From Melioribacteraceae bacterium (GTDB taxonomy: Bacteria > Bacteroidota > Ignavibacteria > Ignavibacteriales > Melioribacteraceae), in contig JAEINS010000011.1 of the NCBI GenBank assembly GCA_016342755.1, positions 1-64,000 of the forward strand: a stretch of DNA of 64,000 nt, given 5' to 3'. Made by a program: the position numbers and the translations under genes. Within the stretch, counting starts at the first letter, position 1, and each line of letters opens with the position of its first letter. The notes beneath the pieces were generated by a model. The model saw only the letters and a list, made by a program, of their open reading frames with translations, did no database searches and was not told the DNA's origin. Positions 1 to 64,000 of this stretch are shown here, piece after piece.

Positions 1-312
1 TAGGATGGCTAAAATTCCACTTTTTTCGGGAATTTTAATTGTCGTTTAAAAGGAATTATAAATGTCGTTAATCAATTTGCTGTTTTATTATCGTTAATTG
101 GATAGTTTTTTTTAATTTTTGTTATTGAGAACTATTGTTTTTTTTGTAATAAATATTATTGGGAGAGTTCTATGAAAATTAGGAATTGTTTAAAATGAGG
201 GTTTTAATGAGAATCTAAAAGGAATTTACACTATAAGTTGCAGCAAAGTTACACAAAAACTAAATGGAGATTAAAGTGGCAAGATACCGGCATTTATCAA
301 TGGTGAGCCTGT
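1..312. other. Gene-free edge of the window, leader-distal flank of the CRISPR array
   Basis: No coding frame of useful length is seen here. The stretch is very AT-rich. It contains a short inverted repeat (AAAATTCC at 11-18 and GGAATTTT at 29-36) that could be part of a terminator. No degenerate CRISPR repeat is visible next to the first full repeat, so the array ends abruptly on this side. If the array is transcribed leftwards, this is its trailer region. Confidence 0.5.
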
Positions 313-868
313 ATTTCAATTCTATATTAGTACGATTAAAACCATTATTCCACACTTCGATACGCTTCGCACTCAGTGATTTCAATTCTATATTAGTACG
401 ATTAAAACCGCAAATATACTAATAAATTGGTTTGATTCTTATATATTTCAATTCTATATTAGTACGATTAAAACCTCATTTTTCGCACTATTTAAATTAA
501 TATATCGCCATTTCAATTCTATATTAGTACGATTAAAACTTTACAAGCACTTTAAGACACTATAAAAGAACTTAATTTCAATTCTATATTAGTACGATTA
601 AAACCACTGCCGTCTATGCTCATAACAGAGCTTAAAGAACATTTCAATTCTATATTAGTACGATTAAAACAAGTTGATTATGTTATTGCCCGTAAAGGGT
701 ACGAATATTTCAATTCTATATTAGTACGATTAAAACGCCATCAGCAAGGTATGGAGGGTTCCCATTGCAAGCATTTCAATTCTATATTAGTACGATTAAA
801 ACGCTGCAAATAATAAAAGAGCCTGGTTAGGCGATTCCATTTCAATTCTATATTAGTACGATTAAAAC

Positions 869-904
869 CACTGCCGTCTATGCTCATAACAGAGCTTAAA
901 GAAC
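869..904. repeat. Duplicate CRISPR spacer (copy of 605-640)
   Basis: This 36-nt spacer begins CACTGCCGTCTATG and ends CTTAAAGAAC. It is identical to the spacer at 605-640, and the two copies are four repeat-spacer units apart in the leader-distal part of the array. Confidence 0.95.
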
Positions 905-3900
905 ATTTCAATTCTATATTAGTACGATTAAAACTTATGGACGGATCAGCAAATGATTTAGATCATTTTTATTTCAATTCTATATTAGTACGATTAAAAC
1001 GCATTGCTTTAAGTCCAGCAGAGCCTTGGTTTAACAATTTCAATTCTATATTAGTACGATTAAAACTTCAGCGGTTGCCCTTTAATAGATGGTTCTGTAA
1101 CATTTCAATTCTATATTAGTACGATTAAAACTGGTAATAACATACAATTTAGAGAAAACGGAACAGTATTTCAATTCTATATTAGTACGATTAAAACTGA
1201 AGTTACGGACTTGCTACAAACGTTGCCAGTAGTATTTCAATTCTATATTAGTACGATTAAAACTAAGTCTGCTTGCAGATGGATATTCTACAAAAGAAAT
1301 ATTTCAATTCTATATTAGTACGATTAAAACTTTTTATTCAAATTATGGCTTTCAACGTATTCCATTATTTCAATTCTATATTAGTACGATTAAAACTTAC
1401 CAAAGAAAGGGAAATAATTTATGACCCATTTAGATTTCAATTCTATATTAGTACGATTAAAACCTGCACAATATATTCTGGAATTTGATTTAGAGTAAAT
1501 ATTTCAATTCTATATTAGTACGATTAAAACCCTAAGTGGCGATCTGCCCGCGTATGCGTGACTTAATTTCAATTCTATATTAGTACGATTAAAACAAGAT
1601 GTATGAAATATATAAGGAGCGTGTCAAATAAATTTCAATTCTATATTAGTACGATTAAAACTCTGCTATTTTTAACATTTGTACTGCTTGCCTAAAAATT
1701 TCAATTCTATATTAGTACGATTAAAACTATTTCCCAATTTTATTGATCAACATTTAAACTATCATTTCAATTCTATATTAGTACGATTAAAACTATATCT
1801 TATAAAATAATGGTTATCTGATGTAGCCATTTCAATTCTATATTAGTACGATTAAAACGCTGACTGCTGAGAAAAAGGAGCAGCTTAAAGATAATTTCAA
1901 TTCTATATTAGTACGATTAAAACTGGACTCGAAAAAGCGAGTACACCACCCAAAAGGGATTTCAATTCTATATTAGTACGATTAAAACATAGAATTGTCA
2001 TCCCGTATCTGCATAGAGGAATGCATTTCAATTCTATATTAGTACGATTAAAACCCCTCAGAATCGAAATATCGACCTCGTAAATAAACATTTCAATTCT
2101 ATATTAGTACGATTAAAACTTGCTCAATTCACTGAATCAATGGGTAAACAAGTTCATTTCAATTCTATATTAGTACGATTAAAACAATAAAGTTCCACCG
2201 CCGAAATCTGTTACTGAAAAGATTTCAATTCTATATTAGTACGATTAAAACTGTGTTTTATTGTGTTCTATTGTACTTAGAAATTAATTTCAATTCTATA
2301 TTAGTACGATTAAAACCCCAGCTCGGCATAACTTACGATAAAGCTCAATTTGATTTCAATTCTATATTAGTACGATTAAAACTGAAGCGCCCGAAGAGGC
2401 GATCGAAGTAAATCCACAATTTCAATTCTATATTAGTACGATTAAAACTCTGCCGTTAGGCGCAGAATATATACAAGGACGACGATTTCAATTCTATATT
2501 AGTACGATTAAAACGCAAAGGCACTTATTTATGCTGAGACTGTTAAGACCATTTCAATTCTATATTAGTACGATTAAAACTGGAGTTGGCGGTGGTGCAA
2601 CTAATAAATTTAATAGTATTTCAATTCTATATTAGTACGATTAAAACCCAGCAAACTATTTTTTCTACCGTTGGCTCATCAGTATTTCAATTCTATATTA
2701 GTACGATTAAAACCTACCGGAGCATTTTTCACAAATATGAATAAAATCATTTCAATTCTATATTAGTACGATTAAAACGCACCAGAGCGCGAAGTTAAAA
2801 TATCATTTAATAAAATTTCAATTCTATATTAGTACGATTAAAACAGCGAAACACAGACTCTAATCTTCGAAAGATTAATAATTTCAATTCTATATTAGTA
2901 CGATTAAAACATGGGAAAAGCTTTGGCGATGGTAACCTCCGGTTCAAATTTCAATTCTATATTAGTACGATTAAAACATATATATTATCGCGAGACGAAA
3001 TCAGCCAAATATTATTTCAATTCTATATTAGTACGATTAAAACCAAGAAGTGATATTGTTGAAGAGAAGCTGATCTTCATTTCAATTCTATATTAGTACG
3101 ATTAAAACAAGACTGCTCAAACTGGATTGATAACATTTGCAAGATTTCAATTCTATATTAGTACGATTAAAACCAGTCAGTGTTTTAACATATCCAATTT
3201 AAAAAACGGATTTCAATTCTATATTAGTACGATTAAAACTTCGCTTGCTGAAAGAGTTTTAGTTTGCTTAGATAAATTTCAATTCTATATTAGTACGATT
3301 AAAACTAAGATCTTATATAAATATCATTGTCAGTTTTTAGTATTTCAATTCTATATTAGTACGATTAAAACTGATACAGACATCAGCGATAACGTAAGTT
3401 TTAAGAAATTTCAATTCTATATTAGTACGATTAAAACTATATCCGTATTTAACATCGTTGTACTTTTACAAGTATTTCAATTCTATATTAGTACGATTAA
3501 AACCATTGCTCCGGCGGCAGTTGTCATCTCATTAAGATATTTCAATTCTATATTAGTACGATTAAAACAAGAACGCCAGTTCCAGAATAAACCTTTCCTT
3601 CAAAATTTCAATTCTATATTAGTACGATTAAAACCTAAAAAGTTATTCAAATTCAAAGTTGATAAGCTAATTTCAATTCTATATTAGTACGATTAAAACT
3701 TTAAGTCGGGCGTTCTTGCGTGCGAGGTCTTCGGCATTTCAATTCTATATTAGTACGATTAAAACTTATACAACTGTCCTTTTATTTCTGCATATCCTTT
3801 ATTTCAATTCTATATTAGTACGATTAAAACGTCTTTGAAATTGTTCATACCGCACTTGAAATATAATTTCAATTCTATATTAGTACGATTAAAACCTAAA

Positions 3901-4883
3901 ATTAAATTTGAATTTAAATTTAATTCAACAATTTCAATTCTATATTAGTACGATTAAAACCAGCATACCACTATAAACACGAGTATCATATACAAAATTT
4001 CAATTCTATATTAGTACGATTAAAACCAACTTCGTCTGTATCATAATTACTCATATTTAGTTATTTCAATTCTATATTAGTACGATTAAAACTCTAAGTC
4101 GCCATATATTCTAACGAGAATATAGGATATTTCAATTCTATATTAGTACGATTAAAACCTTCCAGTCAAACTCACCTTTAATTTTGTAATATGGATTTCA
4201 ATTCTATATTAGTACGATTAAAACACCAGTATAATTTCTTTTGTAGTGTAAACATCCAACATTTCAATTCTATATTAGTACGATTAAAACTAAAATTGTA
4301 ATAGGGTTTTCTATCAGCTCAGTTATTATTTCAATTCTATATTAGTACGATTAAAACGTCGTCCACCTTTATTTTTAGCCAAAGGTTTCGCTTATTTCAA
4401 TTCTATATTAGTACGATTAAAACAGGGTTATAATCTTGTCAAGCCCGCTCACGTCCTTATTTCAATTCTATATTAGTACGATTAAAACCATATTGTCGTT
4501 TTCTATTTCCTTCCCAGCGTTAAAATTTCAATTCTATATTAGTACGATTAAAACTAATATAACAGAACAAATGATATATGTACAGCTTGAATTTCAATTC
4601 TATATTAGTACGATTAAAACTCCACTAAAGCGGTCGGAACAGGTTACAAAAAAGGATTTCAATTCTATATTAGTACGATTAAAACTCTATCTTTATTTTC
4701 AAGAACAGCTCTTCTTAAAAAATTTCAATTCTATATTAGTACGATTAAAACGAAACCGGAAGATTGAAAGCTTACCAAGATGATAACATTTCAATTCTAT
4801 ATTAGTACGATTAAAACCTCTGCCAAAGATTCTTGTTTATACACCTTGTTCTCATTTCAATTCTATATTAGTACGATTAAAAC

Positions 4884-4919
4884 CTCTGCCAAAGATTCTT
4901 GTTTATACACCTTGTTCTC
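4884..4919. repeat. Tandem duplicate CRISPR spacer (copy of 4818-4853)
   Basis: This spacer begins CTCTGCCAAAGATTC and ends CCTTGTTCTC. It is identical to the spacer immediately before it (4818-4853), so one whole repeat-spacer unit is duplicated in tandem. Confidence 0.95.
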
Positions 4920-6793
4920 ATTTCAATTCTATATTAGTACGATTAAAACATAATATAATGGCTTATATACCAGTTAAAAATATATTTCAATTCTATATTA
5001 GTACGATTAAAACATTAACTACCGTAAACGGCTCAGCTACCGTTTTGTGATTTCAATTCTATATTAGTACGATTAAAACGTTCACCTAGAACGTGCCGAT
5101 GCATTTGCAGAAGAATTTCAATTCTATATTAGTACGATTAAAACTACTTGATGTGTTTATAACCGGCTTCTTTTAACGTTATTTCAATTCTATATTAGTA
5201 CGATTAAAACTTAGTTCTGGTATCATTTTTGTCTCATTATTCTATATTTCAATTCTATATTAGTACGATTAAAACTTTACCCAATGGTTTTTCCTTTTTG
5301 GAGGATTATAATTTCAATTCTATATTAGTACGATTAAAACAAAGACTTTAGAACCAAAGAAAATCTACTATACATTATTTCAATTCTATATTAGTACGAT
5401 TAAAACAGAGTTGCGGCGACCATTTAACAACATTTTGAAACTATTTCAATTCTATATTAGTACGATTAAAACGTTGATCAAAAAAAAGATTATCTGTTAG
5501 GCAAAGGGGATTTCAATTCTATATTAGTACGATTAAAACGCTGTATAGCATGGCGGATTGCGAAATAGTAAATATATTTCAATTCTATATTAGTACGATT
5601 AAAACAGCGACTGAATCGGCTTAACATAGTACTATGCTGAAATTTCAATTCTATATTAGTACGATTAAAACAAGATCGCTCCAAATGTCAATTTCAGAAG
5701 GTACAACATTTCAATTCTATATTAGTACGATTAAAACTCAACAGAGCTAAAACCAAACACGATCTATTACTTATTTCAATTCTATATTAGTACGATTAAA
5801 ACCAAGCAAAATTATTCCTCATGATCAACAATACAGAAATTTCAATTCTATATTAGTACGATTAAAACTGTTCCTAAATGTTTTAATCTTTTTTGTTTAG
5901 GTTTATTTCAATTCTATATTAGTACGATTAAAACTCTCCTATAGCTTTTCTTTTAAGATCATGACCGAAATTTCAATTCTATATTAGTACGATTAAAACT
6001 CATTCCAGTCACAGAGCCAGTTATTAAATAACAGTATTTCAATTCTATATTAGTACGATTAAAACTTAACTGTTAATTTTAACCCTACAACAGAAAAGTA
6101 ATTTCAATTCTATATTAGTACGATTAAAACTGCGTAATCATATCCACTTGATATGTTTACGTAAAAATTTCAATTCTATATTAGTACGATTAAAACAAAC
6201 GATGGCAAGGCTGCCCGATAAGAGCGTGAGTCATTTCAATTCTATATTAGTACGATTAAAACTAGAAACTTTGAACGAAATTGAAAAACAGCATAAACAA
6301 TTTCAATTCTATATTAGTACGATTAAAACATGGTGGGAATATTATTGCTGGTGGTGTCCTAACAATATTTCAATTCTATATTAGTACGATTAAAACTCAA
6401 GGCAAATCTTATAAACAAGTAGCTGAACAAATATTTCAATTCTATATTAGTACGATTAAAACCAGAATCGAGTCCATTTAAGACGATCTCTAAAATAAAT
6501 TTCAATTCTATATTAGTACGATTAAAACCAGATGGAATAATCTACTATGATAAAGTGCAAAACGAATTTCAATTCTATATTAGTACGATTAAAACAAAAA
6601 GTTTATTTATAAAGACGGGTCTTTTAATTAAATTTCAATTCTATATTAGTACGATTAAAACTATTAAACAAAAACCAATTAGTAATACTACTTATGAATT
6701 TCAATTCTATATTAGTACGATTAAAACTCCGCAGTTATAGAGCTAGAATAATAAGTTAATAATATTTCAATTCTATATTAGTACGATTAAAAC

Positions 6794-6892
6794 TGCCGAA
6801 AAATAGGGGATTTTAGGCTTAAATCAAAGTGTTTTTTACATTTAGCGTCGTCGACCCGTAATAGTGCAAAAATGCCGGGGGTACGACAACTT
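6794..6892 (-). promoter_or_regulatory. Probable CRISPR leader with an imperfect inverted repeat
   Basis: This 99-bp gap separates the last repeat from the cas2 stop codon and is the only candidate leader next to the adaptation genes. Its cas2-proximal half (6847-6890) holds an imperfect inverted repeat: GTCGTCGACCC at 6847-6857 faces GGGGGTACGAC at 6877-6887 across an A-rich centre. The half next to the array is AT-rich with runs of T and A. Leader function is inferred from position and repeat orientation. The inverted repeat could also act as the transcription end of the cas operon. Confidence 0.7.
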
Positions 6893-7156
6893 TTATATAA
6901 AAGTATCCATTGCGTTTCTTTCAATTCCAATTACTCCACGCTCAACATATGTATTTGATCCATGATTATAATAAATTACACTGTCTTTTTCAGTATTAAT
7001 TATGGTATTAATACCAGATTTTATTTCTGCAAATTGAGACTCTGTTACTTCGCCTTCAAAAACACTGTTCTGAATCCATATTAGATGCTGGCGGAGAAAT
7101 TTTAGTAATTTTGCTCCCCGTTTGGGAGCCGCGTCATATATTATTATTACATACAT
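6893..7156 (-). CDS. cas2: CRISPR-associated endoribonuclease-fold protein Cas2
   Basis: This 87-residue protein has the normal Cas2 length and the family landmarks. The N-terminal strand MYVIIIYDAAPKRGAKLLK carries the conserved YD, followed by LRQHLIWIQNSVFEGE, typical of the Cas2 ferredoxin fold. Cas2 forms the central dimer of the Cas1-Cas2 integrase that inserts new spacers at the leader end. It is the last gene of the operon, about 100 bp downstream of cas1 and directly before the leader. The product appears intact, which with the intact cas1 and cas4 suggests the array can still acquire spacers. Confidence 0.95.
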   Translation of the reverse strand: MYVIIIYDAAPKRGAKLLKFLRQHLIWIQNSVFEGEVTESQFAEIKSGINTIINTEKDSVIYYNHGSNTYVERGVIGIERNAMDTFI

Positions 7157-7256
7157 GTTAAATTAATTATGAATTATATTTCTGAATCGGTTAATGTCTT
7201 TATTCAATAATTGGTTTTATATGTAGTTTAAAACATTTTTACTTAGAAATTTTTAT

Positions 7257-8339
7257 TTACCACCAAATCTTAAATGGTTTATATTCTTTTTCGCCTAACA
7301 GATGTTTTATAAGTTTATAACACTCAAGCCTTATTAAATATCTGTAACTAACTGATTTTTTTAGCTGGCGGTGTTTAATAGTAGTTTTAAGTTTTTCGTC
7401 AAATTCTTTAAGATATAATTTACGTCCCTGGTCTGAGAGGTAACAATAATTTAGATCCTTAGAAAAGTGATGTTCTTTAATTATACCTTTGTTAAGCAGC
7501 GAAAAAATTATACGGTCGGTTAATAAAGGCTTAAATATTTCGGCTATATCAAGTGAAAGTGAAAATCTTCTTTCGCCAGGTTCATGAAGATAGCTTATAA
7601 GCGGGTTTAACTGTGTTTTGTAAATTTCGCTTAAAACAGTAGTGTATACAAGTGAATTACCAAAACTGATTAGCGCGTTTATCTGATTATCAGGCGGTTT
7701 CTTTTTTCGTTTCGAAAACTGTATTGGTTTATCAATTGCCAAATGCCATGCTGTGTAATAAGTTGAGCGGGTATATCCTTCGATGCCCATAAGTTCCTGT
7801 ATTGTACAAACATCTTTAATGCCGGTTAGAGTATTAGTAATCATTTTTATAAAAGGACTCATATCTTTACCGCGAACATCATAATATTGCAAATTTTTTA
7901 AAATATTATCTGCCGAACCTTTTACAAATGCTGCGGCAATATCCACCCGTTTTTCGATATCCTGATAATGTTCCACCTGTTTAACTAAAAGTCTGCCCGA
8001 AACAAATGGTTCGCGCGGATAAAAGGAGCCTGAATAATAACCGTAATAGTTAAATAGATGAAGTGTAATTTCTTTTTGAGCAATAAAGTTTAGGAATTTT
8101 GTGTTAAAGCGGAGTTCGCTAAAACAGTATATTGAATCTATATCCTCAACCGGAATTGGTTTGCGAGGCAGTTTTTTGGGTTCTGATTCATCGTCATCTT
8201 CTACTTCGGAATCATCAACTTCAATTCCTTCTGTTATTTCTTCTTCAACAGGATATTCATTTTCTCCGGGTTCAAAGTAAAGTGTATTTTGTCGGCGTAT
8301 TAATTTACCGCTGCTAAATATGTAGTAGTTTCTTTTCAT
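7257..8339 (-). CDS. cas1: CRISPR integrase Cas1 with an acidic insertion
   Basis: Cas1 is the metal-dependent integrase of spacer acquisition. From the ATG at 8339 the protein has 360 residues. The type I-B Cas1 signatures are clear: MKRNYYIFSSGKLIRRQNTL at the start, VEDIDSIYCF, LHLFNYYGYYSGSFYPRE, and the catalytic triad Glu in MGIEGYTR (about 187), His in ISYLHEPGERRFS (about 252) and Asp in LSLDIAEIFKP (about 264). Unusually, the N-terminal beta domain carries an acidic, low-complexity stretch between YFEPG and KLPRKPIPVED (about residues 24-53), rich in Glu and Asp. An in-frame GTG at 8354 would add five residues, but those codons lie in the inverted repeat of the neighbouring cassette, so the ATG is preferred. 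No strong Shine-Dalgarno precedes it. Confidence 0.95.
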   Translation of the reverse strand: MKRNYYIFSSGKLIRRQNTLYFEPGENEYPVEEEITEGIEVDDSEVEDDDESEPKKLPRKPIPVEDIDSIYCFSELRFNTKFLNFIAQKEITLHLFNYYGYYSGSFYPREPFVSGRLLVKQVEHYQDIEKRVDIAAAFVKGSADNILKNLQYYDVRGKDMSPFIKMITNTLTGIKDVCTIQELMGIEGYTRSTYYTAWHLAIDKPIQFSKRKKKPPDNQINALISFGNSLVYTTVLSEIYKTQLNPLISYLHEPGERRFSLSLDIAEIFKPLLTDRIIFSLLNKGIIKEHHFSKDLNYCYLSDQGRKLYLKEFDEKLKTTIKHRQLKKSVSYRYLIRLECYKLIKHLLGEKEYKPFKIWW

Positions 8340-8340
8340 T

Positions 8341-8364
8341 GACACTAATCTCACTAATTTTCAC
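8341..8364 (+). repeat. Left inverted repeat of the GxxExxY cassette
   Basis: The sequence begins GACACTAATCTCAC and ends ATTTTCAC. Its reverse complement matches 8753-8776 at 21 of 24 positions, including the outermost nine bases GACACTAAT. Confidence 0.8.
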
Positions 8365-8367
8365 AAA

Positions 8368-8739
8368 TTATAATACTATCCGTTTGTATTGTAATGAGTT
8401 TTCGCCAAAATTGACTAGTAACCCTAATTTTAATTTAGATGCTGCTAAATAATTTAATGTCTGTTTTATATTGCCAGATGTTAGCCTTTCTATAGCTTTT
8501 ATTTCAAGTATAATTTTTTCATAAATAACAAAATCGGCAAAGTAATTATGTTTAATTTTAATCCCTTTATAACCAATATAGAATTCCTTTTCTCTATTAT
8601 AAGCGATATTATTCTGATTAAATTCTATTTCGAGAGCATCTTTATAAACTATTTCATTAAAACCTTTACCAAGTTCTTTATGCACCTCAAAACAGCATCC
8701 AATAATTTTATATGCTTCATCTCTATAAATTAAATCCAT
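8368..8739 (-). CDS. GxxExxY-family protein (PD-(D/E)XK nuclease-like)
   Basis: The 123-residue product carries the family-defining GxxExxY motif in GKGFNEIVYKDALEIEF. A nuclease-like core follows, with Asp in YFADFVI and EIK in IILEIKAIERL, and then TSGNIKQTLNYLAASK. This matches the GxxExxY / PDDEXK_3 family, whose biochemical role is not established to my knowledge. The start at 8739 is chosen because AAAGGG lies 5 nt upstream and family members typically begin MDLIYRDEAYKIIG; an upstream ATG at 8790 would run through the inverted repeat and overlap cas4. It lies between cas4 and cas1 on the same strand and is flanked by inverted repeats. A nuclease in an adaptation module could act in spacer processing, but a passenger gene is the simpler reading. 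Confidence 0.85.
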   Translation of the reverse strand: MDLIYRDEAYKIIGCCFEVHKELGKGFNEIVYKDALEIEFNQNNIAYNREKEFYIGYKGIKIKHNYFADFVIYEKIILEIKAIERLTSGNIKQTLNYLAASKLKLGLLVNFGENSLQYKRIVL

Positions 8740-8752
8740 TATATCCCTTTTC

Positions 8753-8776
8753 GTGATAATTCGTGAAATTAGTGTC
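8753..8776 (-). repeat. Right inverted repeat of the GxxExxY cassette
   Basis: On the plus strand it begins GTGATAATTCGTG and ends AATTAGTGTC. It ends 1 bp before the cas4 stop codon and pairs with 8341-8364 with three mismatches. Confidence 0.8.
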
Positions 8777-8777
8777 T

Positions 8778-9260
8778 TTAGATGTAGCACAAATCATAGT
8801 ATGAACATTTTTTACAAAAGGGTTTATTTATTACTTCACTTGGAACTTTGGAATCGATAATTTTTTTTACCTCATTTTCAATCTCACGCAACTTTACTCT
8901 ATCAGATTCAGTAAGAAATACATCTTCAGTTTTTTTAAGTTTTGGATAATCAATTTTACCCGTTACTCCTTCTATTCCTTTCGATTCCAGAACGCTTATG
9001 TAATATTTAACCTGCCAGATATGTGTTTCTTCCATCTTGTCCGATTTCTTAATCTCGTGAATTGTTTTGGTTTTAGCGTCGTAAAAATCGAGAGCAATTC
9101 CTTCAATCTGTATTTCATGTTTTTTACGTTTGTAGGTATTATCGGATATAAATCTGCCCATTGCAACTGTATCGCTGTTTTGTTCCATATTAATTGAATT
9201 TGCAAAAAGCCACAAATGTCTTTTACAATGGAAATAATATGATATCTGTGTGCCAGTCAT
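8778..9260 (-). CDS. cas4: CRISPR-associated exonuclease Cas4
   Basis: Cas4 is a RecB-like nuclease that trims prespacers and helps select PAM and orientation. The 160-residue product has all four expected iron-sulfur cysteines: Cys12 in YYFHCKRHLWLF, and Cys149, Cys152 and Cys158 in FCKKCSYYDLC. The RecB core is seen in GRFISDNTYKRK, the Asp in ALDFYDAKTKTIHEIKKS and the QVKYYISVL helix. The length is typical of type I-B Cas4. It follows cas3 by about 30 bp and ends at the inverted repeat of the GxxExxY cassette, which separates it from its usual neighbour cas1. Confidence 0.94.
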   Translation of the reverse strand: MTGTQISYYFHCKRHLWLFANSINMEQNSDTVAMGRFISDNTYKRKKHEIQIEGIALDFYDAKTKTIHEIKKSDKMEETHIWQVKYYISVLESKGIEGVTGKIDYPKLKKTEDVFLTESDRVKLREIENEVKKIIDSKVPSEVINKPFCKKCSYYDLCYI

Positions 9261-9289
9261 AAATATATGTTACTCAAAAGAAATAATTA

Positions 9290-11929
9290 CTAAAATCCAA
9301 TAAAGTTGATATCTTTTTCAATATCAGACTTTAAACCATCTTCAAAAGAATAAATACTTTCATAGTTATCAAGCATAAGAAAACCATATTTTTCTTCGCC
9401 AAAATGAAGAAGTCTATTTACTTCATTTGGATTCTTCCATATGCTGAAAGTAAACTTCGAAATAATTGAAGAAATGATTTTTAGATTTATTTTTTTTGAA
9501 ATAAAATCATCCAATTTATTTTTAATGATTTTTTCATAAATATTCCAAACATCAAAACCGTTAATATTCACATCAGTATGTATATCAAAAAAATTTTCTA
9601 AAAACCTAATTTCCTCCGCCGAAAAATATTTTCTCCCAATTCTTAATGGGACAAAAATTGATAATGAATTGCTTCTAATAAGTCTAAAGGATTTATCAAC
9701 TTCTATATAATTATTACTTTTTATCAATTCCTTAAATTCTGGTAATGTATCAGTCTGGTATTCATTCTCATTAGCTCTATTAATATTTTCAAATACTAAA
9801 TGATAGAAATAATCAAAATTTTTCTTATGAAGTATATCAAGATATTCTTCTTGATTTAGACCAAGTTTATACCTTAAATCTGAACGATAAACCTTTTGAA
9901 CATCCCCAGAGTAAAATATATAAAGTTTGGAATTTGATTTCTTCGCATTTCTATTTATTCTACCAGCTATTTGTTCTTCGGAATCTATAAGTGATTTATC
10001 CTTAAATCCAATATCCATATCTATATCTACACCCGCTTCAATTACTTGTGTTGTTACAACAATTACTTTGGTTTCCATTGCAGATTTTAAATAAGAAATT
10101 ATTTCTTGTCGTCTTGGCTCTAGAATGGTACCAGAAATAAGAAATATCTCATATTCCGAAAATTCATCATCGATTTTTAATAATTCATAAAACTCAGATG
10201 CTCTTTTTTTTGTAATAAATTCAACTATAGTTTTAACGGTTTTATGTCCTTCGGTATATTGCGCAGATTTTTGTAAGACTATATTCCTTAAATTTTCTTC
10301 TGTAAAACTATCCCTCAATATATATTCAATTTCTACTCTCTTTAAAAAATTTGGATTCCGGAAATATTCATCTCTATTTTTGATCAAATAATTGAATTTG
10401 TCATTTTGTGATTTATCTATTAGCAATCTGCTGATTTTGGGAAGTGTGGCTGACATTATTATAAAAGTGATATTGTAATGCTTGCTATAGTTTTGTATCA
10501 AATAATTTATTTTATCCCATTCTGTTGGCGGATAAGTCTGCATTTCATCAATAATAACAATAGAGTTTACAAGGCGATGTAAAATATAATTTTTCTCTTT
10601 TGATATTGATGTTAAAATATCAAAAAAACCAACATGTGAAATAAGAGTTATTGGAAAATTTACAAATAGAGAATCAATATAATTCAACTTTTCATTTCCA
10701 TAAGTTCCATCATCGTCTTGAATATTAAATTGCGCTTTAGAATGTATTTCGGCTATCTCAGAATTGTTTAAACTTAGATTCTCTTTTATAGAATTAAATG
10801 TCTGCGTTATCAATGTTGTAAAAGGAAAGACGTAAAATACTTTTGTTATTTCCCTTTGCGAAGATAAAAGTTCACCTAAAGCCAGTAACGATAGATTGGT
10901 TTTACCAGCTCCTGTTGGAGCTTCAATGTAAAATAGATTCTCTGAATCTGCAAGTCGTATTCCAGTTATTGCTTCTGCGGATAAACTCTGCCGGAGTTTG
11001 TTTAAATTAGAATTATTTCGCTCAACAAGTATTCTAACACTAAGGCTTTCATAGCGTTCAAAATTAGCGTAAAGCTCTTTATTATATTCAATTTCTTTAA
11101 TATTATTAATTATTTTATCTTTAAATGCCGAAGAAATAACACCAAACTCGTTAACCTTAAGTCCTATCATAAATTCGTTAGTTGAGTAATAATCTGATGC
11201 AGTAAGTAGTGAAGAGTTCAACTTTACTAATGAAAAGGCTAAAAAACTCTGGTCAATTATTTTGGATTTATCTAATACTGAATAAAAGTATCGATTTAGA
11301 AATTTAAAATATTTTTTAATATCCAGATCGTTAAATAAACTAAAACGTGAAGAATAAAAGCACAAATCAGCGTTACTTATTATTTCAATATTTTGATTAC
11401 TTGGTTTACTTAAACTTCCGTGATGTTTATCAATAGAATGAACAAATAGAAATGACATATAGTACAATAGAATTTTTACATTTTCTTCAAAATCTCCTGT
11501 GTATATTTTATTAAAATAATATAAAAGGAAAAGATGAGAACTTAAAATAGAGTGTTTTGAACCAATACCATTCCCTTTTTTTACAAAGAAGGAATTATTC
11601 ATTTTATCTAATTGAAAATTTTCATTTATTTTACCAAAGTCATGAAAGTAGATTGTACTGATAAACATTTCTTTTATAAATTCTGCAATATGTTCAGAGT
11701 TAAAACCTTGCGCAATTACAAATTCTGTAATTTGGTTATTTATTATCACCTCTAACTTATTAGCTTCAATTAAACGAAGGGAATAATTTAGAGTTAATGT
11801 TAAATGTTCGGAAAGCAATTCATATTTTACAGGTTCATCTTTTCTGTGAGCAAAATAATTATTGCTTCCCGTTAAGATATTTTCAAGTTTGAAAATATCA
11901 TTTTTTAATATGTTTGAAAATGTTTTCAT
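9290..11929 (-). CDS. cas3: CRISPR-associated helicase-nuclease Cas3 (HD and DExH)
   Basis: Cas3 unwinds and degrades target DNA once Cascade has formed an R-loop. The 879-residue protein has an N-terminal HD nuclease domain (His42 in SEHLTL, HD at 96-97 in YFHDFGKINENF, later histidines in SKHSILSSH and HSIDKHHGS). An SF2 helicase follows, with Walker A EAPTGAGKTN, motif II IVIIDEMQ, motif III IMSATLP, and motifs V-VI QVIEAGVDIDMD and EEQIAGRINRN. It is a single HD-helicase fusion, as usual in type I-B. The gene sits 2 bp after cas5, so the effector genes are closely packed. No truncation is seen. Confidence 0.95.
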   Translation of the reverse strand: MKTFSNILKNDIFKLENILTGSNNYFAHRKDEPVKYELLSEHLTLTLNYSLRLIEANKLEVIINNQITEFVIAQGFNSEHIAEFIKEMFISTIYFHDFGKINENFQLDKMNNSFFVKKGNGIGSKHSILSSHLFLLYYFNKIYTGDFEENVKILLYYMSFLFVHSIDKHHGSLSKPSNQNIEIISNADLCFYSSRFSLFNDLDIKKYFKFLNRYFYSVLDKSKIIDQSFLAFSLVKLNSSLLTASDYYSTNEFMIGLKVNEFGVISSAFKDKIINNIKEIEYNKELYANFERYESLSVRILVERNNSNLNKLRQSLSAEAITGIRLADSENLFYIEAPTGAGKTNLSLLALGELLSSQREITKVFYVFPFTTLITQTFNSIKENLSLNNSEIAEIHSKAQFNIQDDDGTYGNEKLNYIDSLFVNFPITLISHVGFFDILTSISKEKNYILHRLVNSIVIIDEMQTYPPTEWDKINYLIQNYSKHYNITFIIMSATLPKISRLLIDKSQNDKFNYLIKNRDEYFRNPNFLKRVEIEYILRDSFTEENLRNIVLQKSAQYTEGHKTVKTIVEFITKKRASEFYELLKIDDEFSEYEIFLISGTILEPRRQEIISYLKSAMETKVIVVTTQVIEAGVDIDMDIGFKDKSLIDSEEQIAGRINRNAKKSNSKLYIFYSGDVQKVYRSDLRYKLGLNQEEYLDILHKKNFDYFYHLVFENINRANENEYQTDTLPEFKELIKSNNYIEVDKSFRLIRSNSLSIFVPLRIGRKYFSAEEIRFLENFFDIHTDVNINGFDVWNIYEKIIKNKLDDFISKKINLKIISSIISKFTFSIWKNPNEVNRLLHFGEEKYGFLMLDNYESIYSFEDGLKSDIEKDINFIGF

Positions 11930-11931
11930 AA

Positions 11932-12726
11932 TTAAAACAATTGTATTATTGTATCACCATTTTCAATTTTGCAAAGCTTTTCAGCTTTAAACGATTGTGG
12001 CAACATCATATTTGTATAACTAAAACTCTTTAGATTATAATTTCCTGTTACATCATTAAATTCAAAAGGTAACTGTTCAAAGTATGCAAATACTTCCGGA
12101 GAAAGAGCTGATTCTAAATCTATCTCCATCCCCAATCCTTGAGGTTGCCTATTATTAATTCTTTCAGATTTTTCTTTATAGAAGATTGAATCAATTCTAA
12201 ATTTAGAAGTGGGTTTGTAGTCTTGAACAAAATTTTCAATCTCTGAAAAATTATCCCACCACAATTGGAAATCGTTTTTACCAAGATATGGAATATAAAC
12301 TGCATGTCCATTTTTCAGATTTAAATATAAATTTCTCTCAACATTATTCTCAACATCTAATTTTAGATAGATTCGATAACTTGGCTTAATAAGAATTTGT
12401 TCCTTAATAATTAAATTACCACCCTGTTCTTGGCTTGCATAACCAACACTATTGTTATATTGAACAATGGTTTTATTATACAATCCTTTTTGACTATTTA
12501 GTGGTACGATACTCAGTTTAATATTCTCAAGTTTTTCCCAATATTCAGGAACACCATTTGGATATGCTTGATACATGCCTTTCAATCCACAAATAGCACC
12601 TAAAATACCAAGGAGAGCCGGACGGTGAATAATGTTATAGGTAAAATAAATTCCGGCATTAGTATCTATTTTTTTTAGAAACCCAAATTGTGATTTTAAA
12701 TCAATCGAAATTAATTTAGTATTCAT
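11932..12726 (-). CDS. cas5: Cascade subunit Cas5 (type I-B)
   Basis: The 264-residue protein begins MNTKLISIDLKSQFGFLKK, followed by IIHRPALLGILGAICGLKG, the conserved N-terminal RAMP region of Cas5 from the Hmari-type I-B family. In Cascade, Cas5 caps the 5' handle of the crRNA and contacts Cas8 and the last Cas7. It lies between cas7 and cas3 with gaps of only 2 bp on each side, pointing to one transcript with coupled translation. No strong Shine-Dalgarno is present before its ATG. The C-terminal half is less conserved in this family and shows no motif I recognise. Confidence 0.9.
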   Translation of the reverse strand: MNTKLISIDLKSQFGFLKKIDTNAGIYFTYNIIHRPALLGILGAICGLKGMYQAYPNGVPEYWEKLENIKLSIVPLNSQKGLYNKTIVQYNNSVGYASQEQGGNLIIKEQILIKPSYRIYLKLDVENNVERNLYLNLKNGHAVYIPYLGKNDFQLWWDNFSEIENFVQDYKPTSKFRIDSIFYKEKSERINNRQPQGLGMEIDLESALSPEVFAYFEQLPFEFNDVTGNYNLKSFSYTNMMLPQSFKAEKLCKIENGDTIIQLF

Positions 12727-12728
12727 AA

Positions 12729-13700
12729 CTAAATCTCGTTTTCATTTAAAATGTTCTTAAATACAATTTTTTCAGTATTTTCTAAACCTTTAATTTCAGC
12801 AGTAACAGGATTGTAATAAACTTCAACTTTCTCAACTTCATCTATTATTTGATTAATTATCAAGTTTACTTCTTCCAATTGTATTTCAGTTTTCGCATCA
12901 CTTTTTTTCACTGTTATTAACTCAGTTAAACTTGGTAGTACTTTCATTGAATTCTCTTTAAGCTGAATCCATAAAGTCACTTCATTTTCAGTTCCCATTT
13001 TTCTTGAAGAATCCAATGCAGTAACGCTATTATTAACAGAGTTTTTGAATTTATTTATATCATCATTTGATAAAAATATTTTTTCTGCATCCGATTTCCC
13101 TTCATTTAGCATTGAATAAAATTCTTCAGTGTTTTTAGGATTTATTGAAAAATGAAAAACATAGTGTCCTTCTTTCAAATTTGTTTGATTTCCAATAGTG
13201 GACATTCCTTTTTCATCAGAACCTTCTTTTCCGGGATTTCTAAAAGGTGAAAGAATATCTTCTGTGTAAATATCATTTTCCGGGAATTTATTTACACCAT
13301 GATTTATTTGAACTGGTCCATGAATTGAAATATTTGTTTTACCTGCAAAAGTAGCTCCAAATAGTTTTACATCGAGACATGTAAGAAGATTTGATAGTAC
13401 AATTTTCTTATTAACATCTTTCTTTTCAGTTGGAAAATCGCCGAACAATTCTATATATGTATCATCCAAAGTTAGTGGATTTAGATTTTCATTAAGACGC
13501 TTTACATAAAATAAATTCTTTTCTCCATTTAGCTTTCTAAAATAATCTTTAATTGCATATTTAAGTGCCTTATCAGTTGAATAAACAACTCCATCTGGTA
13601 AAGTACGTGGATGATGTGTAAAATCAGCATTAAAATTTGAATTGATTGATTTTAGAATTACTGCTCCAAATACTCTGTTATTAAATTTTGTTTGTTCCAT
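12729..13700 (-). CDS. cas7: Cascade backbone subunit Cas7 (Csh2-like)
   Basis: Cas7 subunits coat the spacer part of the crRNA in a helical filament. The 323-residue product has the Csh2-type start RVFGAVILKSINSNFNADF and motifs such as SNLLTCLDVKLFGATFAG and SIHGPVQINHG. The ATG at 13700 is selected because AAAGGAGAATAAA precedes it at good spacing and it sits 1 bp from the cas8b stop. A longer frame from 13736 would overlap cas8b and add a lysine-rich tail unlike the family. The strong ribosome site suits a subunit needed in several copies per complex. Confidence 0.93.
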   Translation of the reverse strand: MEQTKFNNRVFGAVILKSINSNFNADFTHHPRTLPDGVVYSTDKALKYAIKDYFRKLNGEKNLFYVKRLNENLNPLTLDDTYIELFGDFPTEKKDVNKKIVLSNLLTCLDVKLFGATFAGKTNISIHGPVQINHGVNKFPENDIYTEDILSPFRNPGKEGSDEKGMSTIGNQTNLKEGHYVFHFSINPKNTEEFYSMLNEGKSDAEKIFLSNDDINKFKNSVNNSVTALDSSRKMGTENEVTLWIQLKENSMKVLPSLTELITVKKSDAKTEIQLEEVNLIINQIIDEVEKVEVYYNPVTAEIKGLENTEKIVFKNILNENEI

Positions 13701-13701
13701 T

Positions 13702-15525
13702 TTATTCTCCTTTGTTTGTTTTTTCTTTTGATTCAAAAATCATAGATTGTGAAAAATATCCTGCCAGTATTATTGGTAATAAATCTTTAATATTTGTTAA
13801 ACATGTGTAACCTAATATTTCACCCGCCAATTTTTCAAATCTACCTTTACCATAATCACCATACCATTCAAAGGCATGCTTATATTGATTTATTGAGAGC
13901 AGAATTGATTTGTGAAATAGCTTGGGGTCACTCTTATTAATAAATGGTTCTAACAATGCATGTGATTTATTGCTGCTCTTGCTTTCCTTAATTATATTAT
14001 AAATAAGTTGACCAGATGCAAAAGCATAATCTGTGTCATTTTCAAGATGATAACTCTCATTTGCAAAGAGATTTCTCATCATTTTCTGAAATTCAGGTAT
14101 TTGTGACGCCATGTTAATTCCTCCAAAGTTTTTATTTGTTTTATCGAAAAATTTATTTACCGAAAAAAGAATATTTAGTTTTTCTTTTATTCCCCATGTT
14201 TTATCAAAATCATCATTCCTAAGTATTTCATCTAAAATCTCAGACAATAATATTTTATAGAAAATTATTGCGGAAATTGCTTCTCTTTTTGATTTATAAA
14301 TAAAATCGTAAAAGTTTTTTCTGTAGCTTAAAATATTATGAAATGAAGTTTTCGAACAATAATTTGAGTCGATTTCATCAAAATATTTAAATAAATAATC
14401 GCCCTTTTTAGTTTTTACAATTAACGAATTTGAAAATATCTTTTGAAGAATTGCTATTTCAAATTGGAAAATATTGTTTATTGTGATGTCATAAACGTTA
14501 TTTAATTGCATTACATTTTTGACAATCATATTTTCAATTTTGTACTCAAAAGATGAAACATAATCGACATCATTAATTATAATGCCACTTTTGGTATTAC
14601 TCCAATTCAATAAATAGTAATTTGTTAAATCATCATGTCTGTTTTCAAACATTTGTTTTATTATATCATGGAAATTTTCAACTCCTTCTCGCCCAAATAA
14701 ACGAATAACTTTATTATTTAACTCTTCTTTCTCAATAAAAATTGGAAGAGGATTAGGGAGTTTTCTTGGCTTGCTTTTAAGTAGTTTTTCAAATTTATAT
14801 AGATTTATTGCTTGGGCTTGGGTAATTCTATTATTAACAAGATAATCTGAGGTTTGATGCTGCATGTATTTCTTTTTAATGTTTGCCCCATTTAGGAAAC
14901 CACTCAATCCGAAAACTTCATCATTCTCATCACGAAGATTAAAAAAGTCATTTACAAATATTTTGTCTCTCAAATAGTTGTTTTGAACCAAGACAATTTT
15001 ATCAAAAGATACGTTATAATAAATTTTTACATAATCCCCGGTTTTTATTTCGTTATAATTTCTGTCAGATTTTATCATCTGAAACAAATTATCAATCGAA
15101 AACTCTTCAAGATTATTGACTAATTGAATATCTTCTTCTTCAATATAATTTTTAACATTTTTATAGTATTCTATTATTCTATCCTTAGCACTTGAATAGT
15201 TTTCCTTTTTAAACCACAAAATAAATGGAGAACTAGAATGAATCTGCTTTTTGGAATCAATCGCCTTGTTCATATTAACAAGTCCTGAATAATATTCCAG
15301 CCTAGCAAAATCAACATTACACTCAATTGGAATTTCGTTTCCCTCATTATCCATTGTTACTGAAGTTCCATCTTTCTTGAAGATATAACTTTTGTAGCTA
15401 TCACCAATCACCTCCCAATCATCATTTAATTGTAACACTATATGAAGTCCTGGCGTAGGGTTTAAGTTTGAGGTAAAATAATCTGAATCAATTGAATCAA
15501 TAAAATTTGAAATTTCTTTAATCAT
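13702..15525 (-). CDS. cas8b: Cascade large subunit Cas8b (Csh1-like)
   Basis: Large subunits recognise the PAM and recruit Cas3. The product is 607 residues, a usual size for type I-B Cas8b/Csh1. Csh1-like features include MIKEISNFIDSID at the start, a C-terminal helical region with SQIPEFQKMMRNLFANES, and the end segment KGRFEKLAGEILGYTCL with PIILAGYFSQSMIF. This family is divergent, so the call rests partly on position between cas6 and cas7. The start at 15525 follows GAGGTGCGCT; the in-frame ATG at 15537 lacks such a site. No zinc-binding cysteine pair is visible. Confidence 0.88.
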   Translation of the reverse strand: MIKEISNFIDSIDSDYFTSNLNPTPGLHIVLQLNDDWEVIGDSYKSYIFKKDGTSVTMDNEGNEIPIECNVDFARLEYYSGLVNMNKAIDSKKQIHSSSPFILWFKKENYSSAKDRIIEYYKNVKNYIEEEDIQLVNNLEEFSIDNLFQMIKSDRNYNEIKTGDYVKIYYNVSFDKIVLVQNNYLRDKIFVNDFFNLRDENDEVFGLSGFLNGANIKKKYMQHQTSDYLVNNRITQAQAINLYKFEKLLKSKPRKLPNPLPIFIEKEELNNKVIRLFGREGVENFHDIIKQMFENRHDDLTNYYLLNWSNTKSGIIINDVDYVSSFEYKIENMIVKNVMQLNNVYDITINNIFQFEIAILQKIFSNSLIVKTKKGDYLFKYFDEIDSNYCSKTSFHNILSYRKNFYDFIYKSKREAISAIIFYKILLSEILDEILRNDDFDKTWGIKEKLNILFSVNKFFDKTNKNFGGINMASQIPEFQKMMRNLFANESYHLENDTDYAFASGQLIYNIIKESKSSNKSHALLEPFINKSDPKLFHKSILLSINQYKHAFEWYGDYGKGRFEKLAGEILGYTCLTNIKDLLPIILAGYFSQSMIFESKEKTNKGE

Positions 15526-15558
15526 AGCGCACCTCATTTATTTTATATTCATTATTTC

Positions 15559-16368
15559 CTATTCATCAATTACTTCCACTAAACCAAAACCCATACTGTT
15601 TTTTTCGCCAAACCCGCATTGGTAACCGGTTTTAATAAGCTGCGGATCACCTACAAGTTCAAAGGGTGCTACATTGCCAATAATATCAATTGGATTTTTA
15701 AGATCGGCTAAAATTGATACTTTTTTTGTTGTCCGCTGTTTTAGTTTTATTTTTCTGTCAAGATAATCCTGATCCCATCTGATAAGAACCGGTTTGCCTT
15801 CGTAAGGCTTATTGTAAATTAGTTCATATTTATTATAAAGATTGGAATTAAAAACGCGATTAAATTCTAGAGGATCGTCATTAATACGATAAAATTTATT
15901 TCTTCTTTTTCCATTCACTTCTTCGCCAGACGAAACCACCATTGGCGATAGCAATTTAAATTTTGCGGAATTGTTAAAATCTGGTTCATTAAGAATTTCA
16001 ACTTGCCTGATTTCGAATACTGATTTAATATTATCGGCCATTATCTCAATTGAGTTTTCAGAAAAGGTACCCAGTACAAAATTTTTAATGAACTGTTCAA
16101 CTAACGGAGAGCTTACAATAAGAGACAGGGTTTGGTGATTAAGATCTATATAATTATTATGAATTTTTAAGTATTTATTAAAACGGACTGCAAAAGAAAA
16201 CAACTTATAAGTTTTACCGGCAGACTTAAAACCCAGATCGTGCAAAAAATCAGCAAACTGAGGGGATCCAAATTTTAAGAGTTTATAAATTGCAGCGGCA
16301 AATGAATAATTGTAATTAATTGCCATCGATTTATTATTTACTGGTTCTAGAGTTAATTTGAGTCGCAT
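15559..16368 (-). CDS. cas6: CRISPR RNA endoribonuclease Cas6
   Basis: Cas6 cuts the pre-crRNA within each repeat and leaves the 8-nt 5' handle. The 269-residue protein shows a RAMP fold: N-terminal MRLKLTLEPVNN, a central FKLLSPMVVSSGEE segment, and the C-terminal glycine-rich loop in YQCGFGEKNSMGFGLVEV that marks the family. A candidate catalytic His is not obvious near the N terminus; Cas6 active sites vary. It is the first gene of the operon, with about 530 bp of non-coding sequence upstream where the operon promoter should lie. The array it would process has 99 repeats. Confidence 0.93.
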   Translation of the reverse strand: MRLKLTLEPVNNKSMAINYNYSFAAAIYKLLKFGSPQFADFLHDLGFKSAGKTYKLFSFAVRFNKYLKIHNNYIDLNHQTLSLIVSSPLVEQFIKNFVLGTFSENSIEIMADNIKSVFEIRQVEILNEPDFNNSAKFKLLSPMVVSSGEEVNGKRRNKFYRINDDPLEFNRVFNSNLYNKYELIYNKPYEGKPVLIRWDQDYLDRKIKLKQRTTKKVSILADLKNPIDIIGNVAPFELVGDPQLIKTGYQCGFGEKNSMGFGLVEVIDE

Positions 16369-16901
16369 TCTATTCTCAAATAAGTTTTAAAATTATTTAA
16401 TTTATATCCGGTACAAACATTTACTCACGGCTTCGCCATATTAATCACATAAATTAATACGACTGTTTTTTTTCGCCATTATATCAGAATGAATTAGAGA
16501 TTTTGCGAAATCACAATATGTAAAGAGAGATATAGCTAGTAATAAAAAAAATTGAAACCCAGAATATTTATCAGGGGGAACCCGTTTTATAAAGAGTAGA
16601 AAATTTTCCCTCGTTAAATGAAAATTTAATTAATTCTATTCTGGATATCAACATCCTAAACTCAAATTTTACTATTTATAAAATTATGCCTTTATATTTA
16701 TGTATCGCTATTGCGCTATTGTCTTCGATAATAATATTAACAAGTTTACTTTTTATAGAGAGGAGATAATCATTTAGTATAGAAGCCACAGTTTCATTGT
16801 CAAGAAATTCTAGCTGATTATTAGGAAATGAAAACCAGTTTAGTATTTCATGTGTAAATTTTTACTTTCTGGTAAAATTAAAAGATTAACCCGGATTAAA
16901 A
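16369..16901. other. Gene-poor region upstream of cas6
   Basis: This interval of about 530 bp separates the leftward cas operon from rightward genes and should contain the cas promoter, although I cannot place a convincing one. The only structure found is a minus-strand open frame without a start codon (16676-16861). The rest is AT-rich and featureless by eye. Confidence 0.5.
16676..16861 (-). pseudogene. Possible remnant of a regulator gene (start-less open frame)
   Basis: A minus-strand frame is open for 61 codons between two stops and has no usable ATG at its beginning. It contains HEILNWFSFPNNQLEFLD followed by a helix-like SILNDYLLSIKSKL. The composition is protein-like, with alternating hydrophobic pattern, but no family is certain. 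The phrase resembles the end of WYL-type regulators, where a Trp-Phe strand is followed by a helix; this is a weak analogy. It faces the HTH stub at 16902 from the opposite strand. Confidence 0.25.
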
Positions 16902-17102
16902 ATGAAAGGAAGTTTAAGAAGAAAGATTGAGATTTTAGGTCTGGTGTTAAACAGCCATAAAAAGTACACTCTTGCAGATATGACATGGATATTTGAGTGT
17001 GAGGAACTTACAATAAAGAGATATATGCAGCAGTACAGGGCAGAAGGAATTGAAAGAGAAGGTTATTGGCTGGCTAAGGAAGTGCCTGCAAATTATAAAT
17101 GA
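16902..17102 (+). CDS. Short HTH protein, possible truncated WYL-type regulator
   Basis: The 66-residue product begins MKGSLRRKIEILGLVL, then has KKYTLADMTWIFECEELTIKRYM, which reads as a winged helix-turn-helix like the N-terminal domain of DeoR/WYL regulators. Those proteins normally continue for more than 200 residues with a ligand-binding domain; here the frame stops shortly after the recognition helix. It is either a truncated gene or a free-standing DNA-binding stub. Regulators of this type are often found beside cas operons, so a past role in cas control is plausible but not shown. Confidence 0.5.
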   Translation: MKGSLRRKIEILGLVLNSHKKYTLADMTWIFECEELTIKRYMQQYRAEGIEREGYWLAKEVPANYK

Positions 17103-17144
17103 AATCCGCTTAAAGGCAGATTCTGTAATCACAGAATTAAATTT

Positions 17145-17194
17145 AAAAGTCTAAAAAACATCTTTAGTTATAATTTTGTTTTAGACTTTTTTTA
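17145..17194 (+). terminator. Rho-independent terminator after the HTH stub
   Basis: AAAAGTCTAAAA (17145-17156) pairs with TTTTAGACTTTT (17179-17190) across a loop of about 22 nt and is followed by more T residues. The stem is AT-rich and therefore moderate in strength. Confidence 0.6.
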
Positions 17195-17227
17195 TATTAC
17201 TAAAAAATAAACTAGGAATTTTGCGTA

Positions 17228-17911
17228 TTGAACAGTTTTCAAGATCTAATTAAGAGTGCTGCCGCATTCGAAGATAATGGTAAGTTTTTTCATGCGTTAC
17301 AATTTTATGATAAGGCATCAAAAGAAGACCCGAATAATAAACTGTTAATTGTAAAGAAGGCCGCGCTTTATGAAAAGATTGACAGGCTTGATTCAGCTAT
17401 AAAGTTTATGGATAGTTTTATTGAAAGTGAATCTTATGATGATGATATAATTTTGTTTTACGGACAGTTTTTAATAAGGAATTTTGAATTTGAAAAAGCT
17501 GTTGATGTTTTAGCCTTAACTTCATCGGATGAAAAACTGGCTTCCACATTTTTAATCGGGTTGTCTTATTTTAACCTGAAAGATTTTGGTATTGCCAAAA
17601 TTAAATTTGAGGATTTTGTAGAAAACAATAAAAGTTCCGATCTTTTACCTGAAGCCTATTTATACTTAGCCAAAACAAACATTGAGCTTGGTAAAGATAA
17701 TGAAGCTCTCGATAATTTGAAAAACTCAGAAAAACTATCCGGTATGAACTGGGAATTATATTTAATCTTTGCGAAAATATATTATTTAAAAGAAATGTAC
17801 CTTCATGCTAAAGATTCTTTAGAAAAGGCGAGCAGATTAAATGGTGATAAAAATCTGATTGAAGAACTATCTAATATGCTGACTCAAAAAATTGAGGGAA
17901 ATGTAAAATGA
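17228..17911 (+). CDS. Tetratricopeptide repeat protein
   Basis: The 227-residue protein is built of helical pairs typical of TPR units, for example ALQFYDKASKEDPNNKLLI near the N terminus, and later PEAYLYLAKTNIELGKDNEA and AKDSLEKASRLNGDKNLIEE. There is no signal peptide or membrane segment, so it is probably cytoplasmic. The start is a TTG preceded by AGGAA; no in-frame ATG is close. It lies 46 bp upstream of radC on the same strand. TPR proteins are scaffolds, and no partner can be named from the sequence. Confidence 0.75.
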   Translation: MNSFQDLIKSAAAFEDNGKFFHALQFYDKASKEDPNNKLLIVKKAALYEKIDRLDSAIKFMDSFIESESYDDDIILFYGQFLIRNFEFEKAVDVLALTSSDEKLASTFLIGLSYFNLKDFGIAKIKFEDFVENNKSSDLLPEAYLYLAKTNIELGKDNEALDNLKNSEKLSGMNWELYLIFAKIYYLKEMYLHAKDSLEKASRLNGDKNLIEELSNMLTQKIEGNVK

Positions 17912-17957
17912 AAATGTTTTAAGCAGCATTATAATTTAACATTAAAAGAAGGGCATT

Positions 17958-18638
17958 ATGTATAAAGTAAAAGAACTTCCAATTGATGACAGACCAAGGG
18001 AAAAATTAGTACTGCGCGGTCCGCAAAGTTTAAGTGACGCGGAATTAGTGGCAATTCTATTGCGTACCGGTACAAAGGGTAATTCAGTTATTTCGGTAGC
18101 AAGAGAATTAATACTTGAATTTGGCAATCTGGCTGTCCTGGCTGGTAAGTCTGTTGATTCAATGACAAAAATAAATGGAATTGGAAAAGACAAGGCAGCA
18201 ACACTTTGCGCGGCGTTTGAAATATCAAGGAGAATTGACTCAAAAAGCAAATGGTTCTCAAACAAAGTAATAACGGCTCCTTCTGATGTAGCCGCTATTT
18301 TTAACCCGTTATTAAGGGATGAACTTAAAGAAAATTTTTTAGTCGTTTGTTTAAATGCTAATAATCAAATAATTAAATATGAAACAGTCTCAATAGGTAG
18401 TCTTAATGCTAGTATTGTTCATCCAAGAGAAATATATAAAATAGCAATAGAGTGCAGTTCGGCAAATATAATTCTTCTGCATAATCATCCATCGGGTAAT
18501 AGCGAACCTAGTAAAGAGGATATCTCCATAACAAAAAGGTTAGTTGATGCCGGGAAGCTGCTGGATATTCAGGTCTTTGATCATATTATTTTAACCGGAC
18601 GAAGTTATACCAGCTTTATTGAAAGACGTTTAATATAA
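17958..18638 (+). CDS. radC: RadC-family JAB/MPN protein
   Basis: The 226-residue protein matches the RadC/YicR family in length and layout. An N-terminal helix-hairpin-helix region (PREKLVLRGPQSLSDAELVA, then KINGIGKDKAATLCAAFEI) is followed by the JAB metalloprotease-like domain with the zinc site HNHPSGNSEPSKED. The historic link to DNA repair is disputed and the activity is unclear. AGAAGG precedes the ATG. It follows the TPR gene and may share its transcript. Confidence 0.93.
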   Translation: MYKVKELPIDDRPREKLVLRGPQSLSDAELVAILLRTGTKGNSVISVARELILEFGNLAVLAGKSVDSMTKINGIGKDKAATLCAAFEISRRIDSKSKWFSNKVITAPSDVAAIFNPLLRDELKENFLVVCLNANNQIIKYETVSIGSLNASIVHPREIYKIAIECSSANIILLHNHPSGNSEPSKEDISITKRLVDAGKLLDIQVFDHIILTGRSYTSFIERRLI

Positions 18639-18653
18639 AATATTCTAAATTAG

Positions 18654-18669
18654 TGTAATTATTATTACA
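18654..18669. promoter_or_regulatory. Short palindrome upstream of the lipoprotein gene
   Basis: TGTAAT and ATTACA are separated by four bases, giving a 16-bp symmetric site between radC and the lipoprotein gene at 18743. It could be an operator for the lipoprotein-LysM pair. In such AT-rich DNA, chance occurrence is quite possible. Confidence 0.2.
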
Positions 18670-18742
18670 AATAACTAAAAAAATAATTATATTTACCTGA
18701 ATGTATTTCAAACTCAATTATTTATAACACAGGAGGAATAAA

Positions 18743-19018
18743 ATGGCAAGATTCAAAAAGCTTTTTAATTCTGCTTTAGCGGTTGCAATATTAGCTGGTA
18801 GTATGGGGCTATCAAGCTGTAGCGGTGTTAGCGAAGAACAATTAGCTGAATTAGAAGCATTGAAGAGTGAAGTTAAATCTTTGGAAAAAGATGTAAATTC
18901 ACTAAAAAGTGAAAAAACAAAATTGACTAGAGAAATTGCTGAAAAACAGGCAAAACTAGATCAATGTGCGAAAGATAAAGCGGCTACTAAAGAAAATCTG
19001 AAAGAAGTTGGAAATTAG
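18743..19018 (+). CDS. Small coiled-coil lipoprotein (Lpp-like)
   Basis: The 91-residue product has a lipoprotein signal peptide ending in the lipobox LSSC (Cys about 27). Nearly all of the mature part is heptad-patterned coiled coil, with LEALKSEVKSLEKDVNSLKS followed by similar segments. This resembles the general design of Lpp-type envelope spacers, although it lacks the C-terminal lysine of true Lpp. AGGAGGAATAAA precedes the ATG, so expression may be high. The next gene, 37 bp on, encodes a secreted coiled-coil LysM protein, suggesting the two act together at the peptidoglycan-outer membrane interface. Confidence 0.75.
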   Translation: MARFKKLFNSALAVAILAGSMGLSSCSGVSEEQLAELEALKSEVKSLEKDVNSLKSEKTKLTREIAEKQAKLDQCAKDKAATKENLKEVGN

Positions 19019-19055
19019 TTAGTACTAAAAATTTTAAAATTAATGGAGGAATTAA

Positions 19056-19745
19056 ATGAAATCATATAAGTATTTAGCAAGCCTATTGGCTCTACTTATG
19101 TTCCTTTCTGTTAGTTCTTTTGCACAAGAAAAAGAAATAACAGAAGATGAATGGCAAAATGAAATAAGCAGACTTACTACAAAGAAAGTTGAGTTAACAA
19201 AAGAACTAGATGGTCTTACAAAAGAAGTAGCTGATCTTAAAGCTGAATTAGCTGGTCTTCAGGATCCAATGGATTGTAGAGACGAAAAATATGCATTAGT
19301 TGGTGCTTCTGCATCTGACGTTGATGCGTACAGAGCAAAAGTTGATGCTTTAATGTCAAAAATTAAAGGTAAAGCAGAACCTAAAGAAGATAGAGTTGCA
19401 GAATGGGAAGCTTTAAAAGGCAGCAAAATTAGTGCACTTCCAGAATTCTTTAATAAGGTTCATAGTGAAATGTCTCGTGCTTTAGATGCATGGGTTGTTG
19501 CTCCTAAAGATGTAGATTATACTGTAGTTAAGGGTGATCACCTTTGGGGAATAGCTAAAAGAGATGCTCATTATGGTAACGGACATGCGTGGCCAAAAAT
19601 TTATAAAGCTAATAGAGATAAAATTAAAAACCCAGATTTAATTTATCCTAAACAAATATTCACAGTTCCTAATTTAACAGATGATGAAAAAGCTAAATGG
19701 GAAAAAATCAAGAAAAATTATAAGCCTGCTCCAATAGGTGACTAA
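19056..19745 (+). CDS. Secreted coiled-coil protein with C-terminal LysM domain
   Basis: The 229-residue protein starts with a signal peptide (MKSYKYLASLLALLMFLSVS, then SFAQ). A coiled coil follows (about 30-70, LTKELDGLTKEVADLKAEL), and then a LysM-type peptidoglycan-binding domain near the C terminus (YTVVKGDHLWGIAKRD to LIYPKQIFTVP). It most likely sits in the periplasm bound to the cell wall. GGAGG lies before the ATG. With the preceding lipoprotein it forms a two-gene unit closed by a clear terminator at 19787-19817. Confidence 0.85.
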   Translation: MKSYKYLASLLALLMFLSVSSFAQEKEITEDEWQNEISRLTTKKVELTKELDGLTKEVADLKAELAGLQDPMDCRDEKYALVGASASDVDAYRAKVDALMSKIKGKAEPKEDRVAEWEALKGSKISALPEFFNKVHSEMSRALDAWVVAPKDVDYTVVKGDHLWGIAKRDAHYGNGHAWPKIYKANRDKIKNPDLIYPKQIFTVPNLTDDEKAKWEKIKKNYKPAPIGD

Positions 19746-19786
19746 TTGGTTTTTTGATTAAACTTAAAATAAGTTTTTTGAAATTA

Positions 19787-19817
19787 AAACCCTTTTCAAT
19801 TTAATTGGAAAGGGTTT
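19787..19817 (+). terminator. Terminator after the LysM gene
   Basis: AAACCCTTTTCAA pairs with TTGGAAAGGGTTT across a five-base loop, with one G-T pair. The T run after it is short (GTTATTT), so termination may be partial. Confidence 0.7.
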
Positions 19818-19835
19818 GTTATTTAAGATAAGATT

Positions 19836-20813
19836 ATGAGTGAAATAGAAAAAATACTTAAGATTCAAAATGTTGATCTAATGTTATTATTAGGTTTTAA
19901 TGACGCGAATTTAAAACCTGTTGAAGATTGTTTTAATGCGTCAATTACAGTGCGCGGCGATAAAGTATACCTTAAAGGAGAATTAAGCGAAATAGAATTA
20001 ATTGAAAAAATCTTTAAGGAAATGATTTACGTATTGAATACAACCGGGAAATTAAAACCTGGTGATGTTGATACAATACTCGAAATATCACTACAGGGAA
20101 AAGAAATTATTAGCAGCGATGAATTCGACGATATTATTCTGTATACGCGAAAAGATGTAATCAAAGCTAAAACTGCCAGCCAGAGAAAATATCATTCAAA
20201 GGTTCAAAAAAATGATATTTGTTTTGCTATTGGACCGGCAGGTACTGGTAAAACTTATCTTGCCGTAGCATTTGCCGTGGCAGCGTTTAAAAAAGGGCAG
20301 GTGCAGAAAATTGTATTAGCCAGACCCGCGGTTGAAGCTGGTGAAAGTTTAGGATTTTTGCCCGGTGATTTTCGTGATAAAGTTGATCCCTATTTGAGAC
20401 CGTTATATGATTCTCTTCAAGACATGATGCCGCCGGAACAGCTTAAAAACTTGATTGAAAAGGATGTTATAGAAATTGTTCCATTAGCATATATGCGCGG
20501 ACGTACATTAAATAATGCGTTTGTAATTTTGGATGAAGCTCAGAACTCAACCAGCCTGCAAATGAAAATGTTCTTAACAAGACTTGGCCCTAATTCTAAG
20601 GCTATTATAACTGGCGATATTACACAGATAGACCTTCCAAGCAAGACCACAAGCGGTTTAGTTGAGATCCAAAACATTCTTGGGCATGTTGAAGGTGTTG
20701 AGTTTATCTATTTTGAAAAAGTTGATGTTGTTAGACATAAGCTTGTAAAGGATATTATAAATGCTTACGAAAAATTTAATAGCGGTGAAGTTAATCTAAT
20801 TGATCCAAAATAA
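19836..20813 (+). CDS. PhoH-like ATPase
   Basis: The 325-residue protein belongs to the PhoH/YbeZ family. It has Walker A GPAGTGKTYLA, Walker B FVILDEAQN, and the family segments ARPAVEAGESLGFLPGD and ITGDITQIDLP. The N-terminal 120 residues contain a KH-like region typical of YbeZ. The family binds ATP and is connected to RNA metabolism, often beside ybeY; ybeY is not adjacent here. The ATG follows the preceding terminator by about 20 bp. Confidence 0.92.
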   Translation: MSEIEKILKIQNVDLMLLLGFNDANLKPVEDCFNASITVRGDKVYLKGELSEIELIEKIFKEMIYVLNTTGKLKPGDVDTILEISLQGKEIISSDEFDDIILYTRKDVIKAKTASQRKYHSKVQKNDICFAIGPAGTGKTYLAVAFAVAAFKKGQVQKIVLARPAVEAGESLGFLPGDFRDKVDPYLRPLYDSLQDMMPPEQLKNLIEKDVIEIVPLAYMRGRTLNNAFVILDEAQNSTSLQMKMFLTRLGPNSKAIITGDITQIDLPSKTTSGLVEIQNILGHVEGVEFIYFEKVDVVRHKLVKDIINAYEKFNSGEVNLIDPK

Positions 20814-20822
20814 ATAAAAGCC

Positions 20823-20841
20823 GGACGCAAATTTTGCGTCC
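20823..20841. terminator. Bidirectional terminator between converging genes
   Basis: GGACGCAAA and TTTGCGTCC form a perfect 9-bp stem around one base, between the PhoH-like gene and the converging thioredoxin-like gene. The T run is weak on both sides. Confidence 0.5.
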
Positions 20842-20871
20842 ATTACTTAATCTTAACCTCGATCTATTCTA

Positions 20872-21429
20872 TTATTTTTTCCACTTTATATTGCAGCCAA
20901 TACTTGGAATCTGATTTTCATCTACCTTTTTTCCGTCAAGAATATTTTTAAGTGCTTTGTGTAAATCTTTCCCGGTCGGAGTTACACCATTGTTAGGACG
21001 GGAATCATCAAACTGACCGCGGTAAACACACTTCAGATCTTTATCAAATACAAAAAAATCGGGAGTACATTCGGCTTTATAAGCCTTTGCAACTTCCTGT
21101 GTTTCATCATAAAGATATGGGAAAGGATATCCTGACTTTGCAGAATGTTCTTTCATTTTTTCGGGGGAATCCTGCGGATAGTTTTTAATATCATTGGAAC
21201 TGATTGCCGCAAACTTAATTCCATGATGAATAAAATAGTTAGCCAGCTTAACAAGCTGATTATTAATATTTATTACATACGGACAATGATTGCAGATAAA
21301 CATGATAACCGTTGCTACTTCCGATTGTAACTCATTTAAACTTACCTGATTCTCGGAAACTGTGTCTGGCAAATTAAAATAGGGTGCCTGGGTTCCTAAA
21401 GGTATCATACTCGATTCTGCAGCTGACAT
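20872..21429 (-). CDS. Thioredoxin-fold protein (redoxin, AhpC/TSA-like)
   Basis: The 185-residue protein has a thioredoxin fold with the active-site segment FICNHCPYV, a CxxC motif (Cys-Asn-His-Cys) at the usual position after the second strand. It also has the cis-proline region ECTPDFFVFD and the phrase FDDSRPNNG seen in related redoxins. No signal peptide is apparent, so it is probably cytoplasmic. It likely reduces disulfides or peroxides; the substrate is unknown. It is transcribed alone and converges with the PhoH-like gene. Confidence 0.85.
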   Translation of the reverse strand: MSAAESSMIPLGTQAPYFNLPDTVSENQVSLNELQSEVATVIMFICNHCPYVININNQLVKLANYFIHHGIKFAAISSNDIKNYPQDSPEKMKEHSAKSGYPFPYLYDETQEVAKAYKAECTPDFFVFDKDLKCVYRGQFDDSRPNNGVTPTGKDLHKALKNILDGKKVDENQIPSIGCNIKWKK

Positions 21430-21467
21430 ATATTTTTTCCTTTAAATAAATTATGGCAAAGTTCTAA

Positions 21468-21555
21468 TGTCATTTCGAGGAATCATTTTTTGATGACGAG
21501 AAATCTTATCTGTAAAAGGATTCCTCACACTCACTTCGTTTGGTTCGGAATGACA
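21468..21555. repeat. MITE-like palindromic intergenic repeat
   Basis: An 88-bp stretch between two minus-strand genes has inverted ends (TGTCATTTCGA at 21468-21478 and TTCGGAATGACA at 21544-21555) and internal inverted segments (GAGGAATC near the left end, GGATTCCTC further in). It looks like a small interspersed palindromic element of the 'TGTCATTCCGA...GAGGAATC' kind that I recall from many genomes. Only one copy is present in this window. Confidence 0.6.
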
Positions 21556-21563
21556 ATCGAAAA

Positions 21564-22328
21564 TTACTTAAACAATTTTTTACTTTCTTCCCAGTACTTA
21601 TCCATTTCTTCAAGAGATGATTCAGTAATACACTTGTTTTGTTCATTCAGTTTTTGCTCAATATATTGGAACCGTTTTATAAATTTATCATTTGTTTTGC
21701 GAAGCGCGTTTTCCGGATTAATACCGACAAATCTGGAATAATTTATAAGGGCAAAAAACACATCACCCATTTCTTTTTCAAAACCTTCAATATTTCCTTC
21801 ACGTTCCATTTCGTGCATTTCTTCAATCTCTTCAATTACTTTTGCCCAGACATCTTCCTTATTCTCCCAGTCAAATCCTACCTTCGAAGCTTTTTCCTGT
21901 AACCTGGCCGCTCTTTGTAATCCGGGCAAATTTTTAGGAACCCCTTCTACAACGGAATTTCTGCCTTCTTCAAGTTTAATTTTTTCCCAGTTTCTGGTAA
22001 TATCTTTATTGCCGTTTACTTTAACATCGCCAAATACATGCGGATGTCTCCGAATCAGTTTTTCTTTTATCCCATCTATTACTTCATTAATAGTAAAATG
22101 TTTTTCTTCTTCAGCTATAACTGAATGAAAAACTATATGCAGTAAAAGATCGCCCAATTCTCCTTTAAGTTCATTAAAGTTTTTTTCATCAATAGCTTCA
22201 ATTACTTCATAAGTTTCTTCCAGTGTGGCAGCCTTAATTGAATCGTTTGTCTGTTCTTTATCCCATGGACACTCAACTCTCAGCTTCCTTAAAATATCCA
22301 CTAACTCATTAAATTTATTTCCGGTCAT
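21564..22328 (-). CDS. mazG: Nucleoside triphosphate pyrophosphohydrolase MazG
   Basis: MazG hydrolyses (d)NTPs to monophosphates and pyrophosphate. The 254-residue protein has two MazG-type halves. The first has LRVECPWDKEQT and the metal-binding helices in EETYEVIEAID and ELGDLLLHIVFHS. The second has KVIEEIEEMHEME and EKEMGDVFFALINYSRF. The start at 22328 is used because AAAGGAAAT lies just upstream; an ATG at 22346 would overlap the SDR gene. It is 10 bp downstream of the SDR gene on the same strand and probably co-transcribed. Confidence 0.95.
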   Translation of the reverse strand: MTGNKFNELVDILRKLRVECPWDKEQTNDSIKAATLEETYEVIEAIDEKNFNELKGELGDLLLHIVFHSVIAEEEKHFTINEVIDGIKEKLIRRHPHVFGDVKVNGNKDITRNWEKIKLEEGRNSVVEGVPKNLPGLQRAARLQEKASKVGFDWENKEDVWAKVIEEIEEMHEMEREGNIEGFEKEMGDVFFALINYSRFVGINPENALRKTNDKFIKRFQYIEQKLNEQNKCITESSLEEMDKYWEESKKLFK

Positions 22329-22338
22329 AATATTTCCT

Positions 22339-23052
22339 TTAAGCAATTCTTGATTTTACATCAATAACAATTTCTTTTACACTGGCATGTGGAGACAGTT
22401 TTAGTAATAAATTAATAGTTTCCATTATATCTTTTGTCTGAATCATTTCTTCACCCGGAACTGTGGCTCCGGCTTTGAACGCCATATTTGTGTTTACCCA
22501 CGACGGACAAATCGCAGTTACTTTAACATTATAATCAGCCAGATCTTTATATAAAGATTCATTTAATCCGACCAAGCCAAATTTTGAAGAACAGTAGGAA
22601 CCTGAATTGGGAAGTCCTATTTTACCTGCTCTTGAAGCAATATTAAAAATATATCCGCATTTTTGTTTTTTCATAATCGGAACAACCGCATTTAAAATAT
22701 TATATGGAGCTACAAGATTTACATTAAGAAGATGCTGATAGTCTTCAGTTTTGTGTTTTACAGAACCATCAATATAAATTCCGGCATTATTAACTAAGAT
22801 ATCAATTGTACCATGATTTAGTTCAATATTTAATATTAGTTCCTGAACTGTTTGAAAATCAAGAACATCTATTTGGTGAATTTCCGGTTTTAGAGCGTTC
22901 TTAATAAATCCAATTTCGCTGGCAACAAATTCCATCTGCTCTTTTGAACGGGCAAGTAAAATTGTCTGGTAACCCTTCTGAGCCAGTCCTATGGAAATTG
23001 TATTGCCAATTCCTCTGCTTGCTCCTGTAATTAGAGCAACTTTTTTATCCAT
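22339..23052 (-). CDS. Short-chain dehydrogenase/reductase
   Basis: The 237-residue protein is a classical SDR: cofactor motif TGASRGIGNTI, structural NNAGIY, and the catalytic Ser (about 140, IASRAGK), Tyr and Lys in YCSSK. The C-terminal part (CPSWVNTNMAF) is like 3-oxoacyl-ACP reductases and sepiapterin reductase-like enzymes. The Arg in the first glycine motif suggests NADPH preference. The substrate cannot be told from sequence. It is the first gene of a two-gene unit with mazG. Confidence 0.88.
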   Translation of the reverse strand: MDKKVALITGASRGIGNTISIGLAQKGYQTILLARSKEQMEFVASEIGFIKNALKPEIHQIDVLDFQTVQELILNIELNHGTIDILVNNAGIYIDGSVKHKTEDYQHLLNVNLVAPYNILNAVVPIMKKQKCGYIFNIASRAGKIGLPNSGSYCSSKFGLVGLNESLYKDLADYNVKVTAICPSWVNTNMAFKAGATVPGEEMIQTKDIMETINLLLKLSPHASVKEIVIDVKSRIA

Positions 23053-23288
23053 GAAAATCCTTAAACCAAAAAAAAATGAAACAAAAGATAACCAATATTT
23101 TATACTGCCGCCAATTTAGCTTCTTCTTAGTATTTCCAGGCTTGCTTGCCACAAGTATTTAAGTAAGATAAATATTTAATGTAAATTTATTTAGATCTAC
23201 ATTTTTAATTGCAAACAGTTTGGTTAATTTACTTATTGCTGCCGGCAGTTTATTTAGGATTAAAGTATCTGATTTTAGATTTAATCGG

Positions 23289-23320
23289 TTTGTCAACTCT
23301 CTTAAAATATCCTATATTTT
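23289..23320 (+). promoter_or_regulatory. Bacteroidota-type promoter upstream of ridA-like gene
   Basis: TTTG at 23289-23292 and TATATTTT at 23313-23320 are separated by 20 bp, close to the TTTG / TAnnTTTG pattern of the Bacteroidota primary sigma factor. Transcription would begin about 23328, some 20 bp before the ATG at 23351. Confidence 0.4.
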
Positions 23321-23350
23321 AAAGTTGAAAAAAAAGAAATGAGGAAAATA

Positions 23351-23806
23351 ATGTTTGAAGCTAAATTGAAAGAACTTGGAATTGAAATTCCTGAGGCACC
23401 AAAACCGTTGGCTGCTTATATTCCGGTAATTGAACTTGATAAAATAGTTTATACTGCCGGACAGTTACCGCTTGTTAACGGAAAATTATTTGCGGAAGGT
23501 AAAGTTGGAAGCGATGTTTCTGAAGAAGACGCAAAAAGCGCGGCAAAAATTTGTGCCATAAACTGTCTTAGTGTTATAAAATCAGTGGCTGGTTCCCTCG
23601 ATAATATTGAAAGAATTGTTAAGGTTACAGTTTTTGTTGCAAGCGAAAACGGATTTACAAAACAGCCGGTTGTTGCAAACGGTGCGTCAGAATTTTTAGT
23701 AGATGTTTTTGGCGAAGCTGGAAAACATGTTCGCAGTGCCGTTGGTGTTAGTGAGTTGCCAATTAACGCTCCGGTTGAAATTGAAATGGTTGTTAAGCTT
23801 AAGTAA
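23351..23806 (+). CDS. RidA family protein (YjgF-like)
   Basis: The 151-residue protein belongs to the RidA/YjgF fold, in the longer group that begins LKELGIEIPEAPKPLAAYIP. Members of the main subfamily deaminate reactive enamines and imines. Visible motifs are VYTAGQLPLVNGK, a central NIERIVKVTVFVAS, and AGKHVRSAVGVSELP, where the Arg is the conserved substrate-binding residue. The start at 23351 follows GAGG; an upstream in-frame ATG at 23339 overlaps that site. It stands alone after a 300-bp gap. Confidence 0.88.
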   Translation: MFEAKLKELGIEIPEAPKPLAAYIPVIELDKIVYTAGQLPLVNGKLFAEGKVGSDVSEEDAKSAAKICAINCLSVIKSVAGSLDNIERIVKVTVFVASENGFTKQPVVANGASEFLVDVFGEAGKHVRSAVGVSELPINAPVEIEMVVKLK

Positions 23807-23929
23807 ATGTTTATCCGTAACTTGGAACTTATGTAGGCGTGACAATTGCATGTATATTTTTGGTAATTGAAATAATAGATTTTATTGTTATTATATTTGA
23901 TATAAATTTTTGAGTTAGTGAGTTTGTTG

Positions 23930-24286
23930 ATGACACGAGAAATGTTTAAATCTAAAATACATATGGCCAGAGTTACTGAGGCCGATCTTTATTATGAAGG
24001 AAGTTTAACAGTCGATTTGGATTTACTTGAAGCGGCCGATATTTTGGTTCATGAAAAAGTAGCTGTTGTTAATATTAATAATGGCGAAAGGTTTGAAACC
24101 TATACAATAGAAGGTGAAAGAGGAAGCGGAGTAATTGGGTTAAATGGAGCTGCGGCAAGACTTGGTGCTGTTGGAGATCAGATTATTATAATTACTTATA
24201 CTCAGCTTTCTGATGAGGAAGCAAAAAACTATAAACCTAAAGTTGTAATTTGTGATGATAATAATAAGATTAAAGAGAAACTTTAA
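23930..24286 (+). CDS. panD: Aspartate 1-decarboxylase PanD
   Basis: PanD makes beta-alanine for pantothenate and coenzyme A. The 118-residue proenzyme begins [16 protein letters not shown] and has the self-cleavage site in YYEGSLTVD. With the ATG at 23930, the pyruvoyl-forming serine is Ser25 after Gly24, exactly as in E. coli; this supports the start over a GTG at 23918. Further motifs are [16 protein letters not shown] and [12 protein letters not shown]. No other pantothenate gene is adjacent. Confidence 0.96.
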
Positions 24287-24335
24287 TTAATTGGACTTGT
24301 TTAAGTTCTGATTATTTAAACTAAAAGGAAAAGCT

Positions 24336-24836
24336 ATGAAAAGATTGTTATTAGTTGTGTTAGTTTTTCTAACTTCTATAACTTTCGGACAATTCAAGAA
24401 AGATATTGAAAATCCTATTAGTATTAGAGATGGTGTTTTCAATGATAATCCGTCCGGATTGCTTCTGGATTTTCTAGGTATAGAAGACTTTTCTATGAAT
24501 CATTCCGTTGAGATGTCATACTCATCCGGGGCAGGACAAGGTGTTGCGCTTGGTGTTTATACAAATTCGATGGCCTTTAAATTTAGTGATAAATTACAGC
24601 TAGAAGTTGATGCAAGTATGGTAAATTCTCCATACAGTTCTTTTGGAAAGGATCATATGAATCAGATTAACGGAATATATCTGAGTCGTGCTGAATTAAA
24701 ATATAAAATTTCTGACGACGCGCATTTGCATATTCAGTATCAACAGATTCCAAATGGACTTTATTCACCTTACGGATACGGATTTTATCCATTTAGCAGA
24801 TCATTAAGATCAGATCCCTTTAGAGATTTTCGATAA
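24336..24836 (+). CDS. Secreted protein of unknown function
   Basis: The 166-residue protein has a clear signal peptide (MKRLLLVVLVFLTSITFG, then Q). The mature part is rich in alternating polar-hydrophobic stretches such as KFSDKLQLEVDASMV and LSRAELKYKISDDAHLHIQY, suggesting beta strands, and ends in an aromatic and Arg-rich tail. It may be periplasmic or outer-membrane associated. I do not recognise a family. AAAGGAAAAGCT precedes the ATG, and a strong terminator follows. Confidence 0.7.
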   Translation: MKRLLLVVLVFLTSITFGQFKKDIENPISIRDGVFNDNPSGLLLDFLGIEDFSMNHSVEMSYSSGAGQGVALGVYTNSMAFKFSDKLQLEVDASMVNSPYSSFGKDHMNQINGIYLSRAELKYKISDDAHLHIQYQQIPNGLYSPYGYGFYPFSRSLRSDPFRDFR

Positions 24837-24870
24837 TTCAGATAAAAAATAAAAATTTTGTTATCTTTGT

Positions 24871-24900
24871 AACCGGGTTATTTTTAGCCCGGTTTTTTTT
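24871..24900 (+). terminator. Rho-independent terminator
   Basis: AACCGGG pairs with CCCGGTT across a loop and is followed by eight T residues. It closes the gene for the secreted protein at 24336. Confidence 0.85.
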
Positions 24901-24913
24901 ATTTAACATATAG

Positions 24914-25414
24914 TTGAAAGTGGCAGTTAACAAAAAAACAGAAAATAATAGCGATTCTAAAAAATCGATACAGAATATTGCACTTAATATTGTAATATTT
25001 TTACTTGGATCCTTAATCATTTATTTATCGTTTTCTATCTATATAAAACTAAATGATAAGGAATTACCTGCTTTGCCTGAAAAAAACAGAGAAGTTGCTT
25101 CAGATATAATTCAGGTGGAAGTTCTAAACGGATGCGGTATTGGCGGAGTTGCCGATAGATTTACAGATTATCTGCGCCGTAATAATTTTGATGTTGTTAG
25201 CAGCGGTAATTATGTACTTAACGGCGGTGCGTATTTTGATGTCGCAAAAACGATGGTTATAGATAGAAGCGGAAATATGGCTAATGCAAAAAAAATTGCG
25301 GCCTCACTTGGTGTTAATAAAGCAAATGTGTTTCAACAGTTGAATAAAGATTATTTTTTAGATGTTTCAATAATTATTGGAAAAGACTATTTAAGTTTAG
25401 AACCGACGAAGTAA
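24914..25414 (+). CDS. Membrane-anchored LytR_C domain protein
   Basis: The 166-residue protein has one N-terminal membrane segment (NIVIFLLGSLIIYLSFSIYI) after a short basic cytoplasmic tail. Outside is a LytR_C-type domain with IQVEVLNGCGIGGVADRFTD and IDRSGNMANAKKIAASLG. That domain occurs at the C terminus of LytR-CpsA-Psr enzymes and as a lone domain in Bacteroidota; its role is not settled. The start is a TTG, with a GTG two codons later as an alternative. It lies 8 bp before rsfS and is likely in the same transcript. Confidence 0.78.
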   Translation: MKVAVNKKTENNSDSKKSIQNIALNIVIFLLGSLIIYLSFSIYIKLNDKELPALPEKNREVASDIIQVEVLNGCGIGGVADRFTDYLRRNNFDVVSSGNYVLNGGAYFDVAKTMVIDRSGNMANAKKIAASLGVNKANVFQQLNKDYFLDVSIIIGKDYLSLEPTK

Positions 25415-25422
25415 GGAGAGAA

Positions 25423-25785
25423 ATGGAAGAGTTAAATCTAGTTGATGAAATTGCGGAGTTAATTTTATCAAAAAAAGGATACGATATAAAAGTGCTTGAT
25501 CTAAGAAAACTAGCTTCATTTGCAGATGATTTTATAATTTGTTCTGCGGATTCTGATACACAAGTGAAAGCAATATCGGATGAAATTGATAAATCCTTAA
25601 GAAAACAAGGCATTAAATGTTATCATAAAGAAGGAACTGATTCTTTGAACTGGGTTCTTTTAGATTATTTTGATATTGTAGTTCACGTGTTTAAAAAAGA
25701 ATCCAGGGAATTTTATAATCTTGAAAAACTTTGGGGCGATGCTCCGGTTCGGGAGATTAATGATGTACCTGAATCAATTTCGTAA
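25423..25785 (+). CDS. rsfS: Ribosomal silencing factor RsfS
   Basis: RsfS (Iojap family) binds ribosomal protein L14 and blocks subunit joining when nutrients are scarce. The 120-residue protein has the whole domain: KKGYDIKVLDLRKLASFADDFIICSADS, split here as KGYDIKVLDLRK and ADDFIICSADSDTQ, then GTDSLNWVLLDYFDIVVHVF and the final LEKLWGDAP. AAGGAGAG precedes the ATG. It sits between the LytR_C gene and argS. Confidence 0.95.
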   Translation: MEELNLVDEIAELILSKKGYDIKVLDLRKLASFADDFIICSADSDTQVKAISDEIDKSLRKQGIKCYHKEGTDSLNWVLLDYFDIVVHVFKKESREFYNLEKLWGDAPVREINDVPESIS

Positions 25786-25822
25786 TTCTTAATCCAAGGA
25801 TAATTTTTTTTAAGAGGTAAAA

Positions 25823-27451
25823 GTGAAGCAGTATTTAAAAGATTTGTTCAAAAAATCTTCTGATAAATTAGAATATCTAAAAGACGCAAACCTGGTTTTT
25901 ACAGTTCCTAATATTGGATCGCATGGCGATTTTTCTACAAATGTTGCAATGACGTTAACAAAGCAGTTGAAAAGAAATCCAAGAGAAATTGCCTCTGAGA
26001 TTGTAGAAAATTTAGAAGCGGATAAAAATGTTATAAGCAGTATTGAAATAGCCGGCCCCGGATTTATTAATTTTTCTTTTACGCCGCAATTTACAGCTCA
26101 GATTATAAAAAATATTCTTGCCGAAAAAAGAGACTTTGGAAAATCGGGAAAATACAAAGGTAAAAAAGCTTTAGTAGAATTTGTTTCTGCAAATCCAACC
26201 GGTCCATTAACTGTCGGGCACGGAAGAAACGCTGTTGTTGGCGATACACTAGCTAACATGTATGAGTGGATTGGATACGATGTTGACCGTGAGTATTACT
26301 TTAACAATGCGGGTCGCCAAATGCGTATACTTGGTGAATCTGTTAAGCTAAGATATTTAGAATTACTGGGTGGGACTGTTGATTTTCCTGACACACATTA
26401 CCAGGGTGAATATATTGTTGATATAGCTAAAAAACTTCATACGGAAAATGGTGATTCACTGAGAGATGAAGACGCGGAAGGAAAATTTAAGGAAACAGCC
26501 GAAGCAGAAATATTTGCTGATATAAAAAAGACATTAAAAAATATAAATATAGAATTTGACAGCTTCTATAACGAAAGAGATCTTTATAATAACGGTGATA
26601 TTGAGAATGTATTAAAAACATTCAAAGAAAAAGATCTTGTTTACGAAAAAGAAGGCGCAACCTGGTTTAAGTTAACCGAACTTAATAACGATCAGGATAA
26701 AGTTATTATTAAGGCTAGCGGTGAACCAACGTATAGACTACCGGATATTGCGTATCACAGAACAAAATATGAGCGCGGTTACGATATAATTGTTGATCTT
26801 TTTGGATCAGATCATATTGCGACTTATCCCGATGTTCTTGCCGGTATTACTGCACTAGGCTACAATCCGGATTTAGTAAAAGTGATTATTTATCAATTTG
26901 TTACTCTGCTTGCTAACGGTGAAGTTGTCAAAATGTCAACTCGTAAAGCTAACTTTATAACTCTTGATGAATTAGCCGAAGAAGTTGGTAGTGATGTAGT
27001 TCGTTATTTCTTTAACATGAGAAGTGTAAGCAGTCATCTTAATTTTGATATTGAGCTGGCGAAAAAACATTCGGAGGAAAATCCCGTTTTTTATCTTCAA
27101 TATGCTCACGCGCGAATTTCATCAATAATGAATATGACAGAAGAAAATAAATTAAATCTTTCTGTAGATAATCTTGAACTTCTTAATACCGATGAAGAAC
27201 AGAATCTGATTAAAAAACTTCATTCATTTGGTGAAGAAATGCTAATTGCCGGTGAAAATGCCGAAACTCATAAGATCTCGCATTATCTTGAAGAATTAGC
27301 CGGTCTGTTCCATAAATTTTATACTCAGTGCAGAATAATTGGAACTGAGAAAAAACTTGCCGAAGCCAGAATAGCTTTAGCAGTAGCTTCACAAATTGTT
27401 ATTAAAAACGGATTAAATATTTTAGGTGTTACTGCGCCTGAAAAGATGTAG
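25823..27451 (+). CDS. argS: Arginyl-tRNA synthetase
   Basis: This class I synthetase charges tRNA-Arg. The 542-residue protein has the additional N-terminal domain, the HIGH-like motif in SANPTGPLTVGHGRNAV, the KMSK-like VVKMSTRKAN, and a C-terminal anticodon-binding helical domain ending KNGLNILGVTAPEKM. Its length is normal. The start codon is GTG, with GAGGT upstream. It converges with comF at about 30 bp, and no clear terminator lies between them. Confidence 0.97.
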   Translation: MKQYLKDLFKKSSDKLEYLKDANLVFTVPNIGSHGDFSTNVAMTLTKQLKRNPREIASEIVENLEADKNVISSIEIAGPGFINFSFTPQFTAQIIKNILAEKRDFGKSGKYKGKKALVEFVSANPTGPLTVGHGRNAVVGDTLANMYEWIGYDVDREYYFNNAGRQMRILGESVKLRYLELLGGTVDFPDTHYQGEYIVDIAKKLHTENGDSLRDEDAEGKFKETAEAEIFADIKKTLKNINIEFDSFYNERDLYNNGDIENVLKTFKEKDLVYEKEGATWFKLTELNNDQDKVIIKASGEPTYRLPDIAYHRTKYERGYDIIVDLFGSDHIATYPDVLAGITALGYNPDLVKVIIYQFVTLLANGEVVKMSTRKANFITLDELAEEVGSDVVRYFFNMRSVSSHLNFDIELAKKHSEENPVFYLQYAHARISSIMNMTEENKLNLSVDNLELLNTDEEQNLIKKLHSFGEEMLIAGENAETHKISHYLEELAGLFHKFYTQCRIIGTEKKLAEARIALAVASQIVIKNGLNILGVTAPEKM

Positions 27452-27483
27452 AAAAAAAGATTGGTCATTTAAGATGATAAGAA

Positions 27484-28188
27484 TCAATCAGCAATTGCTA
27501 TAGAAAGGGCGAAGATATTCTTTGCCCCTTTTTCTTTTAAAACCTTTCCGCACTCAGTTATAGTAGAGCCCGTTGTAATTACATCGTCTATAAGAATAAT
27601 ACTTTTCCCATTTATATTTTTCCCGTTCCGGCATTTAAATGCATCGGAAATATTTTCTTTTCTTTCTTTTAAATTATAATTGGTTTGCGAATCTGTAAAT
27701 TTTGATCTTGAAACAGAAGAATCATCCATTTTAATTTTGCTCAGCTTTGATAATTCTTTTGTAATATAATACGATTGATTATATCCGCGTTCGGCTTTTT
27801 TTACTCTGTGAAGGGGAATTGGAATGAGTAAATCACAATTCCAATCGGTAATTTTCTTTTCTGCTTTCTCAAATAATAAACGACCAAGAAAAGTTCCTGC
27901 TTTAATATTTGAACTATATTTAAGAGAGTGAATTATATCTTGAAGCAATCCTTCTTTTTCGAAAATAAAAGGAGAATAAAAATTGCTGATGATTTTTTCT
28001 TCTTCAAATTTTCGTTCAAACTCAGAATTTATTCTTTTTGAATCAGCATCTTTAATATTTTTAATACAACTTAAGCAGACTATGTTCTCTTTGTACTCTA
28101 ATTTTGAAGAACATCCTAAACATAGTCTGGGAAGGAAAAAATCAGCAATTGAATTTAGATATCTAATTATACCTAATTCATTCAACAC
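27484..28188 (-). CDS. ComF family phosphoribosyltransferase-like protein
   Basis: The 234-residue protein has an N-terminal zinc-finger-like region with CLGCSSKL and CLSCIKNI, followed by a type I phosphoribosyltransferase fold whose PRPP loop is ILIDDVITTGSTITECG. Proteins of this family (ComF/GntX) are connected with DNA uptake and processing in naturally competent species; the molecular role is not known. Its start overlaps the end of the hemerythrin gene by 11 bp, so it is translated from the same message. Confidence 0.9.
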   Translation of the reverse strand: MLNELGIIRYLNSIADFFLPRLCLGCSSKLEYKENIVCLSCIKNIKDADSKRINSEFERKFEEEKIISNFYSPFIFEKEGLLQDIIHSLKYSSNIKAGTFLGRLLFEKAEKKITDWNCDLLIPIPLHRVKKAERGYNQSYYITKELSKLSKIKMDDSSVSRSKFTDSQTNYNLKERKENISDAFKCRNGKNINGKSIILIDDVITTGSTITECGKVLKEKGAKNIFALSIAIAD

Positions 28189-28582
28189 CCTGCCCCGCTA
28201 AAAACTTACAAAGTTTACTGTCGTTTAATTCATGATGATTAAACATCCATGTCCTAAGGGAATTTAAAAATTCCAGCGTTAACATTTTCCCCCCGGATAT
28301 AATTACTTCTTTTTCCTTGTTTATCTGGGCTAAAACACGATCATGTTCCATCTTGTGCGAAAAATAGTTAGGGAATTTGTATTCCTTAATTAAGTTTTCT
28401 TCAGTATCAAAATGCGTTTTTGTATCGTCACAAAATTTTGATAATAGATTTTTTACCAATTCATTTTTATCAGAGCCTAATAATCCGTGCATCTGATTTA
28501 GCATATCTGCCAATGACAAATGTTGTTCATCAATAACTTTAATTTTACCAAGTTGTTCTTCATTCCATTCAATAAATTTCAT
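28178..28582 (-). CDS. Bacteriohemerythrin
   Basis: The 134-residue protein is a single hemerythrin domain with the full set of di-iron ligands: His in IDEQHLSLAD, HFDTEE, FSHKMEHD and the C-terminal NHHELNDSKL. Such proteins bind oxygen reversibly and serve in oxygen storage, delivery or sensing. It lies 17 bp after the VWA gene and overlaps comF. The oxygen-binding role fits a microaerobic or facultative lifestyle. Confidence 0.92.
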   Translation of the reverse strand: MKFIEWNEEQLGKIKVIDEQHLSLADMLNQMHGLLGSDKNELVKNLLSKFCDDTKTHFDTEENLIKEYKFPNYFSHKMEHDRVLAQINKEKEVIISGGKMLTLEFLNSLRTWMFNHHELNDSKLCKFLAGQGVE

Positions 28583-28599
28583 TTTCCACCAAAGTTAGT

Positions 28600-30717
28600 T
28601 TAAAGTAATCCCCATCTTTTTCGTAAGAACCATTCAACCGAAAATATAAATATAATTATAATAACAAGATATTCATTAGACCACAATGAAAAATCTTTTT
28701 CTTCTATTATAAAAGTTCTTTTTTTGTTAGTTATGTTTTCTATTTCAGAGAAAATACCATTGTAATTGTTTATATGAAAATATTTTCCGCCAGAAATGTC
28801 CGCAATATTTTTTAAGAAATTTTCATTTAAGGAGTGAGAGGTTTTTTCAACTTCTACGTCACCAATTGTAAATTTGCCTTTATCAGTTCCTATTATAACT
28901 CCATCAATCTTAACGGTTCCTGTAAACGAATAATCCCCAGTGTTAATGGTTTCAAGAGATGATTCGTAAGTTCCGTTATTATTTTCCAAAGCTAATGTAA
29001 ATTTTTCATCGCTACTTTTAATAAGCAATTCTATTTCTGCGTTTGTTACGGGAGTAAAGGTTTCATCGTATATTTTTGCCGCGAACTCAACTATTTCTCC
29101 GCGAGAATATATTTTCTTTTGCGATGAAATATTGATCCTCTTTTTATCATCTTTTGCATTTAGCCATTTAACCGACTGCAAAATAAAGTTATCTAAAACA
29201 TTAGCGTTTTTATCAGAGGCCTGAAGTTTTAATCTCCAAACATCCTTAAATAACAAAGCAATAGATTTAGAATCCGAAATTTGCCTTGTTATAATTAGAG
29301 ATGAATTAGTCTTCTGATTATTAAGCAATGATACAGCTATGTTTTTACATCCTTGTTTTGGAGAAATATTAAACGCTGCTTTGTAAATTGGCGGAAGCTG
29401 ATTCCATGCTAAAATATGATCTTGTGAATTGTTTTTTAGCAGAGGAGAAATTAAATCTACAACCTCAATTCTCGATTCAATAAAGTTATTATTATAACTG
29501 GTAAAACTAAAAGGTATATTATTTTTAAGCGCATATAACTTAGCAAAATCAGTTCCTTCCGAAAGTGTAATTAAAAAGGGCTTAGTTTTAATCGCTTCAT
29601 TAACTTTTTGAATTATGTTGTAATTTGTAATTGAAGAAGGGAAACCAATTAAAAACAAAATATCCGAACTATCAATAACAGATAAACCGCTATTTGTTTC
29701 AATAAACTTTGTTGAGCTGATCTGACTTAAAGACATAATTTCTAAATTATCATCTTTATTTAAAATATTTCTGATAAAGGAAACATCCGGTGAAGGACTT
29801 CCGGTTAGCAGACAAACTTTAATTTTACTTTTTAGAACATTTATGAAAAAGGATTTCTGATTATTATCGTACGTTATTTCATCGGCAACCTGAGATATTT
29901 TTACAGTTAGTTTTTCTTCACCAAAGTTTTTAGGGATATATGAAAAACTTGCTTTGTTAATGCCAGACTTATTTATAGCGACTTCTTTTTGTTCAATTAC
30001 AGAATTCCCTTTTAATAGAGAAGCAATAATTTTTGTATTTTCTAAATCACTGGAATTTATTATGGCTGATATTTCTGTTGGTTTGTTAGAATATATATAC
30101 TCATTATAATCAACTTTTTTTATAGAAATATCTTTCCCGGAAATCTTCTCTCCAATACCTACAGTATAAATCGGGATTGCTAATTTTTTAATTTCGTTTA
30201 ATGATTCTGAACCATCTGTAATTGAACCGTCACTTAAAATAGTTACGGTAGAAAGATTCTTATTATTGGTCTCAATATATTTAACAATACTCTCAAAATT
30301 TGTAACTGCCTCATTTAACTTCAAATTCTCGGAACTGTATTCTCTAATTCCGTTTCCGAATGTGTAAATTTCTGAATTTTTGTTTTTCTCGTAAAGATTA
30401 ATAAAATCAGCTAGTTTATTTGTTTTATCAGAACTGTCTTTTAACGAGATTGATCTGGAATTATCAATGAACACCATGTTTTTAGGTTCTCTGACAATTC
30501 TTTTTCCTACATTTATAACTGGCTCAAAAATTGCAAGCAGGATTAAAACTAACGCAGTTGAACGTAAAAATATTAGAGGGATTTTTTTGAACTTTTCTAA
30601 AGCCGGAATTGTGTATCTATAACTGTACAAAGTGAAAGCTACAATTAAGAAAAGCCCTATCCAAAAGAAAATAGGGCTAAAAAACAAATCAATATTTATA
30701 AATTCTATATCTAACAT
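28600..30717 (-). CDS. Membrane protein with VWA-like domain
   Basis: The 705-residue protein has two N-terminal membrane segments (FFWIGLFLIVAFTLYSY and LIFLRSTALVLILLAIFE) and one near the C terminus (YLVIIIIFIFSVEWFL), with the bulk in the periplasm. The segment after the second helix, NMVFIDNSRSISLKDSS, is a VWA metal-site motif of the DxSxS type, here DNSRS. Later regions look like Ig-like strands. This architecture is common in Bacteroidota next to MoxR/Bat-like genes, none of which is adjacent here. The function is unknown; protein-protein interaction at the membrane is likely. Confidence 0.75.
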   Translation of the reverse strand: MLDIEFINIDLFFSPIFFWIGLFLIVAFTLYSYRYTIPALEKFKKIPLIFLRSTALVLILLAIFEPVINVGKRIVREPKNMVFIDNSRSISLKDSSDKTNKLADFINLYEKNKNSEIYTFGNGIREYSSENLKLNEAVTNFESIVKYIETNNKNLSTVTILSDGSITDGSESLNEIKKLAIPIYTVGIGEKISGKDISIKKVDYNEYIYSNKPTEISAIINSSDLENTKIIASLLKGNSVIEQKEVAINKSGINKASFSYIPKNFGEEKLTVKISQVADEITYDNNQKSFFINVLKSKIKVCLLTGSPSPDVSFIRNILNKDDNLEIMSLSQISSTKFIETNSGLSVIDSSDILFLIGFPSSITNYNIIQKVNEAIKTKPFLITLSEGTDFAKLYALKNNIPFSFTSYNNNFIESRIEVVDLISPLLKNNSQDHILAWNQLPPIYKAAFNISPKQGCKNIAVSLLNNQKTNSSLIITRQISDSKSIALLFKDVWRLKLQASDKNANVLDNFILQSVKWLNAKDDKKRINISSQKKIYSRGEIVEFAAKIYDETFTPVTNAEIELLIKSSDEKFTLALENNNGTYESSLETINTGDYSFTGTVKIDGVIIGTDKGKFTIGDVEVEKTSHSLNENFLKNIADISGGKYFHINNYNGIFSEIENITNKKRTFIIEEKDFSLWSNEYLVIIIIFIFSVEWFLRKRWGLL

Positions 30718-30882
30718 AAATGCAATAATCTATAAACCATTAAAATGGGAAGTAAATAAAATCTGTCTGTTGCTTTGAGTCGGGCGGAGCGTGAAAAAAA
30801 TATTGTTTTCCCCGTTTCCGACAAGCTTAAACTGACAATCTTTAGTTTTTCTATATGCATGAGTTTTCGCAAATTCTAATCC

Positions 30883-31635
30883 TTAAATATCCCAGTTCTG
30901 CATATCGTTTAATGTTTCATGATCAGTTAAATCAAAATGAATTGGAGATACAGCTACATAATCCTGTTTAACAGCAAACTGGTCTTGGTTAAGGGTTTCA
31001 TCTTCTTCTATTAATTTTCCAGTTAACCAGTAATAATCGTTTCCGTAAGGATCAATACGTTTTTCATAAATATCATCCCATCGCGATTTACCCATTTCCG
31101 TTATTTTGATTCCCTTAATTTTATCTTCAGGCAGATTAGGAACATTTACATTTAGCAAAGTTCCATTTGGTAATCCATGTTTATGTACCAGCTTACACAT
31201 TTTTTGGGCAATTTTACCGGCATATTCAAAGCTATCGGGATTATGATCAGTAATAGACATTGCAATTGAAGGTACATCCATCATAGCAGCTTCTCGGGCG
31301 GCTCCTACAGTTCCGGAATATATTATATTTACTGCTGTGTTTGAACCATGATTAATACCGGAAACAACAATATCCGGAGGTGAATCCATTAAATTTCTAA
31401 TTCCCATTTTCACACAATCAGCCGGAGTACCGGAAACCGCGTATCCAAAAAACTCTTCATTTATAATTCTTTTTTGAACTCGAAGCGGAATTTTCATTGT
31501 TATAGCATGCCCGACCGCACTTTGCTCTGTTTGTGGCGCAACAACAAAAACTTCACCAATTTCTTTTAATGCTTTAGCTAAAACCCAAATACCTTCGGAA
31601 TCTATACCGTCATCGTTGCTTATAAGAATTTTCAT
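30883..31635 (-). CDS. surE: 5'/3'-nucleotidase SurE
   Basis: SurE is a metal-dependent nucleoside monophosphate phosphatase. The 250-residue protein begins MKILISNDDGIDSEG, with the metal-binding Asp pair. It continues with VVAPQTEQSAVGHAIT, the Asn in VVSGINHGSNTA, and YSGTVGAAREAAM, all conserved in the family. It lies 165 bp upstream of the VWA gene on the same strand; that gap holds no gene. Confidence 0.96.
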   Translation of the reverse strand: MKILISNDDGIDSEGIWVLAKALKEIGEVFVVAPQTEQSAVGHAITMKIPLRVQKRIINEEFFGYAVSGTPADCVKMGIRNLMDSPPDIVVSGINHGSNTAVNIIYSGTVGAAREAAMMDVPSIAMSITDHNPDSFEYAGKIAQKMCKLVHKHGLPNGTLLNVNVPNLPEDKIKGIKITEMGKSRWDDIYEKRIDPYGNDYYWLTGKLIEEDETLNQDQFAVKQDYVAVSPIHFDLTDHETLNDMQNWDI

Positions 31636-31796
31636 TTTACCTCAGAACTTGAAATTAAAAAACTAATATAATCTTTTACTTTTAGATACTCAATCTGGCT
31701 CTTGTATATTGAATATTAACTTTAGGCAATATTAAACTCAAAAAAATGGTTTAAATGTATTAACTTTGGAATGAAAAATTTATGGAATACTAATAG

Positions 31797-32609
31797 ATGA
31801 AAAAACTGTTTCTGCTTTTCTTTTTTGTTATGTCTTTATGTATATCAGCGCAAGAAGAGACTACTGAAATTTTTGTTATAGATTCATACATAACACATGA
31901 ACAGCCTTATAAGTTTGTACTTTCTTTTTTTACAAGTGATAGTTGTACTTCTGAAGTAATTATAAAAGATCAGGTTAAAGTTGTTTCAGATGATTTTAAA
32001 GAAGATCATAAACTGAAGGTTTTATTATCTGAGTTTGAGTATGATTCAACTCTTGTTCCGTTTACATTAAACGTAAAAAACAAATCTGGAATTGTAACCA
32101 AAAGCGAATTATTTGAAATTGAAATTCCTGTTGAAATAATTAGTAAAGATACTCCGGGTATATTTATGATGTGCTGTCTGGGTGGAACAATCTTCTTAAT
32201 GCCTTCGCCTGTTTATATTAGATCGCACGGTGAAAATAAATTTGCGCTTTCAAAAGAGATTCCTCTGGTTTCATTTTTTGCGTCCGGGTATAATTACCCT
32301 ACAAGTTATTTGGGATTAGAATATTTATACGTTTTTGATGCTGAGAAAAAGGGGTTTTTAAGATTAAACTATAAATATCTTTTTCAGCCTGGCGGAATAG
32401 AGTTTATATCGCCCGGAATTGGAAGCTTTACAGATTTCAAAGGATATAATGGTTTATCTGGCGAATTGTCAATTGGTCTTTTTAAGATTAGCAATGTTTT
32501 TACAGTTTATAGTAAATATAGATATAATTTCCAGTTGGGCAAAAATGGCAATGAATTTCATGAAATTTCATTAGGGCTTTACTCATCGTTTTTCTCGTTT
32601 AATTTTTAG
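31797..32609 (+). CDS. Secreted, probably outer-membrane protein of unknown function
   Basis: The 270-residue protein has a signal peptide (MKKLFLLFFFVMSLCISAQ). The N-terminal half of the mature part looks like a beta-sandwich. The C-terminal half has amphipathic strands rich in Tyr and Phe (YLGLEYLYVFD, FLRLNYKYLF, FTVYSKYRYNFQLG) and the chain ends in Phe, as do many outer-membrane beta-barrels. I know no family for it. A TAACTTTG box at 31761-31768 could be the -7 element of its promoter. Confidence 0.6.
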   Translation: MKKLFLLFFFVMSLCISAQEETTEIFVIDSYITHEQPYKFVLSFFTSDSCTSEVIIKDQVKVVSDDFKEDHKLKVLLSEFEYDSTLVPFTLNVKNKSGIVTKSELFEIEIPVEIISKDTPGIFMMCCLGGTIFLMPSPVYIRSHGENKFALSKEIPLVSFFASGYNYPTSYLGLEYLYVFDAEKKGFLRLNYKYLFQPGGIEFISPGIGSFTDFKGYNGLSGELSIGLFKISNVFTVYSKYRYNFQLGKNGNEFHEISLGLYSSFFSFNF

Positions 32610-32630
32610 TTATAATCAAATTAGGTTTGT

Positions 32631-33509
32631 GTGAAAGAAGAAAAGAAATTTATTGATCTTGGTGAAAGAGGAAAGTACTCTCTAAAGAATAAGCTTAACA
32701 ATCTTACCGGAAAGGAGTGGATTAAATTTACAAAGTCATGGTTTATTCATAGACCCAAAAGGCGTAAGGATAATGAAATACTTCATCCGGCAAAATATCC
32801 TGAATCGTTGGTAGAAGAATTTATACAGTTTTTCACAAAAGAAAACGAGTGGGTGTTCGATCCGTTTCTGGGAACCGGAAGTACTTTAATGGCGGCCGGC
32901 AGCTTAAATAGAAATGCGGCGGGCATAGAACTTATGCCAAACTATTTTGATATTGCAAAATCGAGAATTGAAAAAGAAAATTTTGATAATAATGTTATTC
33001 CTTTAAATGGCAATTCAAATGAAATGAAAACTGTATTAAAGGAAAATAAATTTAGCAGAAGAAAATTTGATCTTGTTATAACTTCGCCTCCATATTGGAA
33101 TCAGTTAGAAAGAAATTCAATTAGACAAAAAAACAGAAAAGATAAAGGTCTTGATACTCAGTATTCATCGGATAATAAAAACGATCTTGGCAATGAATCT
33201 GATTATAACGGGTTTATAGAAAAGCAGGCTGTTATTTTTGATAACGCGTACGATATAACTAAAGATGGCGGATACCTTGTTATAATTACAAATAATGTTT
33301 ATTTCAAAGGGAAATTATATCCACTGGCTTTTGATACAGCCACATCACTTACAAAACGCGGCAAAAAAAGCTGGGTGATGAAAGACGAAAAAATTTGGCT
33401 TCAGGATGATAAACCACTTTTAGCACTGGGTGTTAATAATGCCTGGGTAGGGAACAGACATCATCAATATTGTTTAATATTTAGAAAAGAAAGTAATAAA
33501 GATGAGTGA
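32631..33509 (+). CDS. Orphan DNA N4/N6 methyltransferase with permuted motif order
   Basis: The 292-residue protein has the SAM-binding motif I in VFDPFLGTGSTLMAA, preceded by the LHPAKYPESLVEEFI segment, and the catalytic motif IV in LVITSPPYWNQL. TSPPY is usual for N4-cytosine or some N6-adenine enzymes. In the common N6_N4_Mtase layout, TSPPY comes first and the HPAxFP-DPFxGSG block last; here the order is reversed. No restriction endonuclease is adjacent, so it looks like an orphan. The start is GTG, and the end overlaps xseA by 8 bp. Confidence 0.82.
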   Translation: MKEEKKFIDLGERGKYSLKNKLNNLTGKEWIKFTKSWFIHRPKRRKDNEILHPAKYPESLVEEFIQFFTKENEWVFDPFLGTGSTLMAAGSLNRNAAGIELMPNYFDIAKSRIEKENFDNNVIPLNGNSNEMKTVLKENKFSRRKFDLVITSPPYWNQLERNSIRQKNRKDKGLDTQYSSDNKNDLGNESDYNGFIEKQAVIFDNAYDITKDGGYLVIITNNVYFKGKLYPLAFDTATSLTKRGKKSWVMKDEKIWLQDDKPLLALGVNNAWVGNRHHQYCLIFRKESNKDE

Positions 33510-34680
33510 ATTACTCACAGTAAGTGAATTAACAAATTCCATAAAAAAAAGTTTAGAAGAGAATTTTGGTTCAATTAGTTTAATTGGTGAAATCTCAAAT
33601 TTTAAAGCGCATGTTTCCGGGCATTGGTATTTTAGTTTAAAAGATTCTGGCGCGCAAATAAATTGTACCATGTGGAAGGGGATAAACAATTATGTTTTTT
33701 TCACTCCGCAAGACGGAATGAAAGTAACAGTAACTGGTAAAATTTCAATCTATCCTCCGCGCGGTACATACCAGCTTGATGTTAAATCGATGAAACCTGC
33801 CGGTATTGGTGAACTTCAGGCGGCTTTTGAGAAATTAAAAAGTGAACTTCATGAAGAAGGATTATTCAACAAAGAATATAAAAAGTCAATTCCCCGGTTC
33901 CCCAATAAAATTGGTATTGTAACGGCAATTGGAGGAGCGGCTCTGCGTGATATGATAAGTGTCGCGAAGAGACGTTACCCGGTATGTGAATTATTAATTA
34001 TGCCTAGTAAAGTTCAGGGAGAAGGGTCAGCCCGGGAAGTTGCTGATGGAATAAGAGAATTAAATACTTACGATGATATTGATGTAATTATTGTTGGACG
34101 AGGCGGCGGTTCTTTGGAAGACCTTTGGGCTTTTAACGAGGAAGCTGTAGCCCGGGCTATATTTGATTCTGAAATACCGGTTATTAGCGGTGTTGGTCAT
34201 GAAGTTGATTTTACAATTGCGGATTTTGTTGCCGATCTGAGAGCACCAACTCCATCGGCCGCAATGGAATTAGCAACACCTAATATAGACGAAATTTTTG
34301 CCTTTATAAACGATTTTTCCTATAATTCAAAGCTTAATATAGATTCTAAACTGAATGATAATTTTGATAGATTGAACAATGTTCTAAACTCTTATGGATT
34401 TCGGAATCCTAAAAATCAGATTAGGAATAAGCAGCAGCTGCTCGATAATCTGATTTACAGAATACAAAATTCGGAAGATAAGCTTATTGAAAGGAAGAAA
34501 AACAAGATTGAGATTTTGCAAAAATCCATTGAGGCAAATAATGTAAATGCTATTCTAAAAAAAGGATTTACAATAATTAAACAAAATGGAAAGTTTATAA
34601 AAAGATCATCTGAGTTTAATAAAAATGAAAAAGCTGAAATTAAATTTTACGATAAAGAGATAGAAATTAACAATGACTAA
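33502..34680 (+). CDS. xseA: Exodeoxyribonuclease VII large subunit
   Basis: XseA and XseB form the single-strand-specific exonuclease VII. The 392-residue protein has the N-terminal OB fold (SLIGEISNFKAHVSGHWYFS), the catalytic core with GIVTAIGGAALRD, IIVGRGGGSLEDLWAFNEE and SGVGHEVDFTIADFVADLRA, and a coiled-coil C terminus. It is slightly shorter than the E. coli protein, mainly in the coiled coil. It overlaps both the methyltransferase gene before it and xseB after it, so the three are probably translated together. Confidence 0.96.
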   Translation: MSELLTVSELTNSIKKSLEENFGSISLIGEISNFKAHVSGHWYFSLKDSGAQINCTMWKGINNYVFFTPQDGMKVTVTGKISIYPPRGTYQLDVKSMKPAGIGELQAAFEKLKSELHEEGLFNKEYKKSIPRFPNKIGIVTAIGGAALRDMISVAKRRYPVCELLIMPSKVQGEGSAREVADGIRELNTYDDIDVIIVGRGGGSLEDLWAFNEEAVARAIFDSEIPVISGVGHEVDFTIADFVADLRAPTPSAAMELATPNIDEIFAFINDFSYNSKLNIDSKLNDNFDRLNNVLNSYGFRNPKNQIRNKQQLLDNLIYRIQNSEDKLIERKKNKIEILQKSIEANNVNAILKKGFTIIKQNGKFIKRSSEFNKNEKAEIKFYDKEIEINND

Positions 34681-34900
34681 GAAAAAAATAACATTCGAAG
34701 AAGAACTTAATAGACTACAGGAAATTTCCGAATTACTTGAAAGTGATGAAATTGGATTAGATGAATCGGTTTCCTTATATGAAGAGGGAATGAAGCTTTC
34801 AACACGATGTTATGGCCAGCTTAAAAAAGCTGAATTAAAAGTAACTGAATTAAAAAAGAAAATGGAAGACGATTTTTCGGAAGAATTTGATTTCGAATAA
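34673..34900 (+). CDS. xseB: Exodeoxyribonuclease VII small subunit
   Basis: The 75-residue protein has the complete XseB domain, FEEELNRLQEISELLESDE and LDESVSLYEEGMKLSTRC, which forms the helical partner of XseA. Its ATG overlaps the end of xseA by 8 bp, the usual coupling for these subunits. dxs starts 12 bp downstream, a neighbourhood (xseB-dxs) shared with many bacteria. Confidence 0.96.
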   Translation: MTKKKITFEEELNRLQEISELLESDEIGLDESVSLYEEGMKLSTRCYGQLKKAELKVTELKKKMEDDFSEEFDFE

Positions 34901-34911
34901 AAGTTAGGGTT

Positions 34912-36831
34912 ATGATGATAGAAAAATCAAAATATAAATTACTTTTCGATATAGACTCACCGGCTGATATTAGAGATTTTGATGCTGCAACTCTAAAAAC
35001 ACTTTGCTGTGAAATTAGAGAATACATGATTGATGTTGTTTCTCAGACAGGTGGGCACTTTGCGAGCGGTCTGGGATCGGTAGAATTGACGGTTGCTCTT
35101 CATAAAGTTTTTAATACTCCGGAAGATAAAATTGTCTGGGATACCGGACATCAGGCCTATCCGCACAAGATAATTACCGGTAGGCGTGATAAAATGACTA
35201 CTATTAGACAGTTAAACGGTTTAAGCGGATTCTTAAAAAGAACCGAAAGTGAATATGATGCTTTTGGTGCTGGTCATGCTTCCACTTCAATTTCAGCTGC
35301 GGTTGGAATTGCAGAAGCAAATAAAAAACTTGGCAACGCGCATAAAAAAGTTATTGCGGTAATTGGTGATGGTGCTATGACTGGCGGAATGGCTTATGAA
35401 GCTCTTAATAATGCCGGTATTAACAAAAGTAATGTTATAGTAGCGTTAAATGATAATAACATGTCTATCTCTCCAAATGTATGGCAGATATCTAATTATT
35501 TTACCGAAATGATTGCTCATCCGGAATACAATAGATTTAAAGGTGCCATTTGGGATTTAACTGGTAAGCTTGATAATTTTGGTGACAGATTAAGAAGAGT
35601 TGCCTCGAGACTTGAATCGGGTATAAAAGCCATTATCACTCCGGGAATGCTTTTTGAAGCTTTGGGATTTAGATATTTTGGACCTGTTAACGGTCATAAT
35701 ATTTCGCAGCTTGTTAAATTATTAGAACATGTAAAAGCGTTTAACGGTCCTATCTTAGTTCACATTCTTAGTGAAAAAGGAAAAGGTTATAAACCGGCTG
35801 AAGGAAATAAAGAAAAATATCATGGTGTTACACCATTCGATAAAATTACAGGTAAATCATTAAAAGAATCTTCCGGTAAACCAAGCTATACCTCAATATT
35901 TGGTGATGCTATAGTAGAGCTTGTTGAAAAGGATTCTGCTATTGTTGGTATTACAGCGGCAATGGCCGATGGAACCGGATTAACCAAGCTTGCTGATAAA
36001 TATCCGGAAAACTTTTTTGATGTAGGTATAGCTGAGGAACATGCTGCTACTTTTGCGGCCGGACTTGCTACACAGGGAGTAACACCGGTTGTAGCTGTTT
36101 ACTCGTCATTTTGTCAACGGGCTTATGATCAGATAATCCATGATGTTGCACTTCAAAAACTTCCAGTGGTTTTTGCACTTGATAGAGCCGGATTAGTTGG
36201 TGCTGACGGACCAACCCATCATGGAACATTTGATATCTCATTTTTAAGAACTGTACCAAACATGGTTATAATGGCACCAAGTAATGAAATTGAATTACGC
36301 GATATGTTTTACACTGCTGTTAATTATAAAAACGGACCAATTGCAATCCGTTATCCAAGAGGTAATGCGCTGGGTATTGAACTTAAAGAAGGTTTCGAAA
36401 AATTAGAAATTGGAAAATCTGTTAAACTTAAAGAAGGTTCTGATGTAGCAATTGTTGCTTTAGGCAGAATGGTGGAATACTCAGTTGAAGCGGTTGAAAG
36501 TTTAGTGGAACAAGGGTTATCGTGTGAACTGATTGATGCTAGATTTGCAAAACCTTTAGACAATTTAATGCTGGATGATCTTGCGGCAAGATTTGATAAA
36601 ATAATTACGGTTGAAGAAAACTCATTAGTCGGCGGATTTGGAAGCGGAATTGTTGAGTACTTCAATGAAAAAAACTATAAAAATGATATTCTGAAAATTG
36701 GTATACCTGATGAGTTTGTTGATCATGGAACTCAGGCAGAATTGCATAGACTATTAGAAATTGATGCCGAAGGAATAGTTAAAAGAACAAAGCTGTTTCT
36801 TGAAAGTGTTGTGGCAAAAGAAATTGTATAA
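34912..36831 (+). CDS. dxs: 1-deoxy-D-xylulose-5-phosphate synthase
   Basis: Dxs joins pyruvate and glyceraldehyde 3-phosphate with thiamine diphosphate, the first step of the MEP isoprenoid pathway. The 639-residue protein shows TGGHFASGLGSVELT, VWDTGHQAYPHKI, GAGHASTSISAAVG, the TPP-binding VIGDGAMTGGMAYEALNNAG and the transketolase-like central DRAGLVGADGPTHHGTFD. Length and motif order are normal. It follows xseB by 12 bp and is closed by a long hairpin at 36843-36882. Confidence 0.97.
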   Translation: MMIEKSKYKLLFDIDSPADIRDFDAATLKTLCCEIREYMIDVVSQTGGHFASGLGSVELTVALHKVFNTPEDKIVWDTGHQAYPHKIITGRRDKMTTIRQLNGLSGFLKRTESEYDAFGAGHASTSISAAVGIAEANKKLGNAHKKVIAVIGDGAMTGGMAYEALNNAGINKSNVIVALNDNNMSISPNVWQISNYFTEMIAHPEYNRFKGAIWDLTGKLDNFGDRLRRVASRLESGIKAIITPGMLFEALGFRYFGPVNGHNISQLVKLLEHVKAFNGPILVHILSEKGKGYKPAEGNKEKYHGVTPFDKITGKSLKESSGKPSYTSIFGDAIVELVEKDSAIVGITAAMADGTGLTKLADKYPENFFDVGIAEEHAATFAAGLATQGVTPVVAVYSSFCQRAYDQIIHDVALQKLPVVFALDRAGLVGADGPTHHGTFDISFLRTVPNMVIMAPSNEIELRDMFYTAVNYKNGPIAIRYPRGNALGIELKEGFEKLEIGKSVKLKEGSDVAIVALGRMVEYSVEAVESLVEQGLSCELIDARFAKPLDNLMLDDLAARFDKIITVEENSLVGGFGSGIVEYFNEKNYKNDILKIGIPDEFVDHGTQAELHRLLEIDAEGIVKRTKLFLESVVAKEIV

Positions 36832-36842
36832 ATAGACGTTAG

Positions 36843-36882
36843 TTTTTGTAACACAGGTTGCTGGCAACCTGTGTTACAAAAA
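36843..36882. terminator. Perfect 19-bp hairpin, probable bidirectional terminator
   Basis: TTTTTGTAACACAGGTTGC pairs base for base with the following right arm across a two-base loop. The arm begins with T residues and ends with A residues, so on either strand the stem is followed by T residues. It lies just after dxs. Confidence 0.75.
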
Positions 36883-36909
36883 ACATTATTCCAACCAAAT
36901 ACCTCCCAA

Positions 36910-36931
36910 ATTGTAATCTAATTGTAATATC
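36910..36931 (+). promoter_or_regulatory. 11-bp tandem pair, candidate Pho box of the regulator gene
   Basis: ATTGTAATCTA and ATTGTAATATC are adjacent 11-bp direct repeats starting 63 bp before the response regulator ATG. PhoB/PhoP proteins bind 11-bp spaced half-sites, so this would be an autoregulatory site. Its 11-bp period matches the larger cluster at 38757-38806. Confidence 0.45.
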
Positions 36932-36972
36932 TGAGTTATACATTTGTTTATTCTAAAAATAAAGAATTGCAA

Positions 36973-37671
36973 ATGGACAAAAAAATCTTAATAGTTGACG
37001 ACGAACAGGATATAATTGAATTTATAAGTTATAATCTTGAATTAGAGGGTTACCTGGTAATATCGGCAAATGATGGTGAAGAAGCTCTGGAAAAAGTTTC
37101 TGAAATGCCTGATCTAATAATACTAGATATTATGATGCCAAAAATGAACGGCTTTCAAACACTTCAGGAAATTAAAAAAAACATACTCTACAAAAATATT
37201 CCTATACTATTCTTAACAGCAAAGACCAGCGAAATTGATGAAGTAAAAGGATTAAATCTGGGTGCGGATGATTATCTTAAAAAGCCAATTTCGCCAATGA
37301 CGGTTGTAGCACGTGTTAAAACCATTCTGCGAAGGATACAGGCTACAAACCCCGATGAAAAAGAGACTCAAAAGATAATTAAAAACGGACCCGTTAAAAT
37401 TGATTTAGAATCTTACAGATTTTATATAAATGACGAAGAAACGTTTTTGCCTAAAAAAGAATTCGAATTGATTGGTTACCTTTGCGCAAACCCGGGTAAA
37501 GTTTTTTCCAGAGATCATATACTTGAAAAAATTTGGGGAAGTGATGTTATTGTAACTGATAGAACAGTTGATGTTCATATCAGAAAGATTCGTGAAAAAT
37601 TGAATAGTCACTACGATTTAATAGAGACAATAAAGGGTGTCGGGTATCGTGTTAAGAAGTTTGAACAATAA
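36973..37671 (+). CDS. OmpR/PhoB-type response regulator
   Basis: The 232-residue protein has a receiver domain (KILIVDDEQDIIEFISY, phosphorylation Asp in DLIILDIMMPKMNG, Lys in YLKKPISP) and a C-terminal winged helix with SRDHILEKIWGSDVIVTDRT and VDVHIRKIREKL. This is the PhoB/PhoP layout. The ATG at 36973 is preferred to a TTG two codons earlier. It overlaps the kinase gene that follows. The two nearby arrays of 11-bp spaced repeats support a PhoB-like role, although the regulator's inducing signal cannot be proved from sequence. Confidence 0.92.
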   Translation: MDKKILIVDDEQDIIEFISYNLELEGYLVISANDGEEALEKVSEMPDLIILDIMMPKMNGFQTLQEIKKNILYKNIPILFLTAKTSEIDEVKGLNLGADDYLKKPISPMTVVARVKTILRRIQATNPDEKETQKIIKNGPVKIDLESYRFYINDEETFLPKKEFELIGYLCANPGKVFSRDHILEKIWGSDVIVTDRTVDVHIRKIREKLNSHYDLIETIKGVGYRVKKFEQ

Positions 37672-38740
37672 TTATAGTCTGGGTAAAGACATTTTACCTG
37701 CTCTGTTTTTTTATAATCTATTATTGATTGGAGGAATTTTGTATTTAATTTCGCCTTCAATGAGCAATACGGTTATTATTATTTTATATATGGCTTTCTC
37801 ATCTTACGCAATAGTTTTATATAGGGGAAATCTAAAAGTTAAAACATTAAACAGTGCGGATGAAGAACTTCAGAAAATCACTTCATTAAATGTTAGGGAG
37901 CTGAAGGAGTACGTGCTACCGGATAATCTAAAAAGTTTAGAACCTCTGGTTGAAAAACTATCATCCAAAATACAGTCTGATAAAAATCTTATCAATAAAC
38001 TTGAAAGTGCCAGAAGAGAATTTCTTGATAACGTTTCTCATGAATTAAGAACTCCTATGTTTGCGGTTCAGGGATATCTTGAAACAATTCTAAAAAACAC
38101 AGTTAAAGATCCAAAGGTGAGAAATCATTTTTTAGAGAAGGCATTAAAACATTCCTATAAACTGAATGACATTTTAAATAATTTAATAGATATATCAATG
38201 CTTGAAGCCGGGCAGTTAAAAGTTCATGAAGAAAGATTTTATCTATATGATTTGGTTGATGAGATTAAATCAAAATTCCAGCCAGAAGTTGACAGTAAAA
38301 AAATTAATCTTAATGTAGTTGGATGCAGAGGGGAACTTGAAGTTTTTGCGGATCAGGAAAAATTGAAACATGTATTTATACATTTATTAAAGAACAGTAT
38401 TAGTCATACTGAAAAGGGTGGTGTTACAATTTTTATTGAAGAGAAAAAAAATAATTATGTAGAGATATCTGTTATTGATACGGGTATTGGTATTGATGAA
38501 AATGATGTAAGCAGAATTTTTGAACGTTTCTACAGATCAGAAAGAGACCGGGAAAATAATGTTAAAGGAACCGGGATGGGATTAGCAGTTGTAAAGCATA
38601 TTGTAGAGGCTCATGGGTCAAAAATACAAGTAATAAGTAAGGAAAACGAAGGTACAGAATTTAAGTTCAGAATCAAAAAATATGTTGATTTTGAAAAAGC
38701 GTTAAACCACAGAAAATCCCCAATCAGCACTTATAATTAA
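37637..38740 (+). CDS. PhoR-like sensor histidine kinase
   Basis: The 367-residue protein has two N-terminal membrane helices (ILPALFFYNLLLIGGILYL and VIIILYMAFSSYAIVLY) with almost no periplasmic loop, then a short linker, a HisKA domain with the phospho-acceptor His in LDNVSHELRTPMFAVQGYL, and an ATPase domain with HLLKNSISHTEKGG (N box), VIDTGIGIDENDVSRIFERF and GTGMGLAVVKHI. The lack of a sensory ectodomain fits PhoR kinases, which sense through transporter complexes. The frame starts with GTG inside the regulator gene; a second GTG at 37649 is an equal alternative. Confidence 0.92.
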   Translation: MSGIVLRSLNNNYSLGKDILPALFFYNLLLIGGILYLISPSMSNTVIIILYMAFSSYAIVLYRGNLKVKTLNSADEELQKITSLNVRELKEYVLPDNLKSLEPLVEKLSSKIQSDKNLINKLESARREFLDNVSHELRTPMFAVQGYLETILKNTVKDPKVRNHFLEKALKHSYKLNDILNNLIDISMLEAGQLKVHEERFYLYDLVDEIKSKFQPEVDSKKINLNVVGCRGELEVFADQEKLKHVFIHLLKNSISHTEKGGVTIFIEEKKNNYVEISVIDTGIGIDENDVSRIFERFYRSERDRENNVKGTGMGLAVVKHIVEAHGSKIQVISKENEGTEFKFRIKKYVDFEKALNHRKSPISTYN

Positions 38741-38756
38741 GCAATATTACAACTCT

Positions 38757-38806
38757 GTAACATCTTGTTAATAATTCGTTAACATTTGCTTAATATTCTC
38801 CTAATA
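38757..38806 (+). promoter_or_regulatory. Five-fold Pho-box array upstream of the TonB-dependent receptor
   Basis: Hexamers GTAACA (38757), TTAATA (38768), TTAACA (38779), TTAATA (38790) and CTAATA (38801) recur with an exact 11-bp period. Tandem TTAACA-like half-sites with 5-bp spacers are the architecture bound by PhoP/PhoB-family regulators. The array sits about 70 bp upstream of the receptor gene, directly after the regulator-kinase pair. A TATAGC-like element lies just downstream. Confidence 0.6.
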
Positions 38807-38878
38807 ACTCCTTTATAGCTTTGGGTATAAAAATTTTAGAAACAATTACTTCCAAACAAAAAGGAGAAATTAAAGAAA

Positions 38879-41785
38879 GTGACACTATGCAATTCATTCA
38901 GCAGCATTAAAATACCAACAAAATTAAACCCAACAATTTTAATTATTCTTTTTTTATTTACGTTTAATAGTTTTTATGCTCAAAGCACCGGTTCTATAAC
39001 TGGTAAAGTAGTAGATGCCGATTTTGGTGAAGTTCTTATTGGAGCGAACGTTTTAGTTGTTGGAACTACAACCGGAGCGGCAGCAGATATAAATGGCGAT
39101 TATTTAATCCAAAATTTAAAACCCGGAACTTATGACTTAGCTTTTTCTGTGATTGGTTTTGCTAAAAAAATAGTTAAAGGTGTTAAAGTTAATGTAGGAA
39201 CGGTTACTAAGATAGATGTTGTTTTAGAAACTGAAACAATTCAGACAGAAGAAGTTGTTGTAGAGGCAACTTTATTACTAGATACTGAAGCGGGACTTTT
39301 AATTAAACGTCAGAAATCGAATTCTGTAAGTGATGCTATCAGTTCGGAAATGATCTCCAGAACAGGATCAAGTGATGCCGCGGACGCGGTTAAAAAAGTT
39401 GTAGGTGCTTCAATAGTTGATGGAAAGTACGTTTATGTAAGAGGACTTGGTGAAAGATACAGTTCAACACAGTTAAACGGTACTGAACTTCCAAGTTCTG
39501 ATCCAAACAAAAAGGCTTTTCAATTAGATTTACTGCCTACAAGTTTGTTAGACAATATTACTACAATTAAAACATTTACTCCAAACAAACCCGGTAACTT
39601 TAGCGGCGGTATTGTTGATATAGGCACAAAAACTTTTCCAGAAAAATTCACATTCAAAATTTCATTGAAACCATCGTTTAGCTCCGATGCCAATTATAAC
39701 GATGATTTCCTAGGTTATAGCGGCGGTAATAAAGACTGGCTGGGCTTTGATGACGGAACAAGAGAAATTCCCGAAATTTTCAAAGATCCCAATTTAGAAA
39801 TTCCAACTGAGGTTGAAGCACGCTTTAATCCTGAAAAAGCACAACTGCTGGATAAAGTCTCAAAAGCATTTAGCGAAACTATGAACAACAAACGCGAATC
39901 AGTTCCTTTTAATAATAATTTTTCAATAGCCATTGGCGATGAATTTAAGCTTGCGGGAAATAAGTTTGGATACTTTGCAAGCCTTACTTATAAAAGAAGT
40001 TACAACTATTACGCGGATGGTGAAGTTGGAAGATACTCTTTACCAAATGCACAATCTCAATTTCTAAATCCCGAGTATATTTCAAAAGATGCTAAAGGTT
40101 CATCAGAAGCTAATTTGGGCGGATTGATAAATCTTGCCTATAACTTTTCAAGTAATCATCAAATAGGCGGTAACATTTTCTATTCTAATTCCGGTATTTC
40201 AGAATCAAGATATCAGGTTGCGGCATGGCCGCATCAGTTTGGTGATGACGAAAACGTTACTGTTTATAATAGAGCTATAAGCTGGCTAGAAAGAAATATT
40301 ATTACAGGTCAGGTACGAGGTGAGCACTATTTTGAAGCATTAGCAAAATTGAAAGCTGACTGGACTGTTGCACTTGGACAAACAAATCAGGATGAGCCGG
40401 ACAGAAGATTCATTTTCTCATACGAAAGAATCAGACCAAGCAGGGGCGATACAACTTACACAATTCAAGGGTCAAACTTTAGTGATCCGTCGCGCTATTT
40501 CAGATCGTTAACTGATAATAATAATACATATAAAGTTGATTTCAGTTTACCGCTAGAATCAATTTCATCTAAATTAAAATTTGGCGGTTACTATCAGACT
40601 AAGGATCGGGATTTCAAAGAAAGAATTTTTACATACAAAACTGTAAACTCGGTATTTAACGAGTTAAATGGTAACATAGATGAATACTTCAGTCATGATA
40701 ACGCAGGTATAATTTCGCAAAACGATGCCGGTACCAGATTTACATTTGGTAATACAATTAACGATAGATCTAAAGACCGTAACAATTATTCAGGCAATCA
40801 GACAGTTGGGGCAACTTATTTAATGGCTGAATTCCCAATTACTAAAAAACTTAAAGCCGTTGGCGGTATACGTTTTGAAACTACTGAACTTGATGTAATT
40901 AGCAAAGATGAAACTTTAGAGAATGGAAGTATCCACGAAAACGACTGGCTACATTCAGCAAATTTAATTTATAACTTAACTTCTAATATGAATCTGAGAG
41001 CTGCTGCTACTAAAACGTTAGCCAGACCGACTTTTCGGGAGTTGGCTCCTTATTCATCAAAGGAATTTATAAATGATATCACACTTCAGGGTAATCCTGA
41101 GCTTGAAAGAACTTTAATAGATAACTATGATTTACGCTGGGAATGGTTTATGCGCCCGGGTGAGATCTTTGCGGTAAGTCTTTTTCATAAAACAATGAAA
41201 AATCCTATTGAAATTGGTTATGCAAAAGGTTCAACCGCGGCAAACCAGATTGTACAGTTTACAAACGTGGATAAAGCAGAGATAGATGGTGTAGAATTTG
41301 AATTAAGATTAAGATTAGACAACTTCACTGATCTATTAAGCAACTTCCAATTAGGCGGTAACGTTTCTTTAGTAAGTTCTAAAATCGATATACCGGAAGT
41401 TGAGCTTGAAGCCAGAAGGGCAGTTGATCTGGATATATCTTCAACCCGCGATCTTCAAGGTCAGTCTCCATACTTAGTAAATGTTGATCTTAGTTATATA
41501 AACCAAGATTGGGGAACAACAGCAAGTTTAAGCTACAATACTTTTGGCGAAAGATTGTCAAAAGTTTCTGCAAACTTAATCCCTGATGTATACGAGCAGC
41601 CTAGCGACAATTTGGATTTTATTCTTTCACAAGAAATAAATGATTTTATAACTATTAAAAGTGCGGTTAAAAATATTCTTGATTCACCTTTCAAAGAAGT
41701 TTACAGACATAACGATAAAGACTACACTTATGCTAAGTATAACAAAGGTATGTCTTTTTCAATTGGCGCAACCTGGAATTTATAA
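38879..41785 (+). CDS. TonB-dependent receptor with carboxypeptidase-regulatory-like domain
   Basis: The 968-residue protein is an outer-membrane transporter. It has a signal peptide (NPTILIILFLFTFNSFYA), an N-terminal CarboxypepD_reg-like domain (SITGKVVDADFGEVLIGANV), a plug domain with YVYVRGLGERYSSTQLNGTE, and a long beta-barrel ending GMSFSIGATWNL. The substrate is not clear; the Pho-like operator suggests a phosphorus compound. The start is GTG with AAGGAGAAA upstream at rather long spacing. The next gene, 29 bp on, encodes a T9SS-exported protein, a likely partner at the cell surface. Confidence 0.92.
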   Translation: MTLCNSFSSIKIPTKLNPTILIILFLFTFNSFYAQSTGSITGKVVDADFGEVLIGANVLVVGTTTGAAADINGDYLIQNLKPGTYDLAFSVIGFAKKIVKGVKVNVGTVTKIDVVLETETIQTEEVVVEATLLLDTEAGLLIKRQKSNSVSDAISSEMISRTGSSDAADAVKKVVGASIVDGKYVYVRGLGERYSSTQLNGTELPSSDPNKKAFQLDLLPTSLLDNITTIKTFTPNKPGNFSGGIVDIGTKTFPEKFTFKISLKPSFSSDANYNDDFLGYSGGNKDWLGFDDGTREIPEIFKDPNLEIPTEVEARFNPEKAQLLDKVSKAFSETMNNKRESVPFNNNFSIAIGDEFKLAGNKFGYFASLTYKRSYNYYADGEVGRYSLPNAQSQFLNPEYISKDAKGSSEANLGGLINLAYNFSSNHQIGGNIFYSNSGISESRYQVAAWPHQFGDDENVTVYNRAISWLERNIITGQVRGEHYFEALAKLKADWTVALGQTNQDEPDRRFIFSYERIRPSRGDTTYTIQGSNFSDPSRYFRSLTDNNNTYKVDFSLPLESISSKLKFGGYYQTKDRDFKERIFTYKTVNSVFNELNGNIDEYFSHDNAGIISQNDAGTRFTFGNTINDRSKDRNNYSGNQTVGATYLMAEFPITKKLKAVGGIRFETTELDVISKDETLENGSIHENDWLHSANLIYNLTSNMNLRAAATKTLARPTFRELAPYSSKEFINDITLQGNPELERTLIDNYDLRWEWFMRPGEIFAVSLFHKTMKNPIEIGYAKGSTAANQIVQFTNVDKAEIDGVEFELRLRLDNFTDLLSNFQLGGNVSLVSSKIDIPEVELEARRAVDLDISSTRDLQGQSPYLVNVDLSYINQDWGTTASLSYNTFGERLSKVSANLIPDVYEQPSDNLDFILSQEINDFITIKSAVKNILDSPFKEVYRHNDKDYTYAKYNKGMSFSIGATWNL

Positions 41786-41814
41786 TCAATCTAATCATAA
41801 AGGAGAAACACGTA

Positions 41815-44760
41815 ATGAAAAAACTTTTTACTCTACTTTTTTTATTTATCCTCACAGCTAGTTCCTTTGGACAAGTAGTTGTAACGGATGATATTACAAG
41901 CAATACTAGTTGGAGCGCAAGTAACGAGTATCACTTAAATGGACTTATTTTTGTTCATGAAGGTGCTACATTGACAATTGAAGCTGGTACAGTAATTAAA
42001 GGTTTATCAAGTACAAACATTACAAGCGGTGACGGAGCAAGTGCTTTAATAGTACGTCGTGGAGCCAAGATCATGGCAGAAGGTACTGCATCAATGCCGA
42101 TTATTTTTACAACAGAATTTGATGATGTAAACGATCCAACTGACTTAGGTTCAGCGGACAAAGGTCTCTGGGGCGGATTAATTTTATTAGGAAAAGCAAC
42201 TACAAATCAGCCTACTACAGACAACCAGATTGAAGGTATTCCACCTGAAGAAGATGCACTATACGGCGGTACAGACGATACTGACAACTCTGGTGTTTTA
42301 CGATATATTTCAATTCGTCATGGCGGGTTCTCAATTAGCGGTGTTGAAGGCGACGAAATTAATGGTCTTACGATGGGTGCAATCGGCAGCGGAACTACAA
42401 TTGAATTTATAGAAGTATTCGCAAACTTTGATGATGGTTACGAATGGTTTGGCGGAGCTGTAAATACAAGTAATTTAGTAGCTGCGTTCTGCGGTGATGA
42501 CTGTTTTGATTACGATCAGGGATTCAGAGGAAATCACCAGTTCTGGTTTTCGCTTCAGGGAACAGACGAGGCCGGCAGAGCCGGAGAGCATGATGGCGGT
42601 GACGATAACGAAACCGGAACACCTTATGCATTACCAAACTTAGCGAATGCAACTTACATCGGTTCTGGTGTTGATGCGACTCCTGGCGGTGACGGAAACG
42701 ACAGATGTTTATATTTCCGTGACAATGCAGGCGGTTTTTATTCAAACAGTATATTTACAAGTTTTTCCGGATATGGTGTTAAAATTGAAGATTTAGAAAA
42801 TGATGTAAACGACAGCCGCGGACAAATGGAAGCTGGTAGTTTAATATTAAAAAATAACTACTGGTTCGATTTTGGCAACGGAAATACAATTGAAGCAATG
42901 GGTGACAATGAAGATTATGTTGTAAATCATTTATCTGCAAATGGGAACCAGGCTGTTGATCCTATGCTGCGTGGTATTAGCCGTGAAATGGATGGAAATC
43001 TTGATCCAAGATTACAAATGAGCAGTCCTGCTTATAGTGCGGCAGTTGCTCTGGAAGGTTCTTTCTTTGATGCAGTTTCTTACTGTGGTGCTTTTGATCC
43101 TAACGCTTCATTATGGACAGACGGTTGGACAGCGTTATATTCATTAGGTTATACCGGCGATCTTCCTGCTGGGGAAATGGGTGTAGTAGTTGTAACAGAT
43201 GATATAACAAGCAATACTAGTTGGAGCTCAAGTAACGAGTATCACTTAAACGGACTTATTTTTGTTCACGAAGGTGCTACTTTAACTATTCAGCCCGGAA
43301 CAGTAATTAAAGGTCTTTCACAAGCAAACATTACAAGCGGTGACGGAGCAAGTGCTTTAATAGTACGTCGTGGAGCCAAGATCATGGCAGAAGGTACTGC
43401 ATCAATGCCGATTATTTTTACAACAGAATTTGATGATGTAAACGATCCAACTGACTTAGGTTCAGCGGACAAAGGTCTCTGGGGCGGATTAATTTTATTA
43501 GGAAAAGCAACTACAAATCAGCCTACTACAGACAACCAGATTGAAGGTATTCCACCTGAAGAAGATGCACTATACGGCGGTACAGACGATACTGACAACT
43601 CTGGTGTTTTACGATATATTTCAATTCGTCATGGCGGGTTCTCAATTAGCGGTGTTGAAGGCGACGAAATTAATGGTCTTACGATGGGTGCAATCGGCAG
43701 CGGAACTACAATTGAATTTATAGAAGTATTCGCAAACTTTGATGATGGTTACGAATGGTTTGGCGGAGCTGTAAATACAAGTAATTTAGTAGCTGCGTTC
43801 TGCGGTGATGACTGTTTTGATTACGATCAGGGATTCAGAGGAAATCACCAGTTCTGGTTTTCGCTTCAGGGAACAGACGAGGCCGGCAGAGCCGGAGAGC
43901 ATGATGGCGGTGACGATAACGAAACCGGAACACCTTATGCATTACCAAACTTAGCGAATGCAACTTACATCGGTTCTGGTGTTGATGCGACTCCTGGCGG
44001 TGACGGAAACGACAGATGTTTATATTTCCGTGACAATGCAGGCGGTTTTTATTCAAACAGTATATTTACAAGTTTTTCCGGATATGGTGTTAAAATTGAA
44101 GATTTAGAAAATGATGTAAACGACAGCCGCGGACAAATGGAAGCTGGTAGTTTAATATTAAAAAATAACTACTGGTTCGATTTTGGCAACGGAAATACAA
44201 TTGAAGCAATGGGTGACAATGAAGATTATGTTGTAAATCATTTATCTGCAAATGGGAACCAGGCTGTTGATCCTATGCTGCGTGGTATTAGCCGTGAAAT
44301 GGATAACATATTAGATCCCAGACCGACTGAAGGTTCGCCTGCTGCTTCAGGTGCAACAGCTTTAACTGGTGTAACTTACTCAGGTGCTTTTGATCCTAAC
44401 GCTGCTCTTTGGACAGACGGTTGGACAGCTCTTTACAGCTTAAACTATACAGACAGAACTCCTGTAAGTGTTGAAGAAATTTCTGGAACAGTTCCTACAG
44501 CTTATGAATTAAGCCAGAACTATCCAAATCCGTTTAATCCTACTACTACGATAAACTTCTCAATTCCTGAAGCTTCTAACGTACAGGTTGCTGTTTACAA
44601 TACTTTAGGACAGGAAGTTGCTGTATTAGTTAACGGATATAAAACTGCTGGTAATTATAAAGTAACATTCGATGCAAGAAACATGGCATCTGGAATGTAC
44701 ATTTATAAACTACAGTCTAATAAATTTGAAGTATTTAAGAAGATGCTGCTGCTGAAATAG
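41815..44760 (+). CDS. T9SS-exported protein with two near-identical modules
   Basis: The 981-residue protein has a signal peptide (MKKLFTLLFLFILTASSFG), two modules of about 437 residues each, and a C-terminal type IX secretion sorting domain (SQNYPNPFNPTTTINFSIPE to SGMYIYKLQ, ending KKMLLLK). The modules have hallmarks of a right-handed beta-helix family seen beside TonB-dependent receptors in Bacteroidota: GTVIKGLS, GASALIVRRGAKIMAEGTAS, GLWGGLILLGKA. A stretch of 980 bp is identical between the modules. It probably sits on the cell surface and serves the upstream receptor; the ligand is unknown. Confidence 0.88.
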   Translation: MKKLFTLLFLFILTASSFGQVVVTDDITSNTSWSASNEYHLNGLIFVHEGATLTIEAGTVIKGLSSTNITSGDGASALIVRRGAKIMAEGTASMPIIFTTEFDDVNDPTDLGSADKGLWGGLILLGKATTNQPTTDNQIEGIPPEEDALYGGTDDTDNSGVLRYISIRHGGFSISGVEGDEINGLTMGAIGSGTTIEFIEVFANFDDGYEWFGGAVNTSNLVAAFCGDDCFDYDQGFRGNHQFWFSLQGTDEAGRAGEHDGGDDNETGTPYALPNLANATYIGSGVDATPGGDGNDRCLYFRDNAGGFYSNSIFTSFSGYGVKIEDLENDVNDSRGQMEAGSLILKNNYWFDFGNGNTIEAMGDNEDYVVNHLSANGNQAVDPMLRGISREMDGNLDPRLQMSSPAYSAAVALEGSFFDAVSYCGAFDPNASLWTDGWTALYSLGYTGDLPAGEMGVVVVTDDITSNTSWSSSNEYHLNGLIFVHEGATLTIQPGTVIKGLSQANITSGDGASALIVRRGAKIMAEGTASMPIIFTTEFDDVNDPTDLGSADKGLWGGLILLGKATTNQPTTDNQIEGIPPEEDALYGGTDDTDNSGVLRYISIRHGGFSISGVEGDEINGLTMGAIGSGTTIEFIEVFANFDDGYEWFGGAVNTSNLVAAFCGDDCFDYDQGFRGNHQFWFSLQGTDEAGRAGEHDGGDDNETGTPYALPNLANATYIGSGVDATPGGDGNDRCLYFRDNAGGFYSNSIFTSFSGYGVKIEDLENDVNDSRGQMEAGSLILKNNYWFDFGNGNTIEAMGDNEDYVVNHLSANGNQAVDPMLRGISREMDNILDPRPTEGSPAASGATALTGVTYSGAFDPNAALWTDGWTALYSLNYTDRTPVSVEEISGTVPTAYELSQNYPNPFNPTTTINFSIPEASNVQVAVYNTLGQEVAVLVNGYKTAGNYKVTFDARNMASGMYIYKLQSNKFEVFKKMLLLK
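42014..42993 (+). repeat. 980-bp exact intragenic repeat, copy 1
   Basis: This segment is the same as 43325-44304, 1311 bp (437 codons) downstream. Both the nucleotide text and all reading frames agree. The flanking parts of the modules are only similar, with synonymous and some amino-acid changes. Confidence 0.93.
43325..44304 (+). repeat. 980-bp exact intragenic repeat, copy 2
   Basis: This is the second copy of 42014-42993. Identity begins abruptly after GCAAGCA/GTACAA divergence on the left and ends at GAAATGGAT on the right. Confidence 0.93.
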
Positions 44761-44793
44761 TGTAAAACGCAGTTCTCCTTCTATTGTTGGTAA

Positions 44794-44820
44794 GGGCGCC
44801 ATGTTGGGGCGCCCTTTTTT
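44794..44820 (+). terminator. Strong rho-independent terminator
   Basis: GGGCGCC pairs with GGCGCCC across a short loop, followed by six T residues and more AT. It closes the receptor-T9SS protein unit. Confidence 0.9.
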
Positions 44821-44927
44821 ATTTTAAAATTGAGGGGAATGACCACTCCTGACTTTTATATATCTTTTCGTTTTCTACAAAATTTAACCCAAAATTTATC
44901 TTCATTAAAAAAATATATTTCTAAATA

Positions 44928-44940
44928 TTTGTTATCTTTA
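44928..44940 (+). promoter_or_regulatory. Candidate promoter element TTTGTTATCTTTA
   Basis: The sequence contains TATCTTTA, one base off the Bacteroidota TAnnTTTG element, 35 bp before the rsmB start codon. The same TTTG-TATCTTTA pattern recurs upstream of the glycosyltransferase cluster (57664-57676). Confidence 0.35.
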
Positions 44941-44974
44941 AATAATTAAAAATTGAATAAAGTTAGGAATAATA

Positions 44975-46357
44975 GTGAAGAACGAATCAATCACAGAAGG
45001 TGCAGCTTCATACAGTACGATGAATTTATTTGATGGTCCAAGAGGAATAGCTGTAAAGATTCTAAATAGAATTGATAGGACAGATGCCTACCTTGATAAA
45101 GTAATTGAATCGGAAATGAGAAACACTGATCTGAAGGGTGCTGATAAAGCACTGCTCTATGAAATTGCTCATGGTTGTATCCGTTGGTTAAATAAACTTG
45201 ACTGGATCTTAACCGGGTTTTATAAAGGTCAGTTTATAAAGTGTATTCCTAATGTTAAAAACGCAATGAGAGTTGCGCTTTATCAAATTTTGTTTTTAGA
45301 TAAAGTTCCTCCTTACGCGGCTGTAAATGAAGCCGTTGAGTTTGTAAAAAAACTTCAGGGTAAAAAGTCTGCTGATCTGACAAATGCAGTATTACGAAAC
45401 ATTATTCGTAATAAGGAAAATATAAGATTCCCAAACAGAGAAGAAGATTTAATCGGCTATTTCAGTGCTTACTATAGTCATCCAATCTGGCTTATAAAAA
45501 GATGGCTTAAACAGTTTGGTGAAGCTTTTACAGAGGAACTATTAATCGCAAACAACGAGAAACCATCATTAACATTACGTGTTAACAATCTTGTTTCAAA
45601 TAAAGATGAAGTAAAAAAACTTCTTCAATCTGTTAAACAGCATTATCAGGATACCAAATATAATAGTGAGTTTATAAGATTAAAAAGTTTATCGAATATA
45701 TCCGACTGGGAATATTTTAAAAATGGATATGTAACTATTCAGGATGAAAGCACAGGATTTCCATGCAAACTGCTTGATCCAAAACCCGGAATGAAAGTTC
45801 TGGATATTTGTTCTGCCCCTGGCGGTAAAACTGCCTTCTTAGCTGACCTAATGCAGAACAAGGGTGAAATTGTAGCTCTGGATCTATTTGAAAGTCGTTT
45901 GAATATTTTAGAAAAAAATATAGAAAGACTTGGTGTTAAAAACGTTAGAACAGTAGCTGTAGACGCGTTAGAATTTGAAGAAACCGGATTTGATAAGATA
46001 TTAGCTGATGTTCCATGTTCCGGACTTGGTACATTAACAAAAAAACCGGATATAAAATGGAAAAGAAGTTTAAGCGGACTTAATAAGCTTACGAAGCTCC
46101 AATATTCATTATTAGAGAAATGCGCTTCCTTAGTAAAGGTAGGCGGTGAAATAGTTTATAGTACTTGTACAATAGATAAAGTTGAGAATTTTGACATTGT
46201 TGAAAAATTCTTGAAAGAACATCCTGATTTCAAACTAGTAAAGGCAGATAGCATTTTTGATGATATCCTAATTGATGCAAATGGATGTGTGCAGACATTC
46301 CCCCACATTCATGGTATTGATGGAGCATTTGCTGCTAAGATAATTAGAGAAAAATAA
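44975..46357 (+). CDS. rsmB: 16S rRNA (cytosine-967-C5)-methyltransferase RsmB
   Basis: RsmB places m5C in helix 31 of 16S rRNA. The 460-residue protein has an N-terminal NusB-like RNA-binding domain (AVKILNRIDRTDAYLDKV, DKVPPYAAVNEAVEFVKKL) and a Rossmann methyltransferase domain with LDICSAPGGKTAFLADLM, the motif ADVPCSGLGTL and the catalytic Cys in VYSTCTI. The start is GTG; an internal ATG at 45020 is possible. The gene leads a run of rightward genes. Confidence 0.94.
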   Translation: MKNESITEGAASYSTMNLFDGPRGIAVKILNRIDRTDAYLDKVIESEMRNTDLKGADKALLYEIAHGCIRWLNKLDWILTGFYKGQFIKCIPNVKNAMRVALYQILFLDKVPPYAAVNEAVEFVKKLQGKKSADLTNAVLRNIIRNKENIRFPNREEDLIGYFSAYYSHPIWLIKRWLKQFGEAFTEELLIANNEKPSLTLRVNNLVSNKDEVKKLLQSVKQHYQDTKYNSEFIRLKSLSNISDWEYFKNGYVTIQDESTGFPCKLLDPKPGMKVLDICSAPGGKTAFLADLMQNKGEIVALDLFESRLNILEKNIERLGVKNVRTVAVDALEFEETGFDKILADVPCSGLGTLTKKPDIKWKRSLSGLNKLTKLQYSLLEKCASLVKVGGEIVYSTCTIDKVENFDIVEKFLKEHPDFKLVKADSIFDDILIDANGCVQTFPHIHGIDGAFAAKIIREK

Positions 46358-46376
46358 ATTTGAGTGAAATATTATT

Positions 46377-47195
46377 ATGATTCCAGAAACTCTACTTAAT
46401 TTTGCTAAAGAACTTAAAGCAAACCGTGAGCAAACAAATGTAACTCTTCAACAGATTCAGAACAGAACAAAAATTGATCTAAGATTTTTGCAGGCTATTG
46501 AAGAAGGTAATTACAATATTATGCCGGAAGTTTATATCCGCGCATTCATTAAAGAATATGCTAAAGCTGTCGGGCTTGATAGTGAATTGATTATCAACAA
46601 GTATAATTTAGCTAAGGAAGGCAAAACCTCAGAAGTTGAAAAAACAATTTTAGAGGATGGATCTGCCTCCCAGCAAGAAATAAAAAGAAAGTTTGACGCA
46701 TCGGAATTGACAAATGCCGAAACCGATAAAACGGAAAAGGAAAATACAAATCTGATTGTTATTATTGCCTCTGCCGTTGTTGTAGTTTTATTAGCAGTTT
46801 ATTTTATTTTCTTTAACGGCTCTTCAACTGAAATAATTTCAGAAACACCGTACGAAGAAGTTTTACAGGAAAGTGAACAGCGTTATCAAGTTGCCGATGA
46901 TACTAACTCTGATGAAATAGTAGAATCTGAAAGTATAATAATTGACAGTCTTACTCTTAGAATTAATGCAATTGATACTTGCTGGGTCGGTGTTACAGTT
47001 GATAAAAATTTAGCAACCGATTTTATTATGTATCCGAAAAGAAGTAAAATACTAAAAGCTGTTAGTGATTTTGAAATAGTTGTTGGAAATGCCGGTGGTG
47101 TAAAATTTTTCTTGAACAATAATGATCTAAATTATGAAGGGATGCCCGGCAGACGTGACCGAATTATTATTGATACAAGCGGTATAAAGAAATAA
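46377..47195 (+). CDS. RodZ-like HTH membrane protein
   Basis: The 272-residue protein has an N-terminal XRE-type HTH (FAKELKANREQTNVTLQQI then RFLQAIEEGNYNIMPEVYIR), one membrane helix (VIIASAVVVVLLAVYFIFF, about 125-145) and a periplasmic beta domain of the DUF4115 kind (SLTLRINAIDTCWVGVTVD). This is the layout of RodZ, which couples MreB filaments to cell-wall synthesis in rod-shaped cells. It lies between rsmB (19 bp) and ligA (3 bp), so the three are probably co-transcribed. Confidence 0.88.
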   Translation: MIPETLLNFAKELKANREQTNVTLQQIQNRTKIDLRFLQAIEEGNYNIMPEVYIRAFIKEYAKAVGLDSELIINKYNLAKEGKTSEVEKTILEDGSASQQEIKRKFDASELTNAETDKTEKENTNLIVIIASAVVVVLLAVYFIFFNGSSTEIISETPYEEVLQESEQRYQVADDTNSDEIVESESIIIDSLTLRINAIDTCWVGVTVDKNLATDFIMYPKRSKILKAVSDFEIVVGNAGGVKFFLNNNDLNYEGMPGRRDRIIIDTSGIKK

Positions 47196-49743
<2,548 letters not shown>

Positions 49744-49831
49744 TAGTAATTATTAAATTCTCATTTTGTCAAAAATTTAGTAACTTATTAAGTTGATTAT
49801 GGTGAATTCAAAATAAAATTAATGTGAAAAA

Positions 49832-50191
49832 ATGAACGATACTTTAAATTTTGAATTAAAAAGAAATGGCGAAGTTGCTATTTTTAAATTAAACGAACCC
49901 CGGTTAGATGCAAATATAGCTGGTCTTTTAAAAGGTGAGTTTACAATTCTATTACATGCAGAAGAAATTACAAAGTTAGTATTAGATCTATCTCAGATTG
50001 AATACTGCGACAGCTCGGGATTAAGTGCAATTTTATTGGCATTCAGAGTTATAAAATCCAACGAGGGGCATATAAGAATTGCTTCCCCATCTAAGAATGT
50101 TAAATCTCTAATTGAAATATCTCAATTGGATAGAGTTCTTCCAATTTCAGATACAGTTGAAGAAGCTCAGAAAGAATTAGAACTGATTTAG
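49832..50191 (+). CDS. STAS-domain anti-sigma factor antagonist
   Basis: The 119-residue protein is one STAS domain with the phosphorylatable serine region LSQIEYCDSSGLSAILLAFR and the closing ISQLDRVLPISDTVEEA. Proteins of this type (SpoIIAA/RsbV) bind and release anti-sigma kinases. No RsbW-like kinase is adjacent, so its partner must lie elsewhere. It precedes the symporter gene by 12 bp. Confidence 0.9.
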   Translation: MNDTLNFELKRNGEVAIFKLNEPRLDANIAGLLKGEFTILLHAEEITKLVLDLSQIEYCDSSGLSAILLAFRVIKSNEGHIRIASPSKNVKSLIEISQLDRVLPISDTVEEAQKELELI

Positions 50192-50203
50192 GAACTACGA
50201 ACA

Positions 50204-51643
50204 TTGGACAGAACTTTAGATTATGCAATTATTGTTGCGTACCTGATAGGTATTGCAATTTTTGGTATTATTACCGGCGGTAAACAAAAAACAGTTAAAG
50301 ATTATTTTTTAGGTACTAAATCAGTTCCATGGTGGGCAGTATGTTTTTCAATTGTTGCTGCTGAAACAAGTACTCTTACTTTTATTTCAATTCCTGGTCT
50401 AGCCTATCTTGCAAATCTTAATTTTTTACAGGTTACTATTGGCTATTTGCTTGGAAGAATAGTTATTGCCATATTTTTTCTTCCAGCGTATTATAGCGGC
50501 GAGCTTTCAACCGCGTATGCTTTTTTAGAAAATAGATTTGGGCATAAAACCAGATCTTTTGCTTCTATAGTCTTTTTGTTTACCAGAACGGCTGCCGACG
50601 GAGTAAGGCTTTTTGCAACTGCAATTCCATTAAAACTTCTTATTGATATTGATTATTTTACTGCGGTAGTAATAATTGCAGTAATTGCGCTGGCTTACAC
50701 AACAATTGGCGGTGTAAGAGGAGTAATATGGGTTGATGTAATTCAGATGTTTATATATCTGGGCGGTGCAATTATAGCAGCTATTTTCCTAATATATAAC
50801 TTTGTTCCCGGCGGATTAGATACAATTTTGTCTAATGCGGCATTAGAAAACAAATTGGATATTTTTAACTGGGGATTCTCGGGAGGAATTTCAGGGTTTT
50901 TCGATCAGCCATATACTGTTTTGGGAGGCATATTAGGAGGAGCATTTCTCTCCATGGCTTCACACGGAACAGATCAATTAATTGTTCAGAGACTGCTTAC
51001 AATAGACAATTTAAAAGATAGTAGAAAGGCAATTGTAGGAAGCGGAATAATAGTTATTATTCAATTTGCTATTTTTCTTTTTGTCGGAATTTGTCTCTAT
51101 GCGTTTTATGGCGGAGCAGCTATGAAATCTGATGAAATATTTCCAAAGTTTATTATAGAAAATTTACCGGTTGGTATTTCGGGTATTATTGTAGCTGGTT
51201 TGTTTGCCGCTGCTTTATCAACCCTTGCCGGATCAATAAGTTCATTATCATCATCAACAATGCTGGATCTTTACAAACCGTTTTCTAAAAGTTCCGATCC
51301 TAAAAAAGAGTTAAAGATTTCAAGATTATTTACTGTAATGTGGGCTTTTTTGCTAGTTTGTTCCGCACTCTTTTTTATGAATTCTTCTCAAACAGTAGTT
51401 GAATTAGCCTTAAGTATAGCATCGTTTACTTATGGCGGATTATTGGGAACATTTATGCTTGGTTTATTTGTTAAAGAGGCCACACAGGAAGATGCTTTAG
51501 CAGGTTTTACAGCAGGTATTTTTATAATGATAACTGTTATCTTTATGAAATTGGCTGCCTGGACTTGGTTTACTTTAATTGGTGTAGCGGCTACTATGCT
51601 GGTTGGTACACTACTTAGTAAATTATCAAGAAATAATAATTAG
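50204..51643 (+). CDS. Sodium:solute symporter (SSS family)
   Basis: The 479-residue protein has about 13 membrane helices and SSS-family motifs: DYFLGTKSVPWWAVCFSIVA near the N terminus, YTTIGGVRGVIWVDVIQMFI in the middle and AALSTLAGSISSLSSSTMLD, a sodium-site region. It imports a small solute with sodium; sugars, amino acids or nucleosides are all possible. The start codon appears to be TTG. It could be co-transcribed with the STAS gene. Confidence 0.9.
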   Translation: MDRTLDYAIIVAYLIGIAIFGIITGGKQKTVKDYFLGTKSVPWWAVCFSIVAAETSTLTFISIPGLAYLANLNFLQVTIGYLLGRIVIAIFFLPAYYSGELSTAYAFLENRFGHKTRSFASIVFLFTRTAADGVRLFATAIPLKLLIDIDYFTAVVIIAVIALAYTTIGGVRGVIWVDVIQMFIYLGGAIIAAIFLIYNFVPGGLDTILSNAALENKLDIFNWGFSGGISGFFDQPYTVLGGILGGAFLSMASHGTDQLIVQRLLTIDNLKDSRKAIVGSGIIVIIQFAIFLFVGICLYAFYGGAAMKSDEIFPKFIIENLPVGISGIIVAGLFAAALSTLAGSISSLSSSTMLDLYKPFSKSSDPKKELKISRLFTVMWAFLLVCSALFFMNSSQTVVELALSIASFTYGGLLGTFMLGLFVKEATQEDALAGFTAGIFIMITVIFMKLAAWTWFTLIGVAATMLVGTLLSKLSRNNN

Positions 51644-51678
51644 TAAATTACTTTAAAAACTAATATTATAATTTTAAG

Positions 51679-52527
51679 ATGATTGATAAAACGATACTGA
51701 AAAAGTTAGAGCTTATAGTTTTTGATCTTGACGGAACCCTTCTAAATGAAAAGGGGAAAATTGGAGAAGAAACATTTAACCTGGTAGAAGATCTAAAAAA
51801 AGTGAATGTTAAATTTTCATTTGCCAGCGGAAGACCTTTCAGTGCAATTACAAATTATGCTGAACTGCTAAAAATAAATTCCCCTGTTATTTCACTTGAT
51901 GGTGCTTTAATAAGTACATTCCCCGATAACAAAGTACTTTTTAATTCATTTGTCCCCGATAAACACGTGAGAAAGGCGATAAAATATGCGGATCAGTATT
52001 TGTTGAAAATTGCCCTTTGCCATGCCGAATCAATTTATTATACAGAGCACAATTCTCTAATTCCCGATATAATGGAAAAGTTTGGTGCTAAATATACGCA
52101 GGTAAATTCTTATGATAATTTTACCAAACAAAGTTTAGAGATAGTTATAACTGGTGATTATCGCGATGCTATTAAATACATCAGAGATAGAATGTCTTTT
52201 CCATACACTTTTGGATTAACTACCAACTATTATAAATCTCATTCTCATAAAGATATTTATTATCTTGAAATAAGAAAAAAAGGTTCTTCTAAGGGGAATG
52301 GATTAAAAATTCTTTCAAAGAAGTTAAAAGTAAATATTAAGAATACTGCTGTTCTGGGTGACTGGTACAACGATGTTTCGCTTTTTGAAACAGATGCTTT
52401 GAAAATTGCTATGCAAAATGCAGTTCCGGAAATTAAGAAAAAAGCTAACTTCATTACTAAAAAAGATAATAATGAAAATGGAGTAGCAGAATTTCTTCAG
52501 ATGGTATTAGAATCTAAAAGGTCATAA
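51679..52527 (+). CDS. Cof-type HAD phosphatase
   Basis: The 282-residue protein has HAD motif I VFDLDGTLLNEKG, motif II FASGRP, the C2B cap typical of the Cof group, motif III Lys in SKGNGLKILSKKL and motif IV GDWYNDVSLFETD. Cof enzymes dephosphorylate sugar phosphates, PLP or flavin-related metabolites. The motif IV GDWYND replaces the more usual GDxxND and is still acidic. It ends 1 bp before the pgpH-like gene. Confidence 0.92.
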   Translation: MIDKTILKKLELIVFDLDGTLLNEKGKIGEETFNLVEDLKKVNVKFSFASGRPFSAITNYAELLKINSPVISLDGALISTFPDNKVLFNSFVPDKHVRKAIKYADQYLLKIALCHAESIYYTEHNSLIPDIMEKFGAKYTQVNSYDNFTKQSLEIVITGDYRDAIKYIRDRMSFPYTFGLTTNYYKSHSHKDIYYLEIRKKGSSKGNGLKILSKKLKVNIKNTAVLGDWYNDVSLFETDALKIAMQNAVPEIKKKANFITKKDNNENGVAEFLQMVLESKRS

Positions 52528-52528
52528 A

Positions 52529-54763
52529 ATGGAATTTTCATCAACCACTTCTAAATTAAAAAAAAGTATAAGAATTAAAATTACTTTAGTTCTAATTCTT
52601 GTTACACTTATTGTTCTTATGTTCCCGGAAGGAGAGTCATTAGAATCGGATGTTACAATTGGATCAATTTGGCTTAAAGATGATTTAATTGCGGATGAAA
52701 CTTTTCCTATTTACAAAGACAAAATTTTATACGAAAGAGAAAAGCAGGAATCGGCTAACAAAGTTTATTCAATTTTTGTTGATGATGATAATATTGTTTC
52801 CTCGATTTTAGATTCAATAAATAATTACAACGCGTATCTGCTTCAGGAAATTGACAGTGATTTACAAACTCCTGAGGTAACAATAAATAATACAATCTTA
52901 TCGCAGGATTCTTATGATATATTTAAACTTTTAAGACGTCAGGAAAATAATTTATCACATAGAAATTCTTTAACACTAAAAAAATGTTTTGAAAAAACCT
53001 CTGAAATAATTAGGCGGATTTACAGAAAGGGAATTATTGATCTGACTTACGAAGAGTTGGCTAAGGATACAATTTCAGTAAGAAAGGGTAAGTATGAACA
53101 ATTATTTTTGAAGCATAGTTTTTATGATCTAAAAGCTGTTTCAGAAGAGATAACTGAGTTTACAAGCAGGTTCACAAAAAATACTCAGGTTATTATAGCG
53201 TTAAGCGAATATATACAGCATTTTATTAGTCCAAATCTGAAATTTAGTTTAACCATGACTGATCTTGCAAAACGTAATGCAATGAATCTTGTATCACCAA
53301 ATGATGGTATTGTTAAATTAAATGAGAGAATAATTGCAAAACATGAAAGTGTTACTTTTGAAACAAAAGCTAAAATTGATTCGTATAGAAAAATTCGTGT
53401 CGAAGATGAAAATGTCTGGAGTAAAGTAAAACAATATCTGGGTAAGTTTATTCATATTGTAATTATACTTTCAATCTTTTCAATTTATGTCTTCTTGTTC
53501 AGAAAAAAAGTTTTTCACGATAATTTTAAAATATTATTAATTACAATAATATTTTTAATAATCACGTTTATAGCATTTATAGTTCAGCAAATAGAAGTTA
53601 ACGCTCCAATTGAGTTTCTAATACTTATCCCGGTTGCTTCAATGCTTTTAACAATTATGTTCGATTCCAGAATCGGGTTTTATGGAACAATTGTTTTAGC
53701 CCTTATTTGCGGTGCTCTCCGTGGAAACGATTATGTATTTGCCGTTACTAATATTGTTGCCGGTGCTTTAGCCGCTTATACTGTACGCGATATCAAGAAT
53801 AGAACACAAATTTTCAGATCATTTTTATACATTTTATTAGGGTATTTATCGAGTATTCTGGCCTTTGGGTTTGAACGTTTTTATGACTGGATGATGATTC
53901 TTGAACAATCAATGTACGCTGTAACCAACGCACTTATAAGTCCTGTTCTTACTTTTGGTCTTATAATATTTTTTGAAAGAGCTTTTAAAATAACAACTGA
54001 TTTAACATATCTAGAACTTTCAGATTTTAATCATCCGTTATTAAAAGAGTTATCTAAAAATGCTCCCGGAACATTTTCTCATTCAATGACAATTGGTTCG
54101 CTAGCCGAAAGTGCTTCAGAGTTGATTGGCGCAAACTCTACTTTAGCAAGAGTTGGTGCATATTATCATGATATAGGTAAGTTCTCGGTACCATCATTGT
54201 TTGTCGAAAATCAGGTTAATGGTATTAATGCTCACGAAAAACTTACTCCCATAGAAAGTGCAAAAGAAATTATAAAACATGTTACAAGAGGAATAAAACT
54301 TGCCGAAGAATATAATCTTCCTCAAGAGATTATAGATTTTATTCCGATGCACCATGGAACTTTATCTATTCAATATTTTTACGAAAAGGCTAAAGAAATA
54401 GAAGGCGAAGAGAATATTGATAAAAATGATTTTAGATATCCCGGGCCAAAACCCAATACTAAAGAAACTGCAATTGTAATGATGGCTGACGCTTGTGAAT
54501 CGGCTGTTAGAGCAATGACAGAACCAACTCCTCAGAAGATAGAAAATATTATTGGCAATCTTGTTAAGTACAGAATTGATGATGGACAGTTGGAAAACAC
54601 ACCACTTACATTTGAAGATATATCAAAAATAAAATCTTCATTCTATAATATTCTTATAGGACAACATCATAAAAGAATCCGTTATCCTAAACAGGATGAA
54701 CTGGAAAACGAAACACTTATTAAAGAGAAGAGTGAAGAAAAGCCTGATAGTGATTCAGAGTAA
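52529..54763 (+). CDS. 7TM-HD phosphodiesterase (PgpH-like)
   Basis: PgpH-type enzymes hydrolyse c-di-AMP. The 744-residue protein has an N-terminal membrane anchor, a periplasmic 7TMR-HDED-like domain (about 40-300), seven membrane helices (about 305-490) and a cytosolic HD domain with the key residues in FSHSMTIGSLAESA, VGAYYHDIGKFS and FIPMHHGTLSIQYFYEKA, then MMADACESAVRAMTEPT. It overlaps the recombinase gene by a single base (TAATG). ybeY often follows such genes elsewhere, but not here. Confidence 0.9.
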   Translation: MEFSSTTSKLKKSIRIKITLVLILVTLIVLMFPEGESLESDVTIGSIWLKDDLIADETFPIYKDKILYEREKQESANKVYSIFVDDDNIVSSILDSINNYNAYLLQEIDSDLQTPEVTINNTILSQDSYDIFKLLRRQENNLSHRNSLTLKKCFEKTSEIIRRIYRKGIIDLTYEELAKDTISVRKGKYEQLFLKHSFYDLKAVSEEITEFTSRFTKNTQVIIALSEYIQHFISPNLKFSLTMTDLAKRNAMNLVSPNDGIVKLNERIIAKHESVTFETKAKIDSYRKIRVEDENVWSKVKQYLGKFIHIVIILSIFSIYVFLFRKKVFHDNFKILLITIIFLIITFIAFIVQQIEVNAPIEFLILIPVASMLLTIMFDSRIGFYGTIVLALICGALRGNDYVFAVTNIVAGALAAYTVRDIKNRTQIFRSFLYILLGYLSSILAFGFERFYDWMMILEQSMYAVTNALISPVLTFGLIIFFERAFKITTDLTYLELSDFNHPLLKELSKNAPGTFSHSMTIGSLAESASELIGANSTLARVGAYYHDIGKFSVPSLFVENQVNGINAHEKLTPIESAKEIIKHVTRGIKLAEEYNLPQEIIDFIPMHHGTLSIQYFYEKAKEIEGEENIDKNDFRYPGPKPNTKETAIVMMADACESAVRAMTEPTPQKIENIIGNLVKYRIDDGQLENTPLTFEDISKIKSSFYNILIGQHHKRIRYPKQDELENETLIKEKSEEKPDSDSE

Positions 54764-55665
54764 TGAAAGCTTTTTTAAAAGAATATTTATCTGTTCTTAA
54801 ACTCGAAAAGAATCTTTCATTAAACACATTAGACTCATACAAAAATGACATTTCTAAATTATTAGAATATGCCGGGTATAAAGGTGTTTCTGATACTAAT
54901 AATATTACAGCCAAAATTATAACAGAATTTTTCGAGTTCCAGAAAGAACTTGGAATTACATCAATTACCGCTGCAAGATATCAATCATCCATAAAAGGAT
55001 TTTTTGGATATCTCTATAAATTTGATCTGATTGAAAAAGACCCGACTGAAACTATGAGTTCAGTTAAGATAAGCCGTAAAGTACCGGCAGTATTGAATTT
55101 TAGCGAAATAGAAAAAATATTATCCGCACCGGATGAGACTGATAAATATGAATTGCGTGATAAAGCTATCCTGGAATTATTTTATTCGTCCGGTTTACGT
55201 GTTTCTGAATTGATTAATTTAAAAATAAGTGATCTGTTTTTTAGTGACGAAGTAATTAGAGTTTTAGGAAAAGGTAACAAACAAAGAATTGTGCCGATTG
55301 GTACTAGTGCAATAAAATGGGTAAGCGAGTATAGTAAAAAAACCCGCCCGCTAATTGTAAAAAAACTTGTCAGTGAAAATTTTGTATTTCTAAATAGAAA
55401 CGGAAAAAAGTTTTCGAGGATGGGGATTTGGAAAATTGTTGCAAAGTATACAAAGCTCTCTGGTGTAGAAAGAGAAGTTCATCCGCATACATTTAGACAT
55501 TCATTTGCAACACATCTTTTAGAAGGCGGAGCTGATCTTCGTGCGGTGCAGGAAATGCTTGGTCATGCGGATATTTCCACAACGCAGATATATACACATA
55601 TTGATCGTGAGTTTATTAAACAAGTTCATCGCGATTGTCATCCAATTAATAATTTTGAACATTAG
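54763..55665 (+). CDS. Tyrosine recombinase XerC/XerD
   Basis: The 300-residue protein has an N-terminal SAM-like core-binding domain (YLSVLKLEKNLSLNTLDSY) and a catalytic domain with the Arg in FYSSGLRVSELINL, the His-x-x-Arg in VHPHTFRHSFATHLLEGG, the second His in QEMLGHADISTT and the nucleophile Tyr in QIYTHID. Size and site order match chromosome dimer resolvases that act at dif with FtsK; XerD is the closer match by feel. It is probably co-transcribed with the 7TM-HD gene. Confidence 0.93.
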   Translation: MKAFLKEYLSVLKLEKNLSLNTLDSYKNDISKLLEYAGYKGVSDTNNITAKIITEFFEFQKELGITSITAARYQSSIKGFFGYLYKFDLIEKDPTETMSSVKISRKVPAVLNFSEIEKILSAPDETDKYELRDKAILELFYSSGLRVSELINLKISDLFFSDEVIRVLGKGNKQRIVPIGTSAIKWVSEYSKKTRPLIVKKLVSENFVFLNRNGKKFSRMGIWKIVAKYTKLSGVEREVHPHTFRHSFATHLLEGGADLRAVQEMLGHADISTTQIYTHIDREFIKQVHRDCHPINNFEH

Positions 55666-55673
55666 GAATTTTT

Positions 55674-56321
55674 ATGCCAGAAATAGAAATAAATGAAAAA
55701 CTGATTCAATTTGTAATTTTTTTACCGCTCTTTTTATTGTCGTTATCGGTTCATGAATTTGCTCATGCCTATTTTGCTAATAAATTTGGGGATAACACAG
55801 CCGCGTCAATGGGAAGGCTTTCTCTAAATCCACTTAAACATATTGATCTGGTTGGCAGCGTTTTAATGCCGCTAATGGCTTTTTTTAGCGGATTTGCTTT
55901 AATAGGCTGGGCAAAACCTGTACCTGTTAATCCGAATAATTTTAGAAACCCTTATAAAGATGATGCAATTGTTTCAGCAGCCGGTCCAGTTTCAAATTTT
56001 GTTTTGGCAATTCTATTCTTTATTGTATTTATATTATTCTCAAAAATATTTACTGATCAATATTTAATGATCCAGAAAGTTCTTTGGCTTGGTGTTTATT
56101 TCAATATATTTTTGTTCTTATTTAATTTGCTTCCAATTCCGCCTTTGGATGGATCACACATTTTATTTGATCTATTTCCAAACCGGTATACCGCAAAGCT
56201 AATAAGTTTTGGTGCTTATGGTACTTTAATTTTACTGTTCTTTATTTACAGCCCATTGTGGAACATCTTTATGAATGCTGTCCTTTTTATATTAGATATA
56301 TTCTTACTAATTAAAGGTTAA
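55674..56321 (+). CDS. Site-2 protease-like M50 family membrane protein
   Basis: The 215-residue protein is a compact M50B peptidase: zinc motif HEFAHAYFAN in the first helix, GWAKPVPVNPNNFRN, SAAGPVSNFVLAILFF, and the third ligand region NLLPIPPLDGSHIL. About five membrane helices are visible. It lacks PDZ domains. Related proteins cut membrane-bound anti-sigma factors, but the substrate is unknown here. It follows the recombinase by 8 bp. Confidence 0.9.
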   Translation: MPEIEINEKLIQFVIFLPLFLLSLSVHEFAHAYFANKFGDNTAASMGRLSLNPLKHIDLVGSVLMPLMAFFSGFALIGWAKPVPVNPNNFRNPYKDDAIVSAAGPVSNFVLAILFFIVFILFSKIFTDQYLMIQKVLWLGVYFNIFLFLFNLLPIPPLDGSHILFDLFPNRYTAKLISFGAYGTLILLFFIYSPLWNIFMNAVLFILDIFLLIKG

Positions 56322-56323
56322 TT

Positions 56324-57565
56324 ATGAAAAAGTTCATTCTTGCTATATTGACTCTGACAATGTTTATGGTTTCATGTTCGGAAAAACCAAATGAAACAAA
56401 ACAAGTTGTAGAGAAGAAAAAGATTAAGAAATACGACTACTTCATTTTATCTGCAATTCCTAAAAAAGATTTTGAGTCAGGTATATTACAAGATTCTATG
56501 AATTGGTACGGAGTTGATACCATTTATACTGACCAAAACGATTCGGGCAAAATTAAAATTGGCTACTATGAAAATCTGTTAACTGCTTCGGAGAAAGGTC
56601 TTTCACTTTACCTGGATTCAGTAATTACTAATTATTCATTATTGAAAAAAGATTCAGTTAGCTCTGATCTTTACGAGAATTTTATTTTTATAGGTAAGTA
56701 TCTAAACGACAGACCTGCTCTCTATTCGGCTAATCTAAAAAATAAAAAAGTAAAATTACTCTGGAGTAAATGGGGAAAGAAAATTTTAAGCCTCGATTTT
56801 TCACCAGCAAACGATTACGCGTATTTTTTAACCGCTTATAGATATGGAAAGAACAGTTCATTTCCGCATATAGTTGACGCAAAATTATTTAAGTATGATA
56901 TTTACTCAAATGAAGTTTCCATGGTAAAAGATTTTGGTAAAGGGGTAAGCTACTATTCCTACTGGCAAAATGAGAATGAGTATAAAACAATATACACTTC
57001 AATTGATACAACCATTACATCGAATATAAAACAGCTTAATACTGTTTTTAATAAAACCGGTGAAGTAATTTCAGATTCAATATTTAATTTTGATCTCGAA
57101 AAAGACGGCTTTCCTCTAATTGAACGGAAGAAGGAATTTAAAAATAGTTCAGACAATAAATATATGTTGTTAACTGAAAAGAAAGATTCTATAAGGTTTA
57201 CAAAAGTACTTAGAAAAAGTGACAACAAAGTTCTTACTATTCATAAAGGAGAGTTTGAACTAGATAAAGTTGAATGGAAAGATGAATTATATTTGATTGC
57301 TATATTGAATAATAAAAACAGTTTATCTGAGTTGGAGACTGTTAAATCGGAGATAGTAGTTTGTGATTTAAATAATTTTTCTATTTCAAAAATGTTTAAA
57401 CTTCCCGGATTACGAAATATCCAGATATTCTCTAACCTCCTAATTTATGATGAAGGATTTGGAAAAAATTCTGAACTAGTATTTTATGATTTTGTTAGCA
57501 ACAAAGAATATTGGAGAATTAAAGTTCCAGGCGGCTGCGGAGTTAAAAATATTCCGGTGGAATAA
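56324..57565 (+). CDS. Lipoprotein of unknown function
   Basis: The 413-residue protein has a lipoprotein signal peptide with the lipobox MVSC (Cys about 18). The mature part has many beta-rich blocks such as KKVKLLWSKWGKKILSLDFS and ELVFYDFVSNKEYWRIKVPG, recalling beta-propeller blades, but no definite repeat was counted. No enzyme motif is seen. It follows the M50 gene by 2 bp and is closed by a terminator, so it may be linked to that protease. Confidence 0.7.
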   Translation: MKKFILAILTLTMFMVSCSEKPNETKQVVEKKKIKKYDYFILSAIPKKDFESGILQDSMNWYGVDTIYTDQNDSGKIKIGYYENLLTASEKGLSLYLDSVITNYSLLKKDSVSSDLYENFIFIGKYLNDRPALYSANLKNKKVKLLWSKWGKKILSLDFSPANDYAYFLTAYRYGKNSSFPHIVDAKLFKYDIYSNEVSMVKDFGKGVSYYSYWQNENEYKTIYTSIDTTITSNIKQLNTVFNKTGEVISDSIFNFDLEKDGFPLIERKKEFKNSSDNKYMLLTEKKDSIRFTKVLRKSDNKVLTIHKGEFELDKVEWKDELYLIAILNNKNSLSELETVKSEIVVCDLNNFSISKMFKLPGLRNIQIFSNLLIYDEGFGKNSELVFYDFVSNKEYWRIKVPGGCGVKNIPVE

Positions 57566-57575
57566 AAAACTTTTC

Positions 57576-57610
57576 AAAGCCCGTCATTTTAATAGTGCCG
57601 GGCTTTTTTT
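57576..57610 (+). terminator. Rho-independent terminator after the lipoprotein gene
   Basis: AAAGCCCG pairs with CGGGCTTT across a 15-base loop and is followed by a run of T residues. Confidence 0.88.
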
Positions 57611-57663
57611 GTGATCCGGAGAATTAATAGTTGCCACTTACAAACTTCTTTATCCAATACAAT

Positions 57664-57676
57664 TTTTGTATCTTTA
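57664..57676 (+). promoter_or_regulatory. Candidate promoter element of the glycosyltransferase cluster
   Basis: TTTTGTATCTTTA contains TATCTTTA as at 44933-44940. It lies 100 bp before the first glycosyltransferase ATG and after a terminator, a reasonable place for a promoter. Confidence 0.35.
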
Positions 57677-57775
57677 AAGTCGTTATTTTTGATGAATGTA
57701 GAAAATTTTGAAATAAAAATCACGATTGATTTTATTGATCAGGTTATGAAAGTTTTGCTTTAGGAGTAGAAATAT

Positions 57776-58720
57776 ATGAAAATTAGTGGATTTTCGTTTG
57801 TCCGTAACGGAATATCATTGTATTACCCAATTGTAGAAGCTGTAAAGTCTATTCTGCCAATTGTAGATGAGTTTGTAATTGCAATTGGAAAGAGTAGCGA
57901 AGGCGATAATACAAGAGAACAAATTGCCGCGATAAATGATCCGAAAATAAAGATTATAGATACAGTCTGGGAAGAAAAATATTTTAAGCGCGGCATAATA
58001 AATTCTATTCAGACTGATATAGCTATGAAAGAATGCACCGGTGATTGGCTGTTTTATCTTCAGGCTGATGAAGTTGTACATGAAAAATATTTAAATAACA
58101 TTGTTAAAAGATGTGAAGAATTAAAAGACGATGATGATGTTGAAGGTTTACTTTTTAGATATAAACATTTTTGGGGCGATTACAAACATTATCACACCGG
58201 TCACGGGTGGTATCCAAATGAAATCAGGATTGTAAAAAACAAACCGGAAATTCATTCATGGCAGAGTGCACAATCTTTTAGAAAGTTTGAGTATTACGAT
58301 AATCCCCGACAGGAAGCCGGTCATTCGAAACTAAAGGTTGCTACAGTTGATGCAGAAGTTTATCACTATGGCTGGGTTCGTCCGCCGCATTTAATGCAGA
58401 ATAAAAAGCGCGCTCTGGATTCGGTACATTGGGGATTAAACAGAGCAAAGGATCATTACGAAAAAGCTCCAACCGAATTTGATTATGGCTCTTTAGATCT
58501 GCTTGGCGAGTTTAATGACACTCATCCTGAAGTTATGGCTGAAATGATCTCAAAATTTAATTGGGATGAAAAACTTCAATTATCTGGGAAGCCGAATAAA
58601 TATAGAGAACCGCATAAACATGAAACTATGAAGTATAGATTTATTTCTTTTGTTGAAAAATATCTAAATGGCGGAAAAAATATTGGCGGATTTAGAAATT
58701 ATATTTTGCTGGATAAATAA
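57776..58720 (+). CDS. Glycosyltransferase (GT2-like)
   Basis: The 314-residue protein begins MKISGFSFVRNGISLYYPIV, has IVDEFVIAIGKSSEGD and WLFYLQADEVVHEKYL, a GT-A fold where the acidic pair for metal-nucleotide binding is the Asp-Glu of QADEVV. Later Trp- and His-rich parts (YHTGHGWYPNEIRIVK) are like the acceptor domain of GT2 enzymes. The sugar and acceptor are unknown. AGGAG precedes the ATG. It is the first gene of the polysaccharide cluster. Confidence 0.8.
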   Translation: MKISGFSFVRNGISLYYPIVEAVKSILPIVDEFVIAIGKSSEGDNTREQIAAINDPKIKIIDTVWEEKYFKRGIINSIQTDIAMKECTGDWLFYLQADEVVHEKYLNNIVKRCEELKDDDDVEGLLFRYKHFWGDYKHYHTGHGWYPNEIRIVKNKPEIHSWQSAQSFRKFEYYDNPRQEAGHSKLKVATVDAEVYHYGWVRPPHLMQNKKRALDSVHWGLNRAKDHYEKAPTEFDYGSLDLLGEFNDTHPEVMAEMISKFNWDEKLQLSGKPNKYREPHKHETMKYRFISFVEKYLNGGKNIGGFRNYILLDK

Positions 58721-58729
58721 ATCATTAAT

Positions 58730-59869
58730 ATGAAAATAAAAGATCTATTTAAAAATGGAAAAAAGATCGGCTTAATTACTAACGGGCGTTCTCAGAAGAA
58801 AATTGATAGAGAGTCGATTATTATTCATCATTATTGCCCTCACACTTTTAATGTTGGCGATCACTTTGTAATTCGTTCAATTCGCAAATACTTAAAGCAA
58901 GAATTACCTGAATCTGTTTTTGTCCCTTTTGCGTCTGCCGGAAATAGAGGCTGGGGAAAACCTACGAGACTTCAAAGCGCAAACATAAATAAGAGTAATA
59001 AATATGCCGATGCTGTTATAGTTGGCGGTTCTGACCAGTATAACAACTGGGATTTAAGAATTAATAAAGATGAGATCACAAAGTTAGTTCCACCGTTGTA
59101 TTTAATTGGTTTAGGTGCATCGTCTAAGAATATAAATGAACCTCCTTTTATAAAGCATGATTCTTACTGGGAGGATATAAAAGTCTCACATCAGACCGCA
59201 AGATTTTCTTCTGTGCGAGATTTATTCACACAAAAATTTTTGGAAAAGGCTGGTTATAATAAATCGATTGTAACTGGTTGTCCGGCACTTCACCTTTTTA
59301 ACGAAGAATTACACTTAAACAAATCTGGTTATGTTGCTTTAACATTTCCGTTCCCGGTAATCAGTAATAGAAACAGAGACCTCTACTCTGGGCTTATAAA
59401 AAAGATAAAAGTATTAATTAAAAATTTGAAAGACGATAATCTTAAACCCGTGATTGCCTGCCATGATGATAGAGATGTTTTTGTTGCTCAAGAGAATTTC
59501 CCGGAAGAAAAGATTTTTTTCTCAAATTATGTTGATGAATTTATAGACTTCTATAGAAGTGCTTCAATAGTAATTGGTTCGCGCTTGCATGCTTCAATAT
59601 TTACAGCAGGACTTGGTAAACCTTTTATAAATATAAATATCGATTTTAGAGGTCAGGCTTTTTCTAACACATTCGGACTAGAAAATTGGAATATAAATAT
59701 TGATGACGATACGTTTGATTCAAAATTAAAAACCCGCTATGACATGATATTATCAGATGATTTAAGTGAATTTGATAACTTCTTAAAATTAAAATCGAAG
59801 TATAGAGCTGTCTATTTGGAGTTTATGAAAAAGGTTGCACAAGATATTAAAGAGCAATTAGCACGATGA
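58730..59869 (+). CDS. Polysaccharide pyruvyl transferase family protein
   Basis: The 379-residue protein has the family pattern: HHYCPHTFNVGDHFVIRSIR at the N terminus (the NxGD segment), AVIVGGSDQYNNWDL, YLIGLGASSKN, and the C-terminal IVIGSRLHASIFTAGLGKPF with the conserved Arg-Leu-His. The family adds pyruvate ketals to sugars in exopolysaccharides or cell-wall polymers. It overlaps the next gene by 4 bp (ATGA), showing coupled translation. Confidence 0.88.
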   Translation: MKIKDLFKNGKKIGLITNGRSQKKIDRESIIIHHYCPHTFNVGDHFVIRSIRKYLKQELPESVFVPFASAGNRGWGKPTRLQSANINKSNKYADAVIVGGSDQYNNWDLRINKDEITKLVPPLYLIGLGASSKNINEPPFIKHDSYWEDIKVSHQTARFSSVRDLFTQKFLEKAGYNKSIVTGCPALHLFNEELHLNKSGYVALTFPFPVISNRNRDLYSGLIKKIKVLIKNLKDDNLKPVIACHDDRDVFVAQENFPEEKIFFSNYVDEFIDFYRSASIVIGSRLHASIFTAGLGKPFININIDFRGQAFSNTFGLENWNINIDDDTFDSKLKTRYDMILSDDLSEFDNFLKLKSKYRAVYLEFMKKVAQDIKEQLAR

Positions 59870-60951
59870 ATATTTTGTATGTATCTGCCAAAACTGGTTG
59901 GGGCGGAATAATGAGCTGGATGGTACAGACAGCAGAGGGATTAGGAAGCAGAGATCATAATGTCTGGATCGTTTCTAATCCAAAATCAAAATTGAATAAA
60001 ACGAATTATCCAAGTTTAAATATCATTGAAAACCCACTTGGTGCAAATTATAATCCATGGACTATTTACAAACTAGTGAAGTTTATAAAACAAAACTCAG
60101 TTGATTTAGTTGTCTCCAACATAAGAAAAGAAGTTATAGTTGCCGGATATGCTGCTAGGATTGCTGGTATTAAATGTGTGAGAAGAGTCGGGCTTCATGT
60201 TGACTTAAATGATAGAACAAAAAAATTGCACGAGAAATTTATTGATCATTCTATTATTCCGGCAGAATATCTTTTTACAAAAGCCGCTGCGACAGAGAGC
60301 TGGTTAGAAAGAAATGATTTCTCAGTTGTATATAATGGACGAGATACAAAAGAGTTTACACACGAACAAAGAAATAAAATTCGTGAATCATGGGGTGTAA
60401 AAGAGAATGAGATAGTAATTGGAATTACTGTTAAACTGAGTCCTATGAAAAATGTTGAAGGACTTATAAATGCATTTAATAGTGTTTGTGCAAAATATGG
60501 CAACGTAAGACTAGTTATAACTGGTTCTGGTGGCGAAAAGGAAAAACTTCAAACTCTTGCTGATAAACTGTCGCTAAATTCTAGCGTGGTATTTAATGAT
60601 TTTACACATGAACCTCAGCTAACCGCAAGTTGTTATGATATTGCTGTTCTAAATTCGCATGACGAGGGATTCCCAAATTCATTGGTAGAATATATGTCTG
60701 TAGGAGCCGCATCTATATCAACCAATGTTGGCGGTGTTTCTGAGATTCTTGTTGACGGAGAAAATGGTTTATTAATTGATGCTGATAATTCTAAACAGTT
60801 GGAACAGAAAATTGTACATCTGATTGAAAATCCAGAATTGCGAAAACAGCTTGGTCTTAACGCTAAAAAAACGGTAAAGGAAAATTTTAGTAAAGAAAAA
60901 ATGATTGATGATCTGGAAGTTTTATTCAAGAGGTTAATTAATAATGCTTGA
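59866..60951 (+). CDS. Glycosyltransferase family 4
   Basis: The 361-residue protein has a GT-B fold with MNILYVSAKTGWGGIMSWMV, the glycine-rich donor-binding start VIGITVKLSPMKNVEGLINA, VRLVITGSGGEKEKLQTLA and the donor-site acidic motif in SHDEGFPNSLVEYMSVGAAS (ExxxxxxxE type). It closes with DLEVLFKRLINN. It probably transfers an activated sugar to the growing glycan. It overlaps both neighbours. Confidence 0.92.
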   Translation: MNILYVSAKTGWGGIMSWMVQTAEGLGSRDHNVWIVSNPKSKLNKTNYPSLNIIENPLGANYNPWTIYKLVKFIKQNSVDLVVSNIRKEVIVAGYAARIAGIKCVRRVGLHVDLNDRTKKLHEKFIDHSIIPAEYLFTKAAATESWLERNDFSVVYNGRDTKEFTHEQRNKIRESWGVKENEIVIGITVKLSPMKNVEGLINAFNSVCAKYGNVRLVITGSGGEKEKLQTLADKLSLNSSVVFNDFTHEPQLTASCYDIAVLNSHDEGFPNSLVEYMSVGAASISTNVGGVSEILVDGENGLLIDADNSKQLEQKIVHLIENPELRKQLGLNAKKTVKENFSKEKMIDDLEVLFKRLINNA

Positions 60952-61798
60952 GTACTTGAAATTATTCTATTATTTGCTAAATCCTAAAACCATATTTATA
61001 AGAAGGTTTTCCAAGGGTATGGGCGATAATCTGCTATTATCAATGCTTTTGCCGAAGCTCAGAAAAAAATTTCCGAATAAACCAATAGTAGTTGAAACAG
61101 AATGGCCTGATTTGTATTTGAATAATCCGTATCCAACATGGGTTACGGCAAAACATTTTACTACAACTAAAAGACATATCAGACCAAAGTATAAAATTGA
61201 TAGTGCTACTGAAATTCCATTGTATAATCAGATGATGAAATATTTAGGAATTGATGGGAAAGGTGCTCCAGAATTATACTTAACAGATGAAGAAATAATT
61301 AATGTAAAAAATAAATATCCGTTTAATTATATTGTAACTTGTCCTGAAGGGAAACAAAGTTTTACCGCTAACAGAAAAGAATGGGGATTTGAGAATTTCC
61401 AGACTCTGAGCAAACTTTTAGGAGATGTAAAAGTTGTACAGATTGGAGCAAAGAAAGACAGGCTATTAGAAAACGCAATTGATGCAAGAGGCTTGAACAT
61501 TAGAGAATCTGCTGCTGTTATCAAAAATAGCATGTTTTTTATTGGTTTAGAAGGCGGGTTAATGCATTTAGCAAAAGCAGTTGGAGCAAAGGCTGTAATC
61601 TTGTACGGAGGATTTATTAAACCAGAAATTTCAGGATATGACGGGTTTATAAATCTTTATAATAATGTCCATTGTTCACCTTGTTTTAATTCGAATAAAC
61701 CTCATTCTATTTGTGAAACAATGGAATGTTTTGATGGAATTACGCCGGAGTATGTTTATAACACCTTAGTAAAAGAAGGATTACTAAATGAAAATTGA
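60944..61798 (+). CDS. Glycosyltransferase family 9 (heptosyltransferase-like)
   Basis: The 284-residue protein has IFIRRFSKGMGDNLLLSMLL, which is the GT9 N-terminal motif, followed by VTCPEGKQSFTANRKEWGFE, KNSMFFIGLEGGLMHLAKAV (the GT9 donor motif, with GLEGG in place of the usual GNDSG) and KAVILYGGFIKPE. A CSPCF-type motif (HCSPCFNSNKPHSICETME) follows, which in GT9 enzymes lies near the C terminus. It overlaps the GT4 gene by 8 bp. Confidence 0.85.
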   Translation: MLEYLKLFYYLLNPKTIFIRRFSKGMGDNLLLSMLLPKLRKKFPNKPIVVETEWPDLYLNNPYPTWVTAKHFTTTKRHIRPKYKIDSATEIPLYNQMMKYLGIDGKGAPELYLTDEEIINVKNKYPFNYIVTCPEGKQSFTANRKEWGFENFQTLSKLLGDVKVVQIGAKKDRLLENAIDARGLNIRESAAVIKNSMFFIGLEGGLMHLAKAVGAKAVILYGGFIKPEISGYDGFINLYNNVHCSPCFNSNKPHSICETMECFDGITPEYVYNTLVKEGLLNEN

Positions 61799-62171
61799 AA
61801 TATCGGTTGGTGAATTAGTTGACAAAGTAACTATTCTAAAGATCAAACTTGAAAGAATTAAGAATGAAGATAAGTTGAAAAATGTTCAGAAAGAATTTGA
61901 TGTTTTGAGTAAATCACTTTCTGAAACAGTTATAACTGAAGAATCGGGAGAGTACAAAGAGCTTAAAAAGATAAATGAAACTCTTTGGGAAATTGAGGAT
62001 GAGATCAGGATTAAAGAACAGAAGCAGGAATTTGATGAAGAGTTTATTAAACTTGCAAGATCAGTTTATTTTGAAAACGATGTTCGTGCGGAAATAAAAA
62101 AGAGAATTAATATTTTAACCGGTTCTGATCTGCATGAAGAGAAAGAGTACGTAGATTATAAGGTGAAATAA
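61788..62171 (+). CDS. DUF6165-like small protein
   Basis: The 127-residue protein starts MKIEISVGELVDKVTILKIK and continues as mostly charged helices (KLKNVQKEFDVLSKSL, ETLWEIEDEIRIKEQKQEFD). This looks like DUF6165, a family seen in glycosyltransferase clusters; I call it from memory of that N-terminal phrase. No function is known. It overlaps the GT9 gene before it and lies 5 bp ahead of the next. Confidence 0.75.
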   Translation: MKIEISVGELVDKVTILKIKLERIKNEDKLKNVQKEFDVLSKSLSETVITEESGEYKELKKINETLWEIEDEIRIKEQKQEFDEEFIKLARSVYFENDVRAEIKKRINILTGSDLHEEKEYVDYKVK

Positions 62172-62176
62172 TTGGT

Positions 62177-63205
62177 TTGGGAATAGTAAAAAAAAATATT
62201 GATCTGACAAAAGTAAAAAAAATTCTTGTAATACAAATGGGTCCCATTGGTGATGCTTTTTTGACGACCTCATATTTTCAGACTTTGAAAAGCAAATTTC
62301 CCAATGCCGAACTGCATTATTTAATCTTTAAGCGATTCCAGAAAGCTATAAATAAACATCCATTGATAGATAAAACTATTTGTGTCGAAACAAAAAATGG
62401 CATTCAGTACCATCTGGAAAGGCTTAGAAAAATCATGGAAATTCGTGATCAGAATTATGATTTGATAATTGATCAGCAGAACATGCAGGTTACCCAGTTT
62501 ATGACGCTGTTAAGCGGAGCAAAATATAAGCTTGGTTATGCTGACGGTAATTTTAGTTTTGCATATAATCTAAAAGCTGAGCGCGGTGAAAGAAGATATT
62601 CCGCCTCGAAGAAATATGATATTCTTGCGCCTTTGGGAATTGAAGAAGAAAAATATGAATTGTTTTTCAATGTATCGGAAGAATCTAAAAAAAATATTAG
62701 TGATTGGCTGAAAGAAAATAATTTAATTGATAATCAATTTATTTGTATATCACCCGGAAGTCCAGTTGAAAAGAAGAAATGGAAATTAGAAAATTATATT
62801 GAGCTTGGAAATAAATTATACGAAAAATATAATCTGCCTTTAGTTGTTGTTTGGGCTCCAAACGAAATTGACGATGCTGAAAAAGTTTCGAATTCTATGA
62901 AAGGGAAAGCAATATTAGCTTCTAAAACTTCTCTTGAGGAAGTAGTTTCTTTAATTGGCAGAGCACGACTGTTAATTTGCAATGATGGCGGGTTAAATCA
63001 TCTGGCCGTTGCTGCAAAGGCAAAAACTCTGGCAATCTTTGGAAAGACAGAACCAATCGATTGGTCACCGGCCAGCGTATTTAAAACACATCATCATTTA
63101 TATAATGCTAATATTTCTAACAAGGATAAAAACAGTTCATTTGGAATTTCTGTTGATGATGCGTTCAAAAAAATATTAGAAATTATAGGTGATAAAAATG
63201 GTTAA
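62177..63205 (+). CDS. ADP-heptose:LPS heptosyltransferase-like GT9
   Basis: The 342-residue protein is a complete GT9: ILVIQMGPIGDAFLTTSYFQ at the N terminus, YDLIIDQQNMQVTQF, FICISPGSPVEKKKWKLENY for the second Rossmann domain, and ARLLICNDGGLNHLAVAAKA with the donor-site Asp. The start is TTG. Its 3' end overlaps the next gene. It likely adds a heptose or related sugar in LPS core or surface glycan synthesis. Confidence 0.9.
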   Translation: MGIVKKNIDLTKVKKILVIQMGPIGDAFLTTSYFQTLKSKFPNAELHYLIFKRFQKAINKHPLIDKTICVETKNGIQYHLERLRKIMEIRDQNYDLIIDQQNMQVTQFMTLLSGAKYKLGYADGNFSFAYNLKAERGERRYSASKKYDILAPLGIEEEKYELFFNVSEESKKNISDWLKENNLIDNQFICISPGSPVEKKKWKLENYIELGNKLYEKYNLPLVVVWAPNEIDDAEKVSNSMKGKAILASKTSLEEVVSLIGRARLLICNDGGLNHLAVAAKAKTLAIFGKTEPIDWSPASVFKTHHHLYNANISNKDKNSSFGISVDDAFKKILEIIGDKNG

Positions 63206-63947
63206 GAATTTATCGGCTGTTATAATCACCAAAAACGAAGAAACCAATATTGGTAGATGTTTAGAAAGTATTAAAGATTTAGTCTCAGAGATTGTTATTG
63301 TTGATTCTAATTCGACTGATAAAACAATTGAAATTTGTAAAAGTTACGGATGTAATATTTCCCAAATTGAATGGAAGGGATTTGGACTTGCTAAGAAATT
63401 TGCAGTAGATTCCGCAAGTAGCGACTGGGTATTCTCGATTGATGCTGATGAAGAAGTAACACCTGAGTTAGCGAGGGAAATTGAAGTTGTTATGGGAAAT
63501 CCTAAATATAATATTTATAAAATTAAGAGAAATTCATTCTTTCTTGGAAAAAAAATAAAACATTGCGGGTGGGATAATGATTATCCAAAGCGTTTGTTTA
63601 ATAGAAAGTTCGGTAATTTTAATTATGCAATTGTACATGAGACAATTATAATCAATGGCGAACGGGGAACTATTGAAGCACCGCTTAATCATTTTTCTTA
63701 TCCCACTATAAAATTGCATATGGAAAAAATGAATCTGTACAGTGAGCTTGGTGCTGAAGAATATTTTAATGAAGGAAGAAAAACTACTCTTATTTCAGCT
63801 TTACTGAACGGACTGTTTAAGTTTATTAAAATGTACTTTATTAAACTTGGTTTTCTCGACGGAGTTCATGGATTTATATTAAGTGTAAACTCTGCGTACG
63901 GAATTTTTCTTAAATATATAAAATTGTGGGATAAAACTTTAAGGTAA
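63198..63947 (+). CDS. Glycosyltransferase family 2 (WaaE/KdtX-like)
   Basis: The 249-residue protein has LSAVIITKNEETNIGRCLES, IVIVDSNSTDKTIEICKSYG, and the DxD-like SIDADEEVTPELA, a GT-A fold as in the WaaE/KdtX group of LPS core beta-1,4-glucosyltransferases. The WKGFGLAKKFAVDSA phrase fits that group. The ATG at 63198 is chosen for the AGGTGAT upstream; a GTG at 63189 is in frame. It overlaps the GT9 gene by 8 bp. Confidence 0.9.
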   Translation: MVKNLSAVIITKNEETNIGRCLESIKDLVSEIVIVDSNSTDKTIEICKSYGCNISQIEWKGFGLAKKFAVDSASSDWVFSIDADEEVTPELAREIEVVMGNPKYNIYKIKRNSFFLGKKIKHCGWDNDYPKRLFNRKFGNFNYAIVHETIIINGERGTIEAPLNHFSYPTIKLHMEKMNLYSELGAEEYFNEGRKTTLISALLNGLFKFIKMYFIKLGFLDGVHGFILSVNSAYGIFLKYIKLWDKTLR

Positions 63948-63949
63948 TA

Positions 63950-64000
63950 ATGCAAAAGTATAGTCTCACAAATAACAAAAATGAAGAGGTAAAGAGAGTT
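63950..64000 (+). CDS. Start of a further gene, cut by the window end
   Basis: An ATG at 63950 opens a frame that stays open to the window edge (MQKYSLTNNKNEEVKRV, 17 codons). It is 2 bp after the previous stop and is preceded by TAAGGTAATA. The function cannot be told from so few residues, but tight spacing suggests it belongs to the glycosyltransferase cluster. Confidence 0.5.
   Translation, partial: MQKYSLTNNKNEEVKRV

Follow-up and report, generated by a model that had tools for sequence, protein, structure and literature searches.

GxxExxY proteins and the four-helix-bundle proteins of 23S rRNA intervening sequences (IVSs) are common bacterial families, and we know of no settled function for either. 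MITEs and REPINs are short inverted-repeat units without a transposase, and PD-(D/E)XK homing endonucleases are stand-alone small nuclease genes able to spread their own unit. Judging from the accessible part of the published account, the nearest known element is the IVS of Coxiella, in which a small open reading frame (ORF) lies within a unit described as selfish and excised by RNase III (PMC4990558). The accessible text of another study relates PF05635, the family of the four-helix-bundle proteins, to the DGR Avd protein (PMC10053308). With regard to CRISPR, the available part of one report shows a GxxExxY gene beside a CRISPR-linked reverse transcriptase, at a place where another tool had called cas4 (PMC8934634), and a figure legend in a large CRISPR survey (Science 2023, PMC10910872) names the 23S rRNA IVP among associations of the adaptation module; GxxExxY does not occur in the main text of that survey, and no repeat-arm cassettes were seen in the portion available. 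Here we describe a GxxExxY gene between cas4 and cas1 that is probably the cargo of a small mobile cassette lacking a transposase, for which the adaptation module is a hotspot.

The cassette between cas4 and cas1

The window, by which we mean the whole 64,000-nt stretch analyzed (Melioribacteraceae bacterium, contig JAEINS010000011.1, positions 1 to 64,000), encodes on its reverse strand a cas operon in which the first-pass annotation had seen a GxxExxY gene separating cas4 (8778..9260; PF01930, 183.7 bits; TIGR00372, 65.5 bits against a cut-off of 65) from a type I-B cas1 (cas1b, 7257..8339; TIGR03641, 463.9 bits), with cas2 (6893..7156; TIGR01573, 41.8 bits) farther downstream. This arrangement was confirmed: the GxxExxY gene (8368..8736, stop codon included) lies on the operon strand and encodes a PD-(D/E)XK_3 protein of 122 aa. 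The 24-bp inverted repeats proposed to flank it (8341–8364 and 8753–8776) do match at 21 of 24 positions and can be extended to arms of 27 nt (85% complementary), and their outer ends lie, exactly as claimed, 1 bp from the cas1 ATG (8339) and from the cas4 stop codon (8778–8780). The 5′ arm (8750..8776, reverse strand) reads GACACTAATTTCACGAATTATCACGAA on the operon strand and contains the words CACTAAT and CACGAAT and a third, imperfect word, CACGAAA; the 3′ arm (8341..8367, reverse strand), next to cas1, is its inverted copy. With both strands considered, the nuclease is the only gene of at least 70 aa in the cassette, so the unit lacks the transposase of its own that marks a transposon or insertion sequence, as had been supposed.

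The 103-bp gap between cas1 and cas2 of the window holds neither a GxxExxY nor a four-helix-bundle gene. The effector part of the operon (9290..16368, reverse strand), which served as an internal control, is free of cassettes; it comprises cas3, cas5b, a Cas7-like gene whose protein scores under the cut-offs of its families, a presumed cas8 (13702–15537) for which no NCBIfam match was found, and cas6. No terminator-like site was found between positions 8200 and 9400. Promoter-like sites numbered 6, against 7.0 expected. A CRISPR array extends from 313 to 6793; it has 99 repeats, counted with up to 4 mismatches allowed, and 98 spacers, of which most measure 35–37 bp and two are present twice. 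None of its spacers matched the cassette, with up to 4 mismatches allowed. The same genome encodes a second, distant Cas1 (42% identical) at G000:C14:79345–80409. A plasmid search with the cas4–cas1 DNA returned one weak record.

The window protein passes the curated cut-offs of both of its families (TIGR04256, 138.1 bits, cut-off 35; PF13366 PDDEXK_3, 124 bits, cut-off 22). Across 89 GxxExxY sequences G25, E28, D68 and K80 are invariant and E78, Q92 and Y96 are conserved in more than 90%, so that E28, D68, E78-x-K80 and Q92xxxY96 stand out. A structure model (pLDDT 94.1, 10 sequences) has the helices and strands in the order of the PD-(D/E)XK core, and the alignment, the model and the fold matches to PD-(D/E)XK nucleases agree on such a core with its catalytic residues. 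The top solved-fold match was 4ic1 (SSO0001; Foldseek E = 2.1 × 10−4; VIA-align Z = 10.0, rmsd 3.1, 98 residues), which we take to be a Cas4, with the remaining entries trailing at Z of 7.7 and below; a profile-profile comparison with Cas4 was weak (probability 13.6%), with ExK and QxxxY aligned. Searches by sequence for relatives of solved structure gave a single, unconvincing match (E = 0.58), no match was found in PHROGs at E = 0.001, and among the PADLOC models one of an RT-associated PDDEXK protein was matched, weakly and over part of its length (E = 3.4 × 10−4, 18.4 bits, model positions 101–173 of 226). Values of dN/dS between 0.06 and 0.17 in eight pairs, in which dS is high, indicate that the protein is maintained under purifying selection.

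One explanation for such a protein at this site, and the second of two possibilities raised in the first-pass annotation, is that GxxExxY was co-opted as an accessory, a small Cas4-like nuclease that trims or selects prespacers together with Cas4-Cas1-Cas2. The low dN/dS, the best fold match to 4ic1 and the ExK and QxxxY residues that align with Cas4, in what is a weak profile alignment, all speak in its favor; we nevertheless regard it as unlikely in view of the junction contents described below.

Inverted arms and their gene-specific words

The arms of the window cassette were found nowhere else in the 4.73-Mb genome with up to 3 mismatches allowed, and they therefore belong to a family of related arms rather than to one repeated sequence. 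The repeat search that the first-pass annotation had proposed thus came out negative for these arms within the genome, and positive for the architecture, which recurs around many other GxxExxY genes. Matches scoring above 30 over at least 70% of the model, with identical genes counted once, comprised 117 of 136 for GxxExxY and 63 of 77 for the four-helix bundle, and 115 and 60 of these had usable flanks. An inverted-repeat score of at least 16 (the window pair, row L001, scores 17.0) was reached by the flanks of 48 of the 115 GxxExxY genes compared with 2.0% of mispaired flanks, and by 30 of the 60 four-helix-bundle genes compared with 0.5%; more than half of the GxxExxY genes (67 of 115) fall under the threshold. 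These loci are a chosen sample: 80 regions around GxxExxY matches for which no locus had yet been defined were taken roughly in list order, skipping those at contig edges or with low scores, together with 30 further loci and others, and the four-helix-bundle sample consisted of 40 regions and 10 loci out of 361 matches. A phylum-wide set (20 further regions and 25 new loci, a few of which, e.g., L252, L269 and L274, come from the window's own family) had inverted arms at 17 of 45 further genes, compared with 0.2% of mispaired flanks.

Placement relative to neighboring genes was strongly biased. Where a neighbor was called on each side (ORFs of at least 100 aa, simple caller), 99 of 110 GxxExxY genes lay between two genes of the same strand and none had both neighbors opposite; the corresponding counts were 31 and 1 of 39 in the phylum set and 49 and 1 of 53 for four-helix-bundle genes. 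Such co-directional placement could arise if antisense insertions are selected against, and also if the route of insertion is linked to RNA. The genome of the window contains a second GxxExxY gene (L002, G000:C30, 1187–2110), situated between genes for a histidine kinase and a sigma-54-type response regulator, with four ~90-bp copies of a different hairpin, two on each side; this hairpin is local to that locus, with 4 copies in the genome.

The arms consist of short tandem words that differ between the two gene families. GxxExxY flanks in Ignavibacteria and other Bacteroidota carry words of ~9 bp, C[AG]CN[AG]A[GT], four-helix-bundle (23S-IVS) flanks carry 7-bp words, AGn5AG, and the two types hardly mix. 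Autocorrelation peaked at 9 bp (slightly at 10 bp) in the former and at 7, 14 and 21 bp in the latter, with no such peaks in stretches ~900 bp away; in the phylum set the excess was weaker and spread over 8–10 bp. Tandem C[AG]CN[AG]A[GT] words 8–11 bp apart were present in 65 of 117 upstream and 62 of 113 downstream GxxExxY flanks, compared with 0 of 62 and 1 of 60 four-helix-bundle flanks and 3 of 223 control stretches. Conversely, AGn5AGn5AG was present in 34 of 62 and 20 of 60 four-helix-bundle flanks and in 3 of 117 and 2 of 113 GxxExxY flanks. A motif search on the phylum flanks yielded a vague consensus, and the order-level pattern, applied there unchanged, was found in 25 of 44 and 24 of 45 flanks.

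In the 64 cassettes whose flanks both carry two words, the arms agreed at word positions 2, 5 and 7 (correlations of 0.89, 0.91 and 0.98), a level reached in 0 of 5,000 permutations although partly expected of inverted repeats. Words were assigned to 79 of the 117 rows of the GxxExxY protein tree (at least 3 words and both sides required). On this tree position 7, which is G or T, changed once, compared with a mean of 26.2 and a minimum of 18 in 200 shuffles; the exception was row L044, with T words on the G side. Positions 2 and 5 required 14 and 16 changes (shuffled: 25.3 and 26.8), and with the phylum rows added (111 of 162 labeled) position 7 required 5 (shuffled mean 32.75, minimum 27). 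Because the arms lie outside the protein alignment, the fit of position 7 to the tree implies that gene and arms have moved as one over long periods. At the level of sequence, these comparisons show that each gene family has its own word and period and that the G/T class follows GxxExxY phylogeny. They suggest that the protein reads the word, and joint inheritance without contact could also make word and protein class travel together. No description of such a word code was found in the literature searched, a search that was thin on subscription journals.

The arms might alternatively be an RNA element that pairs in the cas4–cas1 mRNA, is cut by RNase III as in the 23S IVS and tunes cas1-cas2, with the gene as a passenger. 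They do pair in the predicted minimum-energy structure of the junction RNA (z = −3.06; 1 of 100 shuffles as stable), placement is strictly co-directional, gene-less hairpins occur at the same junctions, and RNase III reportedly excises the Coxiella IVS (PMC4990558). However, a folding program pairs long inverted repeats whatever their function, hairpins also occur away from GxxExxY genes, and a stem alone would need no family-specific word that follows the phylogeny of a protein; we consider this explanation rather improbable.

Turnover of genes at the adaptation junctions

The cas4–cas1 (J1) and cas1–cas2 (J2) junctions were read in relatives with a homologous Cas1 and in named contigs, most of the latter from Ignavibacteria. 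In a set of 23 loci (the window plus L075–L096), GxxExxY genes lay in J1 of 8 and in J2 of 2, on the operon strand, and four-helix-bundle genes in J1 of 2 and in J2 of 2. An intact GxxExxY gene at either junction was found in 9 of the 23 loci; elsewhere it was swapped, decayed or absent, so it is not regularly present in one type, as an accessory gene of adaptation would be. No GxxExxY match was found in L097–L122, mostly from other groups. Further four-helix-bundle genes lie in J1 of L013 and J2 of L011, and those at cas junctions belong to PF05635 and carry their own 7-bp-word arms. By eye, the four-helix-bundle genes at J1 (L013, L079, L080) and at J2 (L011, L084, L090) look like two subfamilies. 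J1 of L093 contains an ORF6N gene, and J1 of L076 (8662–10000) a nucleotidyltransferase/HepT pair beside GxxExxY. An apparent second copy of the cas4 3′ end precedes the GxxExxY cassette in J1 of L076 (by eye), the 3′ arm in J1 of L086 is expanded to about eight tandem ~34-bp units before cas1, and the 828-bp J2 gap of an archaeal locus (L099, Methanophagales) appears by eye to hold a nucleotidyltransferase/HEPN pair.

Junctions with and without the cassette, whose comparison the first-pass annotation had proposed, both exist: besides the 8 of 23 with GxxExxY at J1, several relatives (L082, L083, L091, L096, L015 and L021) have J1 gaps of just 5–27 bp, and the 441-bp gap of the window is therefore an insertion relative to them. 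Intermediate states were also seen. In L010/L078, J1 contains a decayed GxxExxY gene whose arms are both kept; J2 of L093 contains one with a single arm left, and J2 of L080 another, as judged by eye. Hairpins made of the same words, but without a gene, occupy J1 and J2 of L087 and L095. Closely related loci differ in content: L080, L081 and L088, a supported group in Cas1, have three different junction contents, and L076 and L077, with Cas1 proteins 94% identical, have GxxExxY proteins 72% identical and mainly CACGGAT versus mainly CACTAAT words.

J1 of L089 and of L092 contains IS200-like transposase genes with repeated short palindromes, and an unlinked transposase of this kind (e.g., IS200-like/RAYT) might move the cassette in trans, with GxxExxY as cargo. 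The resemblance of the gene-less hairpins to MITEs would suit this idea; the palindromes of these transposase genes, however, have different words (by eye), and word class follows the GxxExxY protein instead, so we give trans mobilization only a small chance.

Together, J1 and J2 held a gene of either family in 14 of 46 junctions in the 23 loci, compared with 0 of 110 junctions upstream of cas4 (Fisher P = 7.5 × 10−9, in a test that ignores shared descent; control junctions were those between co-directional ORFs, not all identified as cas, with gaps of <700 bp). Across 58 genomes there were 142 GxxExxY and 361 four-helix-bundle matches, and 138 of the 142 fall outside J1 and J2. Chance would place ~0.024 GxxExxY and ~0.061 four-helix-bundle genes in the 34 J1 and J2 junctions of 17 loci, where 4 and 5 were seen (gene number was estimated at one per 1.1 kb, and shared descent ignored). 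In a check of CRISPR linkage beyond the window's family, GxxExxY lay, among the matches listed, within 1 kb of cas1 in G000, G028 and G089 (the last probably being L076). On a Cas1 tree of 32 loci (11 duplicates of 43 dropped), GxxExxY in J1 required 6 changes, 3 of them forced by well-supported branches, GxxExxY in J2 required 2, and four-helix-bundle genes required 3 in each junction. Overall, J1 labels did not scatter much beyond what shuffling gave, and a degree of inheritance is therefore likely; locus counts are not independent of descent. As judged from gene content, these results show that in Ignavibacterial loci with a Cas1 of this type J1 and J2 form a hotspot at which the cargo turns over, and they suggest that these cas operons are far more permissive of insertions in their adaptation half than in their effector half.

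The pattern might instead stem from a single old insertion between cas4 and cas1, inherited vertically and frequently lost, with the arms as remains. Certain GxxExxY pairs diverge in step with Cas1, and changes on the Cas1 tree may be losses, well-supported branches forcing only 3 of the 6 for GxxExxY at J1. As a sole explanation it is contradicted by the two GxxExxY clades at one site (L014 and L085a versus the rest); in addition, L076 and L077 combine near-identical Cas1 with divergent GxxExxY, both families use a second site between cas1 and cas2, and L158, an inner-clade member, lies in another operon. We consider it highly improbable.

The clades also bear on co-option. In one of them (SH-aLRT 99, in a tree built by a quick method), 9 of 14 members lie in CRISPR loci, including L186, which is beside a different Cas1, and this bias toward CRISPR is what still speaks most strongly for a functional link; the other 5 adjoin unrelated genes (named by eye), as in L201 (a histidine kinase-response regulator pair) and L158 (an aminotransferase-SDR pair). 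The GxxExxY genes in J1 of L014 and L085 come from a separate clade. Co-option would further accord with the GxxExxY counts at the two junctions (8 and 2 of 23 loci, on the operon strand) and with divergence in step with Cas1 in some pairs (72 and 72% for the window and L087; 80 and 83% for L077 and L086). Against it, about 13–14 of the 23 loci lack an intact GxxExxY at J1 or J2 or have other genes there, four-helix-bundle, ORF6N and other genes occupy the same site, decayed GxxExxY copies lie at J1 and J2, two separate clades supply the site, 5 members of the CRISPR-rich clade are outside CRISPR loci, and the arms are of the same kind as at non-CRISPR loci.

Mobility and comparison with known elements

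A search for exact matches to three consecutive words gave 12 in the 8 genomes searched and 0 with a reversed-pattern control; the pattern was strict and missed 5 of the 8 genomes, including the window's. A known GxxExxY gene lies less than 1 kb away from six of the matches; the other six have none at that distance, and in the 1-kb stretches around them no GxxExxY or four-helix-bundle domain was found. The gene-less L297 is an 89-bp hairpin with 40-nt arms. Short terminal inverted repeats are thus accompanied in relatives by dispersed gene-less copies, as in MITEs; none were found in the window's own genome. No target-site duplication was recognized in the flanking bases read, and no filled/empty pair of more than 90% identity was found, the one same-genus comparison (G023 and G172) being filled in both. 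The loci compared nevertheless show that the architecture recurs, that the genes lie co-directionally between operon genes and that gene-less and decayed versions exist, and mobility is well supported by this pattern. Of the two possibilities raised in the first-pass annotation, the mobile unit has accordingly gained from the recurrent architecture at other GxxExxY genes, the gene-less copies, the 5–27-bp gaps and the differing cargo of sister loci, and co-option has lost ground, since other genes share the junction, GxxExxY decays there with arms left behind, and 138 of 142 matches are elsewhere.

How such a cassette might spread can be sketched from its parts. A PD-(D/E)XK nuclease gene sits between inverted arms of tandem ~9-bp words, and the GxxExxY protein would recognize the words of its own arms. 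Nicks or cuts made there may spread the unit or maintain it, the cassette being copied by host repair or replication, in a manner that somewhat recalls a homing endonuclease or a self-encoded MITE. We hold the idea that GxxExxY itself drives the cassette through its own words only tentatively. The paired arms may fold in mRNA and so make an insert tolerable between two genes, and the adaptation junctions would be a hotspot because insertions are tolerated there and not between effector genes; a role in spacer acquisition would not be required. In a broader form, which we find conceivable but somewhat short of probable, each family would be a class of transposase-less cassette in which one small protein reads its own arm word (~9 or 7 bp), word and protein co-evolve, insertion is co-directional and the CRISPR adaptation operon is preferred. 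A gene-specific repeat code of this kind would make both families cheaply testable, through binding of a protein to its own word and a partner switch between G and T at position 7. Statistical links between a gene and CRISPR adaptation, such as that reported for the 23S rRNA IVP, can stem from a hotspot for mobile cassettes.

Set beside the known systems, the cassette resembles the 23S rRNA IVS with its S23p ORF (PF05635, TIGR02436) in placing a small ORF within a unit of a kind described, in the accessible literature, as selfish, and the four-helix-bundle family of that IVS uses the same cas junctions, with arms of 7-bp words. It differs in that the window cargo is a PD-(D/E)XK nuclease (PF13366) and not an S23p ORF, and in lying between the protein genes cas4 and cas1, not in rRNA, with arms of 9-bp words. 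With Cas4/RecB nucleases the protein shares its top fold match (4ic1) and the conserved D68, E78-x-K80 and Q92xxxY96, whereas its length is 122 aa, its conserved columns do not include the four cysteines of Cas4, and the profile probability is 13.6%. Like PD-(D/E)XK homing endonucleases, it is encoded by a stand-alone small nuclease gene that, by analogy, could spread its own unit, but the cassette has no intron or intein and carries repeats at its ends. MITEs and REPINs are likewise short inverted-repeat units without a transposase, and gene-less hairpins at dispersed sites add to the likeness; in contrast to them, the cassette includes a conserved nuclease gene, the arm word can be predicted from the clade of that gene, and the unit is nearly always co-directional with its neighbors.
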